The notes beneath the pieces were generated by a model that was given only the letters and a program-made list of their open reading frames with translations, was not told where the DNA came from and made no database searches. Below, piece after piece: positions 1 through 39,400 of a stretch of DNA of 39,400 bases. This DNA comes from an unicellular cyanobacterium SU3 (lineage in GTDB: Bacteria > Cyanobacteriota > Cyanobacteriia > Cyanobacteriales > Microcystaceae): positions 1-39,400 of the forward strand of contig NETF01000193.1 in the NCBI GenBank assembly GCA_002172675.1, written 5' to 3'. Both the position numbers and the translations under genes were made by a program. Numbering within the stretch: the stretch's first letter is position 1; each line of letters begins with the position of its first letter.

Positions 1-115
1 ACCTATTTAAGCATCAAATCTCCTTAAAAGCAACCTACATAAAGCTTTTACTTATTATTCTCTTGTCTTTATACTTTTAAAAATACGTTTTTATTTTTGT
101 AATTTACATGACAAG

Positions 116-167
116 TTCGGTAGAACCGAAAATTCATAGATATTATAAGTTAATAAAATAGTATAAT
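116..167 (+). promoter_or_regulatory. Putative promoter with inverted repeat upstream of the methyltransferase
   Basis: A perfect -10 hexamer TATAAT lies at 162-167. Upstream, TTCGGT (116-121) and ACCGAA (125-130) form a 6-bp inverted repeat that could be an operator. No convincing -35 box is visible. Because the -10 box overlaps the upstream TTG codon at 167, transcripts from this promoter would begin downstream of that codon, which favours translation from the ATG at 200. Confidence 0.4.
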
Positions 168-199
168 TGAATTATCTTGCAGAACAAATTAATGAGACG

Positions 200-1654
200 A
201 TGAGGACAATCAACAAAGAAAAAGTTAATAATCAAAGTGAGAGTAAACAACTAGAATTATTCAACACTTCTAAACCGTTAGAATTAAATTTTATTCAAAA
301 AAAGTTTACTTTTATTGATTTTTTTGCAGGGATTGGAGGGTTTCGTATTCCTTTAGAAAAATTAGGAGGAAAATGTTTAGGTTATTCAGAGATTGATAAA
401 GAAGCAATTAAGGTTTATCAACAAAATTTTATTAGTTATTATAATACTCAAGAACTCAATTTAGGAGATATTTCGCAGATTAATGAGTTACCGAAAAATA
501 TTGATCTATTTGTGGGGGGAGTTCCTTGTCAACCTTGGTCTGTTGCAGGTAAATTAAAGGGATTTAATGATCCTAGGGGTCAACTGTGGTTTGATGTTAT
601 TAGATTGGTTAAAAAGTATCAACCGAAGGCTTTTATTTTTGAAAATGTTAAGGGATTAACAACAGGAAAAAATAAAGATAAATTAGACTATTTAGTAAAT
701 CAATTTGAAAACATTAATTATATTGTTAAATGGAAAGTCATCAATTCCTATGACTTTGGTGTTCCTCAAAATCGTGAACGAGTTTTTATTGTCGGTATTA
801 GAAAAGATCAAAAAAATTGTTACAATTATCAATTCCCAAAACCGTTAAAAGTTCAGACCAGATTATTAGATATTTTTGATGAACTTAAAAATTGTAAAGT
901 TGTTGAAAAAGTAAAATTAAATCCAGATATTCTATTTAATGGTAATATTCCTCCGTCTCGTAATCGATTTCAAAAAAATGATGAGTTAAATGACTTTTTT
1001 ACTTTTTCAGACCTTAGAAATGGTCATACAACGCTTCATTCTTGGGATTTAATCAAGACAACAAAGAAAGAGAAAATCATCTGTTTAACATTATTAAAGT
1101 ATAGAAGAAGTAAAAAATATGGTGAAAAAGATGGTAATCCTTTATCGTTTAAGGATTTAAAAGAATTAATTCCTCAATTGAAAGAATCTGATTTAACTAA
1201 ATTAGTGAATAAAAATATTTTGCGTATCATCAATAATAAGTATGAGTTTGTAAACTCAAAAAATAACTCAGGAATTAATGGGATTTATCGCATTTTCTTA
1301 CCTAATTCCGAGACAATTGGAACTTTAACAGCTACCGGCGCAAGGGATTTCTTTGCAACGGTTTCTATTAATGCTGATAATCCAGAAGAATATAAAAAGA
1401 AATTTATTCAAAAAATTTATAAACCTCAAAAATTTAAGCCTATAATGGCTAAACATTGCAGTAAATTACAAGGATTTCCAGATTGGTTTGAATATCATCA
1501 TAAAGATAGTATTGCAAAAAAGCAGTTTGGAAATTCAGTTCCTATTCCTGTTGTTTATCATCTGGCAAAAGAATTAATAAAATTGCTTACAAACAACGAC
1601 GTTAATCAAAAAAAATTATCAACTTCATTATCCTTGACAAATATCCCCCGATAG
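200..1654 (+). CDS. C5 cytosine-specific DNA methyltransferase
   Basis: Transfers a methyl group from S-adenosylmethionine to C5 of cytosine in a specific DNA site. The conserved blocks are in the usual order, numbered from the ATG at 200: motif I FIDFFAGIGGFR near residues 38-49, motif IV GGVPCQPWS with the catalytic Cys near 110, motif VI FENVKG near 148, motif VIII QNRERVFIVG near 195, and motif X KQFGNSVPIPVV near the C terminus. The long stretch between VIII and IX is the target-recognition domain. A TTG at 167 would add 11 residues, but it overlaps a TATAAT box, so ATG 200 is preferred (484 aa). No restriction endonuclease is visible beside it, so it looks like an orphan; the specificity cannot be read from the sequence. 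A CGATCG-type enzyme acting on the core of HIP1 is possible, but that is inference. Confidence 0.93.
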   Translation: MRTINKEKVNNQSESKQLELFNTSKPLELNFIQKKFTFIDFFAGIGGFRIPLEKLGGKCLGYSEIDKEAIKVYQQNFISYYNTQELNLGDISQINELPKNIDLFVGGVPCQPWSVAGKLKGFNDPRGQLWFDVIRLVKKYQPKAFIFENVKGLTTGKNKDKLDYLVNQFENINYIVKWKVINSYDFGVPQNRERVFIVGIRKDQKNCYNYQFPKPLKVQTRLLDIFDELKNCKVVEKVKLNPDILFNGNIPPSRNRFQKNDELNDFFTFSDLRNGHTTLHSWDLIKTTKKEKIICLTLLKYRRSKKYGEKDGNPLSFKDLKELIPQLKESDLTKLVNKNILRIINNKYEFVNSKNNSGINGIYRIFLPNSETIGTLTATGARDFFATVSINADNPEEYKKKFIQKIYKPQKFKPIMAKHCSKLQGFPDWFEYHHKDSIAKKQFGNSVPIPVVYHLAKELIKLLTNNDVNQKKLSTSLSLTNIPR

Positions 1655-1751
1655 TATCAACCAAGAAATCAACCATTTGGGTGAACTGTCAACCGCTTCC
1701 AATGATAAAATAGGTATAAGACGCAATTTTAAGTCAGGAAATATCAGTTTG

Positions 1752-2489
1752 GTGTTATCATCCATCATTGCCGATTTTCGTATTATTTTTGATCGTGACC
1801 CGGCAGCCCGTAATTGGCTGGAAGTTCTCTTCTGCTATCCTGGGTTACAAGCCATTATGCTGCATCGTATCGCCCATCGCATCTATAACCTAAAAATCCC
1901 TTTCTTTCCTCGTTTAATCTCCCATATTGGCAGATTTTTGACTGGGATCGAAATTCATCCAGGGGCAAAGATAGGTACTGGTGTATTTATTGACCACGGG
2001 ATGGGTGTGGTTATTGGTGAAACCGCCGAAGTCGGGGATTACAGTTTGATTTATCAGGGTGTCACCCTTGGGGGGACGGGGAAAGAAAGCGGTAAACGCC
2101 ATCCGAGTCTCGGCAAAAACGTCGTTGTCGGCGCAGGGGCGAAAGTTCTCGGCAATCTTAATATTGGTAATAATGTTAGGATTGGGGCGGGTTCTGTGGT
2201 ATTACGAGACGTTCCTTCTGATTGTACGGTTGTCGGTATTCCTGGGCGCATTGTTTATCAGTCTGGGGTGAGAGTTAACCCTCTAGAACATGGGAACTTA
2301 CCGGATTCCGAAGCGAAGGTTATTCGTTTATTATTAGATAGAATTGACAAGTTAGAACAGCAAGTTCAAGCGTTACAAGAAGATAAAGTAAAACAAAAGG
2401 AATTAGTCGCTAGTGGCGCGTCTAATACCGATTATAGTTGTTATTTAAAAGATAAAGAAATTGAGGAATTTCTGGGCGGTACTATGTAA
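1752..2489 (+). CDS. cysE: Serine O-acetyltransferase
   Basis: Acetylates L-serine with acetyl-CoA to O-acetylserine, the first step of cysteine synthesis. The N-terminal helical region (IADFRIIFDRDPAARNWLE) is followed by a left-handed beta-helix of hexapeptide repeats with the active-site stretch IDHGMGVVIGETAEVGD and the GGTGK loop, ending in VVGIPGR. A frame is open from TTG 1677, but the first 25 codons do not look like the family. GTG 1752, with AGGA about 12 bases upstream, gives 245 residues, the length I expect for cyanobacterial CysE. The C-terminal tail carries a short charged coiled coil (LLDRIDKLEQQVQALQ). It lies just downstream of the methyltransferase on the same strand, with no obvious functional link. 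Confidence 0.93.
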   Translation: MLSSIIADFRIIFDRDPAARNWLEVLFCYPGLQAIMLHRIAHRIYNLKIPFFPRLISHIGRFLTGIEIHPGAKIGTGVFIDHGMGVVIGETAEVGDYSLIYQGVTLGGTGKESGKRHPSLGKNVVVGAGAKVLGNLNIGNNVRIGAGSVVLRDVPSDCTVVGIPGRIVYQSGVRVNPLEHGNLPDSEAKVIRLLLDRIDKLEQQVQALQEDKVKQKELVASGASNTDYSCYLKDKEIEEFLGGTM

Positions 2490-2520
2490 TTTTTGATAGT
2501 TGATAATACCTGATTGTATG

Positions 2521-2548
2521 GTAGGGGTTAACGGTGGTTAGTCCCTAC
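2521..2548. terminator. GTAGG/CCTAC hairpin between convergent genes
   Basis: GTAGGGGTTAAC (2521-2532) and GTTAGTCCCTAC (2537-2548) form an imperfect 12-bp stem with a 4-base loop, followed by ATTTTTATT. It sits between the converging cysE and ABC-transporter genes, where a bidirectional terminator is expected. Near-identical stems occur at 9499 and 28594. Confidence 0.6.
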
Positions 2549-2555
2549 ATTTTTA

Positions 2556-4037
2556 TTAGGGTTTAATTCCCATCATTAATAAACCAATTTTTTCGACATC
2601 AGTATTAGGATCAAGGATATCCATAAACTTTCCTCTGTACATAATAGCTAAGCGATCGCTCATTTTTCTCACTTCTTCTAATTCGGTGGAAATATACAAA
2701 ATAGCTGTACCATTTTCTCTAGCTTTTAATAGTTGTTGTTGTATATATTCTGTGGCGACGATATCGAGTCCCCTAGTGGGTTGCATAGCAATAATTAATT
2801 GTGGATGATTGGCTAATTCACGGGCTAAAATAATTTTTTGTTGGTTTCCTCCTGATAGTTTTCCAACGGTAATATTAGGTTCAACGCCTCGAATATCAAA
2901 GTAATTAATGGCTTCATTTTCTACTTTTCTAATTGCTTTTTTTTGCAACATTCCCCATTTATTAAACGGATAAGAATTATATTGTTTTAAAATTAAGTTT
3001 TTACCAATGCTTAAAGATGATACTAATCCTGTTTTTTGTCTATCTTGAGGAATATAACCGATAGATAATTGTTTAATTATTTTTTCTTTTGTCCAGTTAG
3101 TAATATCAATATCTTTATATTGAATTTTACCCTGTTTAGCTTTAATCAAACCCATTATTACTGATACTAATTCCTGTTGTCCATTTCCATCAACGCCTGC
3201 TATTCCTAAAATTTCTCCTGCTTTTATTTTAAAAGAAATGTTATCAATATTTTTAACGACTAAGTTATCAACTTTTAAGATAGTTTCGGTATAAGATAAT
3301 CTTGTTTTAGTTAAATTGATTGTTTTATATTCCCCGATCATCATATTAGCTAATTTTTGAGGATTAAGATTTTTATTTTCAAAGGTATCGATAACTTTTC
3401 CTCTTCTTAAAATTGTTATCCAATCACATAATTTAATCACTTCTTCTAATTTATGACTAATAAAAATCATCGTATTACCTTCATTAACCAATTGACGTAA
3501 AATGTTAAAAAAGTTATCAATTTCAGCAGGGGTTAATACTGCAGTGGGTTCATCTAAAATTAATACTTTTGCCCCCCGATATAATACTTTTAATATTTCC
3601 ACTCTTTGTTGCATTCCAACTGAAATAGTTTCTACTTTAGCATCTAAATCAATTTCTAATTCATACTTATCAACTAATTGTTTAATTTCTACTCTTTTTT
3701 GTTTTAATTTTAGTCTATATTCTCCTTGTGTTCCTAAGATAATATTTTCTAACACAGATAATTGAGGAACCAGCATAAAATGTTGATGAATCATGCCAAT
3801 TCCTATATCAATCGCGCTTTTAGAAGAGTTGATTTTAACTAATTTATCGTTAATATAAATCTCTCCTTCATCGGGATAATATAATCCTGATAATATATTC
3901 ATTAATGTGGTTTTTCCTGCACCATTTTCTCCTAAAATAGCATGAATGGTTCCTTGATTAATTGTTAGAGAAATACTATTATTTGCAGTAAAAGTTCCGA
4001 ATTTTTTAGTAATATTTTTTAAACGTAATTCAACCAT
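2556..4037 (-). CDS. ABC transporter ATPase, nucleoside/simple-sugar type (double nucleotide-binding domain)
   Basis: Cytoplasmic ATPase with two fused nucleotide-binding domains, as in the ribose/nucleoside import family (RbsA, YufO/NupO). The first domain has Walker A GENGAGKTT near residue 38, signature ISVGMQQRVEILK and Walker B VLILDEPTAVLTP. The second has a degenerate Walker A (GVDGNGQQEL, lacking Lys-Thr), a good signature LSGGNQQKIILAREL and a weak Walker B (LIIAMQPTRGLD). A degenerate second site is normal for this family. The gene starts 7 bases after the substrate-binding lipoprotein gene and almost certainly shares its transcript. The two permease subunits such an importer needs are not adjacent: the next gene downstream is cysE on the opposite strand. 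The substrate is unknown; nucleosides or related purines are likely from the partner's family. Confidence 0.9.
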   Translation of the reverse strand: MVELRLKNITKKFGTFTANNSISLTINQGTIHAILGENGAGKTTLMNILSGLYYPDEGEIYINDKLVKINSSKSAIDIGIGMIHQHFMLVPQLSVLENIILGTQGEYRLKLKQKRVEIKQLVDKYELEIDLDAKVETISVGMQQRVEILKVLYRGAKVLILDEPTAVLTPAEIDNFFNILRQLVNEGNTMIFISHKLEEVIKLCDWITILRRGKVIDTFENKNLNPQKLANMMIGEYKTINLTKTRLSYTETILKVDNLVVKNIDNISFKIKAGEILGIAGVDGNGQQELVSVIMGLIKAKQGKIQYKDIDITNWTKEKIIKQLSIGYIPQDRQKTGLVSSLSIGKNLILKQYNSYPFNKWGMLQKKAIRKVENEAINYFDIRGVEPNITVGKLSGGNQQKIILARELANHPQLIIAMQPTRGLDIVATEYIQQQLLKARENGTAILYISTELEEVRKMSDRLAIMYRGKFMDILDPNTDVEKIGLLMMGIKP

Positions 4038-4044
4038 ATATTAG

Positions 4045-5136
4045 TTAAGAAACAGTTTGATTAACACAAAGGGTAGTTTCTCCATCTTCTTCGCAAGGTT
4101 CAAAAGTTATTTTGTTACTAACAATTTCTTCTTTTACATTATTAATTTTTGTGATCATTTCATCGGTAACAACTTCGTTAAATTCTCCTAAATATAAGAT
4201 GTCAGGATAATCTAAGCCTAAACTATAGACTTTACCTTCTAACTCATTTTTATTAGCTAACTCTGCTAAATAGTTAATAGCTAAATCTAACCGTTTAATG
4301 GGAGTAGTTAACACGGCTTCGGGGGCAATATTTAACTGATCTACTGTATTTCCAAAGGCATAAACACCCTTTTCTTGTGCTGTTTGTAATACTGCAGGAG
4401 AGGCATTATCTAACCATTGATAAACCACATCTGCACCGGAGGAAATCAAGGCTAAAGTGGCTTCTTTTGCCTTGGCTGCGTCATTCCAATCTCCTGTATA
4501 GGTAGAGATAATTTTAATATCGGGATTAATGGATTTTGCCCCTAATTCAAATCCCCTCAATTCTTCATCTGTTGCTTGAAAAGATTGGGCAGTAATATAG
4601 GCCATTTGATTACTTTTTGTCATCATTGCCCCTAACATTCCACATAGGTAACTTCCTTGTAAATGATCGATGCGTAAAGAGGCTATATTTTCCCCTTCTA
4701 CTGCCCCATTGACTCCGATAAAAAAGGTATCCCGAAATTGAGGAGCAACCTGTTGAATAGCAGCGTCAAATTGTCCCCCATGAGCATATACTAAATTATA
4801 ACCCCGTCGAGCAAAATCGGCTAAAGTTTCTGCTTGATAAGCCTGGGAAACTTGTTCAACATAAGCTATTTCTGCCCCTAGTTTTTCTTCAGTTAATTTA
4901 ACGCCTTCATAACCGGTTTGATTCCATACTTTATCGGTTATAATGCCAGGTAAAACAATAGCTACTTTTAAAGTTTCTGGGGTTTCTGTTGTTTCTTTTT
5001 CTTCGTTTGGAGAGGTAGAGTCTTCTAAATTTGTCGAAGTTGAATTATTGTTATTTCCACAAGCCTTTAAAATTAAGCTTCCTAATAAAGCTGAGGTAAA
5101 CCCTAAAAATTTTCTACGTTTTAATGATAATTTCAT
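4045..5136 (-). CDS. BMP/PnrA-family substrate-binding lipoprotein with Tat-type signal
   Basis: Substrate-binding component of the ABC importer encoded just downstream. The N terminus (LKRRKFLGFTSALLGSLILK then ACG) combines a twin-arginine motif RRKFLG with a lipobox ending in Cys near residue 26, so it should be exported folded and anchored as a lipoprotein. A low-complexity Asn/Ser/Thr/Glu linker follows, then a BMP fold (VAIVLPGIITDKVWNQTGYEG, VYAHGGQFDAAIQQ, ELRGFELGAKSINPDIK, DVVYQWLDNASPAV). The family (Med/BmpA/PnrA) binds nucleosides in studied members; the ligand here is inferred only. The lepB stop is 2 bases upstream, indicating a lepB-bmp-ATPase operon. Confidence 0.88.
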   Translation of the reverse strand: MKLSLKRRKFLGFTSALLGSLILKACGNNNNSTSTNLEDSTSPNEEKETTETPETLKVAIVLPGIITDKVWNQTGYEGVKLTEEKLGAEIAYVEQVSQAYQAETLADFARRGYNLVYAHGGQFDAAIQQVAPQFRDTFFIGVNGAVEGENIASLRIDHLQGSYLCGMLGAMMTKSNQMAYITAQSFQATDEELRGFELGAKSINPDIKIISTYTGDWNDAAKAKEATLALISSGADVVYQWLDNASPAVLQTAQEKGVYAFGNTVDQLNIAPEAVLTTPIKRLDLAINYLAELANKNELEGKVYSLGLDYPDILYLGEFNEVVTDEMITKINNVKEEIVSNKITFEPCEEDGETTLCVNQTVS

Positions 5137-5138
5137 TG

Positions 5139-5741
5139 CTATATAATTGTGCTTAAAATACTACCAATACGTTGCCAAGGAAAGAAGCGAAAAATAGCAT
5201 GGCCAATCACATTTTTTTCAGGTAAAAAGCCCCAAACGTGGGAATCATTACTATTATTTCTGTTGTCTCCCATAACAAATAAATAGCCTTCAGGAATGTT
5301 CACAGATTCTAAGTTATAATGGGGAGATTCTAGGATATAATTCTCTTCAAGGAGTTGATTATTGACATAAACTTTGCCATCTTTAACAGCAACCGTGTCG
5401 CCCCCTCTAGCAACAATTCTTTTGATAAAAGCTTGACTCTTTTGATAACCTTGCAGTTGTAGTTGCATGGGAGGTTCAAAAACAATAATGTCCCCTGGTT
5501 GGGGAGGATGAAAATAATAAGAAACTTTTTCAACAACTAAGCGATCGCCTGTTTCTAATGTGGGATACATAGACTCAGAAGGAATATATCGGGGTTCAGC
5601 AATAAACGTCCGAATAATAACAGCTAACATAATAGCAATAACTAATATTTGTACATTTTCCCAGATAGTTTGCCATGTCGTATTTTTTGGGGTTGAGATT
5701 GATTTAGATTTAGATTGTTCTTTTTCTTGGTCAATAGTCAT
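5139..5741 (-). CDS. lepB: Signal peptidase I
   Basis: Membrane-anchored serine protease that removes signal peptides from exported proteins. After a hydrophilic N-terminal tail comes one transmembrane segment (VQILVIAIMLAVIIRTFI, about 30-47), then the catalytic Ser57 in PSESMYPTL, the catalytic Lys107 in FIKRIVARGGD, and the conserved MGDNRNNSNDSHVWGFL box near 158-173. At 200 residues it matches the cyanobacterial single-anchor form. It is upstream of the lipoprotein transporter genes with only 2 bases between, and 75 bases downstream of mazG. The Ser/Lys dyad is intact, so it should be active. Confidence 0.95.
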   Translation of the reverse strand: MTIDQEKEQSKSKSISTPKNTTWQTIWENVQILVIAIMLAVIIRTFIAEPRYIPSESMYPTLETGDRLVVEKVSYYFHPPQPGDIIVFEPPMQLQLQGYQKSQAFIKRIVARGGDTVAVKDGKVYVNNQLLEENYILESPHYNLESVNIPEGYLFVMGDNRNNSNDSHVWGFLPEKNVIGHAIFRFFPWQRIGSILSTII

Positions 5742-5816
5742 AGATATACTTTGAGTTTTCTTTATTATAACTTTGCTAGAGTCTCTAGAGTCAGTTAGTT
5801 ATTTCCTTAATTATTA

Positions 5817-6653
5817 TTATTGATTAAGGTATTTTTTGGCTTGTTGCCAGAGCTTTTCTAACTCTTCTAAATCATAATCCGTTAAAGGACGATCAGCAAA
5901 CTTTTCCATTTTAGAAAGCCGTTGGATAAACCTTTCATTGGTTCCTGCTAAGGCTTCTGACGCATCTAATTCATACCATCTTGCTATATTAATAATCGTA
6001 AATAATAAATCCCCTAATTCTGACTGTTGATGAGCTTTATTATCGGTTTCTAAGGATTCTTTAAACTCCGTTAATTCCTCATTAAACTTTTCCCAAACTC
6101 CGTCTACATTTTTCCATTCAAAACCAGCTTTCGCTGCTTTGACTGATATTTTAGAACTTGCCATTAAAGGCGGTAAGGTACGATTATAGCGTTCTAATTT
6201 TCGACTCAATAATTGAGCCATTTTTGGGGTTTCTCCTTTCTCTTCTGCTTTAATTTTATCCCAATTTTGACGTACTTCTTCACTATTTTCTACCGCTACA
6301 TCGCTAAACACATGAGGATGACGACGGATTAATTTTTCTGTTATGCCTTGAGCGACTTCTTGTAAGCTAAAATAACCGTAATCTTGGGCTATTTGTGCTT
6401 GTAATACCACTTGTAACAATAAGTCTCCTAATTCTTCTACAATAGCCTTTTGATCGTCGCTTCTGATGGCATGAACCACTTCATAGGCTTCTTCTATGAC
6501 ATAGGGTATCAAAGTTTGAGGAGTTTGGGCGAGATCCCAGGGACATCCCCCGTCAGGCGATCGCAGTTTTGCTACCACATCAATCAGATGGTTTAATGCC
6601 TCTAATATGGCGTGGTAAGTTTGAGTTTGGTTGGTTTGAGGGTTAGACATCAA
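5817..6653 (-). CDS. mazG: Nucleoside triphosphate pyrophosphohydrolase MazG
   Basis: Hydrolyses nucleoside triphosphates to monophosphate and pyrophosphate, a house-cleaning and stress function. The N-terminal MazG domain carries GGCPWDLAQTPQTLIPYVIE and the metal-binding EELGDLLLQV; a second, related half has GFEWKNVDGVWEKFNEELTE and ELGDLLFTIINIARW. The length (278 aa) fits the double-domain E. coli-type protein. Translation may start at either of two adjacent Met codons. A HIP1 site lies inside the gene around codon 36. It is on the same strand as its neighbours, with a 75-base gap to lepB. Confidence 0.93.
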   Translation of the reverse strand: MMSNPQTNQTQTYHAILEALNHLIDVVAKLRSPDGGCPWDLAQTPQTLIPYVIEEAYEVVHAIRSDDQKAIVEELGDLLLQVVLQAQIAQDYGYFSLQEVAQGITEKLIRRHPHVFSDVAVENSEEVRQNWDKIKAEEKGETPKMAQLLSRKLERYNRTLPPLMASSKISVKAAKAGFEWKNVDGVWEKFNEELTEFKESLETDNKAHQQSELGDLLFTIINIARWYELDASEALAGTNERFIQRLSKMEKFADRPLTDYDLEELEKLWQQAKKYLNQ

Positions 6654-6721
6654 GAGTAATAATAAAACTCACTCATCTATTGTTAACCAACTTTGTCTTT
6701 TTTTCAATCATTTTATTTAAT

Positions 6722-7837
6722 TTACTTTGTAGCTTCTTTTACCTTAGCTTGGGCTAAGGATAACAATTCTTGTGCTTCATTATAAGCGGTAGTTCCTGTT
6801 TCTACTTTTTTCAATTGTTCGATATTGCCTTGCATTTTACTGATAAATAGTTGACGTTGATTTACTTCAACTCCATTTGCAAATTGTTCTTGTAAGTTTT
6901 GAATTTCATTTTTAGCCATTTCTAAAGCTTCTCCTGATTCTTTTTCGGCTTTACTTCGCAATTTAACTATACTAGAATTCGTTTCATATTCTGCTAATAA
7001 TGCTTGTGTTTCTAGATAACCTAGATCCTCTTGAGAAATAGTTTCTAAGCGACTGATAGCCTTTTGCCAAAGTTGTTGACATTCTTCCCACTTATCAACG
7101 GAATGAGGAGGATTTTTACATAAATTAGTTGCTGATAAAGAAAAGTTTTTTGCTACAGTTATCATGGTGTCAGTTTGTTGTTTTCCTGTCATATTTCCTG
7201 TGACAGCTTGAAAGTCTCTTTGATAACTTTCTAATTTTGAACGAACTAAACTAGCTGCAAACGTTTGAGGAGGTAATTGTTGTAATTCGTCTAAAGATTG
7301 CTGCCAACTGGTAATAATAGTTTCTTTTTCTTTTGCTTGAGTTGCTTGCTGATAATTTTGCTTTGCTTGTTGTAAATTCGTTTCTGCTTGTTGGTAAGTA
7401 TTAAAAGCATTTTTTTGTTGAAAAATAATAGCTTCCATTCTGCCTATTTTCTTTCTCGCTGCTTCAAATTCATCGACGGTAAACTGCCAACTACAACTAA
7501 ATATTTCACAGTATCTTTTGGGTTCATAACCAATAAACCAAACCGGTAACTTATCTAAATTTTCTTGTGCTAATTTAACCTTTTCTTCCCCTAATTTGAT
7601 ATCATCAAAACTAGAAACATGATGAATAAGTTGATCGGCTTGTTCGACATGGGCAATGGCTTCTCGATAATGATGATCCATTTCAATATAACTAGGTAAT
7701 AATAAGAGGGGAGCAACTTTTGAAACAGGGCGACGTATCATAGGATAGGGTAAGTTTACGAGAGAAATAAGTCCCACTAAACTCGCAGTTGTAACCGTTG
7801 TAATACCTAAACCCCAAGCAATTAATTTTAGTTTCAT
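6722..7837 (-). CDS. Conserved membrane-anchored coiled-coil protein, unknown function
   Basis: I do not recognise a named family. The first 30 residues hold one hydrophobic segment (LIAWGLGITTVTTASLVGLI) that is a likely uncleaved anchor or signal. The rest is predicted helical and rich in Gln, Glu and Lys, with heptad-like stretches (AETNLQQAKQNYQQATQAKE and KNEIQNLQEQF) typical of coiled coils. Four Cys lie in the middle: RYCEIFSCSW, NLCKNPP and EECQQLW. It sits 57 bases after lnt and 68 bases before mazG on the same strand, so it may be cotranscribed with envelope genes. It is probably a periplasmic or thylakoid-lumen structural protein; this is inference. Confidence 0.75.
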   Translation of the reverse strand: MKLKLIAWGLGITTVTTASLVGLISLVNLPYPMIRRPVSKVAPLLLLPSYIEMDHHYREAIAHVEQADQLIHHVSSFDDIKLGEEKVKLAQENLDKLPVWFIGYEPKRYCEIFSCSWQFTVDEFEAARKKIGRMEAIIFQQKNAFNTYQQAETNLQQAKQNYQQATQAKEKETIITSWQQSLDELQQLPPQTFAASLVRSKLESYQRDFQAVTGNMTGKQQTDTMITVAKNFSLSATNLCKNPPHSVDKWEECQQLWQKAISRLETISQEDLGYLETQALLAEYETNSSIVKLRSKAEKESGEALEMAKNEIQNLQEQFANGVEVNQRQLFISKMQGNIEQLKKVETGTTAYNEAQELLSLAQAKVKEATK

Positions 7838-7894
7838 CTTTGATAATAATGGGTAAACTCGTCATTAGTATTCCCAAAACTAAGCAATTTATTA

Positions 7895-9472
7895 TCACAA
7901 AGTTAACTTAATTAACCATAATAGCCCTGCAATAATACTTAAACTAAAAGTTAACCAGTCTCCCCATTTCACATATAAAGTTTTGGTAGTTCGAGGATAA
8001 ATTGTCCCTTGATGTAACTCATAAGTATTGATATCTGATATCCATAAAGTGTCCCCTTTCGGGTTAACAATAGCAGAATAACCGGTATTCGTTGCCCTTG
8101 CCATCCATCTATCAGTTTCAATAGCACGAATAACATCTTGTGCATGATGTTGTGCGGGCATAATTTCACTATAATGGGCATTATTAGAAGCGGTAATTAT
8201 AAACTTTCCCCCTGCTTTTGCTTGACGACGAAAATGTTCACTAAAAGCAGATTCATAACAAATTCCTGTAATGGCTTGACCAAAAGGTGTAGTAAATTTT
8301 TGTGCGGTATTTCCTGCCATTAAATGACTATCTAAGGGAGATAATCTATCAATTAATTTTCCTAAAATATCTTCAAACGGAATATACTCCCCAAGGGGAA
8401 CTAATTTGACTTTATCAAAACGACTTAAAACATCTCCTGTTTTATCTATCATAAATAGACTATTCGTATAACTTATATTTTGACTACCAAATGCCCCAAG
8501 AATAACAGGTACTTGTTGCTCTAAAATAGCACGATAAAAAGAACTATTATTAATAATATAGTCTAAATCAAAAGGTAAAGCTGTTTCTGGAGTAATAATT
8601 AAATCAACGTTTTGATTACTAAGTTTTTCATATCCTGTGGTATAACCTTGAATAGCTTTTCGTAACCCTTCAGGATACAATTTTATGGTATTAGGAATAT
8701 TTCCTTGAATAATACCGACATTGATAGCTTTATTTACATCATTAACTAAAGATTGTTGATATAAATAAAATCCCCCTAGATGTAAGCCAATCAATCCTAT
8801 CAAAGCAGTAAAAATTAATAGTAAAAATTGTTTCTTGTTTTGATAATAAATTAAAATAGACTCCGCAAATAATCCATTAATTCCCACAATAGCAGCAGTA
8901 ACAGTCGAATAACCTGATAACTTTGTTAATTGTAAAATGATTAAATTATTAGGACTTTGGGTATAAGATAAAGAAGTCCACCATAACGCCCCTTGATTCC
9001 ACAATAATTCTAATAAACACCAAATAGCTATCCCAAAAAATACCCTTATAATAGCTTGTAATAGATTAGATTGCTTTGTATTTCCTGTTCTTTTAATCCC
9101 AATAAACCAACGAAAACTTATTGACCAAACCGTAACTAATATAGCTCCCCAAATGGTAATAAATAACCAGCAAAAAAGAGCAATTAATAAACTAAAAAGC
9201 CAAGGAACCCCCATCCAAGTCATAGGATGAATACCCGTGATCCAAAATAAACCAAATCCATGATAAGCGAAACCCCAAACAAAAGCGATCGCTGTTTTTT
9301 CATTAATAATAATATTGTTAAATAATGACTTTTTTTTGTTGTAAATCTTGTTACCAGAAATAGTTAATAACCATAAAGGAATTAACGTGATCCAAGCTAA
9401 ATAAAAAGCAGAAAAGGGAGCCGTTGTCAACCCCATTAATAAACCACTGATAGCAACTAATAAAACTTTCAT
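7895..9472 (-). CDS. lnt: Apolipoprotein N-acyltransferase
   Basis: Integral membrane enzyme that adds the third acyl chain to the N-terminal Cys of lipoproteins. About six to eight hydrophobic segments fill residues 1-240, then a nitrilase-fold periplasmic domain. The catalytic triad is visible: Glu296 in ITPETALPF, Lys354 in RFDKVKLVPLGEYIPF and Cys405 in TGICYESAF. A final membrane helix closes the protein (LTFSLSIIAGLLWLIKL). Length 525 is normal. The BMP lipoprotein 3-5 kb downstream would be one client. A HIP1 site occurs near the N-terminal codons. Confidence 0.95.
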   Translation of the reverse strand: MKVLLVAISGLLMGLTTAPFSAFYLAWITLIPLWLLTISGNKIYNKKKSLFNNIIINEKTAIAFVWGFAYHGFGLFWITGIHPMTWMGVPWLFSLLIALFCWLFITIWGAILVTVWSISFRWFIGIKRTGNTKQSNLLQAIIRVFFGIAIWCLLELLWNQGALWWTSLSYTQSPNNLIILQLTKLSGYSTVTAAIVGINGLFAESILIYYQNKKQFLLLIFTALIGLIGLHLGGFYLYQQSLVNDVNKAINVGIIQGNIPNTIKLYPEGLRKAIQGYTTGYEKLSNQNVDLIITPETALPFDLDYIINNSSFYRAILEQQVPVILGAFGSQNISYTNSLFMIDKTGDVLSRFDKVKLVPLGEYIPFEDILGKLIDRLSPLDSHLMAGNTAQKFTTPFGQAITGICYESAFSEHFRRQAKAGGKFIITASNNAHYSEIMPAQHHAQDVIRAIETDRWMARATNTGYSAIVNPKGDTLWISDINTYELHQGTIYPRTTKTLYVKWGDWLTFSLSIIAGLLWLIKLTL

Positions 9473-9498
9473 TGTTAGCCATTAATAATTGATAGAAA

Positions 9499-9526
9499 GT
9501 AGGGGTCAACGGCTGTTGACCCCTAC
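9499..9526. repeat. GTAGGGGTCAAC hairpin, copy 2
   Basis: GTAGGGGTCAAC (9499-9510), loop GGCT, then GTTGACCCCTAC (9515-9526): a perfect 12-bp stem. It lies in the 80-base gap between lnt and the next upstream minus-strand gene. It is the same repeat as at 28594-28635, which has a longer loop, and is close to 2521-2548. There is no T-run after it on the minus strand, so it may be a dispersed repeat more than a terminator. Confidence 0.75.
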
Positions 9527-9552
9527 CATGTTTGTTATGGTTATTATAATGA

Positions 9553-10095
9553 TTATTCAGTATAAGCAGGAAACAAACTACGAGGAAAATCTTGTGCTGA
9601 TAGACAAATATCCATCGCTTTAACGGGACTCATTTCATTTACTTCGTTCGCGGTGGCAATAACACATTCAGAATAAAAACCAGGACGTAAACTCGCACGA
9701 CAGGAATTTAATAACGTTAATAAATTGATTTCTTCCGTATCAGTTTCTGGATCAACCACTGCTAAACTAGGAAGAGCGTTGTAAATATCAGCAACACAGT
9801 TTCCTAAGTCAATAGGCCGTCTAACCTGAAAACAAGCTCTTACAGAGTCACTCCCATTAATAGGGGTTGCATTTGCTATAATACTGACACATTCGGATAA
9901 TTCTTTAGGAATTAGCGCATCAGAACAAGCAATGGCTGCATCGTCTCCTGATACATCAAACTTTTCTAGTTGAGTAATACACACACTATACTGGTTCCAA
10001 TTACCGGCTTTTACAGGAACTGTAAACAGCAAAAAACCCAGAGAAACTGGAAACACTCCTAACCCACGCAATAAATGATTTAATGACATGATCAT
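9553..10095 (-). CDS. Secreted cysteine-rich repeat protein, unknown function
   Basis: Not recognised as a named family. The N terminus is a clear signal peptide (HLLRGLGVFPVSLGFLLFTV, then PVKAG). The mature part of about 145 residues has eight Cys in a regular pattern, roughly four degenerate units built like SECVSIIANATPI..VRACF: a Cys-Val near the start and a second Cys 20-30 residues on. Such spacing suggests disulphide-paired helical repeats in the periplasm or lumen. It may start at Met1 or Met3. It lies 74 bases after the GerMN gene on the same strand. Confidence 0.65.
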   Translation of the reverse strand: MIMSLNHLLRGLGVFPVSLGFLLFTVPVKAGNWNQYSVCITQLEKFDVSGDDAAIACSDALIPKELSECVSIIANATPINGSDSVRACFQVRRPIDLGNCVADIYNALPSLAVVDPETDTEEINLLTLLNSCRASLRPGFYSECVIATANEVNEMSPVKAMDICLSAQDFPRSLFPAYTE

Positions 10096-10169
10096 AACTA
10101 TTTAAGACAGTATCAAAACCCAATCGATAAATCCCTTGGATTTTAACAAAAGATTTGATCAAGTTACGA

Positions 10170-10790
10170 CTATAGTTCAAAATTCTTGTCAAACCACTGA
10201 CGAGTCATCGGTTGTTCAATCATTAACCCTTCTCCTCCCAATAGTTCTAAGGGTTCCCCATCAATAGATAACCAGACTTTAGCATCAGGATTTACACTGG
10301 TGGCAGTATATAATAGTTGCCCTAACCGTCCCATCATGGATGCACTACCCCCTCCTGTGGTAAATTCAGAAGAGAGATTAAGGTGAACCCCTTCCTTGTC
10401 TAATTTAAGGCTTAACAGCTTGGTGTCTGGGGGGATGGTGGTGTCATTTTCAGAACTCTCTGGACCCGATAATAAGCGTGTGACGGCGGTTTCTACTACC
10501 TCTTGATCACTTAGAGACTTTTGTAAAGATAAGGGACTCTCCTCTAATTTTAAGCGATCGCCGGTAGCATCCAACCAGTAAACTTGTCCTCGTTGTTCGG
10601 TGTCAGAGGGTTGACTAACAGGATTTTCTGTGGGAGTTGGGGTATCAGTAGACTTAGTTAAAGTATGAACGGCCCACCAAGTAACGACGGTTCCAGTAGT
10701 TAGCATTGCTGCAATAATTCCGGCAATAAAGCCAATAGAGGAACGATTTTGACGATTATTATCTTGCATATTATTTTTATTATCTTGCAT
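10170..10790 (-). CDS. GerMN-domain membrane protein
   Basis: The N-terminal part has one transmembrane helix (SIGFIAGIIAAMLTTGTVV), then a Pro/Thr-rich linker (DTPTPTENPVSQPSDTEQRG), then a GerMN domain (QVYWLDATGDRLKLEESPL, AVTRLLSGPE, LLSLKLDKEGVHLNLSSEF, GRLGQLLYTATSVN, VWLSIDGEPLELLGGEG). GerMN is named from Bacillus GerM but is common in cyanobacteria, where its role is unclear; an envelope role is likely. The sequence GAGGA sits 8-9 bases before the first ATG, supporting that start. The first codons contain a 21-base tandem duplication, so MQDN is read twice. Confidence 0.82.
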   Translation of the reverse strand: MQDNKNNMQDNNRQNRSSIGFIAGIIAAMLTTGTVVTWWAVHTLTKSTDTPTPTENPVSQPSDTEQRGQVYWLDATGDRLKLEESPLSLQKSLSDQEVVETAVTRLLSGPESSENDTTIPPDTKLLSLKLDKEGVHLNLSSEFTTGGGSASMMGRLGQLLYTATSVNPDAKVWLSIDGEPLELLGGEGLMIEQPMTRQWFDKNFEL

Positions 10791-10895
10791 ATTATTTTCC
10801 TCTTAAAAGTTTTTTTATTCTTCAAGACGATTCTAGCGTAGATAACAGTTCCTGGTGGGATGATTAAGAATTAATAATTAATCGTTAATCTTTAA

Positions 10896-11699
10896 TTATT
10901 CTTCCGATGGACTCAGTCGAAAAAAGGCAGCAATATCGAGGGTTTCATCATTAAGATTGACGTTTAAAATTCTCACTAAAAACCCTTGATCAGCAAAAAG
11001 GTCTAAGGTTAATCTTTCGCTAATTCCTGCTAGTATTATATTAGCAAACCGTGAAGAGAGTTTTCTATCATTAATAATCGCAGTCAGATCAGTTAACTTA
11101 ATCTTTTTCCCTTGTTCTATTGCAAAAGAAACTTCTGCTGAGATGTCTAACTGAGTGGGTTCTTCTCCTTCTACGCCTTCTTGTTCTAATTCAATTTCTA
11201 AAGCTAGACGATTGTCTGTCATAAAATTAATCTGTAATTTTAAAATTTCAAATCGAGGAGCTTCGGGGGGTAAAATAGTATCAATTAACCCTTGTAATTG
11301 TTCTCTAATACTATAAGCTTCTAATGCTGAATTAAGATCATCTTCTTCTATAACCAGACGAAACGCACCTTGAAAGGGTTTATTTAGAGCAGATTGAATA
11401 CTTTTAATATCTGCTACTTCTTGAGCTTTATTAATATCAATGTCAATGGGATCCGTTTCTAAATCAAAGGTATCTATTCTTAAATTATCAATAATTTCTA
11501 TGCCACGACTAGCGATGCGTATCCGATCTATTTTTCCAGAAACCGCTTGATAACTGGGGGTATTATCTACCCTAACTGCTAACGCTTCTACCCTAGAAAC
11601 TTGAGCCCGTAATCGATCAGCTACCACTGCATCAACCACAAATCCAATAGGAGAAATAATGGTGATCAAACTAGACAAAAAAATAGTAAAAACTTCCAT
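10896..11699 (-). CDS. DUF2993 (LmeA-type) lipid-binding-like protein
   Basis: The layout matches DUF2993: a hydrophobic leader (FTIFLSSLITIISPIGFVV), then VVADRLRAQVSRVEALAVRV, GKIDRIRIASRGIEI and paired beta strands such as DTFDLETDPIDIDINKA. The family includes mycobacterial LmeA, which binds phosphoinositides, and is widespread in cyanobacteria. By that relation this is a periplasmic protein that may bind or shuttle lipid; the function is inferred. Length 267 is typical. It lies 105 bases upstream of the GerMN gene and 44 bases after the DUF3067 gene, so one transcript is possible. Confidence 0.8.
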   Translation of the reverse strand: MEVFTIFLSSLITIISPIGFVVDAVVADRLRAQVSRVEALAVRVDNTPSYQAVSGKIDRIRIASRGIEIIDNLRIDTFDLETDPIDIDINKAQEVADIKSIQSALNKPFQGAFRLVIEEDDLNSALEAYSIREQLQGLIDTILPPEAPRFEILKLQINFMTDNRLALEIELEQEGVEGEEPTQLDISAEVSFAIEQGKKIKLTDLTAIINDRKLSSRFANIILAGISERLTLDLFADQGFLVRILNVNLNDETLDIAAFFRLSPSEE

Positions 11700-11743
11700 A
11701 TAATAAGCGTATTTAATTCATTTTCATAGAGGATAACATAGAA

Positions 11744-12058
11744 TTACTCATCTAAAATCCATTCTGAACTTTTTTCTCCTAAATCAAGGGGAATACTCAC
11801 TGCTTTTCCCAGACGGGGACGTTCATTTGTGGTTTCCAAATAATTAATAATTTGTGGTTCACTTCCCCAAGCAGTTAAATAATTTGCGATCGCATTCAAA
11901 TGTTCAAAGTATTCTTGTTCTGTCATGGGAAATGATGCTTGTTCGAGATACTTCCACATCACCTGACAAAAAATCTTACCTTTAACCTTTCTTAGCTGTA
12001 TATCGTAGGATCTTCCCCATTTACTGTACAATAGTTGGTGCAGGTCTTGTCCTGTCAT
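11744..12058 (-). CDS. DUF3067 family protein
   Basis: Small cytoplasmic protein conserved in cyanobacteria and plastid lineages, of unknown function. Recognisable by MTGQDLHQLLYSKWGRSYDI, QVMWKYLEQASFPMTEQEY and the end region RPRLGKAVSIPLDLG. A longer frame opens 6 codons earlier, but AGGGAAG sits a good distance before the ATG at 12058 (minus strand), so that start is chosen (104 aa). A HIP1 site lies in the middle of the gene (11888 region). Confidence 0.85.
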   Translation of the reverse strand: MTGQDLHQLLYSKWGRSYDIQLRKVKGKIFCQVMWKYLEQASFPMTEQEYFEHLNAIANYLTAWGSEPQIINYLETTNERPRLGKAVSIPLDLGEKSSEWILDE

Positions 12059-12109
12059 TTTGCTTCCCTTCATCACAACACTACTTCTTATTGGTTATAA
12101 CAGAAATAA

Positions 12110-12130
12110 CAGTTATCAGTCATCAGTTAT
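12110..12130. repeat. CAGTTATCAGTCATCAGTT repeat, copy 1
   Basis: The 19-mer CAGTTATCAGTCATCAGTT occurs here and again at 15307-15325. It is built from 7-8 base units (CAGTTAT, CAGTCAT), a kind of short tandem repeat seen between genes in many cyanobacteria. Confidence 0.6.
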
Positions 12131-12160
12131 AAATTTTTTTCAATTATTAATTATTTAGTT

Positions 12161-12295
12161 ATGCTTTATTGTCTTAACCCTAGTTGTTATAACCCAGAAA
12201 ATCCTGATACTAATAAAAACTGTCATGGTTGCAGAAAAAAACTCATGTCAAACCAGTCAAGAATATCTGTTTCAAGTTCACTATACAATTATTAA
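12161..12295 (+). pseudogene. Orphan four-cysteine zinc ribbon, likely remnant of a Ser/Thr kinase gene
   Basis: A 44-codon frame from ATG 12161 begins MLYCLNPSCYNPENPD and continues NKNCHGCRKKL. Four Cys in C-x4-C ... C-x2-C spacing with NPENPD match the zinc ribbon that caps many cyanobacterial Ser/Thr protein kinases, where a kinase domain with GQGGFG should follow. Here the frame ends soon after. In the +1 frame the next residues (LFQVHYTIINEKIVG) vaguely resemble the kinase lead-in LLxxRYRIIxxIG, so a frameshift is possible. The next sequence is a hairpin repeat (12306-12370) and no kinase is found. It is best read as a decayed 5' end; a real 44-residue peptide cannot be excluded. Confidence 0.6.
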
Positions 12296-12305
12296 TGAAA
12301 AAATC

Positions 12306-12370
12306 GTAGGGTGGGCAAATCAAAAAGTTATAGGTAATTATAAAAAAGTTAAAACATTTGCCCACCTTAC
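12306..12370. repeat. Large inverted repeat with GTAGG ends
   Basis: GTAGGGTGGGCAAAT (12306-12320) pairs with ATTTGCCCACCTTAC (12356-12370) with one mismatch, enclosing 35 AT-rich bases. Together with the GTAGG/CCTAC hairpins elsewhere in the window it looks like a short non-coding mobile repeat. It sits directly after the kinase zinc-ribbon remnant. The 61-codon frame across it is treated as chance. Confidence 0.65.
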
Positions 12371-12565
12371 AACTTTATTTAGTTCTAAACAATGCTTTTT
12401 ATGTATCTGAAAAGTAGGTAATAGGCGCAAGACTTTTCCATTGTTACTATAATATCATGTCAAGTCAAGAAAATCAAGTATTTTAGAAATAATTTATAAC
12501 GATAATTTATAAAAAATTCTCAATAAAAAATAATGATAAACTCTAGATATTTACAGGAGAATTTT

Positions 12566-13105
12566 ATGAGTTTAAACGGAACATCAAAGAAAATTATAGC
12601 CATACAAGGAGACATCACCGAGCAAGGGGTTGATGCTATTGTTAATGCTGCCAATGAATCATTATTAGGAGGGGGAGGGGTTGACGGGGCCATTCACCAA
12701 GCAGCCGGACCGAGATTATTAGCAGAATGTCGTACTCTAGGAGGGTGCAATGTAGGAGATGCTAAAATAACCAAGGGTTATCAATTACCAGCACAATGGA
12801 TTATTCACACGGTTGGTCCTATTTGGCGTGGCGGTAATCATCAAGAAGATCAATTATTAGCAAGTTGTTACAATCGCTGTTTAGAAATTGCCACAGAAAA
12901 ATGCTTAAAAACCATTGCTTTTCCTGCCATTAGTACAGGAGTTTATGGTTATCCTATGGAATTAGCAACCCCGATCGCAATTCAAACAGTTAAAGACTTT
13001 TTACAAGGAAATACAACCATTCAGCAGGTTATTTTTGTCTGTTTTAGTTTAGAATCTTATGATTGTTATAAACAGTTTCTTGTAAAAATGTTACCCAAAA
13101 AATAG
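12566..13105 (+). CDS. Macro-domain protein (ADP-ribose / O-acetyl-ADP-ribose hydrolase type)
   Basis: Binds ADP-ribose and probably removes acetyl or ADP-ribosyl groups, as in E. coli YmdB. The macro fold is clear: IAIQGDITEQGVDAIVNAAN, the glycine-rich loop LLGGGGVDGAIHQAAGP, GDAKITKGYQLPAQWIIHTV, and the second loop FPAISTGVYGYP. Asn in VNAAN and the GGGGVDG loop are the expected ligand contacts. AGGAGA at 12555-12560 stands just before ATG 12566, so that start is chosen (179 aa) over an upstream in-frame ATG at 12533. Monocistronic, with its own terminator. Confidence 0.93.
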   Translation: MSLNGTSKKIIAIQGDITEQGVDAIVNAANESLLGGGGVDGAIHQAAGPRLLAECRTLGGCNVGDAKITKGYQLPAQWIIHTVGPIWRGGNHQEDQLLASCYNRCLEIATEKCLKTIAFPAISTGVYGYPMELATPIAIQTVKDFLQGNTTIQQVIFVCFSLESYDCYKQFLVKMLPKK

Positions 13106-13128
13106 GGTGAGTTTTCCTCACCCCGTTT
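13105..13128 (+). terminator. Hairpin terminator after the macro-domain gene
   Basis: GGGTGAG (13105-13111), loop TTTTC, CTCACCC (13117-13123), then CGTTTAAC. It overlaps the last base of the stop codon and lies between converging genes, so it may serve both strands. Confidence 0.7.
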
Positions 13129-13132
13129 AACT

Positions 13133-13711
13133 TTAATTTTTAACTTCTACCATTTCGATAATTCTCTCATCAATATCCTTCACCAAAAAATTAAGGGGTT
13201 TTCTACGACGAACTTTATATTTTAACCGTCTCGACTCAACCCTTAACAAAATATCTTCTAAACATTCATTATCAAAACATACATGGCGTTGCCGATTTTT
13301 TGCTCCATAACTTGCCCCTCCGATAATATGGAGTTGGGTATTTTTTTTCAATTGATACCATAGTCCATCCCCGGCACCATAGTTACTGGTAGCTGTAGCG
13401 GTGGGTGTGGCAGTCATATAAAAAGGATCGACCCCTGCCGTTCCTAAAGTTTGTTCATAATTGTAATAATAATGAAGAGGAACATCGGCCACATTTAACT
13501 GTAATAACCCCTCGTAAAATTGTCGGGCAACCTCCATATCAGATACCATGATGGTGTAGACTTTTGGCGCAGTGGTCAAAAACATCCACATAGCCAAACC
13601 ATAAGCAGCCAATAACATCACCATGATGCCTTGAGTGGAGAAAACGCTATCGATGGGCAAAAATGCTGCTAAATAATTGTATGTTAGGTTAAGGTGTGTC
13701 ACTATAGTCAT
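13133..13711 (-). CDS. VOC/glyoxalase-like protein with N-terminal membrane segment
   Basis: The N terminus has a hydrophobic segment (GIMVMLLAAYGLAMWMFLTT, about 28-47). The rest starts like a vicinal-oxygen-chelate module (KVYTIMVSDMEVARQFYEGL) and ends with DNECLEDILLRVESRRLKYK and FLVKDIDERIIEMVEV. The metal-binding residues of true glyoxalases are not obvious, so an enzymatic role is doubtful. It resembles a conserved cyanobacterial glyoxalase-annotated family. It converges on the macro-domain gene, with about 27 bases between. Confidence 0.65.
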   Translation of the reverse strand: MTIVTHLNLTYNYLAAFLPIDSVFSTQGIMVMLLAAYGLAMWMFLTTAPKVYTIMVSDMEVARQFYEGLLQLNVADVPLHYYYNYEQTLGTAGVDPFYMTATPTATATSNYGAGDGLWYQLKKNTQLHIIGGASYGAKNRQRHVCFDNECLEDILLRVESRRLKYKVRRRKPLNFLVKDIDERIIEMVEVKN

Positions 13712-13948
13712 AGATTAAGGATGAGAACGATATGAGTTCGTTCTACTTTACTACAAATTAAACTTTTTTTAAGATAAGACAACAGATTAAACATCAGATG
13801 TCAAATTTTATCTTTTGATTTTATCCAATTATTCCTTAAAAAGGCAACAACAAGTCTTATTCTTAAAAATCAATATGATTATAATACAGTATAAAAAAAT
13901 ATAGCGTTAATTGATACTGATCCTGAAAATCATCCTTTTCAAATTATT

Positions 13949-14605
13949 ATGAAATCAGATCCTAATCGAATTTTACGATTAATTCCCCTCTTTGCTGGTA
14001 GTTTAGGGGGTATCCTTTTGTTAATCAATCGTTTGATGACGGTACAGTTAACTGAGTCTCAAGCAAGATCCGATGTCTTAGGGGTGATCTTAAGTGGTGT
14101 CTTAATTTTAGTCGGATTAATTTGGCAACAAATTCAACCGCGATCGCCGGATGCCGTGATCCTAGAAGGAGAAGAAGGTATCGAATTTAACCCTAATCTC
14201 CCCGATTCTATCAAAACAGAACTCGCCTGGGCCTCTCATCTGGTATTAAGTAATACCGTTACTCGATCTTTAGTCGTGTATTATCAGAATACAGTATTGC
14301 TCCGCCGAGGTGTCTTAGGTCCTAAGGGCGAAGTGACTCCAGGCAAAATCTTACAACGGGTTCTAGAAACCCAAAAACCTGTTTATCTGGTCAATTTAAA
14401 CCTTTATCCAGGCAAAATTGAATTCGATTATTTACCTCAAAACACACAAGGGGTAATTTGTCAACCCCTGGGAAACCGTGGGGCGATGATTTTAGGGGCG
14501 AATGTGCCTCGAAGTTATACCAAACAGGATGAAAACTGGATCGAAGGCATTGCCGATAAACTCACGTTAACCTTAGACACTGAGTTAAACTCAATTAGAT
14601 TGTAA
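13949..14605 (+). CDS. CCB2/CCB4-family cofactor-assembly protein (cytochrome b6 haem c_n attachment)
   Basis: Two membrane helices lie at the N terminus (RLIPLFAGSLGGILLLINRL and LGVILSGVLILVGLIW), followed by a soluble domain with PDSIKTELAWASHLVLSNT, SLVVYYQNTVLLRRGVLG, GVICQPLGNRGAMILGANVP and DENWIEGIADKLTLTL. This matches the CCB2/CCB4 family, which in algae and plants is needed for covalent haem attachment to cytochrome b6. A thylakoid location is inferred. The 237-base upstream gap is AT-rich. A HIP1 site lies in the coding region near 14141. Confidence 0.8.
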   Translation: MKSDPNRILRLIPLFAGSLGGILLLINRLMTVQLTESQARSDVLGVILSGVLILVGLIWQQIQPRSPDAVILEGEEGIEFNPNLPDSIKTELAWASHLVLSNTVTRSLVVYYQNTVLLRRGVLGPKGEVTPGKILQRVLETQKPVYLVNLNLYPGKIEFDYLPQNTQGVICQPLGNRGAMILGANVPRSYTKQDENWIEGIADKLTLTLDTELNSIRL

Positions 14606-14686
14606 CAAGAAAATTCCTAAAGGGAACATTAAAATTAGAACGACTGTCGACTATCTATGGCCAACCTCTAACCCCCATGATGAACC

Positions 14687-15304
14687 ATGAGTAAAACCCC
14701 TAATAATTCTCCTTTGGTGGCGACTGAGATGGGAACTGATTATACTGCCTATCATCATCACCATAACAGTTACTGGCAACCCAAAGAGACATCTGAGTCT
14801 TCATTTTACTATTTTGCCTATGGCTCGTGTATGTGTCCAGTGGACTTAAAGCGAACCTTTGGGGAAAATACCCATAATTATGTGGTAGGAACCGGTATTT
14901 TAGAAGGCTATCGCTTAGGGTTTTATCGTCGTTCCCTGCGTCGTAATTGTGGGGCTTTAGATGTTGTACCCGATGCCAATGCTAAAGTAGAAGGGGTACT
15001 GTATCGACTCCCCTGGCGGTTTAGCGATCGCCTTGATGAAAGAGAAGAAGTTCCTCGCAATGGTTATCGTCGCGAATATGTCACCATCCACAGTCAAGGA
15101 AAAGTTTATACTAATGTGAGAACCTACGTAGTAATTGATAAATTATCCCAAGAATTGGCACCTAATGATTGGTATCTTAATGTCGTATTACGGGGTGCTG
15201 TTACCTGTGGATTATCGGAAGATTATTGCTGGAATTTGTTTAATCATATGTATCAATTACAAATACAACAAAAATCATTAATTGCTGTTGATGAGTATGC
15301 TTAA
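14687..15304 (+). CDS. Gamma-glutamylcyclotransferase-like (AIG2/GGCT fold) protein
   Basis: The motif FYYFAYGSCMCPVDLKRTFG near residue 40 is the GGCT nucleotide-like loop (YGSN/C..). RLGFYRRSL, GVLYRLPWRFSDRLDEREEV with the likely catalytic Glu, and NGYRREYVTIHSQGKV follow in the usual order. An N-terminal tail of about 40 residues, rich in His and Asn (AYHHHHNSYW), precedes the fold. The substrate is unknown; family members cleave gamma-glutamyl peptides. Repeats separate it from the SDR gene downstream. Confidence 0.82.
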   Translation: MSKTPNNSPLVATEMGTDYTAYHHHHNSYWQPKETSESSFYYFAYGSCMCPVDLKRTFGENTHNYVVGTGILEGYRLGFYRRSLRRNCGALDVVPDANAKVEGVLYRLPWRFSDRLDEREEVPRNGYRREYVTIHSQGKVYTNVRTYVVIDKLSQELAPNDWYLNVVLRGAVTCGLSEDYCWNLFNHMYQLQIQQKSLIAVDEYA

Positions 15305-15306
15305 AT

Positions 15307-15334
15307 CAGTTATCAGTCATCAGTTTTCAGTTAT
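15307..15334. repeat. CAGTTATCAGTCATCAGTT repeat, copy 2
   Basis: Shares 19 identical bases with 12110-12128, followed by another CAGTTAT unit. Occupies the gap between the cyclotransferase-like and SDR genes. Confidence 0.6.
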
Positions 15335-15378
15335 AGGTCACTGGTAACTCTTCACTGAATAACCCTCAGAAAATTGCG

Positions 15379-16134
15379 ATGATGAAAGAAGATTCAGCTA
15401 AAAAAGTAGCGTTAATCACCGGTGCATCTAGCGGTATTGGAGAAGCCATCGCCCGTCGTTTAGCAAAGGAAAATTACCGTTTAGTTGTGTGTGCGCGTCG
15501 TCAAGAAAGATTAGATAAATTAACTGAGAAATTAAAAGAAAAAAATAGTGACATATTAGCCTTAAAAGTTGATTTACGTCAAGAAGCAGAAATTTTAACG
15601 ATGTTTAACACCATTCGTCAGCAATGGGGTGGGGTAGATGTATTAATAAATAATGCAGGTTTGGGACATAAAGAACCCTTGATGACAGGAGAAACAGAAG
15701 CATGGCGAGAAATGTTAGAAGTGAATGTCTTAGCTTTATGTATTTGTACCCGTGAAGCCATCAAAGATATCAGCGATCGCTTTAGCGAAGGCCATATTAT
15801 TCATATTAGTTCCATGTCCGGTCATCGTATTCCTTTGTACAGTGGGGTTTATGCTGCCAGTAAATACGCAGTAAGAGCATTAACAGAAGGGTTACGACAA
15901 GAATTAAGAGAAGCCAATAAAAACATCAAAATTTCGTCTATTAGTCCGGGGTTTGTTGAGACAGAGTTTGCTGAAAAATATAGCAATAGTAAAGAAAAAG
16001 CACAAGAACTGTATAGTCGTTTTTCAATGCTACAACCTGAAGATATTGCTAACGCCGTTTACTATATTTTATCCCAACCTGACTATGTACAAATTCATGA
16101 TATTTTGCTACGTCCTACTCAACAGAAAAGTTAA
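15379..16134 (+). CDS. Short-chain dehydrogenase/reductase, YdfG-like
   Basis: NAD(P)-dependent oxidoreductase with a Rossmann fold. TGASSGIGEAIARRLA (residues 14-29) binds the cofactor; CARRQERL, with Arg after the second strand, suggests NADP. NNAG is at 91-94, and the catalytic residues are Ser145 in HISSMSG and Tyr158/Lys162 in YAASK. Length 251 is typical of classical SDRs. The closest-looking described group is the 3-hydroxy-acid dehydrogenase YdfG type; the substrate is not predictable. Two adjacent ATG codons could start it. Confidence 0.9.
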   Translation: MMKEDSAKKVALITGASSGIGEAIARRLAKENYRLVVCARRQERLDKLTEKLKEKNSDILALKVDLRQEAEILTMFNTIRQQWGGVDVLINNAGLGHKEPLMTGETEAWREMLEVNVLALCICTREAIKDISDRFSEGHIIHISSMSGHRIPLYSGVYAASKYAVRALTEGLRQELREANKNIKISSISPGFVETEFAEKYSNSKEKAQELYSRFSMLQPEDIANAVYYILSQPDYVQIHDILLRPTQQKS

Positions 16135-16162
16135 ATTTTATTGATAAATTGGGGTTAAGTGC

Positions 16163-16200
16163 GATCGCCTTTTCACTCATTAGATAGGCGATCATTTTTT
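16163..16200 (+). terminator. Hairpin terminator with a HIP1-derived stem
   Basis: GATCGCCT (16163-16170) pairs with AGGCGATC (16186-16193) and is followed by ATTTTTT. The left arm is part of a HIP1 octamer at 16161-16168. It lies between the converging SDR and HEAT-repeat genes. Confidence 0.65.
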
Positions 16201-16209
16201 ATTATATTT

Positions 16210-16908
16210 TTAAGTTGAGGACAATTGTTTAACCACGTTTTTAGGTTTTTTAGTAACTTTTTTCTGAGAAGGCGAAGAATAACCTTTAAAATAATTTAAA
16301 GCAGCACTAGCACGTTTAACAACCTGGCTATTATTGTCCTTCTGAGCTACTTTAAGAAGAGGAATGACCACAGGGGATTTGACTTTGCTTAGCCCTTCAA
16401 CTGCAGCTAAACGAACGGAAAGCACTGGATCACGGCTTAAACGTCCTAAAGCAAGAATAGCCTGACGCATCTTAGCGTTAAGGTTGTTCGTTCTCACTAA
16501 TGTTCCTAACGCTTTAGCAACAGTAACCCGAATTGAAGGATTAGAATGGGTTAAATAATTAAGAATAGGAGGAATGTTATTGGAGGAATTAGAGTCTCCC
16601 CAATTTTTAATATTTTGCGCTAAAGATTGATGATGGTTTTGAGAACTAAGGGTTGAACTAGGGGATAATGAAGAAGATGAATAGGATTTAGAGGCTTGAG
16701 AAGACTGAACTTTTGTCTTAGATGTATTGATTTCATCAGAATTATTTGATGATTTAGATACTGGAGTTGAAGAAGAAAAAGACTGGCGAGATGACTCAGA
16801 AGACTTATTTTTTACCGGTATTTGCTGAGATTTTTTTCGTTGAACTAAGAGTGAATAAACACTGAGGACTATTAATAACAAAAATAAAGTAAGTAGAAAA
16901 TTATTCAT
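16210..16908 (-). CDS. Membrane-anchored HEAT-repeat protein
   Basis: One N-terminal hydrophobic segment (FLLTLFLLLIVLSVYSLLV) is followed by a long Ser/Lys/Gln-rich disordered linker (about residues 25-90). A C-terminal set of HEAT-like repeats follows (IPPILNYLTHSNPSIRVTVA, RQAILALGRLSRDPVLSVRL, VIPLLKVAQKDNNSQVVKRA), then a basic tail. HEAT arrays bind partner proteins; the partner is unknown. The 331-base upstream gap may hold its promoter. The Ser-rich linker is unusually repetitive. Confidence 0.78.
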   Translation of the reverse strand: MNNFLLTLFLLLIVLSVYSLLVQRKKSQQIPVKNKSSESSRQSFSSSTPVSKSSNNSDEINTSKTKVQSSQASKSYSSSSLSPSSTLSSQNHHQSLAQNIKNWGDSNSSNNIPPILNYLTHSNPSIRVTVAKALGTLVRTNNLNAKMRQAILALGRLSRDPVLSVRLAAVEGLSKVKSPVVIPLLKVAQKDNNSQVVKRASAALNYFKGYSSPSQKKVTKKPKNVVKQLSST

Positions 16909-17239
16909 TAGAAAAATCTAAGCAGTACGACATACAAATTTAGAACGATTTTTATTTTAACTTATTTGAGGATCAGTGGAATGGCGATCGCAGATAATCT
17001 CAGTAGATCACAAATGTCTGAGTGAAGATATATTACTTTTAACGGCTCATATTATAAACTTTTGTATAATTTTCTTGACTAATGATGGTAAAGAAAATGA
17101 AAAATAATTTTATTTTCTTTGAGTAATAACTTAATCATAAATACTTAAAACTATCTAAATATCACCTACTTCTCAGAAAAGCGGTGTTAATATCAAATCC
17201 AATTATTTTGTAGGAGTTGTATAGTTAGGATTAAGTTTC
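16909..17239. other. AT-rich intergenic region between divergent genes
   Basis: A 331-base gap between two divergently transcribed genes. It contains one HIP1 site near 16984 and long A/T runs. I see no RNA gene and no convincing hairpin. GTAGGAG at about 17211-17217 lies too far from the 17240 start to be a usual ribosome-binding site. Confidence 0.4.
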
Positions 17240-17587
17240 ATGAACAATTTATCATCTGAGCAAAATAAAACAATGGAAGCCATTTTTAACGATTATCAAC
17301 AAGAAATTTCTTTATGTTTAACAGAAATTAAAAGAGTGATTACCCTATTAGATGCACCAATGATGATTTCTGGTAATCAACAACAATTATCAGAAAAATT
17401 GGCTTTAGCTAATCACATAATTACCCAAACCACTGAAAGACTCGAAAAACTAGAACAACATAGTCAATTATTAACAAAACAACCCTATCTAAGTGAGTTA
17501 GAAAACTATGGCGAAATCCGAGAATTATTAGCTTATCAATTAGAAAAAATTAAGCAAAAAACTGAACAATGGCAGTATAGTGCTTAA
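17240..17587 (+). CDS. Small helical (coiled-coil) protein, unknown function
   Basis: Unrecognised 115-residue protein. It is hydrophilic and almost wholly helical in character, with heptad-like Leu/Ile spacing (CLTEIKRVITLL, KLALANHIITQTTERLEKLE, ELLAYQLEKIKQKTEQW). There is no signal peptide and no membrane segment. Codon use and frame are consistent with a real gene, and it ends in a hairpin that could terminate it. No context clue beyond convergence with the SulP gene. Confidence 0.6.
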   Translation: MNNLSSEQNKTMEAIFNDYQQEISLCLTEIKRVITLLDAPMMISGNQQQLSEKLALANHIITQTTERLEKLEQHSQLLTKQPYLSELENYGEIRELLAYQLEKIKQKTEQWQYSA

Positions 17588-17593
17588 GTTTCA

Positions 17594-17617
17594 TTGTAGA
17601 GGCGTATGCCTCTACAA
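17594..17617. terminator. Perfect hairpin between converging genes
   Basis: TTGTAGAGGC (17594-17603), loop GTAT, GCCTCTACAA (17608-17617), then AAAAA. A perfect 10-bp stem in the 37-base gap between converging genes; on the minus strand it is followed by... A-rich sequence on the plus side reads as a T-run preceding it, so direction is ambiguous. It also shares the GTAG/CTAC ends of the other repeats. Confidence 0.6.
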
Positions 17618-17624
17618 AAAAATA

Positions 17625-19115
17625 TTAATGACTGCCCATTTTATCTAAAGCATCGGAATTATGATGGATTGCCAATCGTTCTAAAAGAGTTGTACTGGCT
17701 TCATTTAAGCCAATTAATTCTACTTCAACCCCTCGTTTACGATAACGTAATACCACTTTATCCACAGCATCAACGGCAGAATGATCCCATAAATGAGCAT
17801 AGCTTAAATCCACAACAACTTTTTCTAATTGTTCACGAAAATCAAAAGCACTCAAAAAGCTATCGACAGAAACAAAAAACACCTGGCCATTGACCCCATA
17901 AATTCTTTCTTTTCCCTCTTCTTTCAAGTAAGAATCCACATAAATTAGATTAGCAATTTTCCGACTAAAGAAAATAGCACTCATAGCCACCCCAATTAGC
18001 ACCCCAATGGCTAAATTACGGGTTAACACGGTAATAAATACAGTGGTAATCATCACGGCGGTTTCGTTCTTAGGGAGTTTGCGAATATGTATAATAGAAC
18101 CCCAGTTAAAGGTACTAATAGACACCATAATCATCACTGCCACTAAAGCAGCCATGGGAATTTGTGCAACCCATTCTCCAAAGACAATAATAAAAATAAA
18201 TAGAAAAATACCGGCACTGAGGCTAGAAAGGCGGGCCCGTCCCCCAGAACGAATATTAATCACCGATTGACCAATCATGGCAGATCCAGCCATACCGCCG
18301 AAAAATCCAGTGATAATATTAGCTGTTCCGTGAGCGAAGGCTTCTTGATTTTTATTGCTAGAGGTATCGGTTAAATCATCAATAACATTAGCTGTTAAAC
18401 AGGATTGGAGTATCCCTACCAAAGAGAGGGCTAAAGCATAAGGGAGGATGATTTGTAAGGTTTCAAAATTAAAAGGAACTTGGGGAATAGCAAAAATCGG
18501 TAAACTGCTGGGTAACGCCCCTTGATCTCCCACAGTACGGATATCCCATTTTCCTATCCAAGAGGCGGCAGTAATAATGATAATTGCTACCAAAGGAGAG
18601 GGAATGATGGTAGTTAGACGTGGGAGGCCATAAATAATACCTAAGCCCACAGCAACCAAGGCATACATCAGGAAAGAAGCCCCTTCAAACTGGGGGAGTT
18701 GTGCCTGGAAAATCAGGATAGCCAAAGCATTAACAAATCCGATCATTACGGAACGAGGTACAAACCGCATCTGGTTTGGGAGTTTGATCCAACTCCAGAG
18801 AAGTTGTAGAATGCCTGCAAGAATGGTGGCAGCCAAGAGGTATTGTAACCCATTGTTGGGATGACCTTTGACTAAAGTGGTCATCAATAAAGCCATCCCT
18901 CCTGTCGCTGCCGAAATCATCCCCGGACGACCCCCCATAAAGGCGGTGATGACTGCGACAGAAAAGGAGGCATATAAGCCCACTTTGGGGTCAACTCCAG
19001 CAATAATGGAGAAAGAGATTGCTTCAGGAATCAGAGCTAAAGCAACAAGTGTCCCTGCTAATAAATCGTTTTTGACGTTAGAAAACCAAACTTTTTTGGT
19101 AAAAATTTCGCTCAT
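17625..19115 (-). CDS. SulP-family anion transporter with C-terminal STAS domain
   Basis: Integral membrane transporter with 10 or more hydrophobic segments. SulP landmarks are [20 protein letters not shown] near residue 15, [39 protein letters not shown] and [20 protein letters not shown]. The last 100 residues form a compact STAS domain ([39 protein letters not shown]). Family members carry sulfate, bicarbonate or other anions. By eye the sequence belongs to the general bacterial SulP clade and not to the cyanobacterial BicA bicarbonate clade, so the substrate stays open. The gene is divergent from dnaN across the candidate origin. Confidence 0.88.
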
Positions 19116-19782
19116 ATTTTGGGAAGATTTGACAGAAAAACAAGCTGACTATATCCATTTTTAGAGCACATGGCAAGAATCGCCGTAATTGATGTTACCA
19201 TTTCAGTTTCTTAAAAGGGTTTTCAATTCCAATGCTAAAACTCCTAAAATTAAGACCGTGGCCAGAGGAAAAAACCCGTTCTCTCCGCTTTTGTTGATCA
19301 ATGTTTATCCTATAAGGGTCTGTGGAAAAACTTAAAATTCCCTGAAATACCAAAATTTGGCAATATCTTGTAAAAATTAGGATTTTTAGGAATTTTTCAG
19401 AAGATGCTCTTAATACAGTTTCATCTAAGTCTAATCCAATTAGGTTATGGTAGCGTCAAGGAGCTAGCAGTTAGCACTCAGAAGTCAGAATAGCCAATAT
19501 TCAAGCAAATAATTGAATTTAAAGGTTAATTATTCTTACAGGATCTTTTAATCTTTAATTTACTTATCTCAGATTGTCTTAAAAATTAAATTTTTTCTTG
19601 TAACTCCTGATTATAAAGAAAGAATTTCTTATCTATAACTTAGGGATCTATAAAAAATCCGAGAAGTTTTTCCACAGTTTTTCCACAGCATTATAGGGAA
19701 ACAGAAGAAAAATTTAAGTAATAAAGGATCAGTTTTAAGTCAAAATACAGTTGATCTACATTTATCAGCTTTTCGACCTTCT
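19116..19782. other. oriC: Candidate chromosome replication origin / dnaN upstream region
   Basis: A 667-base gene-free gap upstream of dnaN. Three exact copies of TTTTCCACA, the DnaA box used by cyanobacteria, are present: minus strand at 19321-19329, plus strand at 19668-19676 and 19679-19687. The last two lie in an 11-bp direct repeat (TTTTTCCACAG twice), which is one helical turn. Weaker candidates such as TTATCCTAT are near 19305. Between the boxes is a very AT-rich stretch (about 19500-19640), including GATCTTTTAATC, that could serve as the unwinding element. An origin next to dnaN is known in Synechococcus elongatus. Alternatively the paired boxes, about 95 bases from the dnaN ATG, may only let DnaA regulate dnaN. 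Confidence 0.6.
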
Positions 19783-20964
19783 ATGAAATTCGTTTGTAGT
19801 CAAAGTGATCTTAATAGTAATTTATCTTTAGTCAGTCGGGCTGTTCCTTCTCGCCCTACTCATCCTATCTTAGCCAATGTGTTAATGGTAGCCGATAGTC
19901 AAAAAAACCGAGTTAGCTTAACTGCATTTGACCTCAGTTTAGGCATTGAAACCAGTTTTAGTGCTGATGTCAGCGAAGATGGCCAAATTACGTTACCGGC
20001 TAAACTGCTCAATGATATCGTATCACGACTTCCTGAAGGGGAAATTACCCTAATGAGCGAAGAAGCAGAAGACAATGATAACCATATTGTTGCCTTAAAA
20101 TGTGCATCGGGACAGTTTCAAGTGAGGGCCATGGATGCAGAAGAATTTCCCCCGTTACCCACTGTTGAAGAAGGGGAGTCTGTACAATTACCCATCGTTA
20201 TGTTAACCGAAGGGTTAAAAGGTGCTTTATTTGCAGCCAGTAGCGACGAAACAAAACAAATATTAACAGGGGTTCATTTAACCGGAACGCCCGATAGTTT
20301 AGAATTTGCGGCCACGGATGGCCATCGTTTATCCGTGGTAGAAACTACCTTACCCCCACAAACCGATGAAGATAACGAGGATGAAGTGAACAGTGAAATG
20401 CCCAATTTAGAAGGGTTTGCTGTAACCATTCCAGCGCGAGCCTTACGGGAATTAGAACGGATGATCGGTAATCGCAACGAATCTGATGTGATCGCCTTAC
20501 AAGTAGATGAGGCTCAAGTGGTGTTTCAATTAGGCTATCAACGCTTAACAGTTCGTAAGTTAGACGGGGCTTATCCTAATTATCAAATGTTAATCCCTAA
20601 AGAGTTTACTCGCACTATTAGTTTGGAAAGAAAACGGTTATTAAGTAGTTTAGAAAGGGTGGCCGTTTTAGCGGATCAAAAAAACAATTTAGTGAAGTGT
20701 ACATTTAACCATGAAGAGGGACAAGTTTCTTTATCCGTTGACACCCAAGATTTAGGGAGTGCTAAAGAATCCATGCCGGCAGAAGTAACAGGAGAAAGTG
20801 GCGAAATTGCTTTTAATGTTAAATATTTAATGGATGGTTTAAAAGCACTACCAACCAAAGAAATTAAAATGCAGTTAAATGAAGGAAATCAACCCGTTAT
20901 TTTTAATCCTTTAGGGGGTTTACAAATGACTTATTTAGTCATGCCGGTGCAAATTGTTAAATAG
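19783..20964 (+). CDS. dnaN: DNA polymerase III beta subunit (sliding clamp)
   Basis: Ring-shaped dimer that holds the replicase on DNA. The N-terminal part (MKFVCSQSDLNSNLSLVSRA) is typical, and three clamp domains follow: the first through ALKCASGQFQVRAMDAEEFP, the second with FAATDGHRLSVVET and ALRELERMIG, the third from YQMLIPKEFTRTISLERKRL to the C-terminal VMPVQIVK. Length 393 is slightly longer than E. coli because of an acidic loop (PPQTDEDNEDEVNSEMP). Monocistronic, with a candidate origin upstream and a terminator downstream. DnaA boxes about 95 bases before the start suggest control by DnaA. Confidence 0.97.
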   Translation: MKFVCSQSDLNSNLSLVSRAVPSRPTHPILANVLMVADSQKNRVSLTAFDLSLGIETSFSADVSEDGQITLPAKLLNDIVSRLPEGEITLMSEEAEDNDNHIVALKCASGQFQVRAMDAEEFPPLPTVEEGESVQLPIVMLTEGLKGALFAASSDETKQILTGVHLTGTPDSLEFAATDGHRLSVVETTLPPQTDEDNEDEVNSEMPNLEGFAVTIPARALRELERMIGNRNESDVIALQVDEAQVVFQLGYQRLTVRKLDGAYPNYQMLIPKEFTRTISLERKRLLSSLERVAVLADQKNNLVKCTFNHEEGQVSLSVDTQDLGSAKESMPAEVTGESGEIAFNVKYLMDGLKALPTKEIKMQLNEGNQPVIFNPLGGLQMTYLVMPVQIVK

Positions 20965-20972
20965 TTTAATTA

Positions 20973-20993
20973 CCCCAACCTCTCAAGTTGGGG
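20973..20993. terminator. Hairpin between dnaN and HAD gene
   Basis: CCCCAAC (20973-20979), loop of 7, GTTGGGG (20987-20993) in the 36-base gap between two converging genes. No long T-run on either side, but the position suits a bidirectional terminator. Confidence 0.6.
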
Positions 20994-21000
20994 CGATAAT

Positions 21001-21663
21001 TTAACACTGTAAACACCACTCGATTAATTCTTGAACCCCTTGTCCTCTGGACTTTTCTGTTTCCCAATCAGCGATCGCTTTTAAATCAGGTAAGGCATTT
21101 TCTACGGCTACCCCTAAACCACAATAAAGCAAAAGATCACGGTCATTTTCAGCATCACCTATCCCTGCGACTTGCTCAGGAGAAAGTTGCAATTGAGTCA
21201 ACGCAACTTCAAGGCCAGTTTTTTTATTAACCCCTTTTGGCAGTATCATTATCGCTCGTTTATTTAAGATAATGTCAGCTTCTAAGCCCATTTTTTGGAT
21301 GGTTTGCTGTACAACATCAAAATGAGGTTGCCAAGTAGCGACTAATACTTGACCTTGACTTATAGGACTCACATTTTGAGCTATCAAAGATGACACAAAT
21401 TCATTTGGTAAGGGTGTTGCTAAAAGTTGTACCTCTTCACAACCAGGTTGCCAGAAAACGCTTCCATTTTCAGCAATCACCCCATCAAATAGAGCGATAT
21501 CATTAAATACTTCTTTTAATTCCGATAATTCTCGTCCTGTTACCAGTAAAAGGCTGCCTCCTGCCTCTCGATAACGCTTTAAAGATTGTCGTGTTTCTGT
21601 ATCAACCGTTCCATCAGTGGCCAGGGTTCCATCGTAGTCAGTGGCGATCGCGCGATACTTCAT
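21001..21663 (-). CDS. HAD-superfamily phosphatase (Cof/subclass IIB)
   Basis: Motif I DYDGTL with Asp9 and Asp11 is near the N terminus. Motif II is LLVTGRE, motif III the Lys-containing GVNKKTGLEVALTQL, and motif IV GIGDAENDRDLL. The cap inserted between motifs II and III is the C2 type. The substrate is unknown; small sugar phosphates are usual for this subclass. It converges on dnaN, and the toxin-antitoxin island lies immediately upstream on the same strand (18 bases), so read-through from the island is possible. A HIP1 site lies at its start codons. Confidence 0.85.
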   Translation of the reverse strand: MKYRAIATDYDGTLATDGTVDTETRQSLKRYREAGGSLLLVTGRELSELKEVFNDIALFDGVIAENGSVFWQPGCEEVQLLATPLPNEFVSSLIAQNVSPISQGQVLVATWQPHFDVVQQTIQKMGLEADIILNKRAIMILPKGVNKKTGLEVALTQLQLSPEQVAGIGDAENDRDLLLYCGLGVAVENALPDLKAIADWETEKSRGQGVQELIEWCLQC

Positions 21664-21681
21664 GATCTCAATATTAATTTC

Positions 21682-21903
21682 CTACATTGAGGATTCTAAT
21701 TTAGAAAGAGGTGTTTCGGGGGATTTATTGAAAGCCTGACAATCAGCTAAATATTGATCAATCACAGTTTGAAAAGCTTGTTTTAATTCATCTACAGAAA
21801 GACCATCAAAAACGATTATATCTTCTATGTTGATTACCCGACCAAAAAATAACTGATCTTCTTCATCATATTCAATGACTGCTTCATATCCTTTGTATTT
21901 CAT
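21682..21903 (-). CDS. hicB: HicB-family antitoxin
   Basis: A 73-residue protein with the HicB partial RNase-H-like fold: MKYKGYEAVIEYDEEDQLFF, GRVINIEDIIVFDGLSVDEL and KQAFQTVIDQYLADC. It should bind and neutralise the toxin encoded just upstream, whose stop codon overlaps its start by 4 bases (ATGA). No clear C-terminal DNA-binding domain is visible, so it is the short form. Antitoxin function is inferred from family and arrangement. Confidence 0.82.
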   Translation of the reverse strand: MKYKGYEAVIEYDEEDQLFFGRVINIEDIIVFDGLSVDELKQAFQTVIDQYLADCQAFNKSPETPLSKLESSM

Positions 21904-22154
21904 GGGTTAATTCCTGCTTTAATTAAAAATTCACGAACTGCTTTCACTTGGTATCTTTTTAATTCTTTTTGAGGATGAGGAGAATGAATATTGAGAGAAA
22001 TATTATTAAAATCAAATCTAACTCTCGAACCATCCCCTTGAGTGACTTTTTCTCCTATGGCTTTGATTAATGTTACTACATCATCCCAAATAATATTATG
22101 TCTAATGGGTTCTGCAAAGATAGCATCATAAGTTTTACGCTGTTTTTTTTTCAT
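21900..22154 (-). CDS. hicA: HicA-family mRNA-interferase-like toxin
   Basis: 84-residue basic protein. The fold signature is the segment GDGSRVRFDFNNISLNIHSP followed by HPQKELKRYQVKAVREFLIK, with a double-stranded-RNA-binding-like layout. In the classic subfamily the catalytic His sits in a G-S-H turn; here that turn reads GSR and a His is found later in IHSPHP, as in the longer HicA subgroup. The gene precedes hicB with a 4-base overlap. Inferred to cut mRNA when free of HicB. Confidence 0.8.
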   Translation of the reverse strand: MKKKQRKTYDAIFAEPIRHNIIWDDVVTLIKAIGEKVTQGDGSRVRFDFNNISLNIHSPHPQKELKRYQVKAVREFLIKAGINP

Positions 22155-22198
22155 TCATGTATCGTACTATCTTATGAAAAGTTGAGAGCGATCGCAGT

Positions 22199-22471
22199 CT
22201 ATAATTTTTTCAATAATTTATCATATTCGCTATGCTTTCCTATCCAAAACCAAACGATTGTATCTGATGTTTTCATGACTCCTACAGCACGCCAACCGAT
22301 TCCTACTCTTACAGAACATACATTTTCTCTGGTGTTAAGTCTCTTGAACTCTAAACTGGGATGTGTTGGGTTTTCTTTCCAAAGTTTATAGTTTTTTCGT
22401 GCCGTTTGTTTAACTGTTTCGGGTAGTTTTGCAAAACATTGTAAGAAGTCATCTGTTAATTCTGACTTCAT
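22199..22471 (-). CDS. RelE/ParE-like toxin A
   Basis: 90-residue protein with the RelE/ParE-superfamily pattern: helices (LPETVKQTARKNYKLW), then strands with SLEFKRLN, YSVRV-type CSVRVGIGWRAVGV, and a closing IVWFWIGKHSEYDKLLKKL. The D-x-Y ending is common in these toxins. Its ATG overlaps the antitoxin stop by 4 bases (22468-22471), the antitoxin-first order usual for many RelE/ParE systems. Toxin B (23075-24555) is a clear paralogue. Ribosome-dependent mRNA cleavage versus gyrase poisoning cannot be told from the sequence. Confidence 0.8.
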   Translation of the reverse strand: MKSELTDDFLQCFAKLPETVKQTARKNYKLWKENPTHPSLEFKRLNTRENVCSVRVGIGWRAVGVMKTSDTIVWFWIGKHSEYDKLLKKL

Positions 22472-22689
22472 ATTTCATCAAACCCTATTTTCTTGGTTTT
22501 TCCTTGAGATGATTCATTTAAAGCTTTTTTTGCTAATTCGTCTAAAAAAGAACTTTGAGGTTGTTCTAAAGTTTCTTGCCATTGCTGTTCATCTTTTAGT
22601 TCATCCATCCAACGAGAAACTATAGCATCTTGTTGATCGGGGGGAAGTTTTTTGAGTTCTGTTATCACTTTTTCGAGAAGTTCAGTCAT
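22468..22689 (-). CDS. Antitoxin A of the RelE/ParE-like pair
   Basis: 73 residues, beginning MTELLEKVITELKKLPPDQQ followed by DAIVSRWMDELKDEQQW. This half is almost identical to antitoxin B (24552-24782). The second half (LEQPQSSFLDELAKKALNES) differs and probably contacts the cognate toxin. It belongs to a small helical family often found upstream of RelE-like toxins in cyanobacteria. Its gene comes first in the module. Confidence 0.75.
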   Translation of the reverse strand: MTELLEKVITELKKLPPDQQDAIVSRWMDELKDEQQWQETLEQPQSSFLDELAKKALNESSQGKTKKIGFDEI

Positions 22690-22747
22690 AGGTTTTAGGG
22701 GATAATGTGTTTATAATTGTAACTAAATAATAATCTTAATTTAAGAT

Positions 22748-22776
22748 GGTGCGTTACATTTCATTAACGCACCCTA
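22748..22776. repeat. GGTGCGTTA hairpin repeat
   Basis: GGTGCGTTA (22748-22756), loop CATTTCAT, TAACGCACC (22765-22773), then CTAC. A perfect 9-bp stem ending in the CCCTAC tail typical of dispersed cyanobacterial hairpins. It lies between antitoxin A and the frameshifted 58-residue gene. Confidence 0.7.
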
Positions 22777-22780
22777 CAGA

Positions 22781-22964
22781 TTAAAAGTGTAATGATTTAT
22801 TAGACATTTTCTTGATAGGTAATTTGACAAATTCTCTTCCACTAGCAATTTGTTTTTTTCGTAAATCTTCAAAGATTGCTTTTAAATCATAATTAAAGGA
22901 TTTTGCATATTCTTCTCTATACTGATGGATTTCTTCTACAATATACAATAGGGTCTTTATACAT
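22781..22964 (-). pseudogene. Frameshifted copy of the 56-residue island family
   Basis: From ATG 22964 the frame starts MYKDPIV and then breaks to a stop. On the plus strand TACAATA occurs twice in tandem (22937-22943 and 22944-22950). Removing one 7-base copy restores a 58-residue frame ending at 22781, which reads EEIHQYREEYAKSFNYDLKA and later REFVKLPIKK. About 30 of the first 49 residues then match the intact gene at 25328-25498. AGGA stands before the ATG. The gene appears recently inactivated, since nothing else is damaged. Alternatively the slip could be a reversible, phase-type switch, though 7-bp units in only two copies make that weak. Confidence 0.8.
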
Positions 22965-23365
22965 GATTAATTTCCTATAGAATCAAGATTGATGAACTCG
23001 TAAGGTGTACAGATAAATGGGAGATTGTACCCAAAATCACGGCTAATTGCACATAAGTTGGATTTTACTAGAACTTACAATCTTTTTAACAATTCATCAT
23101 ATTCATCGTGTGTCCCGATCCAAAACCAATAAATGTGATCGCCTTCTAATAATCCTAAAACACGATAATTCAAACTGACACGCACTGAATAAATAGGTTG
23201 ACGTTGACTCACTCGTTTGAACTGTAAACTGTTGTGATAGGGATCTTTATCCCAAAGTTTGTATGCTTTTTCGGCCTGTTTTTGTACAGTTTCGGGAAGT
23301 TGGTTAAGTTGTTTACGAAATGGGTTGAGTCGAGTGGAGGTATTATCCTCCGACCCTCTCATTTA

Positions 23366-23399
23366 GATCCGGACGTGCGTATTTCTACGCATCCGGCTC
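23366..23399 (-). ncRNA. Group II intron domain V
   Basis: 34 bases on the minus strand starting GAGCCGGATGCG and ending GCACGTCCGGATC, with a GAAA-type tetraloop (TAGAAATA). The AGC catalytic triad is at positions 2-4. The length and pairing are exact for domain V, the catalytic heart of the ribozyme. It starts 9 bases after the RT stop codon, the normal position. Confidence 0.88.
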
Positions 23400-23407
23400 C
23401 CGACAAA

Positions 23408-24304
23408 TTAGACTTTTCCAGTCTTGCCCATGTGGATGAATTGGTGACAGCTATGATGGACTGCTACTAAGTTTTTAGGCTTCCAATTATCGTGATTTCC
23501 GTCTATGTGATGAAGGTGAACCCTCTCATCGTCCATAAACTTTAGTCCACAATGTCCGCATGAATGGTCTTGCCTTTTCAGGCATTTAGAGGTTGCTCCG
23601 TCATAGAGTTTGCTGTTACGCTTGCTCCAATAAACTTCATCTCCGTCGTAGGGTGATTTATCTCCTTTGACATTGATGTGGCGATTTTCACTGTATGGTA
23701 TTGCTGGAAAAGCCTTCTTGATAAGCCCTGTTGCCGTGTATCGGTTCAGTTTCTTCTCTTTATTGAAGACTATAAATGCTCTGTGTGTTGTTCTCCATAG
23801 GGAGAAGCGAGAGCCGTCCATTTTGCAATACCTGTGGTAGTTTCGCCATCCTCTAACTAGGGGGGCTAATTTCGTAGCTTTGACCCTAGCACCATAATTC
23901 GAGCAGTTGACGATATTTTTGACTTTCTGACGGAATGCTTTGTAGTTATCCTCTGATGGGACACATCTAAACTTTCCGTTGGTTTGCACCTTAAAGTGCC
24001 ATCCTAGAAAATCAAATCCATCTGTCGCTTTGACAAGCTTGGTTTTCTTTTCACTTACCTTTAATCCTCGGACTGTCAAGAACTCTTGTATGTCTTTGAG
24101 TATCTTGTCTGCATCGTCATTAGGCTTTAGGATTACCACCATATCGTCCGCATAACGGATGCTGTAATGGATATCCTCTATGCCGTCCAATGCGATGTTA
24201 GCTAATAGTGGACTCACCACCCCCCTTTGGGGGGTTCCTTGTTCTGGAAATTCTGGGTTGACCCCTGCCTTTAGGCATCTCCATTCTAGGTTCTGTTTCA
24301 TCAT
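23408..24304 (-). pseudogene. ltrA: Group II intron reverse transcriptase/maturase, N-terminally truncated
   Basis: 298 residues covering the C-terminal half of an intron-encoded protein. It starts just before the RT block GTPQRGVVSPLLANIALDGI, then the catalytic SIRYADDMVVI, GFDFLGWHF, the maturase domain X (KATKLAPLVRGWRNYHRYCK), and an HNH endonuclease with CGHCGLKF and HLHHIDGNHDNWKPKNL. RT blocks 0-3 and the usual N terminus are missing, so it cannot promote mobility alone. The ATG-ATG at 24304 is probably internal to the original gene. Confidence 0.87.
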
Positions 24305-24551
24305 GGGGACTCCTGTAACGCCAGTGCTACCAGCAGTTGGTATCTGATTGCGTCCTATTCCCAGCTTCAGCCTCCAAAATTCCGAGTTTGGTCACTGTGG
24401 GTAGGTCTTGAGTCACGTTTAACCTTAACGGAGAGGACTTGCACCTCCATCAATCGGACAGTTATCATCTAGCTTTAGGCTAGAAACCTCGATTTATAAG
24501 CTTTTCGGCTATTTCGTCGAGAACGAATCGCACTTTTTGTAACACTCGATT

Positions 24552-24782
24552 TCATGAGTTAACTGGAAAAATTTTGTCTAATGGTGTTGTTTCACCATTG
24601 CTGATTTCTTGTCGAACCATTTCAGCTAAGTTATCCCATTGTTCATCAGTGGTTGATTCAAACCTTTCTGTCCATTGCTGTTCATCTTTTAGTTCATCCA
24701 TCCAACGAGAAGCGATCGCATCTTGTTGATCAGGGGGAAGTTTTTTGAGTTCTGTGATGACTTTTTCGAGAAGTTCAGTCAT
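24552..24782 (-). CDS. Antitoxin B of the RelE/ParE-like pair
   Basis: 76 residues beginning MTELLEKVITELKKLPPDQQ and DAIASRWMDELKDEQQW, matching antitoxin A at all but one of the first 37 positions. The C-terminal half (ERFESTTDEQWDNLAEMVRQ) differs fully, as expected if it is matched to a different toxin. At the DNA level the copies also differ at a HIP1 site: this gene has GCGATCGC at about 24713, antitoxin A has a variant. The stop overlaps the toxin B ATG by 4 bases. Confidence 0.78.
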   Translation of the reverse strand: MTELLEKVITELKKLPPDQQDAIASRWMDELKDEQQWTERFESTTDEQWDNLAEMVRQEISNGETTPLDKIFPVNS

Positions 24783-24805
24783 AGGTTTTAGAGAATGATA
24801 TATGG

Positions 24806-24997
24806 TTAGTTACTTAGTTTTGTTCTAAAAATTTTTTCCATTTCTTCTGGAGGTAAATCGGGAGAGTGGCCTGTATTTTGATCTAAATCACTTAACTTTT
24901 CAAAGAAAATCTCCCAAGCTTCCTGGTTATTTCTGTCCGATAAAAGGTGTTTTTTGAGTTCAGCACGGGTCATATTTCTATAGTTGGGTTTCGTCAT
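24806..24997 (-). CDS. DUF6887-like small protein
   Basis: 63 residues from ATG 24997, beginning MTKPNYRNMTRAELKKHLLS and ending with acidic DLPPEEMEKIFRTKL. GGAGG sits about 8 bases before that ATG, so it is chosen over an upstream in-frame Met at 25024. The first 20 bases overlap the end of the next upstream gene. The sequence resembles a small cyanobacterial family (DUF6887) found beside DUF6888; the name is recalled, not checked. The function is unknown. Size, overlap and position in a toxin-antitoxin island suggest half of a pair. Confidence 0.65.
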   Translation of the reverse strand: MTKPNYRNMTRAELKKHLLSDRNNQEAWEIFFEKLSDLDQNTGHSPDLPPEEMEKIFRTKLSN

Positions 24998-25181
24998 CAA
25001 TAAACCTCCAAATTCCATTGGCAAAAATTACAACTTGTAATTCTTCATTATTTTCGTTTCTAGCCAAAATAAAAATAGTTTTAAAGTTTGAATCATAGCG
25101 AAATAAATAAATTTGCTGATAGAGATTTGATAACATTTGACAAACTTTTACACAGCTTAACGCTTGTTCTACTGTTGGCAA
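24978..25181 (-). CDS. DUF6888-like small protein
   Basis: 67 residues: MPTVEQALSCVKVCQMLSNL, then YQQIYLFRYDSNFKTIFILA and VVIFANGIWRFID. It looks like one alpha-helical segment followed by a small beta-sheet, a size and layout reminiscent of RelE-like folds but without recognisable catalytic residues. It overlaps the DUF6887-like gene by 20 bases. Function unknown; a toxin-antitoxin role is inferred only from context. Confidence 0.62.
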   Translation of the reverse strand: MPTVEQALSCVKVCQMLSNLYQQIYLFRYDSNFKTIFILARNENNEELQVVIFANGIWRFIDDETQL

Positions 25182-25266
25182 TTATTCTCTTTAACCCTTT
25201 GAATTCAGTTAAGTTAATTGTAGCGTAATCACCACATCAAAAGCGATCGCTCATTTTTAGATGATT

Positions 25267-25296
25267 GTTGGGTTTCGTTCCTTAAACCCAACCTAC
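25267..25296. repeat. GTTGGGTTT hairpin repeat
   Basis: GTTGGGTTT (25267-25275), loop CGTTCCTT, AAACCCAAC (25284-25292), then CTAC. Perfect 9-bp stem with a CCTAC tail, flanked on both sides by HIP1 octamers. A common type of dispersed hairpin in cyanobacteria. Confidence 0.7.
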
Positions 25297-25327
25297 AAGA
25301 GAGGCGATCGCACTATTATTTGTCATT

Positions 25328-25498
25328 TTAGCTAAAACGTTTCAATCTGCGTTTAATAGGAAGTTTCACAACTCTATCTTTGTGATTTAATTCCTTCTGT
25401 TTCAAGTCATTAAAAATTGCTCTTAAATCATATTCAAATGATTTAGCATATTCATCTCTATACTTGTGAATTTCATCAATAATCTCATTTTTATACAT
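25328..25498 (-). CDS. Small island protein, 56 residues, unknown family
   Basis: Begins MYKNEIIDEIHKYRDEYAKS, followed by FEYDLRAIFNDLKQKELNH and a basic end VVKLPIKRRLKRF. AGAGG precedes the ATG. It lies 33 bases after brnA on the same strand and has a frameshifted paralogue at 22781-22964. The acidic helical N terminus with a basic tail is antitoxin-like, but I recognise no function. It resembles a widespread set of short cyanobacterial proteins with a central YDL.AIF.DL motif. Confidence 0.72.
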   Translation of the reverse strand: MYKNEIIDEIHKYRDEYAKSFEYDLRAIFNDLKQKELNHKDRVVKLPIKRRLKRFS

Positions 25499-25531
25499 AA
25501 TTAAACCTCTAGAAGATATTAATCAGTTTTG

Positions 25532-25804
25532 TCAAGCTGCTTTTTCTAGTTTTTCTCTCAATACGTCGTTGACTAATTGACTGATAGCAACCCCTTTTTT
25601 TTGAGCTTGTTGAGATAAAATTTCCATAATATCTTCATCAATTTCAACTTCAAAATGTCGTTGTTGTAACTCTGCTTCTAATGTCACAGTTTCAAAGTCA
25701 TCTAAATAGTCAGTTGTATCATGAGTATCCCAAAATTCTGCTGCTGCTTCGTAACTAGAAAATTCTTCAGGAATAGGGTCAATAGTTTTAGATTTGTTGT
25801 TCAT
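25532..25804 (-). CDS. brnA: CopG/BrnA-type antitoxin
   Basis: 90 residues. The N terminus (PIPEEFSSYEAAAEFWDTHD) is typical of BrnA/CopG-like antitoxins. The C-terminal half (RHFEVEIDEDIMEILSQQAQ and GVAISQLVNDVLREKL) is a ribbon-helix-helix DNA-binding domain. It overlaps the upstream toxin gene by 17 bases. By family it binds the toxin and represses its own operon. Confidence 0.83.
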   Translation of the reverse strand: MNNKSKTIDPIPEEFSSYEAAAEFWDTHDTTDYLDDFETVTLEAELQQRHFEVEIDEDIMEILSQQAQKKGVAISQLVNDVLREKLEKAA

Positions 25805-26075
25805 AATATCTACGCTCTGATTGAGTCATATCTCTTGCTGAGATTGGTAATGCCGAGGTTTTATTTTTGCGAATGAAAAACACTATCAAGTATCTACCTG
25901 CATTGGTTTGACCATAAGCAACGTATAAATCTCCCCCTTTAATTCGTCCTTTTTGTGCTTTGCGAACATGAGAACGGGAAAACAAAACCTCCTCAACCTC
26001 ATTAGTGTTAACGCCATGCTTGACTGCTAATTTTTCAATAAATTGCTCTTTCCAAATAACCTCATATAGTTGCAT
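25788..26075 (-). CDS. brnT: BrnT-like ribonuclease toxin
   Basis: 95 residues. Features are an early VNTNEVEEVLFSRSHVRKAQ segment, a strand GRYLIVFFIRKN, and the closing motif ISARDMTQSERRYYEQ, which is close to the A-R-x-M-x-x-x-E-R-x-Y ending of BrnT. BrnT is a RelE-like ribonuclease. The gene comes first and overlaps brnA, the usual order. It marks the upstream end of the toxin-antitoxin island. Confidence 0.82.
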   Translation of the reverse strand: MQLYEVIWKEQFIEKLAVKHGVNTNEVEEVLFSRSHVRKAQKGRIKGGDLYVAYGQTNAGRYLIVFFIRKNKTSALPISARDMTQSERRYYEQQI

Positions 26076-26195
26076 TAGACGTTAATAAATGTATTCGCCG
26101 TTATTCTAGCATAATCAACTTTAAATTATACAAAAAAGGGCAGACTGTAATCTACCCTAATTTCTAAAAACAACCTAAATCAATTAGAAAAAATG

Positions 26196-28238
26196 TTAAT
26201 TTTTCCCACTACCATTGTTAGTTAACACTTTATTTGTCACCTTATCCGGAACCTCTTGTAAATGGTCATAATTCCAAGTAAACGTACCCACACCCATCGT
26301 CAGCGATCGCAGTTCAATGATAAAGTTGTGCATCTCTGCTTGAGGTAAATGAGCCGTTACTTGATCCCATCCTTTCCACTGGGTTAAACTCTCATAACCG
26401 AGAATTTGTCCCCGTCTTCCACTCACCAACTGCAATACTTTTGCAGTACACTCCGCCGGCACTGATACGTTAACCGATAAGATCGGCTCTAAGAGAACAG
26501 GATGACATAAAGGCATTCCATCGCTCATGGCAATGCGTGCAGCTTGTTTAAACGCCTGTTCAGAACTATCCACCGAATGATAGGAACCGTCCGTTAAGGT
26601 CACATCTACATCCACCACAGGGAAACCCAACGGGCCATGATCTAAATATTCTTTAACCCCCATTTCTACTCCAGGAATGTATTGTTTGGGAACAACACCT
26701 CCGACGATGGTTTGATGGAAGTGAAACCCTTCCCCTCTTGGTAAGGGTTTGATGTCTAGGTGAACGTCTCCAAACGCCCCATGACCCCCTGTTTGATGTT
26801 TATAACGTCCATGCACTTTACTAGCGTTACGGATGGTTTCTTTGTAGGGAACTTGAGGTAAATGGGTGGTCATGGGTAAGTTATACTTGCGTTGCAACCG
26901 ATCTAAGGCAACTTGTAAATGTATTTCTCCTTGTCCCCAGAGAATCACTTCTTTGGTATCTCCGTGTTGTTCCCAATGCAAAGATGGATCTTCTTCCATC
27001 AGTTTTCCTAAAGCGGAACTGAGTTTTACCTCATCTTTGCGTTTTTCGGGAGTGACAGCTAACGCATACACCGGTTCTAAGGTGTCTGCTTTGGGTAACA
27101 GTTCACTGGGTTTCTCTTTGCTGGATAAAGTTTCCCCTGTTTTAATACCCTCTAAACGAGCGATCGCAACAATCTCCCCTAATGAAGCGGTTTGACTGGG
27201 TATAGAGATTTGTTTTTCTCCCATGAGGCGATAAACCCCACCGGCGCGAACCCCATTAAGTAACATTCCTTCTTTGACTTCTCCTTGCCATACTCTAACT
27301 AAGGAAAGTTGACCCCCTTGGGGTGTAAAGTAGGTTTTTAAGACTTGTACTAAAGTTTCGCCTTCAGTTTTGTTTTCAAGTCCCCGACGTTCTCCTGTAA
27401 TATTGGGCGCAGGGGTTTCTTTTACTAACGCATCGAGTAAGGGACGTACTCCGTAGTCTTGTTCGGCAATACCAAAGAAAACTGGTACAATTAAATCGGC
27501 ACTGAGATCCTGTTTTAAATCTTTGAGTATTTCTTCTTTTGACGGTTGAATATCTTCGATTAATTCTTCGAGTAAATGATCGTCAAAGTCGGCTAACACT
27601 TCTAACATTTCCTGGCGCGCTGCGTATTCTTCTGCTTTGAGGTGTTCGGGAAGGGGAACGGGTTCAGCCGGACTACCAGAATGATAATGATAAGCTTGTT
27701 CGCTGATTAAATCAATATAGCCGATCAGTTCTCTGTCTTGACGGATGGGATATTGTTGCGGTAGAACAGGACGGGTGGACACATCTTTGAGGGCGTGGAG
27801 TACGTCCATAAAGCTGTCTTTGAAGCGATCCATCTTGTTAATATAAATAATATGGGGTATTTCCCAGTCATCGAGGAATTTTAACAAGGGTGCAAGGGTT
27901 AACAGGCGATCAATTTCGGGTTCACAAACAACGATCACAGCACCGGCACCCACTAACGCATTATAGGTTTCTTGGGCGAATTCAATGGAACCGGGACAGT
28001 CTAAAAAGGTAAATTCAATGTTGTCGTGGGTGGTACTCGCAGCAGAAACCTCTACACTCATTTTTCTGTCTCTGGCTTCGGGAGAACTATCGCTGACGGT
28101 ATTCCCTTCTTTAATGCTACCTTTTCGGGTAATGGCACCGCTAACGGATAAGAGGCTTTCGAGTAGGGTGGTTTTACCGCTTGAATAAGGGCCTACGATA
28201 GCCACATTACGCACATTGCCGAGGACTTTTTCGTTCAT
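26196..28238 (-). CDS. EF-G-like translational GTPase (FusA2-type)
   Basis: 680 residues with EF-G domain order, but of the divergent EF-G-like branch. G1 is GPYSSGKT (16-23) instead of the AHIDAGKT of canonical EF-G, the switch I region reads RDRKMSVEVS, G3 is DCPGS (80-84) where the catalytic His of DxPGH is Ser, and G4 is NKMD (134-137). Later domains are normal (VALDRLQRKYNLPM-like core, GGHGAFGDVHLDIKPL, YIPGVEMGVKEYL). The same changes occur in FusA2-type proteins such as the mycobacterial one. The role is unclear and not simple translocation. Flanked by the toxin-antitoxin island downstream. Confidence 0.9.
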   Translation of the reverse strand: MNEKVLGNVRNVAIVGPYSSGKTTLLESLLSVSGAITRKGSIKEGNTVSDSSPEARDRKMSVEVSAASTTHDNIEFTFLDCPGSIEFAQETYNALVGAGAVIVVCEPEIDRLLTLAPLLKFLDDWEIPHIIYINKMDRFKDSFMDVLHALKDVSTRPVLPQQYPIRQDRELIGYIDLISEQAYHYHSGSPAEPVPLPEHLKAEEYAARQEMLEVLADFDDHLLEELIEDIQPSKEEILKDLKQDLSADLIVPVFFGIAEQDYGVRPLLDALVKETPAPNITGERRGLENKTEGETLVQVLKTYFTPQGGQLSLVRVWQGEVKEGMLLNGVRAGGVYRLMGEKQISIPSQTASLGEIVAIARLEGIKTGETLSSKEKPSELLPKADTLEPVYALAVTPEKRKDEVKLSSALGKLMEEDPSLHWEQHGDTKEVILWGQGEIHLQVALDRLQRKYNLPMTTHLPQVPYKETIRNASKVHGRYKHQTGGHGAFGDVHLDIKPLPRGEGFHFHQTIVGGVVPKQYIPGVEMGVKEYLDHGPLGFPVVDVDVTLTDGSYHSVDSSEQAFKQAARIAMSDGMPLCHPVLLEPILSVNVSVPAECTAKVLQLVSGRRGQILGYESLTQWKGWDQVTAHLPQAEMHNFIIELRSLTMGVGTFTWNYDHLQEVPDKVTNKVLTNNGSGKN

Positions 28239-28654
28239 AAAACACCTCCTTGGAGCTAATTTTCAAGCTCAACACAGGAATGTTGGGGTTTATATGGGTG
28301 TCAAAGTCTAGGTTAGGACATGATAAAAAGTTAAAACCCTTATGTATTCTACGTTTGACTTTTGACTTTTGACTTGCGCTTGTTTTTCTCCCCATCTTGT
28401 GAGTGTTAAGCAATAACGGAAAATTTAACTCACCTTGTTTACATCTAGTTTTAATGTAGCGAGTTTAACTTATTTTTGGTGTTCTACAAGACCTCTTGCA
28501 ATGACTTTTAAAATAACTGAGAGATTTGGTTAAGAAAGAACAATAATTATTAACTAATGCTACACCAACAAAATAATTTAAAATACAAATAGAGTAGGGG
28601 TCAACATTTCGGCTTCGCTCAGTGTTGACCCCTACTGTTCTCTTGTTATTTATA
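28239..28654. other. Gene-free region with dispersed repeats
   Basis: 416 bases between the EF-G-like gene and rpsU. It holds a near-tandem AT-rich tract with repeated GACTTTTGACTTTTGACTT (about 28352-28376), an ACAAGACCTCTTGCAATGAC motif at about 28484-28504 resembling insertion-sequence debris seen in cyanobacteria, and a GTAGGGGTCAACA hairpin (28594-28635). The frames across it look like chance. Confidence 0.5.
28594..28635. repeat. GTAGGGGTCAACA hairpin, copy 3
   Basis: GTAGGGGTCAACA (28594-28606) and TGTTGACCCCTAC (28623-28635) form a perfect 13-bp stem around a 16-base loop that itself contains CGGCTTCG. Same stem as 9499-9526. It lies downstream of rpsU on the minus strand and may end that operon. 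Confidence 0.75.
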
Positions 28655-28843
28655 CTATTTACGATAACTTCTTTTGCGTTGTCTTTGTTTAGCGATCGCT
28701 TTACGTTTGCGTTTTTCAATGGGGGTTTCAAAATGCCGATTTTTCTTCATATCATAAAAAATTCCGGCTTTACTGACTTGACGTTTGAAGCGACGTAGGG
28801 CTGATTCAATCCCTTCATTTTCTCCGCGAATAATTTGAGTCAT
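28655..28843 (-). CDS. rpsU: 30S ribosomal protein S21
   Basis: 62 residues: [20 protein letters not shown], then [20 protein letters not shown] and a very basic tail [19 protein letters not shown]. All are hallmarks of bacterial S21, which sits near the 3' end of 16S rRNA and helps initiation. It is 27 bases after the pentapeptide-repeat gene and about 420 bases after the RRM gene on the same strand. A link between rpsU and RRM-protein genes is known in cyanobacteria. Confidence 0.96.
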
Positions 28844-28870
28844 GTTTGAGTTTGTCTCCTTAATTAATGG

Positions 28871-29188
28871 TTATTTAACAGTAACTGTTGACGGCTGAAA
28901 AATTGCTCTTGATAAATAGGTTTTACTGGTATCTATGCCATCAAGGTCAACATCAGTCAGGTTGGCTGCAGTCAGATTGGTTTCGGTTAAATTGGCTCCT
29001 TGCAAACGAACATTCGTTAAATTAGCATAGCTAAGATTGGCCCTAGTTAAATTAACCCCTCTGAGATCAGCGCCACTAAGATTAATACCGCTGAGATTGA
29101 CATTTCTGAGATTAGCCGCAATTAGGATTATATTTCTAAAGTCCCTTTGTCCTGCATTGTAGCGACTTAAAAGTTCTTTGATATTCAT
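28871..29188 (-). CDS. Pentapeptide-repeat protein
   Basis: 105 residues. After a helical start (MNIKELLSRYNAGQRDFRN) there are about 12 pentapeptide units of the A(D/N)LxN type (NLSGINLSGADLRGVNLTRA and onward), which fold as a square beta-helix. The C-terminal FQPSTVTVK is outside the repeats. No membrane segment. Role unknown. Placed between the RRM gene (75 bases) and rpsU. Confidence 0.85.
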   Translation of the reverse strand: MNIKELLSRYNAGQRDFRNIILIAANLRNVNLSGINLSGADLRGVNLTRANLSYANLTNVRLQGANLTETNLTAANLTDVDLDGIDTSKTYLSRAIFQPSTVTVK

Positions 29189-29263
29189 GATGTGTTATTC
29201 TCAATTAATAAGTTAAAAGGGTCTAGAAAAGATAGCCATCGCCGTGAAATGAGACGGATAACT

Positions 29264-29548
29264 TTAATAGCGACGAGTTGAACCCCCACCAGAAGATTTG
29301 CGATTTTCTCTCGGTCTCGCTTTGTTAACTTTTAAAGACCGCCCCATCCATTCAGCCCCATCTAATGCTTCAATCGCCGCTGTTTCCTCAGTTTCTGTGT
29401 CCATTTCTACGAAACCGAATCCTCTCGATTTTCCGGTTTCGCGATCGTTAGGAATTTGTACCCTTTTAACGGTGCCATACTCTGCAAAGACTTGTTCTAA
29501 GTCCACTTGAGTGACATCGTAGGATAAATTACCGACATAAATTGACAT
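29264..29548 (-). CDS. rbp: RRM RNA-binding protein (cyanobacterial Rbp type)
   Basis: 94 residues with one RNA-recognition motif: RNP2 [10 protein letters not shown] at residues 3-12, RNP1 [10 protein letters not shown] near 44-53, then a short Gly/Arg tail ([10 protein letters not shown]). These are the cold-inducible or stress-related Rbp proteins. In several cyanobacteria an rbp gene is followed by rpsU; here a pentapeptide gene lies between. Cold regulation would reside in the 5' leader, which cannot be judged from the sequence. Confidence 0.94.
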
Positions 29549-29883
29549 AAAAATGCTCTAAAGTGAGTGGTGTAGAGAGTTAGATTCACGAAGGATGCTT
29601 TTGTAAATGCAAATTGACAAAACAACTTAAGGAAAATAATTCTTATGGCACAATCGTAACATGATTTATCAAAATATTGTAGGAGTTAATAGCAAGCCTA
29701 ATAGCACTCTTTATTAAAATTATATACATCTCCATCCTAGCATACAGCCAGGGTATTCTTCAAAGAAGCCATTCTGAGTCAGTTTGAAGAACTGTTATTT
29801 AAGATATAGCTGTCTACATAATGAGCAAAAAACCTTCTCATTAGTAGCAGAGAAGGTTTTTCTATTTTACCCAAACCTAAAAA
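29549..29883. other. Intergenic region: rbp leader and desC terminator
   Basis: 335 bases between rbp and desC. The side nearest rbp is AT-rich and should hold its promoter and leader. Near desC is a terminator hairpin (29828-29861). No RNA gene recognised. Confidence 0.45.
29828..29861 (-). terminator. Terminator of desC
   Basis: AAAAACCTTCTC (29828-29839), 10-base loop, GAGAAGGTTTTT (29850-29861). Perfect 12-bp stem; read on the minus strand it ends in a T-run, right after desC. A textbook intrinsic terminator. Confidence 0.85.
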
Positions 29884-30708
29884 TTATTTATTATCTGAAA
29901 CAGGGGCTAATTTGACATTTTTGGCAAGTCCTAGGAATTCCAATAGTTTAATTGTCATCCACGTAACATCAATTTCCCACCAAGTTAAGCCATGACGGGC
30001 AGAATATTGATAAGCATGGTGATTATTGTGCCATCCTTCGCCAAAGGTTAGTAAAGCAACCCACCAACAGTTACGAGAGTTATCGTTAGATTCATGACTC
30101 TGATATCCGAATTTGTGGGTGGCACTATTAACAAACCAAGTGAAGTGAAATACGATTACTAATCGGACAAAAATTCCCCAAATTACAAACGGCCATCCTC
30201 CTAAAGCATAAAGGATTAATCCTAAGACCATTTGAATGGGAATCATGAAGTTTTGACAGAAATTATAAAAGGGATCGTCTTTAATATCTTGAGTGTAACG
30301 CGGTACATCATTATCAGCCGGAATACGATGTAACATCCATCCCAGATGACTCCACCAAAACCCTCGGTTAGAGTCGTGGGGATCAGGTTCAGTATCAGAA
30401 TATTTATGATGAATACGGTGTAAACCGACCCATTGCATCGGCCCGCCTTGACACGCTAATGTACCACACAAAACTAATATATATTCTAGCCATTTGGGTG
30501 ACTGAAAACTACGGTGAGAGACTAACCGATGAAAGCCTAAAGTAATTCCTAACGCCCCTGTAACCCAATATAGAAAAAAGGCAACTCCTACGGCTTGCCA
30601 ACTAAAATTACTCGGCAAAAATGCCAGTAAAGCAACGAGATGAATCGATGCCATGTAAATGATAATTGTCCAGTCGTAGGGGAGTTTTTGAGATGTGGCA
30701 ACAGTCAT
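29884..30708 (-). CDS. desC: Acyl-lipid delta-9 desaturase
   Basis: Membrane di-iron desaturase that places the first double bond in fatty acids, a key of cold acclimation. The three His boxes are present: HRLVSH (60-65), HRIHH (97-101) and HNNHH around 230-234 (GEGWHNNHHAYQYSARHG). Four or so hydrophobic segments separate them. 274 residues is typical for DesC. Monocistronic, with its own terminator; divergent from the next gene. Confidence 0.94.
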   Translation of the reverse strand: MTVATSQKLPYDWTIIIYMASIHLVALLAFLPSNFSWQAVGVAFFLYWVTGALGITLGFHRLVSHRSFQSPKWLEYILVLCGTLACQGGPMQWVGLHRIHHKYSDTEPDPHDSNRGFWWSHLGWMLHRIPADNDVPRYTQDIKDDPFYNFCQNFMIPIQMVLGLILYALGGWPFVIWGIFVRLVIVFHFTWFVNSATHKFGYQSHESNDNSRNCWWVALLTFGEGWHNNHHAYQYSARHGLTWWEIDVTWMTIKLLEFLGLAKNVKLAPVSDNK

Positions 30709-30936
30709 GTAATAACCTGTATGTAAACGTAATCAAATCTTTATTATACTTGACGATAGTATTAACCTTTTTTAGCTGACAAAGAATTTAAAATTTTAAT
30801 ATTTAATTCCAAATTAAGTTCCCAATTAAATGACTTATATAAGCCTTTGTTTGGTATAAATAAATGGGACAAAATTAACTTTGTCATTGTTTTAAATTTA
30901 GTCACTATCGACAAGATTAAAGTTTGGGGTTGACAA

Positions 30937-32160
30937 TTGGACAGTTTCATGCTCATTAAAGAGGCAGAAAACGCCCTAGTTCCGATTTTTTCGGAAATTG
31001 ACCAGAAGGTCAAGCAAAATCTCCAGAAAACCTTAGCAGCCTTTCATAATCACCGTCTAGGGGTTCATCATTTTGCCAGTGTGAGTGGTTATGGCCATGA
31101 TGATCTCGGACGGGAAACCCTGGATAAGATTTTTGCTGAGATTATGGAGGCAGAAGCGGCCATGGTTCGCATACAATTCGTATCCGGAACCCATGCGATC
31201 GCTTGTGCTTTGTTTGGTGTGCTTCGCCCAGGGGACGAAATGTTAGCAGTGGCTGGTGCGCCCTACGATACCCTAGAAGAAGTCATCGGTTTACGGGGTA
31301 CTGGCCAGGGTTCATTAACAGATTTTAACATTAATTACCGGCAATTAGACCTAACCGAAGAGGGAACTATTAACTGGAAAGGGTTAAAAACAGCTATTAA
31401 ACCAGAAACAAGATTGGTTTTAATTCAGCGTTCTTGCGGTTATTCTTGGCGTTCGAGTTTATCTATTGCAGATATTAAAAAAATTATTAAAATTGTCAAG
31501 GCGCAAAATAATCATACTGTCTGTTTTGTGGACAATTGTTATGGTGAATTGGTGGAAACCTTGGAACCCACAGGGGTTGGGGCTGACTTAATGGCGGGTT
31601 CTTTGATTAAAAATTTAGGGGGAACAATTGTTACGACAGGAGGTTATATTGCAGGAAAAAAAACATTAGTAGAAGCTGCCGCTTGTCGGTTAACTTCTCC
31701 TGGTATTGGTAGAGAAGGTGGGGCAACTTTGGATCAAAATCGTTTATTATTTCAAGGCTTATTTTTAGCTCCACAAATGATAGGAGAAGCTATTAAAGGA
31801 AGTCATTTAATTGCATACATTTTTGATAAATTAGGCTACGAAGTTAAGCCTTTACCTATGGTTCCCCGTCGCGATATTATTCAAGGGATTAAATTAGGAT
31901 CTCCTGAGAAATTAAAGGCATTTTGTCGAGCGATTCAAACCTCTTCTCCTGTAGGTTCTTATCTTGATCCAGTACCAGCAGAAATGCCAGGTTATGAGAG
32001 TAAATTAGTGATGGCCGGAGGCACTTTTATTGATGGGAGTACCTCTGAGTTTTCCGCCGATGGACCGTTAAGAGAACCTTATATTGTTTTTTGTCAAGGA
32101 GGAACCCATTGGACTCATATTTCTTTAGCTTTAGAAGCAGCAATTAATGCTATTTTATAA
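30937..32160 (+). CDS. PLP-dependent methionine gamma-lyase-like protein (aluminium-resistance family)
   Basis: Fold-type I aminotransferase-like enzyme. Conserved blocks are HHFASVSGYGHDDLGRETLD, VRIQFVSGTHAIACALFGVL, GAPYDTLEEVIG, FVDNCYGELVETLEP, and the PLP-binding Lys225 in MAGSLIKNLGGTIVTTGGYI. The family is annotated as methionine gamma-lyase or aluminium resistance, but its reaction in cyanobacteria is not established. Translation could begin at TTG 30937 or ATG 30949; a GGGG about 7 bases before the TTG favours the first slightly. Confidence 0.85.
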   Translation: MDSFMLIKEAENALVPIFSEIDQKVKQNLQKTLAAFHNHRLGVHHFASVSGYGHDDLGRETLDKIFAEIMEAEAAMVRIQFVSGTHAIACALFGVLRPGDEMLAVAGAPYDTLEEVIGLRGTGQGSLTDFNINYRQLDLTEEGTINWKGLKTAIKPETRLVLIQRSCGYSWRSSLSIADIKKIIKIVKAQNNHTVCFVDNCYGELVETLEPTGVGADLMAGSLIKNLGGTIVTTGGYIAGKKTLVEAAACRLTSPGIGREGGATLDQNRLLFQGLFLAPQMIGEAIKGSHLIAYIFDKLGYEVKPLPMVPRRDIIQGIKLGSPEKLKAFCRAIQTSSPVGSYLDPVPAEMPGYESKLVMAGGTFIDGSTSEFSADGPLREPYIVFCQGGTHWTHISLALEAAINAIL

Positions 32161-32239
32161 TTATCTAATAGTATTTATTTTAAAATTTAATTATAATAAT
32201 ATTAGTGCTTTTATCTTGCTCTTAATTAGGAATAAAATA

Positions 32240-32686
32240 ATGATAAAAATTAAAGGAGTTATTTTTACTTTAACTTGTATTAGTTCATTGAATTTCACTT
32301 TAAATCTATTCGCTCAAACAATAGAAGATACTCAAATTAAAAATATAGATGATCTTTCCAATGATTCAGATCAAATGATGACTTGGACTTGTAATAATCA
32401 AGACGATAATATTGTAGTAGAGGCCAAAGATGATCAGATTTGGTCATCCATTATTGAATTAAACAATTGGAATTGTCAAGAAAATTTATCGGACATTCCT
32501 ACTGATGCTTTACAATTTACTTGCGAACCCACTGAAGATGGTAGTATTAGTCTTTTAACCATCACTTGGTTAAGTGGCAAAGACGAAAATAAACAAATGG
32601 GACAATGGATACATCAATTTGCCGAGGAATATAATATGATGTGTTCTATGGCTAAGGTTGGATTATTAGACGATATTGAACAATAA
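32240..32686 (+). CDS. Secreted protein, unknown function
   Basis: 148 residues from ATG 32240, chosen because a good signal peptide (IKGVIFTLTCISSLNFTLNL then FAQ) starts there and AGG lies at a fair distance upstream; a longer frame from 32147 looks spurious. The mature part is acidic with Trp and Cys (MMTWTCNNQDDN, SIIELNNWNCQENL, LQFTCEPTEDGSI, YNMMCSMAKVGLL), four Cys in all. No family recognised. Probably periplasmic. Confidence 0.6.
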   Translation: MIKIKGVIFTLTCISSLNFTLNLFAQTIEDTQIKNIDDLSNDSDQMMTWTCNNQDDNIVVEAKDDQIWSSIIELNNWNCQENLSDIPTDALQFTCEPTEDGSISLLTITWLSGKDENKQMGQWIHQFAEEYNMMCSMAKVGLLDDIEQ

Positions 32687-32725
32687 TCTATAATCTTCAA
32701 TTGTCAACTTTAACTATAAAAAATT

Positions 32726-33340
32726 ATGGATAACTTCAAACAATATGCACCAGCAACACAACGGAACAGAGAACACATTTTAGAGGTCTTATTGAAGGTT
32801 CTTCCCTCATCAGGAAATATTCTAGAAATTGCCAGTGGAACGGGAGAACATTCTTTATTTTTTGCTCCTGCTTTTCGTCCTCGTCAATGGATACCTTCAG
32901 ATCCCAATCCTACAGCAAGAAATAGTATTGAAGCATGGAGACAAGACAGTTCAATTAATAATATTCAGTCTCCTTTGAATATTAATGCAGCAAATTCTAA
33001 TTGGGGAATCGAAGAAAAAGAGCATAATATTACTACAATTGTTAATATTAATATGATTCATATTTCTCCTTGGTCAGCTTGTTTAGGATTGATGGAAGGA
33101 GCAAAACGAATATTACCATCAAAGGGTATTTTATATTTATATGGTCCTTATAAACAAGGGGGAAAACATACTGCACCAAGTAATGAATCTTTTGATCAAT
33201 CTTTACGCAGTCAAAACCTAGAATGGGGAGTGAAAAATTTAGAAGATGTTATCAAAGTTGCTGAAGAAAGAGGATTGCTGTTTCAAGAAAAAGTTGAAAT
33301 GCCAGCTAATAATTTATCCGTTATTTTTGAGAAGCAATAA
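32726..33340 (+). CDS. DUF938 SAM-dependent methyltransferase-like protein
   Basis: 204 residues. The start (FKQYAPATQRNREHILEVL) and the SAM-binding motif I (NILEIASGTGEHSLFF), then WIPSDPNPTARNSIEAW, NMIHISPWSACLGLMEGAKR and LYLYGPYKQGG are the set of the DUF938 family. The substrate is unknown. It follows the secreted protein by 39 bases and may be cotranscribed. Confidence 0.85.
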   Translation: MDNFKQYAPATQRNREHILEVLLKVLPSSGNILEIASGTGEHSLFFAPAFRPRQWIPSDPNPTARNSIEAWRQDSSINNIQSPLNINAANSNWGIEEKEHNITTIVNINMIHISPWSACLGLMEGAKRILPSKGILYLYGPYKQGGKHTAPSNESFDQSLRSQNLEWGVKNLEDVIKVAEERGLLFQEKVEMPANNLSVIFEKQ

Positions 33341-33417
33341 TTTAGAGGTTTAATATGAAAGCAGATTTAAGTAAAAGCAATGATAGTAATAAATATTAAC
33401 CATAAAAAAGAAGTAAT

Positions 33418-33599
33418 AGTTGGTTATTTACTATTGTAAAACAGAGAAAAAGACTCAAAGTTTTGTTTAAAAATAGTGCCAGTTTAAAAAATTAAATCCT
33501 TACTATGAAATATTTTCAGAGACTTATGAAAATGCAAAAGACTTAGCATTCGCAGAAACAAGTTTATCTACTAACACTTTCGCAGTATTAATTGGATGA
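33418..33599 (+). pseudogene. DUF29 gene remnant
   Basis: Two pieces in different frames recall the C-terminal half of DUF29 proteins. Frame one (33418-33495) reads SWLFTIVKQRKRLKVLFKNS then ASLKN before a stop. Frame two (33489-33599) reads KLNPYYEIFSETYENAKDLA then FAETSLSTNTFAVLIG. In intact members these are continuous (…QRxRIxxLLxxSPSLKxxLxxxxxxxYxxARxLAxxETxL…). The N-terminal half is not seen. It occupies most of the 343-base gap before pta. Confidence 0.65.
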
Positions 33600-33683
33600 T
33601 TACGTATAAAATTTTATTTCAATACATATACTATATAGGTTAGTACATAAATATTATTTTCCTGTTAGCGTGATGTATAACTT

Positions 33684-35780
33684 ATGACAAATTCTATTTA
33701 TATTAGCACCCTCGAACCGAGAAGTGGCAAATCTTTAATTGCTTTAGGAATTATTGAGTTAATTCTGAGGAAAACGACAAAAGTAGGATTTTTTAGACCC
33801 ATTATTCACGATCCCATTGATAATAAACCAGATAAACATATTGACCTCATTTTATCTTATTTTAAATTACCTCAAAGTTATCATGATTCTTTTGGTTTAC
33901 ATTATTCTGAAGTCAATCATCTGATGAAACAAGAAAAATTAAATGAAATTTTAGATAAGATTATTAGAAAATACAAGAAACTAGAAGAAAATTGTGATTT
34001 TATTGTTTGTGAGAATTCTGATTATGTAGGAGAAAATGCTGCTTTTGCTTTTGATATTAATGTTGCGATCGCCAAAACGTTAGGGTGTTCTTTATTAATT
34101 TTGGGTAACGGTCATCAAAAATCTGTAGAAGACATTAGTATTTCTCTTAAAATTGTGGCTGATTCTTATCGAGAGAAACATTGTAAAATCTTAGGTATTA
34201 TTATTAATAAAGTTTCTTCATCAGATAGAAAACTTTTAGAAAATTATTTAGAAAACAATTATAGTAAAAATAACTATTTATTTTCAGTGATTCCCTATGA
34301 TAAAAAGTTAGATAGTCCTAGAATGAACGAAGTGGCAGAACAGTTAAAAGCCAAAGTTTTATATGGTAAAAAACGGTTAAATAATTTGGTATTTAATTAT
34401 CTCATTGCTGCTATGCAAATGCAGCACGCAATTACCCAATTACAGGATAATGATTTAGTGGTGACACCATCAGATAGAGGTGACGTTATTATTGGTGCAT
34501 TGCAAGCACATCAATCAACCAATTATCCAAATTTAGCGGGTATATTATTGACAACAGAATGTGAATTAGAACCATCAATTGGTCAATTAATTGCCGGTTT
34601 AAGTAATCCTTTACCTATACTTTGGGTTGATACTTATACTTATCCTACTGCGTCTCGTTTACAAACTGTTTATAGTTCGTTAAAAGCAGGAGATATTGAA
34701 AAAATCAATTGGAGTATTGAACTATTTGATAAATACGTTAATCTCACCATGTTAGAACATCTGATGAATAAAATAGAAGTTGAGGGAATCACCCCTAAGA
34801 TGTTCACTTATAATTTAATCCAAAAGGCACAACTAAATAAACGTCATATTGTTTTACCAGAAGGAAAAGATCCCCGTATTCTTAAAGCAGTGGCAACCCT
34901 TTTATCTCAAGATATCGTTGATATTACGTTATTAGGCGAAAAAAACAGTATTGAACGCACAATACAAAGTCATGGTATTCAATTAGATATTAATAACCTC
35001 AAGATTATTAATCCTTTGAATTTTCTTAAATTAGATGATTATGTTAAAAGCTTATATGAACTTAGAAAACATAAAGGAATAACCTTAGAAAATGCCAAAG
35101 ATATGTTAATGGATGTGTCTTATTTTGGTACAATGATGGTATATTTAGGGGATGCCGATGGTATGGTATCAGGAGCAATTCATACCACAGGAAACACCAT
35201 TAGACCAGCATTACAAATTATTAAAACTAAACCAGAATATCAGTTAGTTTCCTCGGTCTTTTTTATGTGTTTACCCGAAAAAGTGTTAGTGTATGGAGAC
35301 TGTGCCATTAATGCAAACCCCACCGCAGAACAATTAGCAGAAATTGCCATTATTTCGGCAGAAACGGCTCAAACTTTTGGGATTTTTCCTAGAGTTGCTT
35401 TATTATCTTATTCCTCTGGAGAGTCAGGAACCGGAGAAGATGTAGAACGAGTTAAACAAGCAACCATTCTGGCTAAAAAACGCCGTCAAGACCTATTATT
35501 TGAAGGGCCGATACAATATGATGCTGCGGTAGATAAGACCGTTGCAGCGCAAAAAATGTCAGATTCAGAAGTGGCAGGAGTTGCAACCGTGTTTGTCTTT
35601 CCTGACTTAAATACGGGCAATAATACTTATAAAGCTGTCCAAAGAGAAACCAGAGCGATCGCTATTGGTCCAATTTTACAAGGGTTAAAAAAACCCGTCA
35701 ATGATTTAAGTCGGGGTTGTACAGTAGAAGATATTATTAATACTGTGGTCATTACCGCTATTCAAGCAAGTGATAATTAA
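33684..35780 (+). CDS. pta: Phosphate acetyltransferase (long form)
   Basis: Converts acetyl-CoA and phosphate to acetyl phosphate. The N-terminal part (1-230) is a BioD-like P-loop domain with RSGKSLIALGIIEL, the middle is a DRTGG-type domain (LVVTPSDRGDVIIGA), and the C-terminal 330 residues are the catalytic PTA domain: KRHIVLPEGKDPRILKA, DADGMVSGAIHTTGNTIRP, LLSYSSGESGTGEDVERV, VFVFPDLNTGNNTYKA. 698 residues fits the class II enzyme. Ends 9 bases before the converging DUF4870 gene, with no visible terminator between. Confidence 0.95.
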   Translation: MTNSIYISTLEPRSGKSLIALGIIELILRKTTKVGFFRPIIHDPIDNKPDKHIDLILSYFKLPQSYHDSFGLHYSEVNHLMKQEKLNEILDKIIRKYKKLEENCDFIVCENSDYVGENAAFAFDINVAIAKTLGCSLLILGNGHQKSVEDISISLKIVADSYREKHCKILGIIINKVSSSDRKLLENYLENNYSKNNYLFSVIPYDKKLDSPRMNEVAEQLKAKVLYGKKRLNNLVFNYLIAAMQMQHAITQLQDNDLVVTPSDRGDVIIGALQAHQSTNYPNLAGILLTTECELEPSIGQLIAGLSNPLPILWVDTYTYPTASRLQTVYSSLKAGDIEKINWSIELFDKYVNLTMLEHLMNKIEVEGITPKMFTYNLIQKAQLNKRHIVLPEGKDPRILKAVATLLSQDIVDITLLGEKNSIERTIQSHGIQLDINNLKIINPLNFLKLDDYVKSLYELRKHKGITLENAKDMLMDVSYFGTMMVYLGDADGMVSGAIHTTGNTIRPALQIIKTKPEYQLVSSVFFMCLPEKVLVYGDCAINANPTAEQLAEIAIISAETAQTFGIFPRVALLSYSSGESGTGEDVERVKQATILAKKRRQDLLFEGPIQYDAAVDKTVAAQKMSDSEVAGVATVFVFPDLNTGNNTYKAVQRETRAIAIGPILQGLKKPVNDLSRGCTVEDIINTVVITAIQASDN

Positions 35781-35789
35781 ATAAATCGC

Positions 35790-36137
35790 TTACAAGACTC
35801 TAAAAATAAAAGGATAACGATACACTTCATTAGGATTACTCAGTACCTTAATAATGGCAAGAATAGGCATAACCAAGGTAATAATGCCCAAAATACCTAA
35901 CAACGGCCAACCGATGATAACAACAGTTAAAATTCCAAAAATAATACCATACACCCAAACATTAAGATGAAAATTCAAAGCTTCTTTTGCATTGTTTTGA
36001 ACGATTTCATCATTGGATATGAAAAAGATAGCAATGGGAACCCCAATAGAAACAAAAGTGGCACTCAAAAAAATAGAACCGTGAGAGATAGCATCTAATA
36101 GTTTTCGTTTTGTAATCTCATCATTCATATTAATCAT
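35790..36137 (-). CDS. DUF4870-type small membrane protein
   Basis: 115 residues with three hydrophobic segments: SIFLSATFVSIGVPIAIFFI, VWVYGIIFGILTVVIIGW and GIITLVMPILAIIKVL. The stretch NAKEALNFHLNVWVYG, between segments one and two, and the C-terminal YRYPFIFRVL are typical of DUF4870. Function unknown. The gene is preceded by a 68-base gap to the argD end. Confidence 0.8.
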   Translation of the reverse strand: MINMNDEITKRKLLDAISHGSIFLSATFVSIGVPIAIFFISNDEIVQNNAKEALNFHLNVWVYGIIFGILTVVIIGWPLLGILGIITLVMPILAIIKVLSNPNEVYRYPFIFRVL

Positions 36138-36205
36138 CCTCTTATTTGCTCACCGATATGATAACAAGAGTCCGCTAGAAAATAACGAACTTTTGTTTGG
36201 TCTTT

Positions 36206-37474
36206 CTAACTAACTGTAGCAGAACAAACCTTAGTAATTGCTTTTTCTAAGAGATCAGCAGCTTGATTAATTTCGTCTTCTGAGACAATTAAAGGAGGAA
36301 CAAAACGTAATACTTTTGGTCCGGCTGGGGCTAATAATAATCCTTCATCCATCGCAGCTTTAACAATATCAATGGAAGTAATGGACATTTCTTCGTTAAG
36401 TTCCATCCCATTAATTAAGCCCCATCCTCTAACATCAGTAAATAGGGTGGGATCTTTTTGTGCGATCGCCCGTAAGCGAGTACGTAACTGTTCTCCTCTG
36501 CACTGAACATTGTTCAAGAGATCATCAACTTCGATGGTTTTTAACACCGTCAAGGCTGCTGAACAAGCTAGGGGGTTCCCTCCGAAGGTACTAGCGTGGG
36601 TTCCAGGGGTCAAAACGTTACAAAACTCTTTACACATCATAGCTCCGATGGGAACCCCTCCGGCTAAGCCTTTTGCACTGGTGAAGATATCCGGTTCAAC
36701 CCCTAGGTTTTCGTAACCCCAAAGTTTGCCACTGCGGCCGACTCCTACTTGTACTTCATCAAAGACCAAGAGGATATTATTTTCATCACAAATCTTTCTT
36801 AAACGCAAGAAATACTCAATTTCGCCAGGTCTTACGCCTCCTTCTCCTTGGAGGGGTTCTAACATGATAGCAGCAACCCGACGGTTTCCTTCATCCATAT
36901 CAGCGATCGCATTTTCAATGGCTTTGATATCATTGTAGGGAACGTAAGCAAACCCTGGCATCAAGGGTTCAAAGTCCTTTTGATATTTGGGTTGACCGGT
37001 GGCGGTAATAGTGGCTAAGGTTCGTCCGTGAAAACTGGCTTTAGCGGTTAAGATAACCGGTTCTTCTAAAAAGTCAAGAACGGTATGGGAATATTTACGA
37101 ATAAGTTTTATAGCTGCTTCGTTGGCTTCTGCCCCAGAATTACAGAAAAACACTTTATCAGCACAAGAATGCTCAATAATCCACTGTGCTAGTTCTCCTT
37201 GTTGGGGAATATAGTATAAATTAGAAACATGGTGCAAGGACTGAATTTGTTCGCTGACGGTTTTGACTAAAGCAGGATGGCCGTGGCCAAGGGTACAAGT
37301 GGCAATACCGGCCACAAAATCTAGATATTCCTTGCCGTTGGTATCCCAGAGACGACACCCTTCTCCCCTGTCTATGGCGATGGGGAACCGTCCGTAAGTG
37401 TGCATCACATAGTTATCAAAGTGTTGCGGGTCAAAGGATTGGGCGGGGTTTTCTGTTAGGCTAGTATAGGTCAC
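36206..37474 (-). CDS. argD: Acetylornithine aminotransferase
   Basis: PLP-dependent class III aminotransferase of arginine synthesis, converting N-acetylglutamate semialdehyde to N-acetylornithine. Seen: YLDFVAGIATCTLGHGHPAL, FFCNSGAEANEAAIKLIRKY, FHGRTLATITATGQPKYQ, EPLQGEGGVRP, LVFDEVQVGVGRSGKLWGYE and the PLP-Lys block TSAKGLAGGVPIGAM near residue 270, then THASTFGGNPLACSAAL. Length 422 is typical. Divergent from tsaB across about 190 bases. Confidence 0.95.
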   Translation of the reverse strand: MTYTSLTENPAQSFDPQHFDNYVMHTYGRFPIAIDRGEGCRLWDTNGKEYLDFVAGIATCTLGHGHPALVKTVSEQIQSLHHVSNLYYIPQQGELAQWIIEHSCADKVFFCNSGAEANEAAIKLIRKYSHTVLDFLEEPVILTAKASFHGRTLATITATGQPKYQKDFEPLMPGFAYVPYNDIKAIENAIADMDEGNRRVAAIMLEPLQGEGGVRPGEIEYFLRLRKICDENNILLVFDEVQVGVGRSGKLWGYENLGVEPDIFTSAKGLAGGVPIGAMMCKEFCNVLTPGTHASTFGGNPLACSAALTVLKTIEVDDLLNNVQCRGEQLRTRLRAIAQKDPTLFTDVRGWGLINGMELNEEMSITSIDIVKAAMDEGLLLAPAGPKVLRFVPPLIVSEDEINQAADLLEKAITKVCSATVS

Positions 37475-37668
37475 GGTTGGCTCCTGGAAAAGTCGCGTTA
37501 CGCTTGCTTAGGCAATTGTAGTCAATCTGAAGAACGAAGTTCGATTTTGTTTAGGTTTTCCCCAGATTTTGATCGTTATCTGATTATAAATTATCAATTA
37601 TTCAATGGAGATCACAACAGTTGATAAAATAATTAAGTTTTTACCTATGTTTGATTGATTATTTTTTT

Positions 37669-38307
37669 ATGACCTCTTTAACTTTTCCTGTTTATGGTTT
37701 AGGGTTACATAGCACCAGTTCACAATTAGGACTGAGTTCAAGTGATTTTGCTACCGAAACCTATACTAAAACTTGGAATTTAGATCGACAATTATCTAAT
37801 TATTTACATCAATATCTACAAGAGTTTATTCAACCTAAAACCTGGGAAAAATTTCAGTTTCTTGCTGTAGCAAAAGGTCCCGGAAGTTTTACCAGTAATC
37901 GAATTGGTATGGTAACTGCCCGTACTTTAGCACAACAGTTAAATATTCCTTTATTTGGGATTTCTAGCTTAGCTGCATTTGCTTGGTTTAAGCAGAGAAA
38001 TTATAAAATTAATGAGCCTATTTTTGTACAGATGAAAGCATCAAGAGGGCAATTTTATGGAGCTATTTATTGTAAAAATAAACAAAAAAATGGCTTAAAT
38101 ATTATTCTAAATGATACAGTCATGATGCCTGAGGATTGGGAAAAAACTTTGAGAGATTTAAACCTTTCATGTCCCCCTTTAATAACTCCATCAAAATTAG
38201 GAATGACAGCTAGTAGTATTTTAGAATTAGCCTATTATAAATGGCAGCAAGGAAAACGTCCCCATTGGTCAGAAGTTATGCCTTTTTATGGGATGTCTGT
38301 GGTGTAA
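37669..38307 (+). CDS. tsaB: tRNA threonylcarbamoyladenosine biosynthesis protein TsaB
   Basis: Partner of TsaD in making t6A at position 37 of ANN-decoding tRNAs. The ASKHA-type start is LGLHSTSSQLGLSS; the landmark AVAKGPGSFTSNRIGMVTAR is near residue 70, and FGISSLAAFAW follows. A TTG at 37651 is in frame, but ATG 37669 begins at the conserved region and is chosen (212 aa). No strong ribosome-binding site is visible. Divergent from argD. Confidence 0.88.
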   Translation: MTSLTFPVYGLGLHSTSSQLGLSSSDFATETYTKTWNLDRQLSNYLHQYLQEFIQPKTWEKFQFLAVAKGPGSFTSNRIGMVTARTLAQQLNIPLFGISSLAAFAWFKQRNYKINEPIFVQMKASRGQFYGAIYCKNKQKNGLNIILNDTVMMPEDWEKTLRDLNLSCPPLITPSKLGMTASSILELAYYKWQQGKRPHWSEVMPFYGMSVV

Positions 38308-38331
38308 TATTAACAATTAGGACGAACTTAT

Positions 38332-38805
38332 ATGAATACCATTACATCTCTTCAATTGGCTTTAAACCGTTACAAAAATGCTCTTCACTCCTTAGATATT
38401 TCTAATAGTCCACTGAATAAAGAACAAATTTTAGAAATTTTAGATTCTAGAGATAATCTACAGAAACAATTAGAATCCGAGACAAAAATTCCTATTAAGA
38501 TATGGCCAAAATTAGTGTAACAAGATAATAGACTAAAACACAATGCTTATAAAATTACTGAAGTTTTTAACTTAGAAGAATATAGAGATACTTTGCCCAT
38601 TTCCGAAAAAGCTTGGTGGTGGCATTTAGACAGTAGAGAATCTCAACATCCTTTTAATCGCTTTGATTGGATATTTAAGGGAATTAAACTATTATTACTG
38701 GGGGTTAATTTTACACTCATTGTAACGATTTCAACTCGATTTCTTGCAGGGGGTTCAGGTTGGCAGGAAATTTCGCTTGTTATTTTTTCGACTTTTAGAG
38801 GCTGA
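38332..38805 (+). pseudogene. Interrupted gene for a TPR-associated cyanobacterial membrane protein (in-frame stop)
   Basis: From ATG 38332 the frame reads 62 codons, meets TAA at 38518-38520, then continues in the same frame to a TGA at 38803. After the stop come DNRLKHNAYKITEVFNLEEY, ISEKAWWWHLDSRESQHPFN and FDWIFKGIKLLLLGVNFTLI. AWWWHL-SRES-HP-NR-DW is the core of a cyanobacterial protein family that normally continues into tetratricopeptide repeats (recalled, not checked). Here the similarity stops after GGSGWQEI, where a different minus-strand fragment begins. So the gene has a nonsense codon and a lost 3' end. Confidence 0.7.
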
Positions 38806-39079
38806 TTGATACCATGAATCAAATCATGAAAACCCAAGCGTAAAGATATATTTGGAAACATATCTAACCAAGGAGACAACAACCATAATAAAAGAGTTGG
38901 CTGAATGATTAAACGAAGATTATTCAACACATTTTTCCATCTGCTACTATAATTCCACTGTGGATGTGATGTATAGATAGAGAAGCTTGGGAATTGACCG
39001 TTTCTGAGGCTAGTTTAATTTTAGTTTTATATTGATCATCGTCTTTTAACGTTCCTTTAGGTTTAAAGACTTTAAACAT
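38643..39079 (-). pseudogene. Unidentified coding fragments in two frames, probably decayed
   Basis: On the minus strand one frame (ATG 39079 to stop 38924) gives MFKVFKPKGTLKDDDQYKTK then IKLASETVNSQ. A second frame running from about 39020 through 38810 reads NGQFPSFSIYTSHPQWNYSS, RWKNVLNNLRLIIQPTLLLW and LLSPWLDMFPNISLRLGFHD. Good amino-acid texture in both frames suggests one older gene with a frameshift. I cannot name the family. Its 5'-to-3' direction opposes the flanking genes, as if brought in by rearrangement. Confidence 0.4.
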
Positions 39080-39149
39080 TAGACATCTCCATAATTTAAT
39101 AAAATCAAGAAATATAGTATAATAAAATGAATAATTAGTTCAAAAAAGA

Positions 39150-39400
39150 ATGGAAACTTACACTTGGAGCTATCTAAAAAAATATCCTAAACAAACCAAA
39201 AGATTATTAGGAATTGATGACAATCAATTGTTCCAATTGATTGCTCTAGGGAAGCTTCTTCATCAGAAAAAAAAAGAAGAAAAAGAAATAGTTCTTGAAA
39301 TGTTAACTGATTATGAATTGATTGTAGACAGCGCAGAACAGGCTATTGAAAGACCTTCAGATTATCAAGAACAAAAAAAATATTATTGCGGTGCGACCCC
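39150..39400 (+). pseudogene. Transposase of the IS5/DDE_Tnp_4 type, internally deleted, running off the window
   Basis: Begins METYTWSYLKKYPKQTKRLL and LGIDDNQLFQLIALGKLLHQ, the N terminus of an IS5-related transposase. It then passes through a Lys/Glu-rich A-tract directly to LTDYELIVDSAEQAIERPSD then YQEQKKYYCG, the region around the first catalytic Asp. In intact relatives about 80 residues (helix-turn-helix part) lie between, so a deletion at the A-tract is likely. The final bases GTGCGACCCC (39391-39400) may be the start of a group II intron. Confidence 0.7.

What the first reader, a model, noticed from the sequence alone, without database searches (positions are those of the whole stretch)
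23075..24555. Toxin gene split by a group II intron while its antitoxin is intact
Exon 1 (7 codons plus one base) and exon 2 rejoin to an 89-residue toxin aligned end to end with the neighbouring toxin A. The intron begins GTGCG and carries a perfect domain V. It has lost much of its 5' domains and RT N terminus, so it may have silenced the toxin for good, or may still splice with help from a full intron elsewhere.
Basis: seen in the sequence. Interest (0 to 1): 0.8.

Follow-up and report, generated by a model that had tools for sequence, protein, structure and literature searches.

The report
Dead group II intron in toxin gene
In a cyanobacterium, a mobile self-splicing intron landed cleanly in a toxin-antitoxin toxin gene and has since lost the part of itself needed to recognise its own ends, so the toxin is most likely switched off for good while its antitoxin survives; this is a clear but fairly ordinary case of gene decay.

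Summary
Toxin B (ParE_like) is split by a 1,211-nt group II intron (24533..23323, minus strand). Cyanothece sp. BG0011 has the same gene uninterrupted: the insertion is clean, without target duplication or loss.

The intron has a good domain V/VI (Rfam 52.9 bits) but lacks 936-939 nt present in 8 of 10 measured same-genus relatives (925 nt in the other 2). From 14 copies I located EBS1 and EBS2; both lie in the missing stretch. Of 122 base pairs predicted for the first ~540 nt, 37 survive, 27 are split, 58 are gone. A helper maturase alone should therefore not rescue splicing.

The family can probably splice: at one site, seen in two relatives, a full-length copy sits in frame in the inorganic pyrophosphatase gene. 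Exon 2 is still conserved (dN 0.010, dS 0.42), so the loss looks recent. Toxin decay with antitoxin kept is common here: 13 of 75 distinct orthologues carry in-frame stops, BG0011's included.

Best reading: a recently killed toxin gene. Splicing complemented by RNA in trans is unlikely but not excluded.

The parts
24552..24782 (-). antitoxin B gene, open, 76 aa; overlaps the toxin start codon by ATGA
   Evidence: 87% identical over 76 aa in BG0011, no stop
24534..24555 (-). toxin B exon 1 (7 codons + 1 base)
   Evidence: matches L125 up to 2998; in the model of an intact orthologue residues 2-5 form a beta strand, block mean pLDDT 94
23323..24533 (-). group II intron with internal deletion, 1,211 nt, GTGCG...TCAACC
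   Evidence: clean insertion relative to BG0011; family copies share both ends
24284..24533 (-). retained first 250 nt of the intron (first part of domain I, without EBS1 and EBS2)
24283..24284 (-). deletion junction (to within a base or two): 936-939 nt more in 8 of 10 measured same-genus copies, 925 in 2, and 947 and 928 in two copies from other families
   Evidence: 13 copies given, 12 gave both sides
23408..24304 (-). remnant of the intron-encoded protein, 298 aa: 7 codons of former domain I sequence fused to the C-terminal part of the RT, maturase domain and HNH-like end (the last named by eye); QRG where 13 of 13 relatives have QGG
23324..23401 (-). domains V and VI of the intron
   Evidence: Rfam RF00029, 52.9 bits, full model
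23075..23322 (-). toxin B exon 2 (to stop codon)
   Evidence: PF24732 ParE_like E 5e-12 for the ORF that holds it; 93% DNA identity to BG0011
23075..23362 (-). unspliced ORF of 95 aa that starts at an ATG at the base of domain VI and runs in frame into exon 2
   Evidence: its model lacks the first strand, residues 1-11 pLDDT below 50
22199..22471 (-). toxin A, open paralogue (ParE_like)
   Evidence: PF24732 E 1.8e-8
22468..22689 (-). antitoxin A; its 5' half resembles antitoxin B, unlike the orthologue in BG0011

Best explanation
A chloroplast-like group II intron of a family widespread in this genus inserted cleanly into codon 8 of a ParE/RelE-like toxin gene. While full length it could have spliced out and left the toxin working (inferred). 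An internal deletion of about 937 nt, formed during insertion or later, removed EBS1, EBS2, the rest of domain I, the stretch up to the ORF and the RT N terminus. The remnant should no longer splice, even with a maturase from elsewhere, so ribosomes that start at the toxin ATG stop after 26 codons and the toxin is silenced. The antitoxin upstream is untouched and is left without its partner. Shown: clean insertion, deletion, loss of EBS1 and EBS2, conserved exon 2, frequent stops in the toxin of relatives. Inferred: no splicing, no toxin activity, recent date.
For: Uninterrupted gene in BG0011 with adjacent match ends and the same genes downstream. Full-length relatives. EBS1 at one alignment column, 80% complementary to the last 6 exon bases over 14 copies (mean over columns 33%, sd 6.8%; second best 58%), EBS2 at another, 77% (mean 33%, sd 8.1%; second best 60%); both missing here. 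Predicted structure from 9 copies: 122 pairs, 74 with compensatory changes; 37 kept, 27 split, 58 lost. Reading without splicing stops after 26 residues. Family splicing inferred from an in-frame insertion in inorganic pyrophosphatase, one site in two relatives. Exon 2: dN 0.010, dS 0.42 (NG86) or 0.012, 0.28 (YN00). 13 of 75 distinct toxin orthologues have in-frame stops, 14 stops at 13 positions; an antitoxin match without stop was found beside 10 of the 13. A review says the majority of bacterial intron copies are truncated or inactivated (PMC4424553, passages).
Against: No RNA evidence either way. Exon 2 and the IEP remnant show no relaxed selection (dN/dS 0.02-0.04 and about 0.1), as expected if the event is recent but also if some product is still used. 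An ATG in domain VI gives an in-frame 95-aa ORF. Only one site of the 11 copies tested clearly interrupts a cellular gene in frame, so the family's splicing in vivo rests on little. The deletion rests on one draft assembly of 208 contigs.
Confidence: 0.85

Rival explanations
1. The toxin domain is still made without splicing: translation starts at the ATG in domain VI (23362) and yields a 95-aa protein whose first residues come from the intron, perhaps weakly toxic or only antitoxin-binding.
For: ORF of 95 aa open and in frame with exon 2; it still matches PF24732; exon 2 conserved; most of the predicted core has pLDDT 70-90 (69 of 95 residues).
Against: Exon 1 encodes a conserved start; in the model of an intact orthologue residues 2-5 are a strand (block mean pLDDT 94), which the 95-aa model lacks (residues 1-11 below 50). 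Other copies of the intron carry the same ATG whatever follows them, so it is not special to this site. No clear ribosome-binding site by eye.
Confidence: 0.1
2. The gap is filled in trans: RNA from a full-length sibling supplies the missing part of domain I and the following domains, and the toxin mRNA is still spliced, like tripartite psaA intron 1 of Chlamydomonas.
For: Layout resembles psaA intron 1: part of domain I on exon 1, the rest missing, domains V and VI with exon 2 (PMC7912774, passages). Four loci in this genome hold related intron proteins in open frames of 605-655 aa (C191, C174, C13, C171). Engineered pieces of a bacterial intron splice in trans (PMC7912774 and PMC4424553, passages).
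Against: A 2015 review knew no trans-splicing intron in bacteria (PMC4424553, passages). At DNA level only C46, C32 and the window itself match the first part of domain I in this assembly, apart from 35 nt on C204. C46's EBS1 fits its own exon, not this one, and C32 has an internal deletion or misjoin of its own. Copies hidden in assembly gaps cannot be ruled out.
Confidence: 0.03
3. Assembly artefact: the strain carries a full-length intron here and the assembler skipped the middle.
For: Draft of 208 contigs; several contigs end inside related introns.
Against: The arms are only 66-86% identical to other copies in this assembly over matches of 83 nt or more, and the junction shares only about 1 nt, so a repeat-driven misjoin is unlikely.
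Confidence: 0.04

Closest known systems
Thermosynechococcus elongatus introns TeI3/TeI4 (PMC2882425, passages read)
   Same: Cyanobacterial multi-copy introns, many with a large internal deletion; best solved relative of the IEP remnant is 6me0 chain C, E 2.8e-34 (that this entry is a T. elongatus group IIB intron is recalled)
   Different: The TeI3 deletion of about 1.5 kb lies in domain IVb, so those introns splice and move with an IEP from elsewhere; here the deletion takes half of domain I and both EBS
Truncated or inactivated group II intron copies in bacteria (PMC4424553, passages read)
   Same: Inactivated copy, the majority state in bacteria according to that review
   Different: Both ends and a clean empty site are preserved, and the host gene is a toxin with an open antitoxin gene
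Chlamydomonas psaA intron 1 with tscA RNA (PMC7912774, passages read)
   Same: Similar parts present and missing in cis
   Different: No candidate third RNA with fitting EBS found in this assembly; no RNA evidence
Orphan antitoxins left by toxin decay (PMC7354431, passages read)
   Same: Antitoxin open, partner toxin broken
   Different: Here broken by an intron; in the sister strain BG0011 by a stop codon

Membership tests
Group II intron (bacterial, mobile) | 5' end GUGYG | tested here: met
   GTGCG at 24533; GTGCG start found in 10 of 18 family loci, and in 5 of the 8 others a start read as GTGTG (3) or GTATG (2) with a looser pattern
Group II intron (bacterial, mobile) | domain V | tested here: met
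   Rfam RF00029 52.9 bits, full model, one non-standard pair
Group II intron (bacterial, mobile) | 3' end AY | tested here: not met
   ends ACC by the empty site; 21 of 22 other copies end ACC at this place, 1 ends AAC
Group II intron (bacterial, mobile) | domain I with EBS1 and EBS2 | tested here: not met
   both lie in the deleted part
Group II intron (bacterial, mobile) | complete intron-encoded RT/maturase | tested here: not met
   RVT_1 from profile position 112 on only; TIGR04416 130 bits, cut-off 300
Group II intron (bacterial, mobile) | insertion without target-site duplication | tested here: met
   adjacent match ends in BG0011
Group II intron (bacterial, mobile) | splicing in vivo | not testable with these tools
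   no RNA data; filed as a derelict descendant of a group II intron, not as a functional one
ParE/RelE superfamily type II toxin | sequence match | tested here: met
   PF24732 E 5e-12 for the ORF that holds exon 2; no NCBIfam or PADLOC match at E 0.01
ParE/RelE superfamily type II toxin | RelE/ParE fold | tested here: met
   model of an intact orthologue (L130), not of toxin B itself, matches 3bpq_B (RelE) E 1.6e-5, TM 0.72
ParE/RelE superfamily type II toxin | toxicity neutralised by the adjacent protein | not testable with these tools
   antitoxin B has no Pfam, NCBIfam or PADLOC match at the thresholds used

The most novel reading that the evidence does not exclude
A naturally gapped bacterial group II intron: the cis copy keeps the start of domain I and domains V-VI, and sibling intron RNA fills the gap in trans, so that toxin output depends on the mobile family being present elsewhere in the genome.
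Probability: 0.03. Interest if true: 0.88.

Novelty: new member of a known kind. Interest (0 to 1): 0.27.

Why it matters
It is a clean example, with the empty site known, of how a mobile intron that may have been harmless while it spliced becomes a null allele once it loses exon recognition, here in a toxin whose loss is tolerated because the antitoxin stays. The same toxin is broken by another route in the sister strain, and a full-length copy of the same family in a pyrophosphatase gene offers a natural control for splicing. If splicing complemented by RNA in trans were found, it would be a first for bacteria as far as the 2015 review goes.

Tried and rejected
Native coding DNA mistaken for an intron: rejected, the BG0011 gene lacks the insert. 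Rescue by a helper maturase alone, as for the T. elongatus ORF-less introns: rejected on structure, because their deletion lies in domain IV (PMC2882425 passages) and this one takes half of domain I. A mini-intron that spreads in its deleted form: no listed match crosses the junction in the own genome (all 27 candidates scored) or in 59 relatives (where at most 7 candidates per genome were scored, so copies can have been missed). Fold of the remnant 5' part with its exon: no better than shuffles (z -0.59, 27 of 100 shuffles as good), uninformative alone. Sign of long decay in the IEP remnant: not found. Against 6 close copies it has 9 private codon changes that alter the residue and 30 that do not; the other six range from 7:5 to 13:30. 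Left out of that count: 5 more distant same-genus copies (with all 11 the window has 3:7), G007C322 (only 59 residues aligned), G053C10 (another family), and G037C35, which the script did not recover.

Papers: searches. Their listings (not all hits are listed) show no title about a group II intron in a toxin-antitoxin toxin; only passages of PMC2882425, PMC8919778, PMC4424553, PMC7354431 and PMC7912774 were read. PMC8919778 reports that about 30% of 1,949 representative intron proteins were incomplete.

Limits of counts: the 75 distinct orthologues at 65% identity or more come from 109 loci (29, 80), found by similarity to exon 2; many are MAGs, so some stops may be sequencing errors. 7 of the 75 aligned only partly. 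One further locus, L128, has a stop in the stretch before exon 2 and is not among the 13. L096 and L125 are the same strain (identical over 3,246 nt), counted once in the 75 but twice in the residue tally. In the EBS test two G007 copies have the same exon end and a third nearly so, so the 14 are not independent.

Full report
What is there. On the minus strand an open 76-aa antitoxin gene (24782-24552) overlaps the start of a ParE/RelE-like toxin gene (ATG at 24555) by ATGA. The toxin gene is interrupted after 22 nt by a group II intron, 24533-23323, and resumes at 23322-23075. The ORF that holds exon 2 matches Pfam ParE_like with E 5e-12, and so does the neighbouring toxin A (1.8e-8). Rfam finds domains V/VI at 23401-23324 with 52.9 bits over the whole model, one pair being non-standard. 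The genome holds at least 19 such matches (150 of 228 candidates scored).

Empty site. A search of named genomes with exon 2 alone returned Cyanothece sp. BG0011 first, 96% identical. BLAST of the unaltered window region gives two matches that end and begin at adjacent BG0011 bases, 2998 and 2999. Downstream the order is the same: toxin A, a 73-aa gene and a 220-aa gene; upstream of the antitoxin BG0011 has a different ORF of 334 aa, so synteny holds on one side only. Such a clean insertion is how group II introns insert (general knowledge). The unnamed same-genus genome G006 is the same strain as BG0011 (identical over 3,246 nt), so it is not independent evidence. BG0011's own toxin copy has an in-frame stop, so toxin B is broken there too, by another route.

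The missing piece. Same-genus genomes hold full-length copies of the family: 10 of 11 copies measured are 2.1-2.3 kb and one is 4.5 kb; 12 of 13 have an open RT segment of 491-573 aa, one of 321 aa. Compared with them the window copy keeps intron positions 1-250 and then continues inside the RT gene: 8 of 10 same-genus copies measured have 936-939 nt more here, 2 have 925, and two copies from other families 947 and 928 (a thirteenth gave no 5' match). The junction shows about 1 nt of shared sequence. The remnant ORF begins with 7 codons of former domain I sequence and carries an arginine at a glycine of the QGTPQGG motif present in 13 of 13 relatives.

Consequences for splicing. For 14 copies with a readable 5' exon I scored complementarity of the exon end to every column of the intron alignment. 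The last 6 exon bases peak at one column (80%; mean 33%, sd 6.8%, next best 58%), bases -12 to -8 at another (77%; mean 33%, sd 8.1%, next best 60%). I take these as EBS1 and EBS2; both lie in the deleted stretch. A consensus fold of 9 copies gives 122 pairs, 74 with compensatory changes. 37 keep both partners in the window copy, 27 lost one and 58 lost both. A maturase in trans cannot supply these parts. RNA in trans could in principle, as in Chlamydomonas psaA intron 1 (PMC7912774, passages), but a 2015 review knew no bacterial case (PMC4424553, passages), and among family loci found at DNA level in this assembly only C46 could be full length. C46's contig ends inside the intron, and its EBS1 does not fit this exon (pairing judged by eye).

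The family can probably splice. In G005 and G003 full-length copies interrupt the inorganic pyrophosphatase gene in frame at the same site. The downstream exon of G005 matches PF00719 with E 2.1e-49 from profile position 18 on, and the G003 flanks read the same protein. The upstream 61-aa piece alone gave no Pfam match. This site also supports the 3' boundary. Among the 11 copies it is the only clear interruption of a cellular gene; G037C35 seems to sit in another RT gene (by eye) and the others do not show long open frames on both sides.

When. Exon 2 differs from BG0011 in 14 codons, of which 2 are replacements and 1 the stop; dN 0.010 and dS 0.42 over 80 codons by NG86, 0.012 and 0.28 by YN00, stop-codon column left out. 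At one of the two replacement sites the window has the rare residue (T; 62 of 73 loci have S). The IEP remnant has dN/dS of 0.08-0.11 against six close copies. Both suggest that toxin and intron lost function recently or, less likely, that something is still selected. Antitoxin B evolves faster than the toxin in this comparison (dN 0.066, dS 0.157, NG86).

Context of toxin loss. Of 75 distinct orthologues at 65% identity or more, 13 have in-frame stops, 14 stops at 13 positions. An antitoxin match without a stop lies upstream in 10 of these 13, one has an antitoxin match with stops, and in two none was found. Losing this toxin and keeping the antitoxin is therefore recurrent, and the intron is one route among several.

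Possible residual product. An ATG in domain VI opens a 95-aa frame into exon 2 (23362-23075). AlphaFold2 gives mean pLDDT 80 with residues 1-11 below 50 for this ORF, against 93 for an intact orthologue in which residues 2-5 form the first strand. The closest solved folds of that orthologue are RelE toxins (3bpq, 1wmi). An unspliced product would lack that strand, so I give a working toxin from this start a low chance.

Verdict. The mechanism is most likely plain inactivation: an intron that could once be spliced out, crippled by an internal deletion. It is a new member of a known kind.

Noticed in passing
window 22468-22720 compared with 24552-24813 and L125 2720-3547: Antitoxin A of the window has a 5' half nearly identical to antitoxin B, while BG0011's antitoxin A has a different 5' half with a similar 3' half: looks like gene conversion or recombination between the two antitoxin genes.
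   Followed up: partly
L087 (G000:C32) 1-487 and L088 (G000:C110) 1-138: Two more defective copies of the family in the same genome: C32 joins intron position about 436 to about 1152, and C110 starts at about 1140 after unrelated DNA. Their last ~126 nt are the same and both lie at contig ends, so template jumping during reverse transcription or an assembly effect.
   Followed up: partly
L082 (G053:C10) 1095-3411: One intron copy of the family appears inserted into another at about intron position 160, twintron-like.
   Followed up: no
L078 (G002:C90) 2723-5103: An intron copy with about 2.4 kb of extra DNA inside the RT gene, possibly another nested element.
   Followed up: no
L084 (G005:C213), L086 (G003:C46): Full-length introns at the same site in the inorganic pyrophosphatase gene (probably essential, recalled) of two relatives: natural test case for splicing.
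   Followed up: partly
22 intron 3' ends: The family reads TCAACC at its 3' end in 19 of 22 copies rather than the usual AY.
   Followed up: partly
window 24806-25181 and 21900-22154: DUF6887 and DUF6888 genes stand side by side just upstream of the antitoxin, and a HicA-like gene lies downstream: a stretch packed with small genes.
   Followed up: no
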